This document shows, in pieces, positions 1-64,000 of a stretch of DNA of 64,000 nt; the stretch's first letter is position 1; each line of letters begins with the position of its first letter. The translations under genes and the position numbers were made by a program. Below the pieces are notes generated by a model. That model saw nothing but the letters and a program-made list of their open reading frames with translations, was not told the DNA's origin and made no database searches. Source of the DNA: Deroplatys truncata. Its lineage: Eukaryota > Arthropoda > Insecta > Mantodea > Mantidae. The stretch lies in contig CM060990.1 in assembly GCA_030765065.1 (NCBI GenBank), positions 457,706,321-457,770,320 on the forward strand, written 5' to 3'.

Positions 1-1384
1 TTAGTCGGATGACATTTCTATATGTAACATATTAAAGTCCGTCATAAGCTATTCATTATACAGATTTTATTGCTTTGAAAGACATATTTGGTAAGGGTAA
101 GCTGAGGCGATTCTTTTCGATTTCAATAAACCCTATAGATACGGGCGATTGCGTTAAATCATTCCTGACAAATCTTGTCTGCCATAAATTTCCACCATAG
201 CCTATTCGTCTTTTTTTGCATATACCGAAGTAAACAATCGCAATGGGGTTGTTTGGTAACAGCTTTCAGACGACTAATTTATGTAAAAGTAGTAGGAAAT
301 GCTTTTGGATATATTAGAAGCTCAAAATGGTTCGGAATCTGAAGGTGCGTAGACATGTACATAGACCAGGAATCACACATGTTTCTGAGTCTAATAAAAT
401 TGATAGATAGGCGTTAAAATTGTATAATATCCCTTTCTATTTATTCAACTCTCCAAGAAACAAAAATGATTTTAGTAATATAATTCTTTTAAACTTGTCA
501 AGGCACATTTAAGCGATCCATCTCATTGTCAGTATGTTTCCTGTGGAGGTAATTTATTCTGTATTTAAGTTACATAATTAGAGTTCCTCATAGTCTTTTT
601 GAGGCCTTCTTTATTAATAATGTATATGAATGATTTAGCTAACACCAACCGTTCTGGATAAACCAACTCTTCTAATTATTTGCTGATGATTTGGTCACTA
701 ATGTTTGTGCAAACTCGTACACTAATTTTGTGACTACTTATTAACATTATTATAACAAAGGATTCGTGCTCACCAATTCCTTAATTATTAATGATGAGGA
801 AATTATAAAAAAAATAGCTTTGATAGAAGTTATTCCCACATTACCAAACCTATAAAATTCATAAGTGCATATCTTAAAGCAAACTTGGGTTGAGCATTAC
901 ATTTAGAAATCATACCAAAGAAGATACTAAGAGATGTATTTATGTTACATATGAAGTTTAAGTTTCATAGTTGATAGGAATGTATTGCATAGGTAAATAT
1001 ACAGGTATAGGTGATTCAACGGAGGGGACACCTCGCGCGCTGCGACCTGCACGTATCTATTGCGGCTAGCACTCCCCAGGAAGAAGGGATGAGGTGAAGG
1101 AACCACAGGAGGCTACAGGACGTAAGCAGACAGGTCACAAAGTCGCGCGGAAGTCCCTAAAATTTCCAAGCTCACAGATCCATCCCACTGCTGCAGCCGC
1201 AGAGAGAGAGAGAGAGAGAGAGAGCGATGAACGACCCGCCAATCAAGCATCCCTCCAGTGTCCACGGGGAATACTCTAACCATTGAGATTGCATCCGCGC
1301 CATCTCTCCGGCAACGGCATACGCCACGAAACCTAGAAGCACACCTGAAGGATTAAAAGAAACGGAATGAAAGGGAAATAGTGG
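1..1384. other. AT-rich span without a recognisable gene
   Basis: I see no conserved reading frame here. The stretch from about 1020 to 1330 is clearly richer in G and C than its surroundings and holds a GA microsatellite at 1201-1224. It may be part of a repeat whose ends I cannot place. The 61-codon frame in it is driven by the GA run and looks accidental. Confidence 0.5.
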
Positions 1385-1545
1385 AAAGGAAATCGTGGTA
1401 CAGAGTAACCACTACAGCATTCGCCTGCCGACCCTGGGGAAACTACGAAAAACCCATGGATCAGAACAGGTGGTCGCTGGGATCGAACCCAAGACCACCC
1501 GAATGCGAGTCACACGCGTTAACGCGACGCCACCTCCCTCGGTGA
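1385..1545 (-). repeat. tRNA-derived SINE, minus strand
   Basis: Read on the minus strand, the segment starts near 1545 with a tRNA-like head. It has an A-box-like TGGCGTCGCGTTAACGC and a B-box GGTTCGATCCC (reverse complement of 1479-1489). A tRNA-unrelated body then runs left to about 1385. From memory the head (GACTCGCATTCGGG just before the B box) resembles common orthopteran SINEs; this is unverified. It is not a functional tRNA because the cloverleaf arms do not pair well. The left boundary is approximate. Confidence 0.6.
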
Positions 1546-2352
1546 ATGTAGTGTATGGTGTTTATTATATTCTATTAAACGAACTAATCTTTTTTATGTA
1601 TATATTTATATATATATATTGCTCTTCTGGAAATCTGTTTAGTGGATTTTGTAGAAATTCACTGGAAAGGGGTTTTGGAGGGCAATAAATCGATCAGATC
1701 CGATTTTCATGGAAGTTCTAAATGAAATATTAAAACTGCAAGCGATGTTATATCAACCAGTCAAAGCTGGCGAAAGCAGTCAGTCATGGACATACTTGGC
1801 CATACTTATTTCTTTGAGATCTGCCTGGCTGAGTAGAGGAAATGGCAAAATATGGGCGATTTCCTGGCTAAAGTGAGCGAAGCAAGTTTCAATTTATTCA
1901 GATTTATCTCTATTTTCTTATTTCTTTTCTTCACATTTCTCTTGTATGGTAAATATGCACGTACGGTCAATGACGCATGTACTAAGTGTTTGTATAACTT
2001 TAATAACTTGACACCAATAAATATATATTATCTCTCTATGTACTTATTTGGTTCAAAAAACTTATACTTCTAAACGATTAAACTTTGTATGTCGTAGTTA
2101 TCTACAGGATATACAATGTAAGTACACTCAAGAAGCCACCATGTCAATCACACATAGTTTAAGTTTTAATATGATCCGTAAAGGTTTGTTTTATTACAAG
2201 CCATGCAATCAGAGCTAGATTACAACGTTGTTCCATTAACTGATGTTCTGTGTAACAGTTAAAGTTGGTTTTAGTAGGCTGCGCTTCACAGACTTTTATT
2301 AACTTATTTTATCAAAGCTCTGCATGACCTTAGATGTTATAGGCGACATATA

Positions 2353-4230
2353 CAGGGTGAATCACCTAAATCATCGCAAATATTTTGGAAATGGAAAGTG
2401 CTATTGATGTGCAGTTTTCACAGCATTGATTGCTACTCAGGGGCTCGTACATTTAGGCTATAAACAGATTATAATAATACTGGGAAAGAGTATTTTTTGA
2501 GCAAACATACAATGTTTTAAATGGAACAATGCCTAGTTACATCAACAGAATAAAGGTAGGGTAAATTAGAATGTTAGTGGCGTTTGTTGCAAGATTCTAC
2601 TGCAAGTGGTTTACGAGAAATCTTATTTTGAGGCTTTTAGGCACCGACCCATGTACAACCTGTGGTAGCACAAACTAAAGAAAAACAAAGGGGAATTACA
2701 ATACTTCTGTGCATTCTTACAAGTAAAGAGAACATAGCTCTTCAAAGGTTGTGTTCAAAATGACCACCGGCAGCTTCAATACACGCTTCCAGTCTGCTAT
2801 GGAAAGACTGCTGCACACGTTCTAGCATTTCAGCGGAAATTTCAGAGCAGGCAGCAGTAATACGTCGTTTCATATCGTCTGGTGTACTTGGTACATCCTT
2901 GTAGACAGTGTCTTTCAGCCTTCCCACAGAAAAAGGTCTAAAGGGGTTAGATCCGGTGAACGGGCCGGCCAAGGTACACGTCCTCTTCGTCCAATTCAAC
3001 GATTTGGAAACAATCCGTTATGACAAGCTGTAGTACTTCGTGCACTATGGGCTGGACAGCCATCATGTTGGTACCACAGGTTCCTCCTAGTCTGCAAAGG
3101 AACGTCTTTTAGCATCTGTGGCAGATGGTCTGTCAGGAAGCTGCGATACTTGTGCGAGTTCATTGTTCCTTCTATGAACAAAGGGCCTACGAGCTGATGG
3201 TTCACTATCCCACACCACACGTTTAAACTCCATGGACGCTGACGTTCTATCTGACGAAGTCAACGGTGATTGTCAACAGACCAATAGTGCATGTTTCTGC
3301 GGTTTACCTGGCCATGATTAGTAAATGTTGCCTCTTCAGTAAAAAAAATACATTATGCATCTGGAGTATCATGTCTTAATGCCCATGTACAAAAGTTAAC
3401 ACGATTCTCAAAATCGTTTCCATGCAGCTCTTGATGGAGAAAGATGTGATAGGGATGAAACCTATGTGGATGGAGAACGCGCAATACACTTGCCTGACTT
3501 TGCCACTTCCACGTGCGATTGTGCGGGAACTAATTTGCGGATCTACTGCAACGGCAGTCAAAACATTAATTTCTGTCTCTTCTCCAGTCACTTGTTTGTT
3601 TCTGTTACGTTTTCTAGGTGTTACATACCACTTTCACGTAATTGGTTGAAGAGGTTGATAAATAATTGCCATGATTGTTGACGTCTATTGGGATACGTTT
3701 CCGCATACACCGTACAGGTACGAACTGCATTCTTCCTACACTCTCCATACACCATGAGCATGTCGGCTTTTTCTGCATTAGTAAATCCCATCTTCCACTC
3801 ACGACTTACTGCGTGAACTGTCACAAACTAACTGACCAGAAAGTTGCAATGCAATCAAAGAACAGGAAACACAATGCAAACAAACATAACATCGTACCTA
3901 GCAACTAAGCAGGTTGAATGGGACAAACAATTGTCGGGGTGGAAACTTTTCAAAATACGATTTCTCGTAAACCACTTGCACTAGAATTCTTCAACAAGAC
4001 CATTGACATTCTAATTTACCCTGCTTTTATTCTGTTGATGTAACTAGGCATTGTTCCATTTAAAAATTGTATTTTTGCTCAAAAAATACACTTTCTCAGT
4101 ATTATTAAAATCTGTTTATAGACTAAATGTACGAGTCCCTGACTACCAATGACTGCTGTGAAAACTGCACATCAATAGCACTTTGCATTTCCGAAATATT
4201 TGCGGTGCAAGTTTTAGGTGATTCATCCTG
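2353..4230 (-). mobile_element. Tc1/mariner-superfamily element with long terminal inverted repeats
   Basis: The two ends are inverted copies of each other for roughly 275 bp (about 2353-2630 and 3955-4230). They begin CAGGGTGAATCACCTAAA on the left and end TTTAGGTGATTCATCCTG on the right. A TA precedes the left end and CA follows the right end, consistent with a TA target duplication carrying one later change. The interior holds a minus-strand transposase remnant. Long inverted ends are unusual for mariners, whose ends are usually near 30 bp. The arms differ by scattered substitutions, so the copy is old. Confidence 0.88.
2742..3824 (-). pseudogene. Mariner-superfamily transposase with an N-terminal DUF4817-type helix-turn-helix (broken)
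   Basis: Minus-strand frames match successive parts of one transposase. At 3824-3621 is the N-terminal helix-turn-helix region (TNAEKADMLMVYGECRKNAV, then PNRRQ and QLFINLFNQLRE). At 3220-2996 is the catalytic core (MWCGIVNHQLVGPLFIEGTM, then YQHDGCPAH, where the D is the expected second catalytic residue). At 2999-2742 is the C-terminus (FSVGRLKDTVYKDVPSTPDD). The pieces lie in different frames, so at least two frameshifts separate them, and the segment between 3600 and 3220 is decayed. The reading direction matches the surrounding inverted repeats. Function would have been cut-and-paste transposition at TA sites; this copy cannot encode it. Confidence 0.82.
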
Positions 4231-4262
4231 CATATGTATATATGGAAATAAATGGAAAGAAA

Positions 4263-4540
4263 GGTAGAATCAAACGACTGAAAAATTCAATGCCATTGCC
4301 GGAATTTTAACCACGGATCTTCCGGTTCCGTCTGGTTGCTCTAACCGAGCTACCATGGCAACATACCGGTATAACATTAAATTCCCCAAATAACTCTAGT
4401 TGGTTAGAGCAACTGGACGGAAACCGGAAGATCCGTGGGTTAAATCCCGGCTATGGCACTGAATTTTTCAGTCGTTTGATTCTACCTTTCCAACCTTGTT
4501 CTTCACACGGTTTGTGTGGAAGAACAATTAATTCCATTAA
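4263..4540. repeat. SINE-B pair in inverted, head-to-head arrangement
   Basis: Two copies of one tRNA-like repeat face each other. A minus-strand copy covers about 4263-4396 and a plus-strand copy about 4394-4540. Arms of about 87 bp (4263-4350 against 4404-4489) can fold back on each other. The plus copy carries an A-box-like TTGGTTAGAGC and a B-box-like GGTTAAATCCC. It ends in a small hairpin, CACACGGTTTGTGTG, followed by GAAGAACAATTAATTCC. The minus copy lacks that tail. The join lies at the tRNA head, which suggests either two insertions or one template-switched inverted copy. Confidence 0.72.
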
Positions 4541-4876
4541 AAGGAAGACCATCATGAAAGGACATTTCTGGAAATATTAATTCAGATTTATAAGCATAAA
4601 TGAAGTTTAAATTGAATTTAACTGTAAAATTATTATGAGTTTCTGCAATTTTACATTATAATGCCAATATGAAAGTGACTCCAAGAATCTCTACCAGCCT
4701 GCTTTCTCTTGTTACTCTAAGCCCTCGTAAAGCCTTAAAGGTTTGAATCGAGCTTCTTAGTTCCGTAGCGCTTTCAATGAACAATTTTAAGCAGGACTTT
4801 TATTGTAACTGATTTATAAAGTCCTACTAAAATTATGTTCCCTAATTTCACTGAGGCATCTATGGTGATGGTGATG

Positions 4877-4882
4877 ATGATG

Positions 4883-4954
<72 letters not shown>
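4877..4954 (+). repeat. (TAA)n microsatellite
   Basis: An almost perfect run of AAT/TAA triplets about 75 bp long. It produces spurious isoleucine-rich reading frames on both strands, which I do not regard as genes. Confidence 0.97.
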
Positions 4955-5399
4955 GATAAGTTGTCTGACGAAAGAATGTTTGTTGTCGCATACATAATTA
5001 AGCCAAGTTTTTTAAGGCAAGTAATGTGTAATTAAGTGTAATGTGAGTATGGATGGTCTGAAATAAGTGGGAAACGTTTCCACGCTCGTGGAGGTTACCA
5101 ACTTCTGTTACAGTGCCTGAATTGGAGCAATGTCTGTCGCAGTGTGCTACCACGTAGTAGTGTTATTGTAAAATTGTGGTGATAGTATGGAAAAATTGCA
5201 TGGGAGAAGCTGCGTGCACGCCTTCAAATGTACACTATCCGTATGCATTTGACCCATTCTTCACGAGCAGGTAACAAAAACTTGCTTAATTTAGGATTAC
5301 AGTGAGACATTCTTGGAAATGTTACATACTGCAAATTCCACTAAAATGAGTCAAAAAACTAAAAAACGCCTCACAAGCTTGAGCAGGGAAAACATATAT

Positions 5400-5720
5400 C
5401 TGTAGAGCTTGAATGGGTGGGCGGGGGGACAAAAAAAGGAGGTACTGAGAACGAAACCATGTCTCTCGCCATAAGGGTTGGGAGAGACCGGCGACTCCAC
5501 CAACTGTCCCGGTAAGATTGGGGTTTGGTAGGTGCTCAAAACAGGCGCCTCCAGTAAGAGAGGGATGGTTAGGGTTTAGAGGAAGGGGTATAAGGGATGT
5601 TTGACGGGTGACGGTGGATGCTCAAAGAGGCGCATCCACCAATTATGTCGCGGTGAAATAGGGGTTGAGATTAAGGGTTTCGAAGGTATTAAGTGTCACT
5701 AAATGTCACCGACAATTGGA
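5400..5720 (+). repeat. Degenerate tandem duplication, unit about 90-135 bp
   Basis: Two imperfect units share GGTGCTCAAAACAGGCGCC / GGATGCTCAAAGAGGCGC (about 5530 and 5617) and CTCCACCAACTGTCCCGGT / ATCCACCAATTATGTCGCGGT (about 5493 and 5631). The segment is G-rich on the plus strand and unlike its neighbours in composition. No protein is recognisable. Confidence 0.45.
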
Positions 5721-6454
5721 AAGGTAGCTCAAGGATGCAAGCGGTGTGACAGACAAGAAATGTGGCAGGAGGTCCGTGCGCCTCTTACACATGCTACTTC
5801 TAACTTACGGGTTAGTACTCGAACCCACGAATCCAGAGCACTCGTTGACCACGGAAGGAAACCCGGATAGGGAGGTCTTTAAGGTTTCCTATAGTCAATG
5901 CGACCTGATGTGGGAAGAACACAGGTATGATCAAGGAGGGTCGTAAACTATCACATAGTACCCAACACTTCCAGAAACATATAATTTATTACAAGCAGGG
6001 CGCGAGGCCGGAAGAGGGGCTTACAAGCACATAAATAAAAGATTACCTTACCTGTAATGAACGGTAATGGTGCCTAGTGTATAGCTGTTCGTTGTTATCA
6101 CGTCTTAAACTAATACTTTGCAACACGTGGTCATTCAGGATCAGAGCGATGTGGGATCCGGCTACAACACGTCCAAAATCGACCATGAGGCATGGAACCC
6201 GGGGTTTATATACAAAACCTGGCAAGACGCGTCACTACGTCATTATTTAGTTGAACATCGTAGCTGCAACTCAGCTATTTGCCGGGCAATGGCTCGCGGT
6301 TGAATGCCATCTGACGGAGCGTCTTCCGGGTCTCGCCACTTGGCTACCGTATGGTAGCTTTAAGCTTCACGTTTAACAATTTAGAATCATATGGCCAAAA
6401 CTACACATTAATATAAAAATAACGTTAACATCTAATGCACCGTAACAATATCTA

Positions 6455-6658
6455 CGGTACAACTCCGCTTAACCGAAGTAAAGGGGGCTGAGCGCGAAAC
6501 ATTGCAAGCACGAATTTGAGTATCTCGTGTTTTTTCGTTCATTCTCTCTTAGTTTCTTTTCTTTCTTGTTTATTCCTTTCTTTCCTTTTTTCCTTCCTTC
6601 ACCGTTTCGGTTAAGCGGGTTTTGGTTAAGCACAGTTCCGTTTAGCGGAGTTTTACCA
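6455..6658. mobile_element. Pogo/Tigger-like MITE, 204 bp
   Basis: The ends are inverted copies: GGTACAACTCCGCTTAACCG on the left, and on the right the reverse complement of CGTTTAGCGGAGTTTTACC. Each end is flanked by TA (6453-6454 and 6659-6660). A second, internal copy of the GGTTAAGCGG motif lies near the right end. The motif resembles the CTCGNTTATCCG-type ends of pogo/Tigger elements; the family assignment is inferred from that resemblance. The interior is a pyrimidine-rich tract without coding capacity, as in a non-autonomous derivative. Confidence 0.68.
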
Positions 6659-6931
6659 TATATGGTATTAATTATGATAAACAGGATGGTAATAATTTTG
6701 AAATAACATCAATGTGAAACTAAAATCACACTTGTAAAGTGTTAAGAGTGTGATCAAAATGTATAAAGTAACATTCTTATTTAGTTTAAATTCATATAGG
6801 TTAAAGCAACACAGAGAAAAGTAGAACAAATTCATACAGGCTAAGCATAACAAGAGAAAAGTAGAATTTTATACTTATGCATAACTAGAATAAGAAAACG
6901 AAAATACACAAATCAAGTAATGCGACTTCTA

Positions 6932-8317
6932 CAGAGCCTTATTTTCGACTCCTGGCCGCCAAGTTTGGCGGATGTAGCTACGGGCGCACAGTGCTTCTAA
7001 CCGGTTCTGGCTGCCGCTGTTTTCCCTCCACTCCGCGCGTCAGTGTATGTGCGATCGCTGCTAGCGCGAGTTCGTGTTTTGTTCCTTGTAGTTAAAGTGT
7101 GATAGTCCTGTTATAATGCCACGAAGTGTTTTACTTTAGAACATCGCATATTCATGTATAATTCCTACGTGCGAGCAGAGTCTTGTAGACCACTGACAGG
7201 GCTATTTATAGTCAGAATCCCCGGAAAACGTGCCTCTCACAGAGAGACAGTTCGTTGTCTTGTAAACCGATTTAAAGAAACGGGTTCTGTTCTTGATAAG
7301 AAACCCAAACTAACTCGCCGTGTTCTTACAGAGGAAAAACTCAATGAGATAGGACAAAGGTTATAACATAGCCCAAAAATATCTCTGAGTAGGTTATCAT
7401 AGGAAACGAGAGTTTCACAATTCTCGGCTTGGAAAGCCACTAAACTTTGAAACTAAAACCTTATAAGACAAACGTAGTTCAGGAACTGCAACCACATAAT
7501 ACTGTGAGTAGAGTAAATTTCTGCAATTGGGTGTCGGGTAAAGTTAATAATGGCTCTATAGGCCCAAAGTTAATTTTTTTCACAGACGAAGCATAGCTTT
7601 CTTTAAATGGCATAAATCGACACAAAACAACAGATACTGGAGTGCAGCAAAGCTCGATATTTTACACGAAATGCCCAGAAAATTGGTGTTTTGAGTGCTG
7701 TGAATGCGTACCGAATTATAGGGCCTATATTCTTTGAGGATACAGTTAATGGGCAGAGGTACAGGGATACAATAATCAAACCATTCCTGGAATATTTTTG
7801 TGACATTGAATGCACACAGGCGTATTTTCAGCAAGACTCTGATACAGTATATACAGCTGAGCTCTCGTTGAAATTAATTGCGGAAATCTTTGAAGATAGG
7901 GTCATCAGTAAAGGACTATGGCCACCCCGCTCCCCAGATCTTACGGTATGCGACTTTTGTTTATGGGGGGAACTTAAAACATAAGGCATCGGAACACCCG
8001 TATATGTTCTAAGAACTGAAACACAATAACAGAAGAGAAATTATTGCAATTTCGGAAGAAGAATTAATGCGTGATAATGGAAATTTTCTTAAAATGTGTG
8101 AGAGATGCGTGGCACCACAAGGACATCATGTCCAACGCCTTCTGTGATAAAAGTATGTGGTTATTGTATGCATGTAAATCTATGCGCTTGAATTGCAGGC
8201 AAGCTATACGCTTGAGTTCAGGGTTTGTGAATATTCAACTCGGCCGGTAGCAGCGTGCGGTCCTACGGCAGCAGTGGGCCGCGAAGCAGCCGGCCAGGAG
8301 TTAGAAATAAGGCACTG
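6932..8317 (+). mobile_element. Mariner-superfamily element with about 29 bp terminal inverted repeats
   Basis: The left end, CAGAGCCTTATTTTCGACTC, continues CTGGCCG. The right end, read on the minus strand, is CAGTGCCTTATTTCTAACTC continuing CTGGCCG. TA flanks both ends (6930-6931 and 8318-8319). The element is 1386 bp, a normal length for an autonomous mariner-type transposon, and carries a decayed transposase in the plus orientation. Confidence 0.9.
7154..8150 (+). pseudogene. Mariner-superfamily transposase (broken)
   Basis: The N-terminal part includes the helix-turn-helix stretch RETVRCLVNRFKETGSV, followed by RRVLTEEKLNEIG. The first catalytic block reads FTDEA followed by a TAG stop where the family has tryptophan (about 7580-7597). 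The second is YFQQDSDTVYTA, where the second catalytic D is present. The third is WPPRSPDLTVCDFCLWG. After a TAA at 7982-7984 the C-terminal sequence can still be followed to about 8150 (ISEEELMRDNG). Several stops and shifts make it non-functional. The protein type is the same as in the elements at 2353-4230 and 54358-55398, but the terminal repeats differ, so they are separate families. Confidence 0.83.
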
Positions 8318-8696
8318 TAGAATAATTACTAGTAATTGGAATGAAATCATACGACATACCTTAACATACTGTTCTGTCATTCGTGTTCTCCTGCAAATTA
8401 CAATTAAATTCTGTTTACTGAAATATATTTCAGCGCATATACTGTAGGTAGGACATCCAATACATTGCTGAACTCCCTGGGCAAACTCTGGATATTTGAG
8501 CTTATGGGAATGGAAATAGTCATACCCCTCAGTAAAACTAACCATTTTAACAATCCAAAAAATAGAATCTTTTCTTTTACTATCACTTAATTCCTTCAAA
8601 TCTATTTCCAATATTCGACCAGCAGCATCAGGGCTAAAAAACCGTCTTAAAAACAAAATTCTTACATGTGACTGCTCAACATTTAGGTGCACTTAA

Positions 8697-10635
8697 GTTT
8701 ATAAACATGTTTTTTTTCTTTTTTTGTTGTTTTTGTTTGTTTTGTTTTGTTTTTTGTTTTCTGGTTTTTACGTTTTCATTTGAAAAAGAGTTTATGAATT
8801 GCAACGTATTTGTGGGTAACCATCCTCCGGCACATCTTTTCAGCAGGACGCATAAAGTTAATAACGCATCCCACAACTTATGTGCAGAAAGGTAGAAAGA
8901 GTCCTCCAATTGGATAATCTAATATTGTGACTGACACCCGAGTCACAAATTTATCTTAACTTGGTATTCCAAAATAATTATATTCTTCATTAGGATTACA
9001 ACTGTGATTGTTTTCCGGACACCCAAAGTTTTCAGATTTAAACGGACTTAATTTAGCTATTTTAAATACCATAGTTGAACAAGTATAATTTATGAATTAT
9101 ATTATATTCAATGAATAATAGATACTGCTCACTTTTCATTGTTAGCTTTCCGCATCCAGACCTCAAATGCGTCATAAACATTCTAAGGGAGTACATACAC
9201 TTAAGCTCAAGTTTCTGGAAGAAAAGAAGCACACAAAGGTTTTATTGGAAAAAATCCCAATTTGGAACTTATATTGCTTTTTAGTATAAGTTTCGCAGTT
9301 TGACTCAATTTCGCATTTTATGGCATTTTCAAAACACATTAAAACGTGTCGTGAAAAGTGAAAATACAAGAGAACAAGGCTTTATGAGCATTAAGCGCTA
9401 TATGGCATTTTCTAAAAATAACCAACCCTAATCATGATGCTAATAAAGTGCATTAAATGGCTGCCTGATGAGATATTAGAGTGAGATAACAGCTTTAAAT
9501 TATTGGTGTCATGTTTAAATACACCAAGGAATAATTTGTGGCCAAAAGGAATGCGTGTTTATACTTAACTATTTTTGTAACTTTTTATGCTTAAATGTAA
9601 TATTGACTATGCGTATGTATTTCATATCACGACAGTAAATAAATAAAATGATGACATTGTATACTCACATTTTAGTACTTAATCCAAAATGTAGTTCTAA
9701 AAGGATAATGCAGAACAAAATATTTTCTCCGTTTTTAAGATCATTTTTTTAGGAACCATTAGAAGCAGGTATTTGGAATGTTCAGCACGCTCGTTCACGT
9801 CTCTGGACTAGAGGAGTTGAACTGCTAACAGTGTTTGAGTTTTGACTTTTTTCTCTATGCTAAAAATATACCTAAATGCTCAAAAAAGTCTTCGTTATTT
9901 TATGACATTTCCAAAGAAAAACGTAGACTCTCACAAAAGACGCCATAAAGAAATAATTTTGAATTTGGCTCATGGCGATAAATCTACTAATAAATGCAGA
10001 GAAATCTGTGAATTTTAGGGTAAATGTACAACCAATGTACCTGCGTGCTCTCGTGAACAGTATTGCTTTAGCAACATATTAAATAACAAAAGCCTAAAAC
10101 ATTACGTAAAACAGCTTATGTGATCAAAGTTATCAGACTATTATATATGCATAAATATACATAAATACTGTATCTCGTATACATATATGACAAATGCTGA
10201 AACCATGAACAATGTACGTACACCACTTAAATTGTGACTTATGTAATGGAGTTCATTGCGATAAGTTGTAGATGAGTAACGCTTCATTAGTTATGTAAGT
10301 ATCCTTCTGAATAATATTGTTTGGAGTGTTGTTAGTATTTTAATAGATTTTATATCTTTCTGTGCAAGGATTGGGTTCTAAAGTAATAAATTCAAAATCC
10401 CTCTTGTCCCGAATGTTGTAGTGTCACTAATATATGTACTGAAGCCGTCTGCTCCTGTGGTGCTACATTAATGCACATATTTTTAAACGCAATTTTAAAT
10501 TTATCCACCATATCTTGTGATGTATGTGATAAACAAATTCCACCAAAAAAAGTATTAGCCTTTGATAAGGCAATACTTTCAGTGATGGGCGTAATATTTT
10601 AGAAAGAGCTAAACGAAGAATGTATGCCCGCGCGC

Positions 10636-10639
<4 letters not shown>
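8697..10639. other. AT-rich span without a recognisable gene
   Basis: It contains a T-rich low-complexity tract at about 8708-8762 and otherwise unremarkable AT-rich DNA. Short frames in it show no family motif that I recognise. Confidence 0.5.

Positions 10640-10681
<42 letters not shown>
10640..10681 (+). repeat. (TG)n microsatellite
   Basis: A perfect TG run preceded by CGCGCGAG, that is, alternating purine and pyrimidine sequence throughout. Confidence 0.97.
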
Positions 10682-10684
<3 letters not shown>

Positions 10685-10745
10685 GCAAAAAATCCAAGAC
10701 TGTGAATCAACAAATATAGAACCCTAACGGTCACAATAGTTAGCT

Positions 10746-10850
10746 GTCACATACACACACTATATATCGGACTTATAAGCCCTTCTTCAGGCTAGTAGAT
10801 ACCTAGACACATGGTGTGTTCAAGTCCGATATATAGCGTTTGTGTTGTCT
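10746..10850. repeat. Imperfect hairpin of about 105 bp
   Basis: The arms at about 10758-10774 (CACTATATATCGGACTT) and 10822-10837 (AAGTCCGATATATAGCG) pair with one mismatch, and weaker pairing extends outwards into ACACAAAC-like flanks. The loop holds AAGCCCTTCTTCAGGCT, which is itself partly palindromic. It could be a small MITE or the structured 3' end of a decayed element; I see no target duplication. Confidence 0.6.
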
Positions 10851-10866
10851 CTGTGTTTTATCTAAA

Positions 10867-11165
10867 AAAATTAAATTGAGTTTTACTTATGGATGCTCTT
10901 TAACGGCTGTGGTCCTTAGCGTCCCATTCTAATCGTGCGTGAAAGACCGGAAATTTTTTCAGAGGCCTCTTTATCAGACTTGAGGTTCTTTTACGTGCCG
11001 TAAATCTACGAGATGGGGCCACCGGCTTTATTTCCCTTCCGAAGGAAGCCATGCTAAGGATTTTTGCGCCCGAAAAAAACTCATCGCCCTCCGCCGGGTT
11101 TGAATCCACGACCTTGGGAACTAGATGCAGAATGGTAACCACTACACTACGGCGGACGACTCGCG
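10867..11165 (-). repeat. SINE-A, minus strand
   Basis: Read on the minus strand the head has GTAGTGTAGTGGTTACCATT (A-box region) and a B-box GGATTCAAACCC. Then comes a body shared with the copies at 48258 and 51663: TTCCTTCGGAAGGGAA, TAGATTTACGGCACGTAAAA, then GGCCTCTGA and a tail AACTCAATTTAATTTTTTTA. The three copies define a family about 300 bp long with a tRNA-derived RNA polymerase III promoter. A 113-codon frame across it on the minus strand is not a gene. Confidence 0.85.
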
Positions 11166-11333
11166 TTTTTATCTGTGTCAGCCAGCTATGGTTATAGGCC
11201 GTTCTAGATCTATAGCTTTTATATGTACGAGAGTGAATCATGAAGTAGTGTGTTATATTTTTAATATGGTTTTCGAGATATCTGTGTATCTATATATCTG
11301 ATATAGTGTATCTATTACACTAACAGGAAAGTT

Positions 11334-11641
11334 TTTGGAATTAATTGTTCTTCCACACAAACCGTGTGTTGGACAAGTTTGGAAAGGTAGAATCACATGA
11401 CTGAAAAATCCAATGCCATAGCCGGGATTTGAACCACGGATCTCCCGTTTTACGTCCGGTTGCTCTAACCACTGAGCTACCATGGCACATGCCGGCACGA
11501 ATATTAAGTTCTCCAACTGATTCGCATTTTTCCCGGTGAACCACAAGGAGATCTCAAATTGTATTGAGATGACACACCCCAATGGCGACTTACAATGTTG
11601 TAAGTACACGGCTTGTGTGGAAGAACAATTCATTCCATTAA
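11334..11641 (-). repeat. SINE-B, longest copy, with inverted terminal sequences
   Basis: On the minus strand the tRNA-like head reads TAGCTCAGTGGTTAGAGC (A box) and GGTTCAAATCCCGG (B box), followed by TTTTTCAGTCATGTGATTCT. Unlike a standard SINE, about 150 bp of family sequence lies upstream of the tRNA head. The two ends of the segment are inverted copies of GGAATNAATTGTTCTTCCAC. This upstream block also occurs in the copies at 16475-16690 and 16973-17215, so it belongs to the family. The inverted ends could be true terminal repeats, or the tail of a second, oppositely oriented copy. Confidence 0.72.
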
Positions 11642-11644
11642 TTG

Positions 11645-14600
11645 ACCTAATAGTGGTTGAAACTTTGAAGCCCGGAACTTCAAGTATTCTGTATCTTCTA
11701 TTGTCTTCTAGAGAAAAACAAAATATACTTCGAAATGTTTAATACACACACACACACACATATTTAATGCAAACAATAGTAGGATCTACGTAGTCACTCG
11801 AAAATAAAGCTCATTTGTAGTGCAGTTCTGAAGTTAAGTAGCTTGTATATCAGAAATGAAATCCTTGCCTTCTGTTAAGCAAGCAGAATCATAACCCTTT
11901 AAATATGTGGTATTAAAGCAGTATCTTTTTAAACACACAAGCTTTCCGTTTAACCTCAACAGGAGAGGGTACGTGGATTGCAGTTTAAAATGACATTTAT
12001 GTAGTATTCTTGCCAAAATTGCTTTAAAGACTTGTGAAGACTTGGATAAAGCAATACACTCTGAATTTGCTACAATATTTAGATGTTCTTTGAGTCTAAA
12101 AATTTTTTAGAAGAATTTACTTCACGAAGAAGCAAATGACAGCATAAATATAATTAGTATTTGGATTACCAATAGAAAAGTTTTGCTCAGTTTCACATAG
12201 TTCAAGACACCTACCTTTTTTGTAGACCCGTGGCGAAGACGTGACTCGCGAGTCATTTTGACTCGTAGGCGCCGTTCCCTCTCTGCGACCGTCCCTTTGT
12301 TTTTCACATGCTGCTGAGTGATGCAGTGCGTGTTGCATATTTGGTGACTCCCGGAAGGAAGTCGTTTAGGCCACCCTTGTTGTAGACTAAGCAAAGTTTT
12401 TGTTTGTGTTATTTAAAGTGCAATAAGTAGATAGTATAAAATCCCACGCATTATATTCGCATGACTTTCTCGATACTATATAGATTGCTTTTATATATCT
12501 GTACAAACTATTCTCACAAAAGCCTATTTTTCTGTCTGGTCACGTTAGTCGAGATAACCGCTTGCAGAAATGTTTTTATTACACGTTTTTAGTAGGCACA
12601 AGTGGAATACAGGAGGCAGAAGTGATAGTCAGTCTTTAAAAAGTGGATCGCTGTATGCTAGCTTTGTTTATTCATGCTCTTTGAATGACATCGCAAGAAA
12701 CAAAAGCATAGTCACTTAGCACTTCAAAAAATAAATAAATGTTGGAAAATTTAAACCAATAGCAACAAATGTCTTGGAAAATGCACTGTTTGTTGTAATA
12801 AGAACCACATTTATCGAGTAGTCGACTCCATTATTCAGTCAAAGATGTTAAACATAATCAGAGTTATTAGAGACTTTTTCTGAGAAAATCAAAGATGTAG
12901 CAAGTTATCCGTGTAAAGGGTAGTTTGGGCTGAGAATCTTTTCATTAAAATCTTTATGTCGCCTCCTTAGAAAATTCTGAACTTAATTGACAAGTGTTAC
13001 GTGTGTCCGGATTTTCTGTTTTGAGCTAATATGCTGTTCACACAAAACACACACACGCGCGCGCGTTTCCGTTGAAATTTCGGTATAAACGTGCTTCATT
13101 TTCGAGAGCTCATCGGTATACGTCCCTTGTAAGGAATTCAATAAAACAAGTACGGCGGCGCATTTCGTTTAAATGTTTTTTTGGAGGATTTGCTGCTTCA
13201 GGTACTACTTAAAAATGTATCACGAAGCACTTCGGAATTTATTTTATGTAAAAACAGAAAATTACAAGTTTGGTTATTTCACACTTCCTGGCTTCTTAAT
13301 CATCGAGGAATAAGAATGCGCAAAATTATCTACAAATTATTGATTAACTAACCAACAGCTTGACTCGCTATTTTTAATTTTAATTCCATGCCATGACATT
13401 TTACTTGCTTGTAACATCAGTACGTGAGATGTATACATAATTTTGCTTTAAATACTACTCATACTTACCCCATATCTTATAATCCTACATTGATTCTAAC
13501 CACAAAAGTTGTACCTTAAAATTTACATAATTTGGAATGTGATAGAAGTTTCGTTACCTTCCACTCAGTATTCATGCCGAAACATCTACAAAAAAAGATA
13601 TTTCCCATTTTTCCAATGGTGTTCCCATTCCTCCTTCATCACACAGCAAGGAAAATGTAAGTGATGTTTACTTAAGTTACAGATGCTGAAAAACCCGTAT
13701 TAACCATCCCAATTAGTGTTACACCCACCGACATTTCGGATATGGATTTCATCGTGGTGTTTGGTCTGGTAAACTTCCATCAGGCAGAAATGCTGTCAGT
13801 TCTCTGCAATGGTTGCTCTAGTCGTAAACCCTCGTTCATGACATCTCACAAAGTGGCTGTTGAACCAGAAGCAGGAAATTCCTTACGGTCACCAATACTG
13901 TGCGCTGTGATTTAGAGCTCGACTGTTTGCTTACTATTTGGTGTTTGCTCGTTTATAAATGCCCCAGTGTGTTCTCGATTTCTGCATACGCAGTCACGAT
14001 TACAATGATGTGTACTTTAATATTTGAAACCTGTAAACTGTACATCATGTGTTTATTTGGATTAGGTTTTTTCACAGAAACACGTTTCATATTAGCTCAA
14101 CTAATGTTCTATATTAGAAATATAGAATTAGGAAAGTCTTTTTCCAAACCACACAGGGCTTAAAGATAATGAGCGAACACGTACAAAAGCCAGGAAAGGG
14201 TTTGAAATCCACTAAAGAGGCTGATAAATTTTGAGGATTAGCTTTAGGCGTTTTCTGATCAAACGAAACTGTGACTGGTCTCTGGATCTTAATACCTTGA
14301 TTACTTTGGGGGTATTACTTGTATACCTTCAGAATTACTGCGATAGGTCTCATTGCACGAAGGAAACCGCTACATTATAACGGTTAAATTAGTATAAGAG
14401 TTACAAAGGTAATGTGGGCAGAAGGCAATTAATTATTCTGTCCAGTAAGTAGGTTCAGAGTGCGTACAGCTACTAGGAACTAGTCCCTGTCGTTATCGCT
14501 GCAAATCGTTGCTAAACGCCTTTACATGTATTATACTGATCCTAAAAGTGGCGTGGCCTTAGCGTTCTGTTATAATACCTGGGAAAGAAATAAAACCTAA

Positions 14601-15234
14601 ATGCCTGACATCGCAGAACCAGTGTTTTCTGATTAGACAATAAGTTACTTTTGCGTTAAGGTCTGTCTTCAAGCATCTTCTCTTCATAATATTAAAATGT
14701 CACTAAATCATTTATTTAACGCTGCACAAAATCATTTATCCTTAGCTATAGGCAGTAGTGTCTGCATCGCAATACAGGATGCAAGGTCCTCAAATACTTT
14801 TGTATTATCCTCCTCTTCACGAGCGGTCCATCCGAATAATCATCTGAATAATCAATAATAAGGAACTGTAAAAAAAGTAAACGCGTAAAAACTAGGCACA
14901 AGTTAAGTTATTTTACAAGTGTAGATGATAATTGTGCAAAATTTGATTTATCCGGAAATAATATATGTTAGTATAATATTGCGTCAATGAAATAATTATG
15001 TAAACATGACGAACGGGTAATAATTTTAATTTAAATTCTTATTATATTATTTTTTGTGGTGCTATGCTTACGCATAATTTATATTGTGATCATGATCTGC
15101 CGCCACAATCCAGTCTGTTCTAAAGTAGTAGCTATTTCCTTATAACAGTTATACATTAGTGTTAATGCTACACTTAGCAGTTACGTATATACAAAGGCAT
15201 TAATGTATTAATAGTTAGGTGTAACCGTTAACAC
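11645..15234. other. AT-rich span without a recognisable gene
   Basis: This is the longest plain stretch in the window. A GC-richer island at about 12225-12395 holds the palindrome GACTCGCGAGTC followed by GACTCGTAGGCGCCG. It recalls hAT-type ends but has no partner. A CA/CG dinucleotide run lies at about 13047-13065. I see no convincing coding sequence. Confidence 0.5.
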
Positions 15235-15236
<2 letters not shown>

Positions 15237-15287
<51 letters not shown>

Positions 15288-15325
15288 TGTTATTATTATT
15301 TTATTATTATTATTTATTACACGAA
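15237..15325 (+). repeat. (TAA)n microsatellite turning into its inverse (ATT)n
   Basis: About 50 bp of ATA triplets are followed, after TTG, by TTATTATTATT runs, giving a short palindromic repeat. Confidence 0.95.
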
Positions 15326-15764
15326 AATAAGGGTTTGTTGCAATACTAATGCAGACCATAAGACGAGATAAAAGACATAATTTTGAAAGCTAAAGTTCAA
15401 CACACTCTGCCTCTGTGCTAGTGAATGTTACAACTAGGTGCATATTTGTTGGCTTTACTTAGTACCTACTTCATTCTCACTAAGCGTGGAGTCGCTTTTT
15501 ATTTACTACTGTTGAAACAGCATAAGCTTAACAGATATGAACCACAAACTAGCATATAGTGAGTGTGTAATAGTTCACTGGAAGGTTACTTCATGAGCTT
15601 ATTATGCATCAGGCAAACTGGCATTCCGCTGCGGGCTTAGGATCTACAGTGTGTTCGTAATTTGATATCACTAAGAGGCAAGAATTATGGAATTCCAATT
15701 TAATCGGCTAATAAAATTCCTAAACTTCCAAATACGTACAGTAGTTTTTAATTAATTTCCCTAC

Positions 15765-16110
15765 CACCTACTTCTAGTAGGTGGAGGAAGTATTGTACTC
15801 CAACCAAAAACTCATATCGAAATTTCATGGAAAGTACACTTTTTGAGGTCCACAGAGCCTTGTCAAAGCATTTAAAGAAAGGTCCGCATGTATGTGCTGT
15901 GTGTTTGTATGTGCCTATGCGTGTAAACAGAATAACTCAAAAACGAAAATTCGGATAAATACTTAATGTCATATTGATGCAGACACTGTTTAAGCCTGCC
16001 TAAAGAAACTTTTCAAGAACATTTCTCCACGTGGGGAAAAAATGTTTCGTACTTCTTTTGGTTTCTCAAACATCAGTTTTGTTTAAATATAATGGTTTTG
16101 AGAAATTAAT
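15765..16110 (+). repeat. R1 noncoding interspersed repeat
   Basis: It begins with the hairpin CCACCTACTTCTAGTAGGTGG and GAGGAAGTATTGTACTCC. Family blocks follow: TTTCATGGAAAGTACACTTT, a TG-rich tract, CAGAATAACTCAAAAACGAA and AAGAAACTTTTCAAGAACAT. The same order of blocks occurs at 18290, 35305 and 63318. No protein is encoded in any copy. Confidence 0.72.
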
Positions 16111-16474
16111 GTCGCAAATTGAGTTATATCTGGAATTTCGCGTTCAAGCATGAGAAGTCCTCTTCACGCATTAAATGTTGTACGGTTTTGTATAATTACG
16201 AAATCATAGGAGAACAGAAAAAGCATATTACAGGAAAAATGTACACTTCGTTGAAATAAAAAAAAAATTGTGTCATATAAATTTCTCATAATGTAGGACG
16301 TTTTCGAAATAGTCCATGTTGCATGTTTATATTTTCTTAATATTGTGATTTGGCGCACATGCTTTAAATCTTGCAATTCCCAGTTTTTCTTACCATCCCA
16401 GGAACTCGTTACCACGCTATAAATTTGAATGATGTTTCCGAATGTGGAACGTGATTAAGCAGTTGTTTGGAAAG

Positions 16475-16690
16475 TTTAATCAGGCCTGAAAAATTCAGTG
16501 CCCCAGCTGGGACTCAAATTATGAATCTTCAGTTCTCCATATTGATGCTCTTACCGCTTGAACTACTATTACGAGATACCCTTACGTGCATTACACCCTC
16601 TCGTGTAATTCAACTGCCCTGGTAAATATTCAAGGCGATCTCAAATATTAGAGAGGTCTCCCCTCAAAGGAGACTTGTAATGTAGAAAAT
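16475..16690 (-). repeat. SINE-B, minus strand
   Basis: On the minus strand it carries the upstream block CTCTAATATTTGAGATCGCC and TTTACCAGGG, then a tRNA-like head with AGTTCAAGCGGTAAGAGC and a B-box-like block TTTGAGTCCCAGC, then GCACTGAATTTTTCAG. It mirrors the plus-strand copy at 16973-17215 with a SINE-C between them. Confidence 0.7.
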
Positions 16691-16711
16691 GTCTTAAATT
16701 TCTTGCCTTAT

Positions 16712-16972
16712 AGTTAAGTACGTAAAGCACGTGCAATATTGCAAGTCTACGTTTTTAATTTATTTATTTGAATTTTCCTCTGTTCTCCCCGGTTTATTAT
16801 TACCGTGTCTTCCTGGTTTACTTTGCCGCTTATTACCGCAATTACTGTTACACATATACAACACACAGACACACAAACTCCCATGCCCATGGTGGGACTT
16901 GAACCCGCGACCCTCAGCTTGGCGGAGCGCCGAAGCTATACGCTCCAGCGACCACGGCTACGAGGGCCGGTA
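16712..16972 (-). repeat. SINE-C, tRNA-derived head on the minus strand
   Basis: On the minus strand, CCGTGGTCGCTGGAGCGTAT starts a tRNA-like segment with a near-perfect B box GGTTCAAGTCCC at about 16886-16905. A CA/TG-rich body follows to the left. It has no similarity to SINE-A or SINE-B outside the promoter boxes. It could be a decayed tRNA gene, but the surrounding repeat structure favours a SINE. The left boundary is uncertain. Confidence 0.55.
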
Positions 16973-17215
16973 CCTTTGAGATATATCTCTAATATTTGAA
17001 ATCGCCTTTGTGGTTTACCAGGACACTTGAATCAAATGAGAGACTATAATGCGCTTGTAGATACCTCGCTATGGTGGCTCAAGAGGTAAACCCAGCGGCA
17101 CGAAGAACCGAAAAACAGTGGTACGAGTCCCGGCGACGTTGAATTTTTCAACTATGTGTCAACTGTCCAACTTAGCGCCTACACTCGGCTAGTGTGAAAG
17201 AGGAATTTTAATAAG
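16973..17215 (+). repeat. SINE-B, plus strand
   Basis: It has the same order of blocks as the minus-strand copy at 16475-16690: CTCTAATATTTGAAATCGCC, TTTACCAGGA, then a tRNA-like head TATGGTGGCTCAAGAGGTAA with B-box-like GGTACGAGTCCC. It ends with TTGAATTTTTCA and a tail hairpin ACACTCGGCTAGTGTGAAAG plus AGGAATTTTAATAA. The tail hairpin corresponds to the CACACGGTTTGTGTG hairpin at 4503. Confidence 0.7.
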
Positions 17216-18289
17216 CACATATTTGTTTAATTTGAAATAATTCCAAATAAAATACATCTTGGATAGGAGCTTGGCTTTTTATATGAATACTATAATACAT
17301 AATAGATACTGTTAATTTGTCATGCGTGGAGAAAGTGATGCGAGTATTCACAGAATATTTTTTCTGTATTTCACTTCAAGTGTTCCGAATGCGAATTTTT
17401 GTCGAACATTTTTAAATTAATAGTTTCGAAAGCAGAGGGTTAAGCTAAGGATAAAAAGCTTCAGTTTCTTCACTGAAGTATTCAACATTTCTGAATCTTC
17501 CTTATCATAAAGTATATCTCAAGCTTGTTAGTACTAACTTACATTTTTTTTTATTTATCCCATTATAAAATTCCTAACCTCTAGGTACAGTGCCACTAAG
17601 CCAAGCTTCGTCATTGTCTTTTTTTCATTTTTATCTTTAATTGCAATTAAGAGACCCTTTTAATGTAAACTAATAGACTTTTATGTTTTGAATGCAGGAT
17701 TAACATAAAATCACAAATGCATAGACAATTCCTCTCCTTGTATTTTATTTAGTTAATTGTTCTGTTTGAGTTTTGGTCTGTCGTTTTACCATCTGCGAAT
17801 ACATATATACAGTGTGTGTGTTTTACTGTGCCCATGCAACACTGTTTTCTGGCGTTGCATATGTCAGTATAATATCCTGAACATCGCATATGATAAGTGA
17901 TTTTTCCCCCCAAAATGGTAAAGACGTCATTGCACGCTTAAGCATCTAATGTGAATGCTCGAAAAAAATAGGATCCAGCCGAGGTCCAATAAGCTCAGAT
18001 TTTCACCTTCAATGTAGTGTGGCCTTTAATGGAGTTCGTGAAGGCCGAGCATTGGTAATCCTGTTTGATTACATAACCACCCAGGTGAAAGCATAGTTCA
18101 ACTGATGTGACTAATTCTAAACACTAAACAACATACAACACAGGGAGACCCAATATATGCAATACGGCATTTAGCAAATACGGCTTGCATTAAATGTGGA
18201 TGACGGTAATTTGTTTTGAAACACTATATTTACATATACAACATGTGCAATTTTTACTTTCCGTTCCACGTATAGCAAATAGGGGCATA
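17216..18289. other. AT-rich span without a recognisable gene
   Basis: No conserved frame, terminal repeat or structured element was seen. Confidence 0.5.
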
Positions 18290-18408
18290 TTGCACTTCAA
18301 TCAAACTTTCTATGACTAAATTTCACCGGAAATACATGTTTTGAGGCCCCCTAACCCCAAAGTAAGCATTTTTAGAAAATGGATGGGCGCGCGCGCGCGC
18401 GTGTGTGT

Positions 18409-18442
<34 letters not shown>

Positions 18443-19833
18443 CTGTGAACAGCATAACTCAAAACCTAAAAGTCAGGTAAATACCAAACTTGGTATTCAA
18501 GTGCAGTATCTTCCAAAGATGCGACATGAAGATTTTCAAGAAAATCCCCCACTCTAACTACCCTTTACGTGGAACACTTTTCAACTTTTTATTTTCTAAA
18601 AAATGGCTTGTTACCGCAATTATGGACGGGAAAACATAACTAATTAAATAAAGAAATAATAAAAATAATTGTAATAAGTAATTTCCATATATTAAATCAA
18701 TATATAATGTAACAAGCTTGGGTTAAAATATTTTGACCGGAAAAATAAGGTAATTAAGTCAGATTAGCCAAAATCATTAACGACAGCTGAAGTAGCGAGC
18801 ACATTAACTTAAGGATTTCTGGGAACGCAGTAAGGTTATAAGTTCAGTACTCTTACACAGCCACGTAGGCCAAAATTCTGAAAAAGAGAAGTGAAAGGTA
18901 TTTCTGAGATTTTAGCCAGGCTCAGTTAGTAACCAAAGTCAGATACGCGCATGAAGAGAGGTGAATATTGGCCCAGGCGTGGAGTAATTTTGGTGGGAAT
19001 AATTCCAATGTAGGCGTGTCTTAAGTAATATAGAGGCGGGCTTCTAAATCACAGAGTCATTCTGTACCGGCACTAGTACATGCATTCGTTCGTGCACACC
19101 TTCGTGCACACAGTTGTGCATACATTGCTCTCTCTCTCTCTCTCTGGTACCGTCACCGCTACAACGGCAGGTTACACTACTAGTTTCTTTTATTGTGGAA
19201 ACAGTTAATTCAAATCGTAACCTTGATACTGCAGAAGTTAGCAGATATAATAATTCAGTTATTAAAATTTCAAGTACTACGATTCATAAATCAGTTTATT
19301 TCTTCATTTCAAACGATCGGCATCTCACTTCAAGAACTCAAATACTAGTTCACAATAAATTTCTCAGTTAATTAAACTAATGTCCTTCATAATACATCCA
19401 TACATACCCTGAGGGAAAATACTCATAGCTCAACCATTGGAGCAGTCTGCAGCAGAATCAGCAGCAGATATGGGAGACAACGAGGAAAGGTGTCAATCAC
19501 ATTCCTGCTTCAAATTGTCGCACCATCATGGTGGTATCTTGACTCTGCTTCAGGGTCTAACGATTTTGATAATAATACCATATATTAATGATATTTACAT
19601 AACAAAAGAAATGTATATCTCGAGTTTTCTGGGAATAGCCTGTGGAGTTCTCTTCATTCGGAAGGAATTTTGTGCAATCTTGTATAACTCGTAAGCCTTC
19701 ACAAATGTAAACGTACCCCCCCCAAAAAAAAAACTACATCTCTTTAAAACACACAGCTTATTTCAAACAACTTTTTATGTGGCACAAGCCTCTTCTGAGA
19801 TATCGGTTATTAATAGTTTTAATTGCTCGTCAC

Positions 19834-21183
19834 AGCTCCGAGATGGCGAAGAAGAAGCAGCAACGTAGAGTCGCCGAACCTGCTAAGGCAGGCATCCGCC
19901 GAGGAGAAACCGTTGCAGCCGCCGAAGCCCGGGGCAACTTACGCCTCGACCGCCGCTTCGCCGCGACTGCCTCCGCATTCGCCGCCACCTACACCGGCAT
20001 CCTCGACGCCGATCCTGGGAGCTTTCCAACATGCGTAGATCCAGCCTGTACTTTATGGGAGGTACACCGCTGTCATCCGAGGGGTCCCGAGGGACCTGCC
20101 AGTCAGGTTCCTCATCAGCGGAGCTCACCAGCAGTGGCTTTCAGCCTTGAAGGCCACTCGGATCTTCAGAGCCCAGGGACCCACGTCACTCGTCAGGATC
20201 GAGTTCGTAGACCCTGGAGACTACGAAGCGGCCTTGAGGGCGGGCCTGCCCTTGTTAGGGCGGAGCTTACGCATCGAGGCCAGCCGAGTAGTACGCCAGG
20301 TTCCCTGCACGCGCTGCTGTGCCTACGGGTACGAGGAGACCACCTGCACAACCAAGGCGCCACTACTGTGGTTCCGCCTGCGCAACAGCATCGTGTAAGC
20401 AGCACGACTTAGGCCGCCGCCGCTACTGTACAACCTGTGGAGGGTCGACGCACTACACCGGCCAAACACACTGCCCTCTGCATTCTCGCAGGAAGACACC
20501 GCTGAAGCCAGTAACACCAACACCGCAGCCAGCGACAGCTCCACAGCCGCCGACACCAGCACCATCACCAGCATCGATCATCGCAGTCACCGAGGAAATC
20601 CAGGGCCTACGCGACGCCGTTCAGGATCATCACGCGGAGTTCCTGAACATGTCGGCGAAGCTGACACGTCTGCTGCTCAACAGATTCCCTTGGCTGGGCA
20701 GTTAGACACAACAACCAGACTCAACGCCATGGACGAAACCATCCGGAACTCGGCTCTAGGTCTCAGACTGAAGAGAGACCCGGAGAAAGTCGCACGCTTC
20801 TTGCAGCAATGCAAGGAGTTTAACCGGCAACAGCAGTAGTATCACCAGCATCCACAATCCTAACTTCCATCTCCTTTGAAATCCTCGCTACTCCCATTAG
20901 TGTCGCAGTCACGTTTCATGGCTGCACCCTAATTACTACCTTCACCCGCTTCCGCCCATAGGGCGGCAGCCAACAGCTCTCAGTTACTAACGCGGTTGCT
21001 ATGTGGGACCGCACAAACATCACGTCCTATTCCACTTTTCCTTCTACCATCTTTTTCCTTCCGGTGGAGGAGTTTTTAGTGGGTATGCCGACGCTCGGCG
21101 AGTCCCACACTCTCAGTCCCGACTCGCATCGGGGCTGGGGTTAGTGACTAAATCATTTTCTCCTCCAACCCCCCCCCAAAAGA
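19834..21183 (+). mobile_element. RT-less (gag-only) non-LTR retrotransposon, copy 1
   Basis: This GC-rich insertion sits in an R1 repeat and is flanked by an imperfect 13 bp target duplication, AATTGCTCGTCAC (19821-19833) and AATTGCTTATTAC (21184-21196). It consists of a short 5' leader, an ORF1/gag-like region and a 3' UTR ending in a C-run plus AAAAG. No reverse transcriptase or endonuclease sequence lies between ORF1 and the 3' UTR. A second copy at 46998-47845 has the same 3' UTR joined to an ORF1-like coiled-coil region, so the lack of RT appears to be a family trait. Confidence 0.82.
19843..20839 (+). pseudogene. LINE ORF1 (gag-like) with zinc knuckles (frameshifted)
   Basis: Translation from ATG 19843 starts MAKKKQQRRV and is Ala/Pro/Arg-rich. 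A second frame gives an RRM-like stretch (YTAVIRGVPRDLPVRFL, then LVRIEFVDPGDYEAALRAGL) and a first knuckle CTRCCAYGYEETTC. A third frame (from about 20345) adds CGSACATASCKQH and CTTCGGSTHYTGQTHC, a Pro/Thr linker, and a helical region. The C-terminus reads LKRDPEKVARFLQQCKEF and stops at 20837-20839. The order RRM, cysteine knuckles, linker and helix is the plan of insect LINE gag proteins, which bind the element's RNA. At least two frameshifts separate the parts. The exact clade (I, R1 or Jockey-like) cannot be fixed without an RT domain. Confidence 0.75.
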
Positions 21184-21480
21184 AATTGCTTATTACTTGG
21201 TCACTCTTTTAAAAACCTGTCGATATTCAGATGTTTCCCGCGATTGCATGGAAACAGTATGGAATTTTAAGGACAGCGTATAGCGCCTAGCTCTTAAACA
21301 TTTGACTGTCGCTGTTCCCTTTGTTTCTATAACGAAATGTATAATGTAGCTATTTCTTGAAAGGTTTATTTGGATTAATATGACATAGAAAAATTAACTT
21401 TAGTAAGGGTAGCTTGTATACCTACCAATAAACGATATAGATTAGAGAAAGTCATGTGATGTATCATGTCAGATTTTTCT

Positions 21481-24400
21481 CTACATTTACATTCGCTCCT
21501 CCGTGTTAACTCGCATTCACAGATCCATAAATGTGCAGACGTCCATGCCCAAAGCGAGGGTCGAATCCTCTGTCCCCCACGGCATGATTCACCAGATTCC
21601 ATGTATTAGGGTGTGTTATTACGGAAATCACCATAACAACCACAATAACAATAACCAGTATGTGTGTGCGAAAATATATTAATTATATATGGCAATTTCC
21701 AAATGAATATTTGCTTAGCTCTAAGAATCAGGATATAGAATCCCTGGCAGCTTATAGAGGCGAACTAAAGGAAGGAAGCTTTAGAAAGCCACTTGCGAAG
21801 CGTCCTATCATGGAAGTTGCATCGTCACTAAATGAGTTTGCGGTACTCAGAAGTCCGAGCAAAATAATCCCGGAACCACTGCAGCTGAAGCGTCTTGGAA
21901 ATTTGTAGAGATGAGTCAGTTAACAATACACCAGTGTGTCCACCAAGAGCAGCTGTGGTAGCTTTTCACCCATTGTGTTTAGTACTTCGGACTATGTGCC
22001 TGTGTCATTTGGTAATTAATTCCAGCGGTTAAATCTAATTCTGATTGAGGAAGGAACTGTGAATAGGGAGTAGTTGAACAATTACACCGAAAGTCATAGA
22101 ACCTTGGAGAAGTCATGGTGTTCAGCAAGTCTTCTCTTGCAATTTCTGTTTATCATAAAAATGAAGAGGAGAGCCATTTTCCAAAATTCTCGTTCCCAGG
22201 AGCTCAGGTGATTCAATGTCAGTACAGCAAGTGTGTACGCTTTTAAGGATATTATACGAGCTCGCTGCGAAAATATCGTGATTCTGGAGGATCAGGCTCT
22301 TCAAATGGAATAATAGGCAATAAATCATACATAATAATAGTAAACAAGAAATTAGTATCTACTTTCTGAAACATATAATGTAGTGTTAATTATTGGATAA
22401 AAGTAATTTTTTTCAAAATTAATTTTTCTGCTTCAAACTACCAAATGTCTGCAGACTACGATTTTGAAATAAGCGAATAACTTCAGCATCTCCAAAGAGC
22501 CTTGTCAACAGCGAGACGTTAAGCGCTATGAAGAAAGAAATAGAGAAAATGTAAGATATAAATGTGAAGTTCTAAAATTAAGCTTTAGAATTAATTTTTC
22601 AAGGTATATGAAAGCATCCCAAATGTTTAGCATAAATACTGTGATCGATTTTGGAACAGTGACACTGAAAGATCAGAAAACTTCGTTTCTAATGAGACTA
22701 ATGAAAGGCCAGTTTAAACCAGACATGCAGAGTGAACATTGTTGCATGAACACTACTTTACAGATAATGTTTATGACGTCAATGACACTGATAATGACAG
22801 ATATCTGGCATAGGTAACTTTGTGTCTTTACAGTAGCACTGATGCAAAATGTGCAATATATTCATGTTAGTCATAGCCTGAATACAGGCAATATCAGTTT
22901 AGTTTCGTTTTCACTTCATGGTTTTAAAATTTTAGGAATTGAAGCAACCTATTTCCAGTAGCTGACTTTGATTCTGTTGCATGTCCTGGCAATTCCATCG
23001 AGAATGCCCTACATAATAATGAGTAATGTTTTTTTTTTTTTTTTCGGGGGAAGAACTAATCTCAAAAATAAACTGCCAGAACCACCGTATGTCACATCTC
23101 ACTCAAGAGTGTGCATGTGGACATTACTGCTCCAGATTAGACTTTCATTTAAGTTACAGGAGAAAATATTCCAGCACATTACTTGATGTTCATTTGTTTG
23201 AATTTAGAAAGTATGCTGGTGATACAACAATACCGTAGATGTTCTTCAATCTCTCAGTTTTTAAAACTGTCAGGAAACCCAAGTGCTTCAGCAGATTCGT
23301 GACTGTAATGTTTGTGTCTCCTAGATTCATGGACGAATGCAGATTTCCTCGCAATGATGCAACGAAATTCGACAACGGCAGCGTTAATAGGCGTTACGGG
23401 CATTGTTAGAGAACACGCCACCTATTCTGGTATGGACAAGCTACGCTCTGAGTGCAGTAGGAGTGAACGCTAGCCTGGAATTTTCGTTGACAGGGATAAT
23501 AGGACTTCGCTGGTCTGACCACACCTTTGCAGTAAACCACTGCTGCAAATGCTATGTGCTTTGGTCCGTGTGCGCTTTGTGTATTTGTGTGTGTGCGTGC
23601 GTGCGTGTGTGTAGGAAAGGGAGGAGGAGAAGAGAAATTCTGTGATGAAGCTACATTAAACTGTAGTGCGGTTTTTCTAACGCCCGTTTTCCGTCCTGTC
23701 GCCTTGACTCATGCATTACTAACAAGGCCGCGAAAGCGGATGCAAGAAACGTTGCACACCCAACTTGTGCAAAAATTATTAAATATAATTAAAAATTATG
23801 GGAGAGTTAACTGTATGAAAAACTATTCTTCCAAACTGCAGAATACTCAGCAACCCTTGTATTACATATTTTCCAATCCGGCTGTAAAAATTTCAAAAAC
23901 TTTATTTTTACATTTACAGTCTCAAAACCAATATTTTCTAATTAACTTAATGTTTGTTGAATTTTAGATACATTTTCGGAATTATATCTTTTGGAGTTTA
24001 AGCTTGGGTAGAGTAACATTTAAATTCCTAGGTTGTAAATGTTGGCACATTTAGATTAAGTTTGAACCCAACCCTCCTTTTTGTGGTGGTAATAGTTAAT
24101 TCATACACGCCAGCAGTAAGCCCATATAGCGGCTGGTTTCTGCTGCCTAATAATACAAATAAAGAAATAAATAAATAGAAAAATAAGGTTAGTATTACCA
24201 AGGCAAACTGTGCACCTATAGACTCTAAATATGATTTTGAAGATATTACAACGTTTTATCACAAACTGTACATTTTATCAAAGTCTATTTAACTCATCCA
24301 CATGAAAACCTTACTTAAAAAATATTCCCTTCTATTTTTGCCTAAAACAAAGCATATATCCTGGTACACCTTCCACCTACTTTTTAAGCATTTGGTTACA

Positions 24401-26119
24401 CCTCGTTTCGTAAATAAAAGTCACTAAAACTGTTATTTTTATTTATATTTTGTTGTAAAAGAGCTTTAGTATATGCTACCTAATTGTTCTCAGGAAATTT
24501 AAGAAATGTAAATAAAATCACAAAAATGCGTTTGAAAGTTAAACTTTACTTCAAAAGTACATGCAGCCACCTATATAAAATTTGAAGTTCTGTCAACAAA
24601 TGTTTGTTAGAAATCATACACTGCTTGTGTTCGAAACGTTTTTAAAAAATGTACTGTCAGAATAAAAAAAAGTATTCATTTCACTGTGTGTATTCTCTGA
24701 TAAGCGAAAAAATCGGGCATTTCTATTATCTGGTATTTTACTATCTGTGGATTCTAAGTTCAGATTTCTTCAAACATTTTATATAGCGTATACCTTCCAT
24801 ATGAATTGCACTATATATTTTAATTGGTTTTCTAAGAAATAATATTTTGTGCTGATTGGAGGAAAGAGAATTTTTTAACAAGTTCTTTAATTTTCGTTAA
24901 TTCCGAGTACAAATGCTGTTTAATTATAGAATGCGAATATATTTTAGATATATGACTAAATTATATTAAGCTGTTTCTTTCTAAAGTGCGAGAACATTCG
25001 AAGTTTCCATTAATAGCACAAATACAATATCTGTTCATTTTACATCAGCATTAATGTTGAACCAACAACGAAAAGATTGATGTCTAATCTTATGTACCTA
25101 CTTTCTCCTAAGACCAGCTTCTAGGCGAAGGAAGTCGCTTAAGGCATGAATAGTAATTTATCGGGATGTCTTATAGAAATATAATTAATTTAAGTTAAAA
25201 GGATGATAAAACAAATCAAGGGAGGTGTTTTTCGGAGGAGGAGTAATAAAGACCCATAGGAAAGGAAAACTTTCATTATGTACAAACGCTCCTCAAAAGA
25301 TGAGTTCTCTTTTTTCTTTTGAAAAAAATTTAGGAAATCAATACGTGCTCCTCTTGTGCTGCTCAAATATTGAAGCAAGCAACCAATCTTTTGCTCCACA
25401 TTCTCATATCTTTCTCAGAAAATGATTTATTATGGTATATAGACCGAGTGAAAAGGATAGAGCAGAGTACACTCCCTACTTTATTCCAATAAAGCTAGAG
25501 GGGGGGGGAAGGGAAGAAATGCTATCATGAATTACTTATCACCTTTGGGAAGAAAATTATTTAAGGATGTAAGCAGGCAATAAAGTATAAAGCATATTAT
25601 AGTTAGTATGATACTGCTCTGAACTTGATTTTAGTATGTTGTTGGCTTATTCTAAAACTGTACTTTTGTAGGGTAATTTGATTATTCTTTGAACTGATTT
25701 CGTATACTTGCAAGAAATTGAATTATAAACGACTAAATACGAGGCTAGCCACCTAAAGCTGCCATTGCTAATACATTTCTTATTTCTAAAACGAGGGATG
25801 TTATTCATTCACACAAGAAATCATAAGTTTGAGCAAAATAAATATTCTACGCAACATTTAACAGAAAGAATATTTTAAAGAAAACGCGTTTTTGTTTTTC
25901 ATTAAGCGTAATCTAGCCCAGCCTGGCAGTTAAAAGTAGCACTTATCTTGTTATATGGAACTTTCGTAAGACAATATCTGTTAACTATTTGGACTATAAT
26001 CCTACAAAATCACAGATTCTAATCTTGTTAACAATTATTGTCTTGAAATCAGTAGATATTGTCCAGTTAAAAAACTAAAATTCTGTGATAAATGTTGAAA
26101 TTCTCGTGAAGGCCACATT
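21481..26119. other. AT-rich span without a recognisable gene
   Basis: There are only weak signs of repeats. A B-box-like sequence (reverse complement GGATTCGACCCTCG) near 21559 could be a SINE fragment. T runs lie at 23029-23044, and a TG-rich tract near 23585-23612. None of the short open frames shows a recognisable motif. Confidence 0.5.
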
Positions 26120-26223
26120 TATGAACCCTTATGTGAATTTCAGTTCTGTAAAAAAAGCACATCAATAACACCACTTTTCCTTTCAGAAATGTTAGCGCTG
26201 GTAGTTTTAGATGACTCGACTGC
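26120..26223 (+). repeat. Fragment of the long terminal repeat of the 2353-type mariner-superfamily element
   Basis: AAAAGCACATCAATAACACC, TTTCAGAAATGTTAGCG and GTAGTTTTAGATGACTC align in order with the right end of the element at 2353-4230 (AAAACTGCACATCAATAGCA, TTCCGAAATATTTGCGG, GTTTTAGGTGATTC). It is more diverged than the two ends of that element are from each other. No transposase or opposite end is present. Confidence 0.55.
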
Positions 26224-27893
26224 TCTAATAGCATAAGTTGTGCCATAAGTAACCCCATATACAAGTTATCCCGCTGTAAAAGCTTTCCCTAACAGGCCAT
26301 CCAAAACGGCAATTGATCAAATAATAGCTATACTTCAACAATGAATGCTTGGCACAAATACTTCGCAGAAGTTTTTGGAATTGAGTTCCTGTGTTTCATA
26401 GTCATCTGTTGTATCTGCTGGAATCTATCAACGGCATTTAAAACGGCATAATAAGAAAGTTTTTATGACATTATGAAGGTGATATGGCTGGTTAAAATCG
26501 GTACTTCAGCATTCAGCACAATAAAGACTTTGTATCTTCCAGCCCTCAGGCGATGTACTTGTGTAAAGCTACATTTTGACTTCACCTCTACCTGCAGTTT
26601 TTTTTTTTTTTTTTTTTTGGAGGGTGGGAGAGGTTGGGTGCAGCCTTCCCTTGCAGATAGCAGAATGCAAACGATAGTGGGCTTGTATAGAAAGCTGGGA
26701 GCGACCGTGTCGATATCTTAAGTTGTGAAATAGTATGGAAGATGACCTGGTTATATGTGAAAGAAGCTAAGGGGAGAAAGTGCGACCAATAAGTAAGATT
26801 TAAATATGACAGCAGGGCACGGGCACAACCGTTTTTTACCCCGTTTCCCCATTTTCCTGTTTTCGCGTTGTTTCCTTCCTTGGCTTCTGAGTGGCCTAGT
26901 TTATTTACCTATATTACAAATGCACACGTATTTGCGTACATGTAAGCTTCCATTGCGGAGACAGGAGTTTAATCAATAGTCCCCCACGCTAAGAAACGCC
27001 TTGAGGAGCGTAACCACGGTTAGAAGGTTGAGATTGGGATTATAAAGTGCAGCCGTACTGACTATGTAACATTTCAGTTGTATTTACTGCTTTAGGCCAT
27101 ACTGATCGAAAAACATAAAAAATCAGTTTGAGCTTCCTAAAAATTCGAAAATTTAAAAATAATTTTAGAAACATATAAACTGTTACACTACGTAGTAGAT
27201 ACACTCCTAGCTGTAACAGTGGTTAGGAAACGTTGGTAAAGGTTACCTCAAAGAATAAAGTTTCTGTAAATTCGAGCCACATTATTTCGGATATCCTTAA
27301 AAATAGAGAACCCAATGACGTCACATTTTCCCTCGTAGAAAAGCGTTTTCTAATTAGGTATGAGAATCGTTGTTAATATTTTACTGATATAATCGTAATC
27401 ACATTTCATTATCTTAGGTGAAACCAATGCTGAAACGTGTCTGTGCTTTCAGTATCGACAGCACAATTATCTGCGATGTCAAAATTATAAAATAGGACAT
27501 TATATAGAAACAAAAGATTTAATAATGTTGTTTATGCGTATTATGCAACTTTATTTAATTAAAATTATCCTTAAATGATAAAAGAATGAATCCCTGTCTT
27601 GATTAGTTTGTTCATTAAGTTTCTTTCAAAACTTAAATATTGCAAAAACGCGTTGTTTTGGGCATTTCATTTCATGAAAGCTATTGCAGAGAAGAAGCAA
27701 TCATTCTGCAGAAATTAAAGTTTTTCAATACTTACTTTGTTCTAAAGTATTAATTCAAAATTTGTTTTTTCCTTCTTCTATCCGATTTCACATGCAGTGT
27801 TCTAGTCGAGGGCCTCTGATTTTCATTACTGGAAACTTTTGTTAGTGATACATTGTTGTTTACATTTCTGGGGAAATTATACAGAGGTTATTA
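26224..27893. other. AT-rich span without a recognisable gene
   Basis: A 22-23 bp T run near 26597-26619, next to GGAGGGTGGGAGAGG, could be the poly(A) end of a minus-strand retroposon. I cannot identify its body or a target duplication. Confidence 0.45.
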
Positions 27894-28576
27894 CGAGACA
27901 GGTTTCTAAAGTAAGTACCGATAATTTTTTAAAAACAACACAACAGTATTTTCCAAATGGTTTATTATCATTCATTACCTGACACCTTACACTACTTCTC
28001 CACATAGTCACCGTCGTTATTCAAGCACCTGTCGTAACGGGAAAAATCGGTTTTTGTATACCTTCGTCAAAGAATGATGTCGCCTATGATGAAGGCCAAG
28101 TCTGCACTTCTTGTTCACATCATCGTCGTTGAAATGTTTTCCACCAAGGAATTTCTTCAGATGAAGAAACAGATTAAAATTGCTTGGTACCAAATCTGGA
28201 CTGTAGGGAGAGTTGTCGAATTGTTCCCAACCAAATGATGCAATAAGATACTGATTTTGTTTGGCTGCGTGTGGCCGGGCATTGTCAATCATTGTTTCTC
28301 CATAAACCTCAAGCAATTTGCGATGAATGTTTGCTGAAGTAACATTTCGCGCATTAAAAAATGAATCACTGATCTGGCTTCACAGTCAGCGGGTCGTTCG
28401 CTAATTTTGAATATTTGGAAACGCTCTAACAACAGGAAGACACAAAGTGACGATCGCAGACAGCTGTGTCTGGCTTCCTAAAGAATGGAGGAAGTGATCG
28501 CGCATGCTCAGTATCCCGACTGCAGTACTGCAGCGGCAAAATATTAAAGCGGTGCCTACTTTAAAAACACGCCTCT
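27894..28576 (-). mobile_element. Internally deleted mariner element
   Basis: The left end GAGACAGGTTTCTAAAGTAA matches the right end read backwards (GAGGCGTGTTTTTAAAGTAG), and TA flanks both (27892-27893, 28577-28578). At 683 bp it is about half the usual mariner length. The minus-strand frame at 28316-28017 keeps the C-terminal catalytic part: DNARPHAAKQNQYLIASFGW followed by SPYSPDLVPSNF, where the final catalytic D of the family's PSD is N. The N-terminal half is missing or unrecognisable. Such copies can be mobilised only by a transposase made elsewhere. Confidence 0.85.
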
Positions 28577-28579
28577 TAA

Positions 28580-29496
28580 AATATCTGTGCTCCAAAACAA
28601 TTAGATTTAGATTGTCCGGCGAACCGCACGCAATAGTTTAAATAATTCTTCAATAATAGCAATTTCTCCTTGTATTATGCCAGTTTTGACACCTAATTTT
28701 TGTTCGAGTCTCTAGTAAGTGTGTATATCCCTACTTTATATAAAGAAAGAACCTAGGTTTGAAAAAAATTCCATGTGCAGACTACATCCGCATGAACTAA
28801 AAGTGTAATTAAATGAATTTTTGAAAAGCAGTATAACCACCAATTTAAAAAAGTTACATGCTTCGATCTAGTGCAGAAACTGCAATACAACCTTTCCGAG
28901 TTAGGCTAACCTTAAGCAAATCTGTGTGATGATCTTTTAATTCTGTGAGGGTTTATTGAAAACATGTCATTTGGTTTTGCTGTGGCAAAATAGGCTCACT
29001 TGAACTTTAAACACGAAGCCGCGCATATGGCGTAAATGTGTCAGGTGGCTGTACTGCTATTTTATTTCTGTGTGCTAGAATCTTTTGGGGATTTGTTTTA
29101 TTGCCATTAACAATAGTTGATTTTTTTCTGTTGTGATAAAATAATGGTTAGCCCGTTTTTGCGACCACCCATTCATTTATAATAATTCCGTCTCACCCAA
29201 CGTTATGCGGTTAGCTGTTTAAACTGAAATGAGGAATTAATTGGTTTTATTTCCTCCTTCCATTTTTATGAGATTATTGTACAATAATCTAAAGGATTCT
29301 GTGGTCAACTCTCCACTTCATCAATTATAATTGTAATTTTTTACAGCCCCTCTAATAGCGGATGAAATGTACCCTAATATTCAAGAAAAATGATATGAAA
29401 CATTGGAAGGTCCGACTTCCTGAATTTCCTCTTCTTTCAAGTTGTGGAAATGATGCATAGCCTATAAATACCCTTTGGCGGTGGAAGAATTATCAG
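28580..29496. other. AT-rich span without a recognisable gene
   Basis: No conserved frame, terminal repeat or tandem structure was seen. Confidence 0.5.
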
Positions 29497-30587
29497 TTGG
29501 AATGGTGGAGTAATTTTTATACTTTCTCTACCACGCACTGTTTTTCACAAAATTAAATGTCAACTTCAGTGCGTCCTGCGCGAAGGGTCACCTAATTCTC
29601 AGGCGTTATTGCATGGATGGTATGAGAATGAAATTTGTCACATGCTACCCTTGCTGTATAAAAGGCATGGCAGCCATCGATTCACTTCGCAGAAAGCAAT
29701 ATTTCAGCAAACATTGTAAACTAACGGACAAATATTGCAAATTCAACATCAGTACACCAATATAAAATATGTTGTTATTGGGTTTTAAAAATAGTGGACC
29801 AGAAGTAGAAACCATTCCAGTGTTGGTTGCTTTGCTTACAACCGTAAGTTTAATCAGCAACACTTTGTTTCTGTGCTTAGGTTATCTGAACACGTTAAAA
29901 CGTGTTACTGCTGATCAACAGTGCTGGCGAAGCGTGGATGGATTCCCATGTAACACATGCTTTTCTTTTTTATAGGGAACATCATTATTTATATAACCGT
30001 GTCAATTAACATCAAATTATACAAATTAATGAAATCTCTTTCGGATAAAGCTCCTCCTTGAGAGCGGTAAATTACATGGCTCTTTTTATTTCACACAGCG
30101 TTGTAATTTTGCCCGTCGTATTACGAACACTGCAATACGATTGAATGCCACATAAAATATTAATTGAAATTGTTGCAAACAAAACAGGGAATACGCCTAC
30201 CTCAACTGCCAATCATTTCTCCCGACATTAATAACAATTTACTTTAACTACCCACATATTAAACAATCTCTTTCTAAATCTCGAAGACTATTACCAAGTT
30301 AAAGAATTTACTACATTCATGCACTGTTAATGTTTGCACTAGCTTACAATGGATATAAGAAAGCATTATATCTTCTTCGTGTTAAAAGGTGTGGACAAGC
30401 AAGGAAATTAAAATGTTTCAGGCACAAGAAACGAAAATGATTATTTTATAAGTTTTGAATGAACTCAGCATGATTACATTCTTTTACAGCTAATTATGTA
30501 GTAATACGGCACATAATTATACGAGAGCTGCCCCAGAAGTACCCGACCTAACAAAGAAAACACAAACATTTTGGGAAAAAATCATCT

Positions 30588-31637
30588 TTATTTCTCTACA
30601 TAGTCTCCTTTCAGCTGGATACACTTTTCCTAGCCATGTTCAATAGCTTCGATACGCTGTTTATTGTAAGAACCGTCGAGTTCTGCAAAATAGCCATCAA
30701 CTGCAAACTCCACCTCTTCGTTGTTAGCAAATTATTTATCACCAAGTCATTTCTTCAACTTTAGAAACAGATAATAATCAGAGGGGGCTAAGTCTGGTGA
30801 ATATGGTGCATAAGGAAGCAATTTGAACTTTAACTCGTTGATTTTGGCCATGGCGATAATGGATGTGTGAACTGGTGCATTGTCTTGATGAAACAGAACT
30901 CACTTTTTCGTTAAATGCGGCCGTTTTTGCTTGATTTCATCATTCAAACGCTGCAATAAGTTTGCATAATACTCGCCATTGATTGCTTTTCCTTGTTGAA
31001 GATAATCAATGAAAATTATCCCACGCACATCCCAAATACCTGACACCATGACCTTGCCTGTATATGGAACTGTCTTCGCCTTCTTTGGAGCCGATTCTTC
31101 CCTTTCAATCCATTGCTTTGACTGTTCCTTCGTCTCAGGTGTGAAGTGATGGATCCATGTTTCATCCATGGTTATGAATCGACGCAAAAACTCGGCTTTA
31201 TTGCAGTGAAACATCGCCAAACACTCGACTGAAACTGCCTCACGACGCTGCTTTTGTTCCATTGTGAGTAAATGCGGCACCCATCTTGCGGACAGCTATC
31301 TCATGTCTAAATTTGCAGTTAGTATGCGATGTACAGCACTTTTTGAAATGCCTACGATGTCTGTTAGCTCGCGCACCTTCAGTCGAAGGTCATCTAATAC
31401 CATTTTGTGGATTTTCTTCACAATTTCTGGTGTGGTCACCTCATTTGGTCGACCACTGCAATGTTCGTCTTGGCAGCTCGTACGGCCTCGCTTAAACTCT
31501 GCAACCCTACATTTTACTGTTGTAAACGAAGGAGCAGACTCCCCCAGAGTGTAATCTAGTTCAGCTTTAATATTAGTTGGACTAAGACCTTTCAAATGAA
31601 AGTATTCTATCAGATAACGACGACTAGTTTTATCCAT
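30588..31637 (-). pseudogene. Mariner transposase, full length, in one frame but with stops
   Basis: Starting at MDKTSRRYLIEYF (ATG at 31637), the frame stays continuous for 349 codons to a TAA at 30588, the size of Mos1-type transposases. The helix-turn-helix region includes FTTVKCRVAEFKRGRTSCQD and SGRPNEVTTPE. The catalytic residues are D in TMDETWIHHFTPETK, D in LFHQDNAPVHTS and D in YSPDLAPSDYYLF. There are 34 residues between the last two, the D34D signature. The stretch ends KGDYVEK. I count five in-frame stops (after LDMR, LTKK, KLKK, LGDK and IEHG) and no frameshift, so the copy decayed mainly by substitution. The earlier ATG at 31709 is less likely because it precedes the conserved start. 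Confidence 0.93.
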
Positions 31638-31775
31638 GTTTACAATTTCGCTGAGAGAGTTCACTATTAACTGATGCCAAACAATTACTAAACAACGTAG
31701 CATCGTCAAACTTCAAACTTAAGCTTTATAAGGGTGGTACTTTCTACCATAGTCATTTTTTTGAAACAACAACCG

Positions 31776-31777
<2 letters not shown>

Positions 31778-31817
<40 letters not shown>
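31778..31817 (+). repeat. (TA)n microsatellite
   Basis: About 19 TA units between the mariner transposase and the right terminal repeat. Confidence 0.95.
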
Positions 31818-31820
<3 letters not shown>

Positions 31821-32274
31821 AGGTCGGGTACTTCTGGGACTGGCCTCGTACCATGCTATGTGAGAATAAGACCCAAAGTATCGAAATCAAATGAATGTAA
31901 TACATTACATATCACAGGAAAGCATTTAATAGTAAGAACACTGCATTAATGGTCACAAAAATGCATTATAACAAGAACTGCATGACAGTGAATAAAGTAA
32001 TTAATGATGTATTAAACAGAACACAATGCAGTTGTAGATTACCTGTAGGTGAAGCAACCATTTGCACCTTGCAGCGTTGCCATTTTGTTTATTCCAAGCA
32101 CTATACAATGTTACCATGTCCCCATTAACTCAATTTTTAGAAGTGTTTCTTTATCCTGATTCTCTATTCCTCCAAGACAGTGTATAATTCGGGAGAGGTA
32201 GTGAATATAACTTAATTATTCATACTCCTTGTTTCGAATGTGCAAAATATACAGAACTAGGATTTAAAACGTAA

Positions 32275-33310
32275 AAAAAAAATAGTCTCCGCCATCGTCA
32301 ATTACGTCTTGCAGCCTTTCTTGCATGTTGGACACTGACGAGGGTTACACACGTAATGTTGCCACATTTTCAAGACATGGGCTTCTAGAACTTCTGTCTT
32401 CTCGGCGCATCTCCCACTCTTGAACCATGAAAGACCAGGTGTGCTCAATGGAGTTCAAATCAAGAGACTTGGAGTAAAATGGTGCACAAAATTTCTGGGT
32501 ATCTTATTAATCAGTTTTTGGTGAAATTGTATGTGTACATAGCACTGTTGTGCATAAACAAATATTTCCCCTGTTGCGGGAAATTAGCCCATAAAAATGG
32601 CAACAGAGTGTTCTGGAGGATATCAATATAAACCGCACTGGTTATTATCTCCGTCACCGTACTCATATATCCTGGTACAAATACTGTCATATAGGTCCAG
32701 AAGTGAACTGATATTCTTCCAGAGCAATTTCCACGCACAGCATGTCAGAGATCGTGTCTTGTGCCACGCGGCCTATAGAGACACATCCTTGTTTACTGGT
32801 CAGATAGGGACGAACACCTTGTCTGACCAGATCGTTAGATTTCAGTATGCCTGCGGCAGCCGGATATTTCTTTGGGCCCATTTCAAACTTCTGGCTTTGT
32901 GAGCCTGAGTGAATATTGTCTTGGTGGCACGGCAATGAAATTCAAGGCCAGGCTCCTTTAATCTCCGGCGTATAGTTTCATGAGAACATACGCATTCCAC
33001 AGCATTATCCAGCAAAAGGGATCTCTAAGTAATAGGATGCTCCCTCACCTCTGCCACCAGTGCCTCGTTGTGTGCAGCGGTTATTGCACGAGGCCTTCCT
33101 GATCTTGGTGGCGACTTGGCCTATTCAGCTCCTTCCGCTTGCTTTCGGTGTAGCCATTTCTTGACCATCTTACGGTTAAGCGAAAGTTCTCTAGAGATCT
33201 GGGAAACACTCTGGTCCAGTGAGAAATTTTCTATGACATAACCCCTCTTTGCTGCTGTCAACTCTTGGCAACCACGTGGACGAGGCATGTTGCGTCGTTT
33301 TGCAACCAAT
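32275..33310 (-). pseudogene. Tc1-like transposase remnant in the inverted-repeat spacer
   Basis: Minus-strand translation begins MPRPRGCQELTAAKRGYVIE with a paired-like helix-turn-helix (SVSQISRELSLNRKMVKKWL). After a stop comes the GRPR hinge (SGRPRAITAAHNEALVAEVR). Later blocks include SLKWAQRNIRLPQ, then WSDKVF, where the family has WSDE. The rest is scattered over frames to about 32275 (CPTCKKGCKT near the end). Several frameshifts and stops are present. I could not find matching terminal repeats, so the element ends are unknown. It occupies most of the spacer between the two 1.36 kb arms. Confidence 0.75.
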
Positions 33311-33337
33311 GTCCTAGAATGACAGAATCATAGAATA

Positions 33338-33395
33338 GCAAAAGTGATGTTTGTTAACATTTTATAGCGAAAGTGATGTTTCTTAACACTTTATG
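33338..33395 (+). repeat. Two-unit tandem repeat, 28 bp
   Basis: AAAAGTGATGTTTGTTAACA and GAAAGTGATGTTTCTTAACA follow each other with conserved spacing and a shared TTTTAT/CTTTAT end. Confidence 0.7.
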
Positions 33396-33915
33396 ATGAT
33401 AAAGAGGAGAAAACATAAGCGTTATGAATGGTGTACGAACTTAAATCCGAATGTTATTGTTTTCTAATGCCCGTTAAAGGTAACGTGTAAGAACTATTAT
33501 ATCTTTTAACGGTTTCATCATCAGTTGTCTGTCGTAAATAAAAGCAATTAAAGGAAGTGATACTCCAGAATAAATACTGCTATACTCATGTTTGTTCTAG
33601 ATAATGTTCTCTGTTTATCCCCTGAACAAATGTAAATTAATACCTGGAAAAAAGGCAAAACATTTAAACAATTTCTCAGAGTGCTACGAACTTTCCGCCT
33701 TACAATGAAATTGTTTGCTAAGTTAGCCACAGAATAAAACTTAATAACATATGAACAGAGCACAAATTACCCAAATGAGGAATAATGGAGATCATTGCAT
33801 CGCCATCCGTAGAATTCAAAAGTGCCAGCTGTTGGTGGTTCCATCCTCGTCTCCCGCAAGCTTATTTTCTGAAATGGAAAATTAACAAACGTTTTTAATT
33901 CATCTAGAATTTTAT

Positions 33916-35290
33916 CAGGAATGGAGAAGCAGGATAAAGACAAATTTCTAGGAATAGAGTTAATGGGGTCATGGTAACATTGTATAGTGCTTGGAAATAA
34001 ACAAAATGGCAACGCTGCTACGTGTAAATGGTTGCTTCACGTTTAAGTAATCTACAACTGCATTGTGCTCTGTTTAATATATCGTCAACCACTTTATTCA
34101 CTGGCATCTAGTTCTTGGAACAATGCATTTTTGTGAACATTAATACCGTGTTCTTACTATAAAATGCTTTCCTGTGATGTGTAATGTATTACATTCATTT
34201 ACTTTAGATATGTAAGAGTCTTATTCTCACATGGCATGATATTTGTGTCGTATTACTCCTGCATGATTAGCTGTAAAAGAATGTAATCATACTGAGTTGA
34301 TTCAAAACTTATAAAATAATTATTTTCGTTTCTTGTGCCTGAAACATTTTAATTTCCTTGCTTGTCGAGGCCTTCTAACACGAAGAAGATATAATGCTTC
34401 CTTATATCCGTTATAAGCTAGTGTAAACAATAACAGTGCATGAATGAAGTATATTCTTTAACTTGGTAATAGTCTTCAAAATTTAGAGAGAGATGTCTTT
34501 GAATGTGGGTATTTAAAGTGAAATGTTATTGATTTCGTAAGCAATTATTGACAATTGATGTAAGGGTATTCCCTGTTTTGTTTGCAACAATTTCAATTAA
34601 TATTTTATAAGGCATTCAGTTGTAAAATTTCTATCGTATCGCAGTGTTCGTAATACGGCGGTCAAAATTACAACGCTATGCCAAATAAAAAGAGCCATGT
34701 AACTTAACGCTCTCAAGCAGGAGCTTTATTAGAAAGAGATTCCATTAATTTGTATAATTTTATATTTCGCACAGGTTATACAAATAATGATGTTCCCTAT
34801 AAAAAAAAAAGAAAAAAGAAAACCACACGTAACATGGAATTCGATCCACGCTTCAACAGCACTGTTGATCAGCAGTAACACGCATTAACAAGTTCAGCTA
34901 TCCTAAGCACAGAATCAAGGTGTTGCTAATTAAGTTTACGTTTGTAAGCAAAGCACCCAACATTGGAATGGTTTTTACTTCTGGTCCACTACTTTAATCG
35001 AAGCACAATAGCAACATTTTTTCTACAGGTGTACTGAAGTTGAATTTGCAAAATTTGCCCATTAGTTTACAATGATTGCTGAAATATCGGTTTTCAAAAC
35101 TGCGAGGTGAGCCAAAGGCTGCCATGCTCTTTGCAAAGCAAAGGAAGCATATACAGATTTCATTCTTATACCATTTATGCAAGAACGCCTGAGAATTAGG
35201 TGACCTTTCACGCAGGTTTTTCTGAAGTTTATCATTTACTTTTGTGAAAAATTGCACATAGTAGGTAGAGATGGTATTGCATTCCACTCA
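33916..35290 (-). repeat. Right arm of the large inverted repeat
   Basis: This is the uninterrupted partner of 29497-32182. A 97-codon minus-strand frame (35287-34994) overlaps the part most similar to the left arm, including SPNSQAFLHKWYKNEI. The left arm has a related but shifted translation at 29590 (SPNSQALLHGWYENEI). That hints at a once-coding region, but I do not recognise the family. The arm ends at about 35290, immediately before an R1 repeat. Confidence 0.83.
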
Positions 35291-35304
35291 AAAATTAGAT
35301 ACCA

Positions 35305-36130
35305 AGGCTTCACCGGAAATACACGTTTTGGGGCCTCCTGAATAAAAAAAAATGCATTTTAGAAAAAAGGCCCGTGTGTGTGCTTGTTTACTTGTCTGTG
35401 TGTATATCTGTGTGTCTGTGAACAGCATAACTCAAAAATTATAAGTCGGATAAGTACCAAACTTGGCAATTAAGTTCAGTATCTTCCAAGGGTGTAACGC
35501 GCAGATGTTCAAGAAAATCCCTGTACTCCAGCGTTTACATGGACCATTTTTCGGAAATTTTTATTTTCTCTGAAGTGGCTAAAACGATTTTGATTAAAAT
35601 ACCACTTATTAAAGATATTTGTAGGAAAAATAAAATATATGCCCTGAATTTTGCGGGAATAGCCTGTGAAGTCCACTTCATCAGAAAGGAATTTTGTATA
35701 ATCTTATATAACTGATAACGCTTAAGCAGTAGACGAAAGAGAACTACACACAAAATGTAGATCTCCTTAAAACATACAAGTTATTTCAAATAAGTTTTTA
35801 TGCGGCATAAGCGGTTTCTAAGGTATCTGTTATTAATGGTTCCAATTGTTCATTACTTGGTCCTTCCCTTCAAGTCGTGCCCACATTCAGTAGTTTTTCG
35901 TGCTTGCATGGAAACAGTATGCAATGTTGAGACCAGCCTGTAGCGTCCAGTTCTTAAGCATTTGACTATCGCTGTTCTCTTTGTATCTATAACGAAATCT
36001 GTAATGTAGATATTCCTGCAAAAGTTTATTTGGATTAAAACGTACTAGATAGAAAAATAAGCTTTAGTAGAATAGTTTGCATAACCACTAATAAATGATA
36101 GAGAGTATAAAATGTCATTTGAATGTATCA
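35305..36130 (+). repeat. R1 noncoding repeat, longest uninterrupted copy
   Basis: It includes TTCACCGGAAATACACGTTT, a TG-rich tract, GAACAGCATAACTCAAAAAT, TATTTTCTCTGAAGTGGC, GGGAATAGCCTGTGAAG, GCATGGAAACAGTATGCAA and GTTTATTTGGATTAAAA. It shows what the copy at 18290-21480 looked like before its insertions. A 72-codon minus-strand frame in it is not supported by the other copies. Confidence 0.78.
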
Positions 36131-36591
36131 CATTAGAGTTTTAAATAATTATTACCGTAGAGGAAATTTAGAACTTTGTACCTTATCTTTGGTCTCATAG
36201 CTATATAACATAAAAGTTACATAGTTTTCACATAACGCAGGAAACCTTAACATATATAACGAAATAGAGATTATGCTGGTGAATATGAATATTCCGCACC
36301 CTGCAACTATCAAGTTAACCTCTTTGGAAAGGACATGTAGTCTGTCTCCATCGAGAAAAATAATCTTCTCAGTTGTTAATATAAAATATCGATTACCGAT
36401 TTCTAATATTAGCAGTTTTACATTTTTAATATAATTAATTAACGTACGCTGCTAACGAAATTGATTACAATTAAGTACAAAGGAAATAAAACAAAACGTT
36501 CTTCTATGAGGGTTATTGGAAGGTTCGCAGACTTCATGCGTACATTTATAGAATTTGATTAAAGGTTATTCAGAGATTTTCACGCTGTTCC

Positions 36592-36592
<1 letters not shown>

Positions 36593-36646
<54 letters not shown>
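36593..36646 (+). repeat. (CA)n microsatellite
   Basis: A near-perfect run of about 26 CA units. Confidence 0.97.
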
Positions 36647-36648
<2 letters not shown>

Positions 36649-36699
36649 GCATAGATTACAATTAAGGAAGTATATAACATACGATTCATACCATTATAA

Positions 36700-36905
36700 A
36701 CTAGATCGATTGTCGCTTTCTAAGCTCAGTCTCCTGTTTACTTAAGCGTTACTTCATGGCCACCTAAGGTTATTGCTAGGAATAAAATGTAACTAACTTT
36801 TGTTTTTTACACGCATTCTGTGTGGAGTACAACAAGTAACTGTTCTTTTTTCTATACGCATTCTCTGTGGAGTACAGCAACTATTTTCTACTCCATGGCA
36901 TTCTG
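36700..36905 (-). repeat. R2 repeat, minus orientation
   Basis: It is the inverse of 63690-63870: shared blocks on the minus strand are AGAATGCCATGGA, GTAGAAAATAGTTGCTGTAC, TGGCCATGAAGTAACGC and AGAAAGCGACA. Inside it, a unit of about 48 bp with CGCATTCTGTGTGGAGTACA is repeated twice, a feature also seen in the other copy. Confidence 0.7.
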
Positions 36906-37194
36906 AATGAGAGCTTTGTAAATTATTTTTATTCGTTTAGTAATTTATGAATTGAAAATAGAATGTGTTTTATAACCAATTTTCATCATAAGGAATAGAA
37001 CTTTTTAATTGTGAAGGAATTATCAAAAACGGTCGGGTGTTTCTATGGATTAACCTACATACATTTAGTGTGAACAGTAGTAGCTTTAAAATCAAATATT
37101 AACTTGTGACAGTGTCTAATATCCTTGTAAAATTAATTTAAAGCATGTAGCATTTCTCAATGTAATGGAGCATGTTGATAATTATATCAATAAA

Positions 37195-37322
37195 TTAAAA
37201 ATACACACACGTGCATACATAAATGCATACACACATACATGCCTACATATGCACATACATGCATTCATACATACTTACAGAGATACATACTTGTATACAC
37301 ACATACATATATACATACATGC
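37195..37322 (+). repeat. Degenerate ACATACAT-type simple repeat
   Basis: A run of imperfect CATA/ACAC units that generates spurious His/Tyr/Thr-rich frames. Confidence 0.9.
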
Positions 37323-37587
37323 CAGGCGGCTCAAACAATCTGTGCTTTGCAGTTTTGTGTTTCCCGCACAGCTTACTACATACCCGACCTGCGCGCTCTG
37401 CCGTCAGTGCATGGTCACATGATCCACTGCAGGTGGCGACCATAAGATTTGTTAGAAAGGCATGTGTTTGTTGCAAATTTTCTATTAATAAATGCAGCAG
37501 TTCTCCCTGTGCATATCTTAAGTTATTTCACATATGAAAGTATTCGATTTTTATCTCCCACTTCTACGGATAGCAAACTACATTGGG

Positions 37588-37735
37588 GTAAGTAATATCT
37601 GTTATTAGTATGTTGCAGAAGTATACTGGTTATGTCTGGCACAACTCTGAAAGTAATTAATAACTATTTGTATGTTTTCATAAGAGAATTATATTGTAAA
37701 TGTATAAACCAACGGTGTTTTCTTTGTATTTTCAG
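37588..37735 (+). other. Probable intron in the 5' UTR of the first P-type gene
   Basis: A strong donor, GGGGTAAGTAATA (GT at 37588), is paired with an acceptor preceded by a pyrimidine tract (TGTTTTCTTTGTATTTTCAG, ending 37735). The THAP start codon lies six bases downstream at 37742. The same arrangement occurs in the second P-type gene, which supports a noncoding first exon. Confidence 0.55.
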
Positions 37736-37741
37736 GCTGCA

Positions 37742-40500
37742 ATGCCTATCAACTGTTCAGTACCAGGTTGCAGATCGAATTATGAGCCTCCGTATGTAAC
37801 CTGCTTTAGGTTTCCCAGAGATGAGGAACGATGGAAATTGTGGCTAAGCAGAATATGCAGGCAGAATTTTCAGTTCACTGAAAATGCTAGAGTCTGCATT
37901 GGACACTTTCCAGAAGAAATGGTTATTCAGGAGGATAAATGGTAGAATAAAGATGGACGAGTGCATTTCATTCCACGTGTTAATACTTGCCTTGGTGATG
38001 ATGCTTTTCCTACAGTTGTTAATGAAGGCACACACCACTTAAGCTTTTCACTTCCAAAGAAAAGAAGAACAAGAGAGGAAAGGGAAGGTGAAGCACTTCA
38101 CACAACCCTGGTTCAAAGTTTAGCTTCATATGATAAAAAATTGGAAAATAATAGGTTACTCACTTTTGAAGATGTAACCGTTTATAAAACAAAAATGTGT
38201 GAACAAGAGAAAAGATTCTGCACTTTCAATCACTGCTAGTGCTATTACAGTGCCAAAAATAAAATACAGCATTAGTGCCTTATATTGTTAGTAGTTTTGT
38301 GGTTTCTAATGATAAGTGCTTTAAAGTGTGTACAGACAAAGAATTTAACCCTGATGAACACGAATCTCGAATTTGGTGTTATCTTGGAGAAATCTCAGGT
38401 GGATGCATTATTTAAGTTCTGTAGTGTGCCTGTGTCAAACTTTAAAGAAAATAAACTTGCTGCAGCAGTGAAATTGTTAAAATAACACGAGGTGCTAGAT
38501 GCTGGTAAAAAGTGAGGTTAAGTGTACTTACAAAGCAGATAGAATTATTCTCCTTTAAGAAGGAAAGGTACAGATTTTCATCAGATCTTCTTAGGTTGGC
38601 TCTGAGAATGTTCCTGATATCTCCTGCATGTTACAGAACTATACGTCAGTCACAGGTACTAACTCTTCTACATCCAAGTAACTTAAGAAAACTGGCTGCC
38701 AGTCTAAATGTAAGTGACAGCAATTTTAATATTAGCAATTCCTACATTGTTGGTCGCATTTGTTCCTTGAAACCTGAGGAAAGATTTGTTAATATTTTGA
38801 TGGATGAAGTTTATATTTCACCAGAGTTAACTTTTAAAGGTGGTGAATTGGTAGGAACTAGTGCAACAAATACACATGAGCTTGCTAAAACAGCTCAATT
38901 GTTTTCAGTAAATGCTGCATTTCTTAATTATTCAAATGTCATTGCCATTTTTCCAGTCAGTAGAAATTCTGGGGAGTTTTTACATGCTACTGTGAGTAAC
39001 ATTTACGGCGAACTTGGCAAACTTGATGTAAAAGTAATCAGCCTCATAGCTGATAATAATCAGATCAACAAATCTTTGTTTCACAAATTCACACCACATC
39101 CATTTGGTCATTATTCAGTAGTAAATCCCTTTAGCCAATCACAGCCTCTGTTTTTGCTCTATGATATCGTGCATAATTTCAAAAATATAAGGAATATTTG
39201 GATAAACCAGAAAGATCTTATGAATAATTTTCCTGATTTTGAAAATCCAGATATAATTAAGAGTGTTAATTCTGGTCACCTCAGATCACTTTATTACAAA
39301 GAAAAGAATGAATTGCTGAAATTTAGTTATAAGTTAAATGCAAAAGCTGTCTATTCATCAAATATTGAAAGATAAAAATGAGTCTTGTGGGTAAAATTTT
39401 CAATTATGAAAATATTAATGCCCTCTTAGAATGCAATGATGGTTATGGAGAAACAGGAGATTTTTTAAATATTATCATAAAATGGTGGAATATTGTAAAT
39501 GTTAAGTTTCTATACAAGGATGTAAGGTATAAAAATGCTGATTACAAAGCAGTCTTTGGCATCGAGCAAAAAGAGTTAATTTTCCTGAATAAATTTTCAG
39601 CATGGTTGTGCAATTGAGAACATCTCTCTAGGGGAAGTGTATACCAAGGGCTGTCTAGGCTCACATTTGATGCAATAATGCAGACATGGTCAGACCTTTA
39701 TGGTTTAGCAAATCATGCTCTAACGGAATTAAAAGTAAACCATGTTCTGTTTGGCATGTTTCAAACAGATCCTCTTTAAGAGCGATTCAAGTCTTTACCG
39801 TTAATTGTCTGGCAGTAATTATTTTATCTCTCTCCAATAGCTATATGAGAGTGAGAAAAAGATCGGAATTAAAAATATGCTTTAATTTTCTTTAAAAAAT
39901 GGTAACATTTCAGTAAGAAGCTTAAAATTGTGGGCGCAGAACCTGAAAACAAAAATGTTTCATCACTGCTGCCTTATTGTGGCATAGAAATTGAAATTGC
40001 AAAACCAATGGATAATGATGTTATCTACATTGCAGGTTATGCTGCTTTCAAGGTAGCAAATGGTATAATATGTCCCAAATACATTGAGTTATTGATTTTA
40101 AATGACACTTTAGAGTATGAATTTGAAGGTGCAGCAAGGCTGATTGGTTCGTTAAGTAGAGGTTCTCTAAAGAAACCCACAATATATTGCGTAAAAGTAA
40201 TGTGGTTGTGTATCCAACTATTTCAAGGCTTAGTCAAAGAGTGTTACGATGATTTTATTGAAAAGCAGTAATCATCTTGCCTTGTTGTAGAATTTGCGCA
40301 GTCCCTATATAGTAAACATTATGGATGAAACCAGAGAAACGATCATCAGTCAATGCAACCATAAATTTGAAGACTATTTTCATGATGTATGCTCAATTAT
40401 TTGCAAAATTATTCTAAATAATTACTCCAAAATGGTAACTGAGGATAAGAAACAAAAGTCTTGTAATAAAAGAAGAATAAAGAAACTCACTAATAAGTGA
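37742..40500 (+). pseudogene. P-superfamily (THAP9-like) transposase, copy P1 (broken)
   Basis: Residues 1-60 form a THAP zinc finger: C5 and C10 (MPINCSVPGC), FRFP with W34, C52-x2-H55 (VCIGHF), and after a TAG at 37943-37945 the DDAFPTV box. A Lys/Arg-rich linker follows. The catalytic part is largely intact in one 287-codon frame (38512-39375). It has LLHPSNLRKL, the first acidic block VNILMDEVYISPELTFKGGE, ISLIADNNQINKSLF, and the insertion-domain segment LLYDIVHNFKNIRNIW. The C-terminal half is in several frames: FLNIIIKWWNI, DPLESDSSLYRQLSG, IAGYAAF and LSRGSLKKPT. At least three frameshifts and several stops separate the parts. P-type transposases bind DNA through THAP and use GTP as cofactor. 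I could not locate the terminal inverted repeats. Confidence 0.82.
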
Positions 40501-41590
40501 ATTCATAATTAATTTGTGCTTGCCATGAGGAAGGAAACAATACTTTCAGTAATTCTATGATACTTACATGGAATAATATGTGTATTAAAAGCCACTTTTT
40601 TCGGTATAATAAATTATTGTACATATTTTATAATGAACACACTGAGGCTCTCTAGCTTTGGCTTAACATCATATATTTCAGTATTTTTACTCCTTTTACT
40701 AAACTAATAAATATGTGGCAAGCTTTAGTATATTATCAGTAGTAACATAGCAGATTTAGTGAATGGACTGTTGGCTTTTATGTTGAATTTAATTTTCAGT
40801 AAATACAAAAGAAATTTCATAAAAGTTTGTCAATGTGCGTTGACTTGTACAGTGGTAAATGAAAAAAAAATTGCTCCAGTGTATTAAATTATTGCAGAAG
40901 ATTTTAATTTTTATTCTATATTCACAGATTTTGAGTGGAATAAATATACTCATATCCCATAAATGCTTCTTTGTACAATTCTTCAATCTTTAATTTTGCC
41001 ATTCCTGTTGTTGTAATGAAATATATAAAGCAGGAGAATTAGTTCTTACAATAGTGTTCAACAGGTAGGAAAGTCCTAATAAACTGAAATGTTTGATATT
41101 TGTGTCATCTAGCTGTTTATTTTCGTTCCATTTGAAGCTGAGCCTGTAAACGTACGATTATATAAAGGTAAAAGTTTTAGTGAAAAGTATATTTAGTTCC
41201 AAAACATAACACAGAATGTTCAGAGCAGAATTAAATTTAAAATTGTCATATTCTGAGCCACTTTCCTTGTAATAAGGTGAATTGGCATTGATGTACGCCT
41301 GTATAACAATGCTGTTTAACTTAACTGCATAGTAATTATGTTATATTTTAATGTCTTCATTTATTATCATTATCATAATAAAGTGCTTATAAATTTAAAA
41401 CTTATTTACTGCCCCATTTACATTATTTGACAGGTTCATAACAACTGCAGCTACACATCTTACTGTGTTGATTATTTATAGCACTATTTTAGTTTTTTCA
41501 AATCCAATACATGCACAAATACTTAAATACGCTATTGTTTTTATAAAATACAATGGATTATCATCATTATTTTAATGTTATCTTTGTGTT
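40501..41590. other. AT-rich span between the two P-type genes
   Basis: No recognisable gene. It may contain the 3' end of the P1 element and the 5' end of P2, but I found no inverted pair. From about 41630 to 42074 the DNA becomes GC-richer and holds the probable P2 promoter and first exon. Confidence 0.45.
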
Positions 41591-41629
41591 CTAGTGATGT
41601 CTAATTGCTATTATTTTAAATTAATTGGA

Positions 41630-42413
41630 ATGTGGAATTCGCTGCCCACCGCCTTCGACTGCCGCCATATTGAAAGCAGTGATCAGGCCTGTAGTGTAGT
41701 GCCCTGTGATTTCCCCGCATACACAGGTGCAAAAGAAATTGCCGCATCATTGCTGTTCAAAGGAGCACTGCAGGTACAAAGTGAAAGGTCACTGAGTAGT
41801 GCTGCTGTTTGAAGGTGTTTAGATGGTAGTTTCGTACTGATAAGCGCCGCGTGGTCGTCTGCATGCAGTTCAAACCAGGTTATTCAGACCATGCCTGACT
41901 GCTATTCTCTTTCAGCCTCGGCAAATCCCTGCTGCTTAGGGGAAACAGCGTTTGGCTGATATTTCTCATTCTTTCCACAGCGCGCTACGGTCCGTCCTAA
42001 CAGAACGTCTTACTGAGGCATCCCGTAGCCCGCAGTGGAACAAATCAGCTATGGTCACGTCTTGTATACTCGTGGTGAGCTTTGTTAATCGTGAGAAACA
42101 AGTGGAATACATTATGTAATTTCAGGGTGAAATAAGTGTTAATTCGAAACATACGTAAACTACATTCTGTATTTGTATATTGCGTGGGGAGATCTATTGA
42201 AGCATTTAAAGGCAAGTATCATACCTTGTTGTATTATACCGCTAATTGACACCATGAGCATTGCTGTTTTAATGAACATAGTTCAGTATGAGTTGGTAGG
42301 ATCAATTTGATGTGCGATAGATCAGGCTCATTATAAAATGAATAATATAAACTTTCGCATTAAGATATAGCAGATTTCAAGCGAGAGAGTTACACGTTTC
42401 CTTTACATTTCAG
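41630..42413 (+). promoter_or_regulatory. Probable promoter region, noncoding exon and first intron of P2
   Basis: A GC-richer block ends with a donor site CTCGTGGTGAGC (GT at 42075). The intron would run to the acceptor CTTTACATTTCAG ending at 42413, directly before the THAP ATG at 42414. The exon assignment rests only on splice-site appearance and the parallel with P1. Confidence 0.4.
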
Positions 42414-44000
42414 ATGCCCTATTGTGTTCTATTTTGCAAAATCACGAGGGGCAAAGCTAAAGGAATAAGGTACCATGAATTCCTTCTTGATAGTGAATTG
42501 AGGAAGGAATGGCTACGTGTGATTTCACGTCAGGATTTTGTTCCAAACATAAATTCAAACACTTCTATCGTGTGCAGTGAACACTTTAAAGACGATGACA
42601 ATAGATCTGGATTAAAATACAGAATTTTGAAACCAGGCAGTGTACCCAGCATGTTTCCAATTTATCCAGTACATAAAGTACCGGTAGTAAACTCCCGGCG
42701 CCAAATATTCAGGTCGGAGCCAACAATAACTCAGGTTATGAAGTGTAAGCAAAGCAATTCTCCAAATGAACTCAGAGATGAGGTGTTTAACGTTAATAAT
42801 ATTGCTACTTCTGAGTCAATTGAGGTGCAAACTGATAATGATTTGGTAGCTAAACTAAAGCATATGCAAATGGAAGTTAGGCCTCAAAAGACCAAAATAT
42901 GGTGACTCAAAGCAAAATTGCGTGTAATTCAGCAGAAGGTCGACAGTTCATCTAGTGCACTTAATTTATTTAAAACAGTAAACATCATTGTAGTTTGCAG
43001 GAGATTCTCTCGCATGAAAATACTGAAAAATATGATTTTCTGCTACAACAAATTTTGAATTTTAATTAAAAGGCACGCAGATGGAATGAAAAAACGATGA
43101 GAAAATACATTATTTGGCAGCACTGTTCACCCGAGGGCTACAGGTATGCTAGGGATTTCATTTTGAAATTACCCTGCGAATGGATATTAAATCGTTTCGT
43201 AGGGATTGTTTGTTCAGAAACAGGTGTCACTACTCCGATAAAATTTCGACTAACAGCAGAAGCTGAGACTATGACGAAAGCGGAGTTCATCTGTAGCTTA
43301 GTTGTAGAGGACATGTCTATAAAACAGCAGATGCAATATGATGTTCTCCTGACACTTTCTTTGGACAGGAGGATGCATCAATTCACGCAAAGAAAATAGC
43401 AGGAAATGAACAGCCACTTGCTACAGACTTCTGTGCTTCATGATTTGCGGAGTATGAACTAAATTCAAACTACCTGCAGCCTATTTCTTCACCGAGCAGT
43501 TAACCGATTCTCAGCTTTTTTTACTAACCAAGCATATAATACATGAAATAGAAAATTGTGGATTTCGTGTCTTGCGACTTGTCTCAATCATAAAACAAAC
43601 GTCTCCATGATGAAGAAATTATCAAACAACAAGTCTGTGCAGACATTCATACCTCACCCATAAGATCCAAACACGCCCTTGTTCCTCGCCTTTGATCAGT
43701 GCCAAATTCTGAAAAACCTGAGAACATTGTTCTTAGAAAGGGTAATGTTTGATGACACCGAAAAATAACAGGGAACTATGCTGGACACTTGTGCAAACTT
43801 CACGCATCTGAAACTATCAAACTAGTACACTTCCTATCCAGAAAGCATATTCTTCCATCCAACTTCGAAAAGATGAACATAAAGCGTACCAAAGAGACAT
43901 TTTCACCTGAAGTGACAGGAGCTTTAAAATGGCTTAAAAATAATCCTGCTAGTGGTACTCAGGGATACGACTTCTCTAAGGCCTACCCCACTGTTAAATA

Positions 44001-45228
44001 CACTATGTGATCAAAAGTACCCGGACACCCCACAAACATACGTTTTTCATCTTAGGTGCATTGTGCTGCCACCTACTGCCTGGTACTCATTATCCTCAGT
44101 AGTCATTAAACATCGTGAAACAGCAGAATGGGACTCTCCTACAACTCACGGACTTCGAACGTGGTCAGGTGATTGGGTGTCAGCTGTGTCAGAAGTCTGT
44201 ATGCGAGATTTTCACACTCCTAAACATCCCTAGGTCCACTGTTTCTGATGTGATAGTGAAGTGGAAACGTGAAGGTACATGCACAGCACAAAAGCGTACA
44301 GGCCGACCTCGTCTGTTGACTGACAGAGACCGTCGACATTTGAAGAGGGTCCTAAAGAGTAATAGGTAGACATCTATCCAGACCATCACACAGGAATTCC
44401 ATACTGAATCAGGATCCACTCAAAGTGCTATGGCAGTTAGGCGTGTGGTGAGAAACCTTGGATTCCATGGTCGAGCGGCTGCTCATAAGCCACAAATCAC
44501 GCAGGAAAATGCCAAACGACGCCTCGCTTGGTGTAAGGAGCGTCAACATTACACGATTGAACAGTGGCAAAACGTTGTGTGGAGTGACGAGTCACGGTAC
44601 ACAATGTGGCGATCCGATAGCAGGGTGTGGGTATGGCGAATGCCCGGTGAACGTCATCTGCCAACGTGTGTAGTGCCAAAATGAAATTCGGAGGTGGTGG
44701 TGGTGTTATGTTGTGGTCGTGTTTCTCCTGGAGGGGGCTTGCACCCCTTGTTGTTTTGCGTGGCACGATCACAGCACAGACCTACATTGATATTTTAAGA
44801 CCTTCTTGCTTCCCACCGTTGAGTAGCAATTCGGGGATGGCGATTGCATCTTTCAACACGATCGAGCACCTGTTCATACTGCACTCCGTTTACACGACAA
44901 TAACATCCCTGTAATGGACTGCCTGCACAGAGTCCTGACTTGAATCCTATAGAACACCTTTGGGATGTTTTGGAACGCCGACTTCGTGCCAGGCCTCACC
45001 GACCTACATCGATACCTCTCCTCAGTTCCGCACTCCGTGAAGAATGGTCTGCCATTCCCCAAGAAACCTTCCAGCACCTGATTGAAAGTATGCGTGTGAG
45101 AGTGAACGCTGTCATCAAGGCTAAGTGTGGGCCAACACCATATTGACTTCCATCATTACCGATGGAGGGCGCCACGATCTTGTACATCATTTTCAAACAG
45201 CTGTCTGGACACTTTTGATCACGTAGTG
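44001..45228 (+). mobile_element. Tc1-like element inserted in P2
   Basis: The terminal repeats are CACTATGTGATCAAAAGTAC (left) and, on the minus strand, CACTACGTGATCAAAAGTGT (right). TA flanks both ends (43999-44000 and 45229-45230). Removing the element with one TA restores a P2 reading frame across the junction (VKYMQYIQRW), which fixes both boundaries. The element is 1228 bp. Confidence 0.96.
44115..45146 (+). pseudogene. Tc1-like transposase (broken)
   Basis: The N-terminal helix-turn-helix is followed by a second DNA-binding domain with the GRPR hinge (KRTGRPRLLTDRDRRHLKRV). A TAG at 44367-44369 interrupts the frame, which resumes in register with MAVRRVVRNLGFHGRAAAHK. The first catalytic block is VVWSDESRYTMW (DE of the family present). 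A frame change near 44670-44680 precedes GGGGVMLWSCFSWRGLAPLV. The second catalytic region is decayed. A further frame change precedes SPDLNPIEHLWDVLERRLRA, where E is the third acidic residue of the DD34E triad. At least one stop and two frameshifts make it inactive. The tail HLIESMRVRVNAVIKAK is typical of the family's C-terminus. Confidence 0.93.
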
Positions 45229-46369
45229 TACATGCAGTATATTCAACGGTGGTTTACGATACTTGGCGTCAGCAGCACAACGTATTTCATAGAAGCCAGA
45301 AACGAAGACAGAATGCACTTTTATTCCAATAATGACAATAAACTGGAATGCTTACATTATTTTATTTGAATACATAGGCAATTTGAAATACGAAAGTATG
45401 AAAGCAGACAAAGAGTTTCTCAGCAAGGAGACATATGAGGTTTTAAAATTAACCACAAACGCTACGGTCCAGTGTATTAAGTACTTGTTAGAAAATGGGT
45501 ATCACTTTGTCCTGACTAGAAACTTCATAGCCATCCGCTAGTTATTTTTAAGCAGTCAGCTGAAACTAATGACATGCTAGACTGCAGGAATGTGACTTTT
45601 GGAATTAACAAGCTACTAAAAACTGGCCTTCTGTCAATTCCATCTTCGTCAAGCACTAATGTAAATGACAGAATAATTGATGTATGGAAACTTTCCAACA
45701 ATGAAGAAAATGTCGCCAGCAACAGAAGCGACAAAAATGCAGTACCACCAGATATCTAAATATTAGAGAAACGTTTCAAAGTTTGCAGGATACAGCAGTA
45801 AGGATTCAGTGGACCATGAAACTCTTTTCACTAGCATATGTGGGTAGTTATATAGTGAAAAAAAATTAAGTTATATTTCTTGTGACAGCTGCAGGGCTCT
45901 TATTTCTACGACTTCCTATAGTTCACCACTGATGGATTTGATTGCAGGGCCTGTTTTCATTATTCATCAAAGCTCTTCAGTCGCGCTCTCCGCGTGCTTC
46001 ACAATTTAATTGAAAAAGCTTTTCCTTATTTACAATAATGTGCTGTGCGAAAACAACTTGAGTATTATATCAGACCTGAACTTCAAAACGCTGCCTGGTT
46101 TCAATGTACGCTGGACTCTAATCATAACAGTCTCATCTGGGAACTTATCTGTGCCCATTTCATTCCAGTTGTTTTAAAACGCAAGGCTTGCGCGGTAACT
46201 GAGGCGTATGAAAAACCAAAATACTTGAATTACAAGTCCCTAAATCGTAAAGTGTTCCGTGTCAACTGACCAACCAGCAGTTCTGGTATGGACTGACGGT
46301 GGCGCCATGTGGCGAGAGTGGCAACTACAACGCATAACATAAGTAAGTGCCGTATGCTGAGGAAAAAGA

Positions 46370-46530
46370 GACTAGCAGTCGGCCATATTCAGACAAAAGG
46401 GTTACGTTCACCAGTAACGAACACAGAGATATGGTTACGATCTGTGCGGAGCCGTACCAAAGTGCATTTGAGCCTCGAAGGCTGTGTTCTGAACATTTTC
46501 AGACGCCGCATTTGTTTTCTGCGCAGGTTT
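46370..46530 (+). pseudogene. Possible third THAP-domain fragment
   Basis: One frame reads RDMVTICAEPYQSAFEPRRL and continues CSEHFQTPHLF. That matches the second half of a THAP finger (C-x2-H followed by F and a later F), with the expected spacing from a hydrophobic W-like position. The first cysteine pair cannot be placed with confidence, and a T run at 46529-46540 interrupts the sequence. It lies right after P2, so it may be the start of another P-type copy. Confidence 0.4.
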
Positions 46531-46997
46531 TTTTTTTTTTTACAGAAATAATATTAAGAAATGATGGGTCATTCCTGGTAGAACGTGGGCCTAAGAGGTC
46601 CTTACATCACTTCTTCCACCAAAGGCGGGCATGTTTTTGCGCATGCTTATTGTGAATAATGCACAAACAGAAGATCATTTAATTCTAACGCACCTTTAAG
46701 GGTACATAAATATAATAAAAATAAAATTTTGTTTAATCTTGTTAAGTTTGGTGGCATATAGTTTTACTGCTTGTAGATTAACTGTCATGGAACTAACTGA
46801 CTTAATAAGTGTGCTCAGGTTTGTGTCAAGCGGCAATCTTGAATTCTTGTTAATGAACAAGTTGCTTATGAAATATCCGATAACACCCTCCCATACACAC
46901 ACAGGTACTCTTACATTCAAACACTAGACTCGGCATACCGTGAAATGTTTTCGTTTAAAGATAACTTTTTGGAGCCTAGCCTGGAATTTTGTTTTCG

Positions 46998-47845
46998 AGT
47001 GGAGGAGAAAATGATTTAGTAACTACACCAGCCCCGATGGGAGTCGGGATCTAGAGTGTGGGACTCACCAATAGTCTGCATACCCACTAAAAACTCCTCC
47101 ACCAGAAGGAAAATGGAAGAAGGAAAAAGAGGAATACAGGAGTGATAATGCGGCTGTAAAGCTGTTGCACAAGCGTAGTCAAGGTAGGGATATATTGGCC
47201 GGCCACGAGTTCATAAGCCAGGTGAAATAAGGTGCCAGGACTCAAGCATGACCGAGGCCCTACTTGCGCCCTTGGGATTTAGGGTGAGACGGTATAGGAA
47301 GTGTTGTGTGGTTGGATGCTAAGATTGAGGTGTGGTTATCTGTGCTTCCAACGTCCTTCGATGGTGAGCAGTCGGAGCTTCCTGTGTGGGCCCCCATAGG
47401 GGCTCGTCGTGGTTTTCTGGAAGTATGTTGGACAGAACGTCATCCAACGTTGTCTGGAGGGCTGCTATCTCCTCCCTGATGAGCCTTCTGACGTTCAAGT
47501 AATGCTCGTGGAAGTAGGTTGGTAGTGTTAGCGCATCAGGAAGTTTTGGTATTAACTTTGCAGCGAAGAGTATGTTTTCGTGGTCCTCTTGAAGTTCGAT
47601 CAATACCTCCTCCACGATGGCCAGTTTAGTGGTGATGTTCAGTAGCTCCGACTGCATATCCTCCAGCTTCTGCAGGATTTCAGGCGAAGGTTCCGTTGTG
47701 ATATTGCTGCTTGCGACTGTTTCAGGCGTGTCTTCTACTCTAGGAGGCCCGTTCTGCTCGACGCGGTCATGCGGAATCAAACCCGGAACACCTTATATAG
47801 CAAGAGTTTCTCTACCGAATGAGACCAGTAACAGCAGTTAAAGTA
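46998..47845 (-). mobile_element. RT-less (gag-only) non-LTR retrotransposon, copy 2
   Basis: On the minus strand the 3' UTR (about 47140-46998) matches copy 1 block by block: GGTGGAGGAGTTTTTAGTGG, GAGTCCCACACTCT, ATCGGGGCTGG and CTAAATCATTTTCTCCTCC. Upstream is a frame of 153 codons. Possible target duplication: ATTTTGTTTTCGAG (about 46987-47000) and ATTAGTTTTCAAG (about 47846-47858), imperfect. Compared with copy 1 it is truncated at the 5' side. Confidence 0.72.
47319..47780 (-). CDS. ORF1-like C-terminal region of gag-only LINE, copy 2
   Basis: This 153-codon open frame starts MIPHDRVEQNGPPRVEDTPE. It then has a long predicted coiled coil (ILQKLEDMQSELLNITTKLA, VLIELQEDHENILFAAKLI, RRLIREEIAALQTTLDDVLS) and a polar tail. 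Copy 1 has the same order of Pro/Thr linker and helical region in front of the same 3' UTR. No zinc knuckle or RRM lies in this truncated copy, and no RT follows. That the frame is still open suggests moderate age or chance survival. It would be an oligomerisation segment of a gag-like protein; direct sequence similarity to copy 1 is weak. Confidence 0.5.
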   Translation of the reverse strand: MIPHDRVEQNGPPRVEDTPETVASSNITTEPSPEILQKLEDMQSELLNITTKLAIVEEVLIELQEDHENILFAAKLIPKLPDALTLPTYFHEHYLNVRRLIREEIAALQTTLDDVLSNILPENHDEPLWGPTQEAPTAHHRRTLEAQITTPQS

Positions 47846-47858
47846 TTAGTTTTCAAGC

Positions 47859-48257
47859 ATTGGTCTTTCATTTAGCGATCTCCTCTCTATCGGTATGGAG
47901 TTCCCTTCTGCAGTTCTGCATAGGCAAATCTTTTGGCATCCGCGCTATCCTGTATAAACTAACTTCAACTAAGGACGGCTTGTGTGGGCCACCTGGTACA
48001 AATTTTCTGTCTATAATATTAGTATAGATATTCTGCAACTTATTATATACGTATTTGAACTCAGCAGATTAAATGACTTTGAATAGATTATAACATACAA
48101 AGCGTTTAAAATTCTTCTTAACGGGAGTTGTTTTTCCTCTGTTTATCTTATGTACAGTTCTCCATTTTTATTAATTCGTTTGTTTCTTGTACAGATGACA
48201 TTTCTGCTTGTACTCACTCTTAATATACTGTACATCCCTTTAATGGCTTATAATATG
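47859..48257. other. AT-rich span without a recognisable gene
   Basis: Nothing recognisable between the LINE copy and the SINE-A. Confidence 0.5.
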
Positions 48258-48540
48258 CACTTTCGTCATGAACCATCAGTTCTAGCCTCTAGTTCCCTAG
48301 GTCGCGGGTTCAAACCCGGAGGAGAATGATGAATTTTTTCGGCCGTAAAAATCCTTATCAGAGCTTCCTTCGGAAGGGAAGTAAAGCCGGTTGTCCCGTG
48401 TTGTAGATTTACGGCACGTAAAAGAAACTTAAGCCTGATAAAGAGGCCTCTGAGCAAAATTCCCGGTCTTTCACGCCCAATATAGAATGGGACGCTAAGG
48501 ACCATAGCAGTTAAAGAGCGTCCATAAATAAAAAACTAGA
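48258..48540 (+). repeat. SINE-A, plus strand
   Basis: B-box GGTTCAAACCC at about 48307-48317, then the family body (CTTCCTTCGGAAGGGAAG, GTAGATTTACGGCACGTAAA, GATAAAGAGGCCTCTGAG, GCAGTTAAAGAGCGTCC) and an A-rich end. The A-box region is poorly preserved. Confidence 0.85.
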
Positions 48541-50205
48541 TTTAAAACCACCAGTTCTCTTCTTCTACACCGAAGCTGCTGCTGTTGTTGTCGTTGTAGT
48601 GCAGCTGCGGAAAAGCGCTTAGTCTTGAAACAGTTTTGGAATTCTTACCGCTTTTGGCACATTAAGAAATAGAAGAAATATTAAAATTTGTGTTTTATTC
48701 ACAAATCATTTAATTTCCGTAATGCAACAGTTACAATTAAGCAAATAAATAAACTAGGTTGGGGCAATTAGTTGGAATGATGCATTATGATTCTTTAAAT
48801 TAAATAATCCTTTCGTCCAGTACCAGTTGATTAAATTCGTTCTTTAGCTTAGAAAACGAATATAAACACCTTGCATTTATGAGTTTGTCCCTCCAGCTAG
48901 CAACAGAGGTGACGCTGGTATAATAGTATATCCTTGCTATTTATTCATAAAATATCTTAAATTGCGAGGTTATTAAATGGGAGTTCTTGATATAGGAATA
49001 AAATTCTATATTAATTTTTGTTTACAGAAAATATATCAAACCCTTCATGCCAAAAGCTGCCTTGAAATTTTGATGACAGAAGCGATTTGCCATAAAAAGA
49101 ATGCATTCAGGATTATAGCTGCTAGATTTCACTGTAAGGATAACAAATATAACATCTGTCATTTATTGATAGGGAAGCAACTGACTGAAATATATGGCAC
49201 TAGTAAGCGAGAGGGGAGTGATTCATGAAACAAGACTCTACACTTCAGCCAGAGATGCCCATCTGCGATTGTGTTACTCTGAATAGATAAATATATGTAA
49301 TTCAACATGATCATTACTAGAATAGTTTTTGCTAAAATGTATGTCCATTTTAAAGCACACCAAAATATAATTTGAAATTGTACAATATTTGTTTTTAGCA
49401 TAAAGAGCGTTTTCTTTTAAGCGAATTCTAAAAGAAAATTTCCGGTCATTATTGGGTGCATATGTTGTTTCATATTATCATAAATCCTTCTATGTTTTAA
49501 AAACATATATTAGATATTTTTTTCTATTTTCTACAAGCTAGAAGTGCAGGAATAAAGGTGTCAGATGTAAGATCTGCGTAAACGCAGGTCAGCATTAGCA
49601 TTTGCTTTTAAGTTCAGGAGTTTTGTGGAGAAACTCTGCAAGAAATAGCTTATATAAGCCACTACAAGGGTTCAGACACGTGTAGGAACGGCGTCCCCTG
49701 CCTACCTGAGAGTTACAAACAAGATTCCCCGGCCAAAGTTGTTTAAAATAGTTGCATCATTACTCTGCCTCTCCCACCTCACCGAGTTTTTAGTAGAGCT
49801 TATGAGCCGTGTAATGTTCAATACTGGGTGTATTCTTTCTTCACTCCCTTCTTTAGCCTGAATTTTCTGTTTCATTTTATTCCACTTCCTCTAGTCCTGT
49901 CGTTATTCTCTTATATATTTTATTGAAGTATAACTTAAACAGGATTAGTTTTACCCTTTCAGTGTGTTATTTTATTTGAAGGAGAATGTTACTTAAAACT
50001 CAAACTCCTTTATTTATTTTACATAAGAAATGCTACTTCTGGAGTAGGATAAAACTACTATCGCGAATAGAGCATGTACCACCAATCGCCGTCCAGTTCT
50101 TCCATATGTAACCGAACTCACATCTCCAGTGATTGGCGGGCTTTCTGGTATAACCACTTTTAAATATTTACTGTCGAATGTATGCAACATGCCAACATAA
50201 AATTA
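48541..50205. other. AT-rich span without a recognisable gene
   Basis: No conserved frame, terminal repeat or tandem structure was seen. Confidence 0.5.
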
Positions 50206-51514
50206 CGAGGGCGGATCGAAAAGTAACACACAATATTTTTTTTTCTGCCTTGGTATTGTAGCTGGAATGTTGCAACTTCACACATATATAGTTTGAAGTT
50301 TTCACTACAGAGGGTATTTTTTGTTTCATGTGTAGCTTTAGCAAGAGAAGCGTGAACTACGCAACAAATATGCCGCGCATGTTACTGTCGTCTACGTGTG
50401 AAGAGCAGGAGGTGTGATTCGATATTTGTGGGCCAAAGGGCATAAACCGAGTGATATTCACAGGGACATGCGTGGCGTGTATGGGGATGATTGTATGGAC
50501 CGTAGCAATGTCTCCAGGTGGTGTGCATTCTTCCTAGAGGGCCGTGTGAACCTTGGTGATTCGCCACGCTCCGGGAGGCCGGTAACAGCTGCAACTCCAA
50601 AGAATGTCAGAGGCATTGAGACGGCAATTTTGAACGAACTGCGAACCTTATTGTTACAGTTCAACATTTCCTATAGTGCAGTGTACGATATTGTTCATGA
50701 AACGCTGAAATTTCGTCAAGTTAGTGCTCGCTGAATGCCTAAGAACCTGACGACAACCACAAGGGCCAGCAAATGATGACGAGCTTGGATCACCTAATGC
50801 GGTACACTGCAGAAGGGCATGACTTTCTGAAATGAATCGTCACTGTTGATGAGTCGTTGGCATAACACTACACGCCCGAAAGCAAGCAGGCAAGTATGGA
50901 GTGGAAACATGCTGGTTCCCCAGTGAAGAAAAAATTCAAACTGACTCAATCTGCTAGGAAAGTGCTTGTAACGGTGTTCTGGAATATGCATGGTGTTGTA
51001 TTGGTGGACTTTGCTGAACACGAGACCACTGTGAATGCTGCAGCCTACATGAAAACTTTGGTGAAGTTGCGTCGTGTTCTTCGTGACAAATGCCACAACA
51101 TAAATGCTGACGATGTCAAAATTCTTCATGACAATGCTCGCCCCATGTTGCTGCTGCTGTTCGCCAGAAAATCACCAAATTTGGTTGGAAGGTGCTCCAG
51201 CATCCACCATACAATTCGGACATTGCACCGTCGGACTTTCATCTGTTTGGTCCCATGAAGAAATTCCTGGCCGGCCAACGCTTTGCGGAAGTGAAATCAG
51301 CAGTCCGCAGATGGCTATACTCCAAGGAAACGGACTTCTATGAACAGGGCATATTGAAACTCGTATCACGATTAGAGGAATGTGTTGAGAAACTTGATGA
51401 CTATGTCGAAAAGTAGGTAAAAGGTATAAGTTCACTTGTGATGTTTTAGTTGTTGTCTTAACTAGAAAATTTTTGTAAAAAAAATATTGTGCGTTACTTT
51501 TCGATCCGCCCAAG
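50206..51514 (+). mobile_element. Mariner element
   Basis: The terminal repeats are CGAGGGCGGATCGAAAAGTA on the left and, on the minus strand, CTTGGGCGGATCGAAAAGTA on the right, both continuing AC(A/G)CACAATA. TA flanks both ends (50204-50205, 51515-51516). The length of 1309 bp is typical for a mariner. Confidence 0.95.
50370..51416 (+). pseudogene. Mariner transposase (frameshifted)
   Basis: The N-terminal region reads RYLWAKGHKPSDIHRDMRGV, then DRSNVSRWCAFFLEGR and GDSPRSGRPVTAATPKN, a clear mariner helix-turn-helix and hinge. It continues FNISYSAVYDIVHETLKFRQ. The first catalytic block is VDESLA. A second frame gives MEWKHAGSPVKKKFK, VFWNMHGVVLVDF and the second acidic residue in ILHDNARP. 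A third frame gives PYNSDIAPSDFHLFGPMKKF with the last catalytic D and ends LDDYVEK. All three frames are used, so there are at least two frameshifts plus stops. This copy is of a different subfamily from the mariner at 30522, since the ends and the protein both differ. Confidence 0.92.
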
Positions 51515-51662
51515 TATATAAAACCTGTAAGAAAAAGATGGAGAGTTTTGTGTTTGGAATGCTTCAGCGAGATTTTATGTTTAGGTTACCACACTTAAAT
51601 ACGTATAAAATCCCTGCGTCATTTTTACCTGCAGATATGGGATAGAGACAACATCCCTTCCT

Positions 51663-51965
51663 GTCGTCCTCAGTTGTGTAGTGGTTACCATGCTAACCCC
51701 TAGCTCCAGAGGTCGAAACCCGGCGGAGGATGTTTGTTCCCTTTTTTTTCTAGCGTAAAAATCCTTAGCATGGCTTCTTCGGAAGGGAAGTAGAGCCGGT
51801 GGTCCCGTGTCGTAGATTTACGCCACGAAAAGAACCTCAAGCCTGATAAAGATGCCTCTGAGAAAAATTACCGGTATTTCACGGCCAACATAGAATGGGA
51901 TACTAAGGACCACAGCAGTTAAAGAGCAGCCTTAAATTAAACTCAATTTAATTTTTTTATCATGT
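51663..51965 (+). repeat. SINE-A, plus strand, best-preserved head
   Basis: The tRNA-like head reads CAGTTGTGTAGTGGTTACCA (A-box region), then GAGGTCGAAACCCGG (B box). The body has CTTCGGAAGGGAAGTAGAGC and TCGTAGATTTACGCCACGAA. The tail is TTAAACTCAATTTAATTTTT. Confidence 0.88.
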
Positions 51966-52013
51966 TTTCCTAAACTTGAATTTTTTTAACTAAACTTCCG
52001 TACCGTATTACAA

Positions 52014-52020
52014 CTCTCTC

Positions 52021-52054
<34 letters not shown>
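52014..52054 (+). repeat. (TC)n microsatellite
   Basis: A CT dinucleotide run with one C interruption. Confidence 0.95.
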
Positions 52055-53494
52055 CGATGACTGTAGCCGAAATAGCTCTGCTAATAATAGATTTTTACGA
52101 ATAATAATTGATACTGACGTATACAAAATTTATAAAATGTGTGTTTCTGTTGATTTTCTTAACTTTTCATGTAAGAATAGCTGAACCAATTATTATAAAA
52201 CTAGGTATACCAGGTGAGTCAGCTGTCTCTACCGATTTTGGAAGATAGGCCACCCTTCATGCTGCAAATGCGCTTTATGTCTATTTTCTTCTCTTACAAA
52301 CTTACTAACTGACGGTTTTAGTAGACGAAGACTCAACATTCAGCGGAAAAGTGGATTAAGGAACGCAAGGTACTCCGCATAAAAGTGGAGTTTTAGAACA
52401 TACGTCTCTATTGCTAGCAACAGATTCTGGGGTTCCAGCAGATTTTACAAACTTTAACATTACAGTGTGCATAATTACTTAACTGATTAACCCCACTGAC
52501 AAAATAGACCAATCATATGTGTTGAGTATCAAAACCATTAAAACAAAATGGCGGAACTTTGTAAATAGACACAGGATAGCCTACGATAAATTAGACACGT
52601 CTATATCCAAAGTGGACGCTGCACAGTCAAGACACCAAGATTATTAAATAAGGATTTATTTCAATTTTGGCATAAACTACGGCGCGTACTTCTTAAATAA
52701 TGTACATAATAGCTTATGCAAGTTAAATAATCACGGTAGACGTCCAACAAAGAATTAAAAAAACTCTAAAATGGTTATAACATACAAGTAAAGTAACGAG
52801 GTGGTACGCTCGCTTCCATTTATACAGCCCTCGCAGCTTTGGGAGGCACTCTACTGGCCTCCACAGGTGAAGATGTATAGTATGTATGTATATGTGTTTA
52901 TCTTTTCGAACATGCAGTGGCGTCCTGGTTTACGTGCACAGTTCTATATTATTCATACATGAATATATAACTATGAGTAATAGCTTTACCCTTAGTCACT
53001 TGTAAAAATGTATTTTGCGCAATCTCTCCACGAAAAAATACTTTTAACGGCAACATAATGTAAAACTGAAATACATTATATACACGTTTTATTCTCAAAG
53101 AGGACACATTTACTAGACATTATTGGAATCATTTTTCCAATCAAAATATACAACTAAATAAACCACTGTTGTGCGCAGTTTCCCCATAAAAAGTATTTTT
53201 ATTGGCAACATAATGTAAAACTGAAGTAAACCATATTTTTTACCCTCACAGAGGACACATTTACTAGACATTGTTTTAATAATCTGTCCAATATACATTC
53301 TTATCCAATACATTATTTAGCCGCCTAGGCATCTAAACGCTTAGATGCTGGAAGAACTCTGGCTCTAAACGCAAATGTTTCCATATTTTATGACATTGTT
53401 CCCAGAGGGGACGAGTAATACAGTGTCTAGGTGGCTAAATAAGGTATTGGACAAGAATGAAGATTGGACGGATTGTTAAAAGATTCTAGTAAAT

Positions 53495-53599
53495 GAGTGA
53501 GTGAGTGAGTGAGTGAGTGAGTGAGTGAGTGAGTGAGTGAGTGAGTGAGTGAGTGAGTGGGGTTTAAGGGCTCGTCGACAACTAGGTCATTAGGGCCCG
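53495..53599 (-). mobile_element. Short retroposon with (GAGT)n tail and 10 bp target duplication
   Basis: The insertion is flanked by an exact TCTAGTAAAT duplication (53485-53494 and 53600-53609). It consists of about 65 bp of (GAGT)n and about 40 bp of unique sequence (GGGGTTTAAGGGCTCGTCGA, then CAACTAGGTCATTAGGGCCC). Read on the minus strand the unique part precedes an (ACTC)n tail, as in a 5'-truncated SINE whose 3' tail is a microsatellite. The unique part resembles a repeat I recall from orthopteran genomes (CCCGTCGAC...GAGGTCATTAGAG); this is unverified. Confidence 0.8.
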
Positions 53600-53730
53600 T
53601 CTAGTAAATTTATCCTATTTGAGGGTAAAAAGTATAATGTGTTTCAGTTTTACATTATGTTGCTATTAAAAACACTTTTTCGTGGATAAATTGTGCAAAA
53701 CAGGGTTTTATTTAGTTATATTCATGTATG

Positions 53731-53732
<2 letters not shown>

Positions 53733-53771
<39 letters not shown>
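53733..53771 (+). repeat. (TA)n microsatellite
   Basis: About 18 TA units inside the right arm of the palindrome. Confidence 0.95.
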
Positions 53772-53774
<3 letters not shown>

Positions 53775-54357
53775 AACATGTGATGACGAGTAAACCTATT
53801 GCTCAAAGTTATATATTCATATGTGAATAATCTAGAACTGTGCACGTAAAACAGGACGCCACTGTATGCGCAAAAAAGTGATCAGATTCACGCACTTCCT
53901 CCTTGCTATACGTACTCACCTGTGAAGGTCAGTAGAATGCCTTCCAAAGTTGCGGGACCATAAATGGAAGCGAGTGTACCTGCGCGGTGTCTGACAGGTA
54001 AGAGGTTTAACCGCTAAGGATCTCTCAGCCAAACGTCCAAGTTGGCGAGTGGAGGTATACTGGTAAGCGTTAGCCGCCAGTAACAGGTTTCGACTCTTTG
54101 CGTTGTTCATTCCCCCCCCTTCTCATTAACGCTTTGAAATCTATTACATAATAATGTAATTTTAGAATCCCCGATTGTTGATTATATTTTGTAATGGAAT
54201 TGGCATAACAACCTATACACAAACTATGATTGTATACCCTTTATTCCATTTGACCGGTATTACACCGCAAAGTGATGTTTTGAGTGTTGACTGCCTTCAC
54301 TCCTCATGCGTATGCAGTTGTGACAGCATACAGTCACATTTGTGCCAGTCCTTTGTT

Positions 54358-55398
54358 ATGTATTCGACAGACGAGTACGTTGATATGCTCCTTATCTACC
54401 GAGAGGTGAGAGCGAATGCACAAGTTCAGCATTTACACCAGGAGAGGCATTCAAATAGACGGCAACCAAAAACTTTCCAGAATGTTGAAAGACGCCTGCG
54501 TACAGCATCGTCACTTGCAAGGATGCCTCCTGTGAGAGACGCATCAGTGACATCCGATGTGAATGTCATACGAAAGTTCGATGTTTTGAGTGTCATACGA
54601 AATAATCCGCATATTAAAACACGGTCAATTACACAACAGTAAATATTAGCCAGTCCTCTGTGGCGCGAGCCAATAAGTTTCATCCATATTATTTGCACCT
54701 ACACCAAGCACTCCACCTGAGAGATTTCGAAGCTCTGGTGCACTCCCGTGAATGGATGGATGTTGGGACGTGTGGTAAATGATATGGGGTTCGTCTCCAG
54801 AATCCTGTTTTCCGATGAATCAATATTCCACAACATCAGGACCATAAGTCGCCACATTATGCATTATTATTGGAGTGTTGACAATCCTCACTGGGTAAGC
54901 GAGTCAGCTTTTCAAGAGTAGTGGAGAATGAATGTTTGGTGCGGAATCTTCGGTGACCATCTTTTGGGGCCAGTTTTCCAGCCATCTAACAGGAACACGC
55001 TACCTGAACTTTTCCGTAATAAGCTCCCCTTACTACTAGAAAATGTACCACTGCAAGGGCGATTAACGATGTGGTTTCAATACGATGGTCTCCACTGCAT
55101 ATCGATGATGGCCTGCAATCATCTAAATGCGGCAGATCTTGATCATTGGGTACGAAGACAAGGGCCAGTCTCCTGGCCAGCCAGATCAACTGATCTAACG
55201 CCTCTGGACTTATACCTCTAGGGTTATTTAAAGCAACAAGTCTTTGCAGAAGATCCAGAGAGCCTTCGCCAAAGTATTACGGTGACCTGTAGATGCATCA
55301 CACCCGCCATGTTACACCGAATCAGAATTTCCATACAACAGCGTGTCCAGATGTGCATTAACCAGCAAGGACGTCAGTTTGAGCACTTACTTCGTTAA
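54358..55398 (+). pseudogene. Mariner-superfamily transposase with DUF4817-type N-terminus (broken)
   Basis: From ATG 54358 the frame reads STDEYVDMLLIYREVRANAQ, HQERHSNRRQPKTFQNVERR, then VIRNNPHIKTRSITQQ. That is the helix-turn-helix of the family also seen at 3824-3621. After a decayed middle, MNVWCGIFGDHLLGPVFQPS, FQYDGLHCIS and QGPVSWPARSTDLTPLDLYL follow, with the later acidic positions recognisable. After one in-frame TAG the frame runs on to a TAA at 55396-55398 (FAEDPESLRQSITVT ... RQFEHLLR). The start, end and most blocks share one frame of 347 codons, with shifts and stops in the middle. I could not identify the terminal repeats. Confidence 0.82.
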
Positions 55399-55898
55399 AA
55401 GGGGCGTTGTCGAAAATTGGTAATCAGCAATGATTTCAAACAAGTAGAGCTTTGTTACAAAAGGGTCCTTTCAGGCCACCATAACACACCAACAGGAGGT
55501 GATATTTATTACAAAGTACGTTTCTGTGCACTATATGAAAGAACTCTACTATTACAACTTCCATACTAACGTGATGTGTAATTTGCTTGTTGTCTGAGAT
55601 CAAATGTGAAGAATCATTATTCCATCAGCATCAAATGTACATACCTATGTTGCGTTTAAGCACTCGTCTAACTGTAGTTGACTAAAATGAAACACTAAAT
55701 AATAACTATTAAATGAAAATAAAGCATAATTGCAAATTAAAACGCCATTAGCAATGTGATACATAAGATTAGTTTACACCAAAATTATTTATGAATATTA
55801 TAACACATTAAAAGTAAGTTCATGCAAGTGATTGAACCACCTTTTCTGCAAATAGGTGTTTTATGACTATACACTTCTTTCAGCTGTGCTATCTAGAT
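55399..55898. other. AT-rich span without a recognisable gene
   Basis: It probably includes the right flank of the preceding transposon. The last eight bases (55891-55898, ATCTAGAT) are the target duplication of the following hAT element. Confidence 0.55.
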
Positions 55899-56339
55899 CA
55901 GCCCTGTCCAACCCGGCGCCCTTGATGTATTTTCCTGGCGCCCTTCATAAGCAAATTTTTATTCCGACGATTTCTAATATTAAATCAAACTTCAGAACAA
56001 AACTATTTCCTTCCGAACTCCTTCCCAATACACACCCATGAAGCTTGTTTTTGTACACTCAAAGCTGTACTCATTATTTCGCTGAACAAATAGAAGACCT
56101 CAATCGTTGGGAACTGGAGACAGTTAAGTCTCCAAAGTCCAACAAAGCTTTGCTGCAAACAATAAGTTAGCTCTTTTGAACCTTGTTGTTTGTGCCGATA
56201 GCGAGCTTCGCCAGTTTTTGAACCAAATATTCAGTATAACTTGAGAGCTTGTGAGTATAGGTTCAGTTACGCGTCTTGTGTTGTGATCGATTATTCTTAA
56301 TGCAATATAGCTAAAAAAACAAAGAACTTATAGTTTTAG

Positions 56340-56411
56340 CAGTGACTGGGAGGAGCAGTATTGTTTTGTCGAATTCAGAGGAAAACCCGTGCGGTTATTG
56401 TGTAACAATAG
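56340..56411 (+). pseudogene. hAT element 1: N-terminal zinc-finger fragment of the transposase
   Basis: One frame reads SDWEEQYCFVEFRGKPVRLL followed by CNN. It corresponds to the start of the transposases related to GTF2IRD2/SCAND3-type proteins (W-x3-Y-F-F-x-E, then C-x-L-C). The rest of this finger and the protein resume after the inner element at 59438. The host sequence is broken exactly at the target duplication of hAT element 2. Confidence 0.65.
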
Positions 56412-56419
56412 TTGTCTGT

Positions 56420-59400
56420 CAGTGGTGAACACAGCCACTTTCCTTCTGGGGGGGATGTTATAGGCTTCAAATTTTAGTGATACCGTATTTAAAAACTAAT
56501 AACGCTTCTAATATTTCAACATTTATTTTAATCCCTGATATTTAATTAAGTTATGTGTAAGTACTAAGTATAGCCTAAATTAATTAATTATCTTAATGAC
56601 TAAAATTATGAGAATCGTTAAAATAATATTTTTGCATACAATAACTTACATTTACAGCAAACTAATGCGTCGGGACGTTTTTACAGCATATCTGTTGATG
56701 ACATCAACGAAAGATTCTGTAGGTTCATCGTCCCCTCCTGTTGACACCTTCAAACAAGCTTGAAACGTATCCTGACCGATCCATTTCTTAATTTTGTCAT
56801 TATCCAATTCATTGTGCTGAATCACCTTTCTACGCTGGCAGTTGAAACGGGAATGCAGAGTACACATTTAGCGAGTGCCCTTAGTGCTTCATAGCCGATG
56901 CCAGCCCTTAAGATAAACAAGATGCAACACCAGAAGAGAATTTTCTGATTTATTACGAGCAACATACTTAAAAGAGCGCAAGCGTGCAATAACAGCGTCA
57001 ACATTTTTAAGTGCTAACATCAAGCACAGTTCTTTACGATCATTATCACTAAATTCTTGAAATGTTTTAAAACTTTCAAAATATGCACTTAATTCTATCA
57101 CTTTCACTGATTTGTCATTGAACCTTTGCTCAATGTCATTAATCATACGTTTAGCATGTTTCTTGTCTTCCGTGAACAGCACACTTTTAACTTCTGTTGC
57201 GTCTACTTGTGGTTTTTTATTTTATTTAGTGTTTCATTTTCAGCGCTATGGTCATCGCAATCGCAGAGGCGGTCGGTGTGTCTTAAATTTTCAGAGTTCC
57301 TGGAACAAGTACAGGGAGTTGCGAAATTTTGAGCGATCGCTTTTGCAAAACTGTACTTAAGTTTGAGACGGCATTTAATGTACCCTCCAAAAACAATAAA
57401 CCTACAACGAAATTGTAACTCATCATTTCTAACAAGATTCTCCTGCCAAACTTGCTAAATCCGCACCGAGCTTGTGTATTTGTTTACATTCCATCACATT
57501 GGACTTGTAGTATTGGAATATAGCACGAACTGTGCGATAGGTACTCAACCAGTGGATGTCAACTGTTGACAGTCAACAGCTTCGGGTATTTTTAAACAGG
57601 TTGTTCTAAAGCGCATTGAATTTCATGCGATACATTTTCTCGTTTAGGAGAAGCATAAAAAAGTTTATAAATGTCCTAAAAATGTGTTGTTATGTAATGT
57701 TCCTTTTATTATAGTGTTGGTGGCAGCAATCGACAAAGCATATGCCCTGCAGTGAATGTATGGCAACTCGTGCCCCCTTTTCTCTGACAACCGAGCGCGG
57801 ACCCTGTGACACAACCAGTAAAATTAGCAGCACCATCGAAAGAACATGTTACTAATTTGTCGTAAGAAAGTTTTCAAGTATTTAGTTCACTATCAATTAC
57901 TGTAAATATAGATTCAGCTGCAGAACTCTTCAATTCAACCGGACATAAGAAGCTTTCCTTCATTTCAAAAGGCGGAGACGGCGCAACATAACGAACTATC
58001 AAAGACAGTTCACTTTGTTTACAAACATTTTTAGATTCGTCTGCCATTAAGGAAAAGTATTCATCATGGAGAATTGTTTCATCTTGATTTTCCAGAACCC
58101 AACCAATGCAATTTAATAATTCTGAAGCAGTATATTTGCTATCATATGTGAACCTTTCACTCTGAAGTTTAACCCACTTTTCAAGATTAACGTCGCTTTT
58201 TAGTGCTATCTTACGAATTAGAGGTTCATATTTTGCTGTGTGGGGGATTTCTCCCTTACTACGGAAATACACACTTCGAATTAAAGAAGGCACTCTTTTG
58301 CGATTTAACGCATTTTCAGTTTCATTTTAAGTATCTGCGCATGAACAGGGGCCTTTAATCCCTGTAATTTACAATTTTCAAGTGTAAAGGCTTTTGCATA
58401 TTCATCTGACTTGGCGTGCTTTTCTAGTTTTCCCGTGCTTCCAGTAGCTTTTCTAAATTTAGTGAAAGGTACAGAAATGAATGAGCAGTCCCCCTGTTTT
58501 TTGTAGAGCTTCATTATCATTTTAAATGCATGTCACATAATTTGCAAAAAGTCGCATCCCGATCGCGGTCAAAGTGCAACCAATTGCACCTACACTCCCA
58601 TATTGCTGGTACTTAATCTCGCATTCATCACTTTGTTTAGGATGACTTAAGAATGGGCCAGAAATGGTACACTTTTCTTTCGAAGACTGAGGAAGACTAA
58701 CGGAAGGTTCAGTAAGTAATTCACCATCAGATTCACTAGAATTTCTTTCAATAGAGTCACACTCAGCCATGTCTTCTGCAATACGCTGTCTTTTTATTAG
58801 AAAGGAAAGCAAATAAAGTTGTTTTGACAGCGTATTTCGGTTCTAACACTTTTTATAAGATGAATTGACGAAGACTGCACATTGCATAAACACATTACCC
58901 TTCCATAGTAAGTTGTTGAGTGACTATCCGTTAAAATAGCTGCAGCGGCACTCATTGTTGCTTTCGAAAGAGGTATGATCCGATAGGAAGCCAAGTAAAC
59001 ACGAACCATAATTAAAACCCTTATCTACTGTTACCTCTTTTTACGGCTACACTCACTGTTGTTTTAATAATAGAGGAACAAATAATATCCAAAAAGGTAA
59101 CAAAAGGCATTTATTTCGGCAATTAGGCATATATATATATACATAAAAAGGCGAAAAAGGCAACATAAAACTCTGGCGTTTCAATCGCAAAGATATGAAT
59201 CGTACAGATTCACTTTCAAATTGAAGACAGATTTAACGCATTTTAAAAGGCTTGCCAAAGTTCCGGTCTCTGCTTATTGCCTTACAGCAGCCCAGACGAT
59301 AATTTAAATGCATACATTATTTTGACTTTCAATGTTATATACATTTACAAATAGATATGAATTTCTCGTGGGAAATGTTTAATTTCCGAGGGGATTCCCT

Positions 59401-59429
59401 TCCCCAGGCCACCCCTGAATTCATCATTG
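56420..59429 (-). mobile_element. hAT element 2 (inner), antiparallel
   Basis: The left end CAGTGGTGAACACAGCCAC matches the right end read backwards (CAATGATGAATTCAGGGGTG). The flanking 8 bp are TTGTCTGT (56412-56419) and ACGTCTGC (59430-59437), identical at five of eight positions, consistent with an aged hAT target duplication. The length is 3010 bp. It carries a minus-strand transposase with a TTF-type zinc finger and a DUF4371-type core. Confidence 0.85.
56652..58812 (-). pseudogene. hAT transposase with TTF-type finger and DUF4371-like core (broken)
   Basis: The N-terminal segment (58812-58522) is acidic and Ser-rich. A TTF-like zinc-finger region follows (58520-58305: FTKFRKATGSTGKLEKHAKS). 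The core is at 58293-57874: LLNCIGWVLENQDETILHDE, then YFSLMADESKNVCKQSELSL with the first catalytic D, and RYVAPSPPFEMKESFL. Beyond a stop, CSFDGAANFTG (about 57840-57805) holds the second catalytic D. A foreign or decayed stretch follows, then VQCDGM at about 57500. The C-terminus has KKHAKRMINDIEQRF (57182-56889) and the hATC dimerisation motif CVLCIPVSTASVER (about 56864-56822). Several stops and frame changes are present. The family resembles ZMYM/TTF-type hAT proteins. Confidence 0.85.
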
Positions 59430-59437
59430 ACGTCTGC

Positions 59438-61147
59438 TCCAAGAAAAGTAATGTACAACGTCGTTTTTCGACAAATCACACAAACTTTAGTAGTGAATTT
59501 CCGGTTAATTATGGATTACGAAAGCACAAGGTTAAAAACTAAAATCTAAATTAACACTACAGCATAGTGTGTTTACAAAGCCAATTCAGCAAAATAGTAA
59601 CGTGGCAGTGGCCTTCTACAAAGTCTGTTATGTTTTAGCGAAAAGGAAGAAACCTTTCAGCGACTGGAAAGTAATTAAATAAGCAATTATCAGTGACATG
59701 TAATCTCTGTTCGATGGTCACAAAGATAAATATGCTCTAATGTCTTCTATAAAAGGACTTCAACTGTCTCACCAAACTGTTGCTAGACGCGTTGAATAGA
59801 TTTCTAAGAATTTAGAATCTCAATTATATCAGGACCTGCAATAATGCGAATATTTTCCGTTCATTTTTATGAAAGCACTCATATTTCCGATACTGGACAC
59901 TTGTCTTTATATATAAGAATGGTCTTTCATGATTTTTATGTTAAGGAGGAGTTTGTAAAATGCTGCCACTTCATGAAAGTACCAGGGGAGAAGACATATT
60001 TAATGCATCCTGAAATTTGCGAAATGTAGAAACAGTCCACTCTCTAAACAAGTTTCTATAACAACAAATGGAGCGCCTTCAATAACTGGAAAGAATAATA
60101 GGTTTCCTTCTCTTTGTGCTAAAGGTGATTCATTTCCAAAAATTCTTTGTAATCACTGTATTATCCACCAGGAAACTTTATGCGCAAAGATTTTGAAGTT
60201 CGACCAGTCATGAAAGTTGTAGCTCGTGTAGTAAATTACATCAGATCATCTTCTACACCTCAACGATTGTTCAGAAATCCTTTAAATATATCAAATTCTG
60301 CTGCATGGTGACATAATTCTTCATGCAGACGTAAGGTGGCTTAGTAGGGGGAAATTTCTGAAAAGATTCTGCAGTCTTCTGGATGATATAAGAAATTTTC
60401 TGAAAACATCGCCCGGGCAACACATTCAAGAACTTGATGGGATGCAGTGGCTCCTAGATTTAGGTTTCTTAGCTTATATCACCTCAAAATTAAATGAGCT
60501 AAACCTGAAATTACAAGGGAAAAATCGCAACCTTTCAGCCATGATAGGAACCATGATAAGTACTGTAAATGCTTTTCAAAGGAAGCTAAAGTTATGGATT
60601 GCATATTTAAAAAGAAATCCCCCAACACACATTCCAGCTTTGAAATCGATTATGGAAACCGAAAATGTCGGCGAATGTGATATCATATTTTTTGCTCAGC
60701 ATCTTGAAATCCTACTCACAGAATTTAGTAACAGGTTCAGCCAGTTTTCAACACTTGAACCAGTGATTATGTTTATGAGTAATCCATTCGCTTCAGTTGA
60801 CATTACTGAACTTAGAGGTAGGAAATTGCAATCTTGAAAAATTAGAAATGGAAATTTTATCTTTTAAACCATGTTTAGCAACTTCAAGCAATTTCTGGAC
60901 TCTCTTGGACAGGAATAAATTTCCCTTGATCGGTAGTGTTGCTTTGAAAACGTATTCTTGTTTTGGCTCGACATATCTTTGCGAGGTCACATTTTCATCT
61001 ATGAGCACCATCAAGAATAAATGCAGACTGGCAGACACACATCTAGATGACGCATTAAGAAAAGCTGGTTCCAGAAACACACCAAATTTTTCTGAACTTA
61101 CAACAAAGATGCAGTGCCAAGCTTCGCATAAATTATGTAAGTTGTAA
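59438..61147 (+). pseudogene. hAT element 1: remainder of the transposase (broken)
   Basis: After the inner element the outer transposase resumes with SKKSNVQRRFSTNHTNF and NYGLRKHKVKN. At 59844-60029 the frame reads FSVHFYESTHISDTGHLSLY, where relatives have DESTD; both acidic residues, including the first catalytic D, are lost (to Y and H). A 131-codon frame (60442-60837) holds LNELNLKLQGKNRNLS and MISTVNAFQRKLKLWIAYLK. The final frame (to 61147) ends with YSCFGSTYLCEVTFSSMSTI followed by KNKCRLADTHLDDALRKA, the hATC region. Relatives include the transposase part of GTF2IRD2, EPM2AIP1-like and SCAND3/ZBED-type proteins. It has multiple frameshifts and stops. Confidence 0.87.
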
Positions 61148-61204
61148 ATGTGAGAAATTTTAATTATAGTGTTTTGAAATACTTTTACAGCATTATATGT
61201 TTGT

Positions 61205-61255
61205 AACGACTACTACTACTACCACTACTACTACTATTACTACTACCACTACTGC

Positions 61256-61288
<33 letters not shown>
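61205..61288 (+). repeat. (CTA)n/(TAA)n microsatellite
   Basis: ACTACTACTACC-type triplets pass into a TAA run of about 27 bp. It lies inside the 3' part of hAT element 1. Confidence 0.95.
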
Positions 61289-61290
<2 letters not shown>

Positions 61291-61383
61291 TGGTGGTTGT
61301 GATGGCGACGGCACGCGCAACTTCTTAGGCATGAGTTAAATGTGCCCGAGCACATAAGAAAGCTGTACAGCACTGATCTAGAT

Positions 61384-63317
61384 GCACGAGAGTTTGCTAA
61401 TCAAGTTAACATAATATGAAGTATGTGCTTGCCACAGTACACATTTTCAGTTGTGAAAATGCTACCTTAGCGTCAGCTGTGTATTACAAATGCATTAAAA
61501 GCGATACTATATCTGCCATATTAGTCATCTCGCTAAGTGTAAAACCAAAGATATCCATGTTACAGAATTTCCTTATATACCATGGGGTCCGATGTATTCA
61601 TGTTAGAGTATAAATTGAAGATTCGCAAAACTGGATAGGTAGGGGCGGCTGACTCATCTGTTATAATATAGCTTAAATCCCACTAAAGCTAATGTGGTAC
61701 TTAATTACTTTACTCAAAGAGGGCAAAATAATAGTGGAAACTTCTTGTTTATTGTTAAGCTGTTTTTAGAGTTCTACATAATAAACAGTTATTAGCATAA
61801 TATTTCTAAAGAGTTTTATGTTTAAATTGCTTCAGTAGGATAAATGTTTAAGAAGTGTAACAAATTTTCGTTACTATTTTCATCTCCGTAAACCGATTAG
61901 CACGAGAAACAGCATAGCTCTAGTCAAATTGCAAGCACAAAGAAGAGACACAAGCTTCTGTATTGTTGAACCTTCTACTTATGCTTAAACGTTTATTAAT
62001 ACCCCAGAAAAAGCACCATTATTTCCGGTTTTCAAAACATCACATATCATTTAAGTTTTCCAGAAAGGAATGAGGGGGATAGGAGAGAGTGCAAGGGGAG
62101 AGAGAGAGACGTATATATAGGGCGATTGAGACAGAAAGGGGAGAGTGAGAGAAACATTGAGAAAGCAGGACAGACAGAGAAGCATATCTGCATTTAACAC
62201 AATAACTTGTGCAGAGCTGCAGGTTCTGTCAATACATCATATAAAACTGTGTTACATGTTCTTATCGTTGCCACGAACTGGAGTATAGATGTAACAATTT
62301 TTTGGGGAGGAGAAGCAAAGAATACGAAATTAGATATTATTGTTTTGTTGCGGCTCTTTAAACACATTTCAAAGCACACTTTCAGATTTCCCACGGTTCG
62401 TCACCGTCATTGGGGAAGGCAGTAAACTCCAAGAGGCTCACTAGATCACTAGATTCAGATCACTAGAACTGGGGAATTCAGCAATACCTTCCCTTTCCAG
62501 TTTATTTATTTACATTGTGGAAAATTAAGAAGTAGATGCAACGACTTTTAAGTATACGCATTAGTTTTAGTGAGGACCTCATCATCGTGAGAAAACAAGG
62601 ATAATAGCTTTGACTATCAATCATCTCTCCTTTCAGACTACAGAATGCTCTGCAACTCTTTGAACTACATAATATTCAAACAATTTGTTAATTTGTGTGT
62701 AGGTATATAATTGAAATATACACAGAGGCTCTCAGAGTTACTCCTATATTGCTGCAGCCTCGCATTGCAGGTTGGATGTATCTTCAAAGGGTTTCTCGAG
62801 CGTTTCTGTATCAGATAACCGTATAATTTATTCAAAATTCTGGTTCTCTGGTGTCAAGGTTTTGAACAGCAGCTTTATGGAGTTTAAGTTCAAGAAACTA
62901 AAAGCAACACTCATTTGATTATTTCATTATAATTATCTGATAGAGAAATTAGGAAAGCTATACTCCTACCATTAAGAGAGACGAAGCAAGTTCTGGCGAC
63001 ACTTTCCAATCGTTGTTTGGCCAAAAAGCAAAGAGAAATCAAAGAGAGAGGTCTAAGATGTTTTATACCCGAAAACGTAACTGCCGAAGTTATCTAATTA
63101 GTCCATGCTCTCTTGGTTAGTGTGAAGTTATGGCATAGCAGTGAACTAAAGGTCGAAAATATCAATGGCTAGTAAACATCTCTCTCTCTTTCTCTCACGC
63201 TGTATCTCTCCGTCTCTCATTCTCTCCCTCTCTATCTCTGACTCTCTAGCACGCATCTAAGTAGAAACTAGAAATAACGCAACAATTTTCTACGTATTTG
63301 TCCTTTATCTGTCTATG
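61384..63317. other. Span without a recognisable gene
   Basis: It holds a purine-rich GA tract at about 62067-62175 and a CT-rich tract at 63178-63250. Otherwise it is AT-rich, with no conserved frame or terminal repeat. Confidence 0.5.
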
Positions 63318-63500
63318 GTAGGTAGAGGAAGTATTGTAATCCACCCAAACACATGTGATAGCGAGGTTTCACCAGAAATACACGTTTTGAGGTCCATTCA
63401 CCAGACAAAAGAATATTAGAAAAAGTTTCGCGCGCGCCTGTCTTGTATTTATAAATGGAGAACTAAAAAACGAATATTCGGATGGATATCAAAATCTATA
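63318..63500 (+). repeat. R1 noncoding repeat, short copy
   Basis: GGTAGAGGAAGTATTGTAAT, TTTCACCAGAAATACACGTT and TTGAGGTCC, then a CG-rich alternating tract and AACTAAAAAACGAATATTCG, in the family order. Confidence 0.7.
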
Positions 63501-63529
63501 TTAATATTACAAGAAGAAAAAGTATGAGA

Positions 63530-63870
63530 GCGTGTGTGTAGGATAATCACAAAACTACTCAATCGATTATTATAATTGTTTCAGCATTGAGAACCATATC
63601 CTTTCTGGAGGACATGGGCTATAAAACACCTAATATCAATTCACAAATTATTGAAAGACCAAAAATAATTTAGAAACCCTTATTTAAGAATGCCATGGAA
63701 TAGAAAATAGTTGCTGTACTCCGCAGAGAATGTCTGTAGAAACAAAAGTTGGTCTGAACTGCGTAGAGAATGCGCAGTAAAAACAAAAGCCGATTAGATT
63801 TTTTTCCATGATGGCCATGATGTAACGCAACAGAAGACAGTGCTTAAAAAGCGACATTCCATCTTGTTTA
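63530..63870 (+). repeat. R2 repeat, plus orientation
   Basis: It contains ACTACTCAATCGATTATTAT and two tandem units with GCAGAGAATGTCTGTAGAAA / GTAGAGAATGCGCAGTAAAA, then ATGGCCATGATGTAACGCAA and AAAAAGCGACATTCCATC. It is the inverse of 36700-36905. The left boundary is uncertain. Confidence 0.6.
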
Positions 63871-64000
63871 TAACGGTAGGAATCATGTCATATTGCCTTC
63901 TATGACGCTTTTGGATTAGAAATAGAGGGTGATATAGAGGGAGTGCTAATATTTATACAACCGAATGGAGGCAGTGTCATTGACTATATGTTAGCTAGTC

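Follow-up and report, generated by a model that had tools for sequence, protein, structure and literature searches.

HeT-A of Drosophila is described as an element with one ORF1 and no reverse transcriptase (RT), which retrotransposes by the machinery of another element at chromosome ends (PMC4700185). HAL1 (half-L1) of mammals, a non-autonomous derivative of a LINE, is presented as coding for ORF1p alone and as having arisen on several occasions (PMC5753468). In Lepidoptera, the SIDE Persaeus is non-autonomous and has its 3' end in common with an autonomous LINE, its partner Zenon; its length is given as 271-317 bp in three species, and the words ORF1 and ORF2 are absent from the main text of the paper (PMC6740152).

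We analysed a stretch of 64,000 nucleotides from the mantis Deroplatys truncata (assembly GCA_030765065.1, contig CM060990.1, positions 457,706,321 to 457,770,320), referred to below as the window. It contains two element copies which, judging from sequence comparisons, are probably fossils of two sibling non-autonomous LINE families, A and B, each coding for a single gag-like ORF1 and served in trans by the RT of helper Jockey-type LINEs through a shared 3' tail. Like HeT-A, both families have one ORF1 and no RT, and some of their copies stand head to tail. HeT-A is described at chromosome ends, whereas copies of A and B are dispersed at internal positions of many contigs (for example, at 457.7 of the 707 Mb of contig C16) and do not display insertion at ends. 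Like HAL1, they are ORF1-only non-autonomous LINEs. However, HAL1 derives from L1, whose ORF1 is arranged as coiled coil, RRM and CTD, whereas the gag of A and B has a predicted RRM followed by knuckles, the order given for type I ORF1s (PMC4120745). No L1-type ORF1 or descent from L1 is apparent in A and B, the gag is not convincingly similar to the ORF1 of LINEs with the shared tail, and a tail-sharing LINE has a PRE_C2HC ORF1. A and B also resemble Persaeus in sharing a 3' end with an RT-bearing LINE, but they code for a selected protein. An earlier note on this DNA had likened the plan to HAL1 and HeT-A, and the ORF1-only, RT-less organization supports the comparison; the two families would work like these elements and are members of neither, being dispersed, divided into several families, and equipped with a type I-like gag that is unlike that of their probable helpers.

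Families A and B in the window and across the genome

Copy 1 is a decayed member of family A of near full length, occupying positions 19828-21183 of the forward strand according to genome matches and self-comparison of the window. It consists of a 15-nt leader, a single gag-like ORF and a 3' UTR, and has no RT. The leader (19828-19842, ending in CACAGCTCCGAG), recognized by the start shared among copies and by 25-mer counts, directly precedes the gag ATG at 19843. The ORF1 (19843-20839) is broken into pieces by two or more frameshifts and an in-frame stop (20036-20038), and was delimited with the aid of an open relative, L009, whose entire frame encodes 367 amino acids. Within it lie, with approximate limits, the putative RRM segment (20060-20300), the cysteine/histidine knuckles read from the sequence and split by a frameshift (20305-20480), and the C-terminal coiled coil region, which also contains a frameshift (20575-20839). 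The 3' UTR ends C/A-rich and includes a structured tail with a closing stem and inner hairpins, placed at 21062-21173 by folding and a covariance model. The copy is flanked by a target-site duplication (AATTGCT at 19821-19827 and 21184-21190), which at 7 nt is weak evidence taken alone. The plan first read from this copy (target duplication, RRM-like segment, cysteine knuckles, helical C-terminus and 3' UTR without RT) is confirmed in the sequence, the RRM being supported by the model of L009.

Copy 2 belongs to family B and lies on the reverse strand at 46996-47772, as delimited by genome matches. It is truncated at the 5' end inside gag, since most relatives match it only from query position 87-91 (window position ~47772) on; in other B copies another ~750 nt lead up to a 5' end that they share (ACTTCGCCTCGAGCC..CACC-ATGGC). 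The copy had been given the limits 46998-47845, and its shared tail stands, but the homology to its family stops at ~47772 and not at 47845. The open helical region described as gag-like upstream of the tail proves to be the C-terminus of family B gag: an open frame at 47319-47792 (reverse strand) contains its coiled coil part, as established from the ORF and family comparison. The tail of copy 2 occupies 46994-47104 on the same strand (covariance model, E 3.4e-26) and matches that of copy 1 over 141 columns at 87% identity (E 6e-41 to 9e-43). A shared 3' UTR had been placed at about 21060-21170; it is real, but the shared stretch measures ~140 nt, of which ~21064-21170 forms the folded core.

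These last ~140 nt are all that the two copies have in common at the DNA level. The gag proteins of A (L009) and B (L059, with 392 codons open from stop to stop) are 42% identical over 253 amino acids (E 4e-57). The notion that both copies belong to one family is therefore rejected. A third gag of this kind, family E, was found in L068:783-1376 (reverse strand), with 33% identity to A gag over 223 amino acids (E 6e-20); this gag stands upstream of a diverged tail in L058 (tail E 1.2e-5).

The window's own assembly (4.29 Gb, 818 contigs) was searched with both copies. For copy 1, the best 40 of 4885 first-look candidates were scored and 56 matches listed; 21 of the 56, the window copy included, span the query from position 1-3 to at least 1326 in one alignment, at 74-100% identity. 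Family A is about 1.3-1.4 kb long. Its full-length copies have nearly the same start, CACACTCAGCTCCGAG-ATG, and in most of them the 3' end is CTCCTCCACTCG or a near match to it, followed by a short A run. A 25-mer from the 5' end of A occurs 222 times in the genome (reversed control 0), and a 21-mer from the tail 3032 times (control 0), the latter motif not being specific to A. For copy 2, the best 40 of 3935 candidates were scored; family B is about 1.4-1.55 kb long.

We fetched 60 gag loci, the best 30 matches per family among the 40 candidates scored for each, and in addition L064 and L065 for A. A recognizable 5' end is present in 39 of the 60 copies; all 14 of the B copies among these measure 1.39-1.55 kb, and 24 of the 25 A copies 1.29-1.43 kb, the remaining one containing an insertion. 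Flank repeats of at least 8 nt accompany 19 of the 39; among mismatched pairs of flanks the share is 8.6%. The lists of 5'-end and tail motifs are both complete for the first 185 Mb of contig C1. Of the eight A 5' ends there, five are followed on their own strand by the exact tail motif at a distance of 1.30-1.37 kb, and three have none within 8 kb, one of them with a diverged tail. A and B are multicopy families with defined ends and target-site duplications, as gag-only LINEs would be.

In eight of the 60 gag loci (L006 and L025 of A; L035, L038, L040, L044, L047 and L058 of B), the gag-only copy begins 6-97 nt beyond the tail of a different element in the same orientation, and in L029 two A copies follow each other head to tail. 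This arrangement suggests that gag-only copies may insert at the A run of older copies, which would produce head-to-tail pairs without any telomere. B copies in L035, L036, L038, L040 and L044 adjoin a shared or similar 3'-flank repeat (..CTGAAGATGTCTGCCGTAGTCGCAGACGAAACGTC.. or variants); CTGAAGATGTCTGCCGTAGTCGCAGACGAAACGTC or a variant of it was read in L035, L036, L038 and L040, and L044 has only the first part of the flank in common. We take this repeat to resemble the hammerhead ribozyme of Penelope-like elements; Rfam at the gathering threshold gave no hammerhead ribozyme match to it in L035, L036 and L040. Two A copies (G000:C1:16873215-16874730 and C9:195660367-195661882) match at gag positions 1-827 and then at the 3' UTR from ~1012-1029, with an unmatched stretch of ~340-360 nt, longer than usual, between gag and 3' UTR; the C-terminus of their gag may have been replaced. 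The window also contains mariner-type transposase frames at 30900-31712 on the reverse strand (Transposase_1, 3.3e-23, on 30903-31295) and P-element-like pieces at 38509-39372 and 42351-42902 on the forward strand (TNP-like RNase H domain, 4.1e-8; THAP domain, 2.9e-14).

The gag protein and selection on its frame

The order of gag domains is RRM, knuckles and C-terminal coiled coil. An AlphaFold2 model of L009, computed from a 19-row alignment (A2) of gag pieces from the same genome, displays a beta-alpha-beta-beta-alpha-beta domain at residues 86-159 (block pLDDT 61-89), and its residues 262-313 form a long helix (block pLDDT 83-96 for 261-310); the whole model has a mean pLDDT of 61 and a pTM of 0.31. 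When compared with the PDB by Foldseek, the model returned RRM proteins in all of the first 18 rows (best E 3.7e-3, probability 1.00), with a few other folds among the best 50 rows and none of the 1755 matches reaching E 0.001. The single-sequence model of the window RRM piece is of low confidence (43). The presence of an RRM in A and B gag is supported by the modelled fold. The RRM is followed in L009 by three knuckles read from the sequence (CX2CX4HX4C, CX2CX8C and CX2CX4HX6C); a model-derived RRM directly upstream of a CCHC knuckle is the arrangement of type I ORF1s of the Jockey superfamily. Pfam gave no meaningful family score for gag, and no zf-CCHC match.

Both gag frames are under purifying selection, concentrated in the variants common to several copies, that is, acting before insertion. 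In family A, the pairwise dN/dS of gag is 0.53 (435 pairs, 30 copies), against 0.97 and 1.07 in the +1 and +2 frames and 0.93, 1.18 and 0.59 in the reverse frames, the last value coming from offset 2, the frame in which third positions coincide. Constraint is unequal along the protein: dN/dS is 0.38 in the RRM, 0.41 in the knuckles, 0.49 in the coiled coil and 0.60 in the linker, and the N-terminal 80 residues show none (0.95). Family B gag has a dN/dS of 0.47, against 0.88 and 1.18 in the shifted frames (378 pairs, 30 copies). The ratio of non-synonymous to synonymous variants (N/S), counted without variants present in 2-3 copies, is 2.83 (A) and 3.19 (B) among singletons and falls to 1.10 and 1.13 among variants found in at least four copies (p 1.2e-8 and 1.7e-9). 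The shifted frames display no such drop, with shared-variant ratios of 2.92 and 4.91 against 2.97 and 2.81 in A, and of 3.35 and 4.59 against 2.43 and 2.84 in B. Singleton variants mostly represent later decay. The low ratio of shared variants, seen in the gag frame and not in the shifted ones, indicates that gag was kept while the lineages spread.

The 3' tail and the reverse transcriptases that share it

For the final ~110 nt of copy 1 and L009, folding predicts a stem that is closed by GGUGGAGGAG/CUCCUCC.. and encloses hairpins (z -5.3 and -5.95). The z-scores of other tails are -4.9 for L042, -4.1 for the B-subgroup copy of L047, -2.3 for copy 2, -5.4 and -1.2 for the type C tails of L038 and L035, and -3.9 and -3.3 for the type D tails of L040 and L047. 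L009 differs in its minimum-energy fold from L042 and copy 2, and no closing stem forms in the type D tail of L047. The last hairpin differs in sequence among L009, the B copy of L047, L038, L035 and the type D tail of L047, and folds in each. Across 38 aligned tails (of the 59 loci for which the tail was cut), 90.6% of cells pair, compared with 45-52% when the alignment is slid. Covariation in these 38 rows is weak: two-sided changes occur in eight cells, seven of them in one pair, and shuffles reached eight two-sided cells in 7 of 500 cases and the covariation score in 456 of 500. The tail is likely to be structured, its exact fold being less certain; an RNAalifold consensus, poorer in structure than the single folds, was set aside. 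The covariance model of the tail found 73 matches in the window and the 60 loci, some of which are diverged tails right upstream of B copies. No match to the tail motif was found in viral contigs and prokaryote genomes, and a full-text literature search for three tail strings returned one unrelated paper only. Identification of the elements as a SINE or an Rfam RNA was rejected. Rfam gave no identity, and no small-RNA head at copy 1; where a SINE would have a pol III head and no protein coding, a selected ORF runs from near the 5' end.

Full-length copies carry ORF1 and neither endonuclease (EN) nor RT, as do gag-only LINEs of the HAL1 and HeT-A kind. In none of the 60 gag loci did tblastn with two RT queries detect RT between gag and tail; over these loci, the window and L061-L063, matches were confined to L062, L063, L035 and L034. 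The match in L035 belongs to a neighbouring type C element, and that in L034 (E 3e-11) lies downstream of its B element, not in the place of an ORF2. In the A copies L064 and L065, similarity is lost near gag position 830-880; read for 3 kb, they have no same-strand RT downstream, and L064 has a 34-residue RT-like piece on the opposite strand ~2 kb past gag (E 5e-6), again not in the place of an ORF2. The earlier note had argued that the source was probably already RT-less and proposed collecting further copies; those collected pass directly from gag to the 3' UTR without RT and at near-constant spacing, and this fixed plan in many copies, with no RT in the loci read, supports the argument. 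Among the best 40 scored candidates per search, out of thousands, we found no RT-bearing LINE with an A- or B-type gag.

The proposed search for an autonomous relative with the same 3' UTR was fruitful: RT-bearing LINEs with a homologous tail are present in the same genome. We distinguish types C and D, which we take from sequence motifs to be of the Jockey clade. In L066/L038, EN, RT, a C-terminal part, the 3' UTR and the tail follow in order, with broken frames; L062, a sister of these (89% identical over 1350 nt), has ORF1, EN and half of RT, its RT C-terminus having been removed by an internal deletion. L063 and L067 have the RT C-terminus and 3' UTR in common (79% over 345 nt). RVT_1 was recognized in the RT-bearing LINEs at 6.7e-14 and 2.2e-16, and Exo_endo_phos remained below the cut-off. 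When L063:3700-4960, running from the RT C-terminus through the tail, was used as the query, all 40 scored loci (the best of 1573 candidates, the query itself among them) matched the query over practically its full length: 19 as a single alignment (87-88%, the query at 100%) and 21 as two that abut (87-95%). Upstream of one of these matches, L069 contains ORF1 followed by EN, with an unread gap of 1.1 kb before the match. Tails of one A and one B copy are 81-86% identical to those of type C and 66-70% to those of type D (two copies each), and one type C 3' UTR aligns with B copies for ~310 nt at 66-75%. The 3' end is shared with an RT-bearing LINE, as expected of a gag-only element. The ORF1 of type C contains PRE_C2HC (1.1e-7); comparison of type C and D ORF1 with A and B gag gave no convincing similarity (hhalign probability 1.5%, E 0.034), the D-type ORF1 matching gag B over only 30 residues (E 0.25).

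Origin and mobilization of the ORF1-only families

The best reading of the comparisons is that A and B are dispersed LINEs of the HAL1/HeT-A kind with their own gag and no RT of their own, probably borrowing the enzyme of the tail-sharing LINEs of the same genome. The RNA of an A or B element would be translated into gag, which would bind or package the RNA that encodes it, in cis. The endonuclease/RT of a Jockey-type LINE would then recognize the shared tail at the 3' end of this RNA and copy it into nicked DNA by target-primed reverse transcription. Target duplications in about half of the tested copies fit such insertion by a helper RT at nicked DNA. Gag has stayed under selection although the enzyme must come from elsewhere, so the main beneficiary of a gag is probably the RNA that encodes it.

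Alternatively, A and B might be internal-deletion or splice products, akin to SIDEs or SpIREs, generated repeatedly from RT-bearing masters with the same gag, in which case the selection would have acted in the masters. Derivatives of this type have been described (PMC6740152), and L062 is itself an RT-bearing LINE with an internal deletion. We nevertheless regard this origin as unlikely: the copies follow one plan, the 60 loci have no RT between gag and tail, and the RT-bearing LINEs with the shared tail have a different ORF1. A gag maintained for a role in trans, in aid of the helper LINE or the host, with the elements moving as passive SINE-like RNAs, appears very improbable. The tail alone would link A and B to the helper RT under such a scheme, and HeT-A ORF1p reportedly guides that of TART to chromosome ends (PMC4700185), but within-family selection in transmitted variants is most simply explained by a benefit to the encoding RNA. 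Least credible of all, and close to dismissal even though RT is present in LINEs with a homologous tail, is the chance loss of the RT part from two window copies of ordinary autonomous LINEs, which is opposed by 222 exact A 5' ends and a near-constant gag-to-tail spacing; two internal deletions in ordinary LINEs are rejected on the grounds of one plan in many copies, and a majority of tail copies with RT, accompanied by separate deletions, was not seen among the best 40 candidates per search.

Under the preferred reading, in which the RT-less families are served by helper LINEs, we tentatively suggest, at somewhat less than even odds, that RT was lost once before the split of A, B and E, and that the RT-less gag lineage has since radiated as long-lived LINE satellites, evolving its own gag and relying on Jockey-type LINEs, whose gag is unlike, for nothing but the RT that reads the tail. 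If so, each element would be a chimera of the gag of one LINE and the tail of another. A dispersed ORF1-only LINE family of insects was not found in the titles and abstract openings of open-licence literature, which is no proof of absence from print. Families A and B separate the two LINE proteins in nature, ORF1 being selected without an RT of its own and away from chromosome ends. They make it possible to test what the encoding RNA gains from ORF1p as distinct from the enzyme, and whether the RT is recruited by nothing more than the 3' tail.
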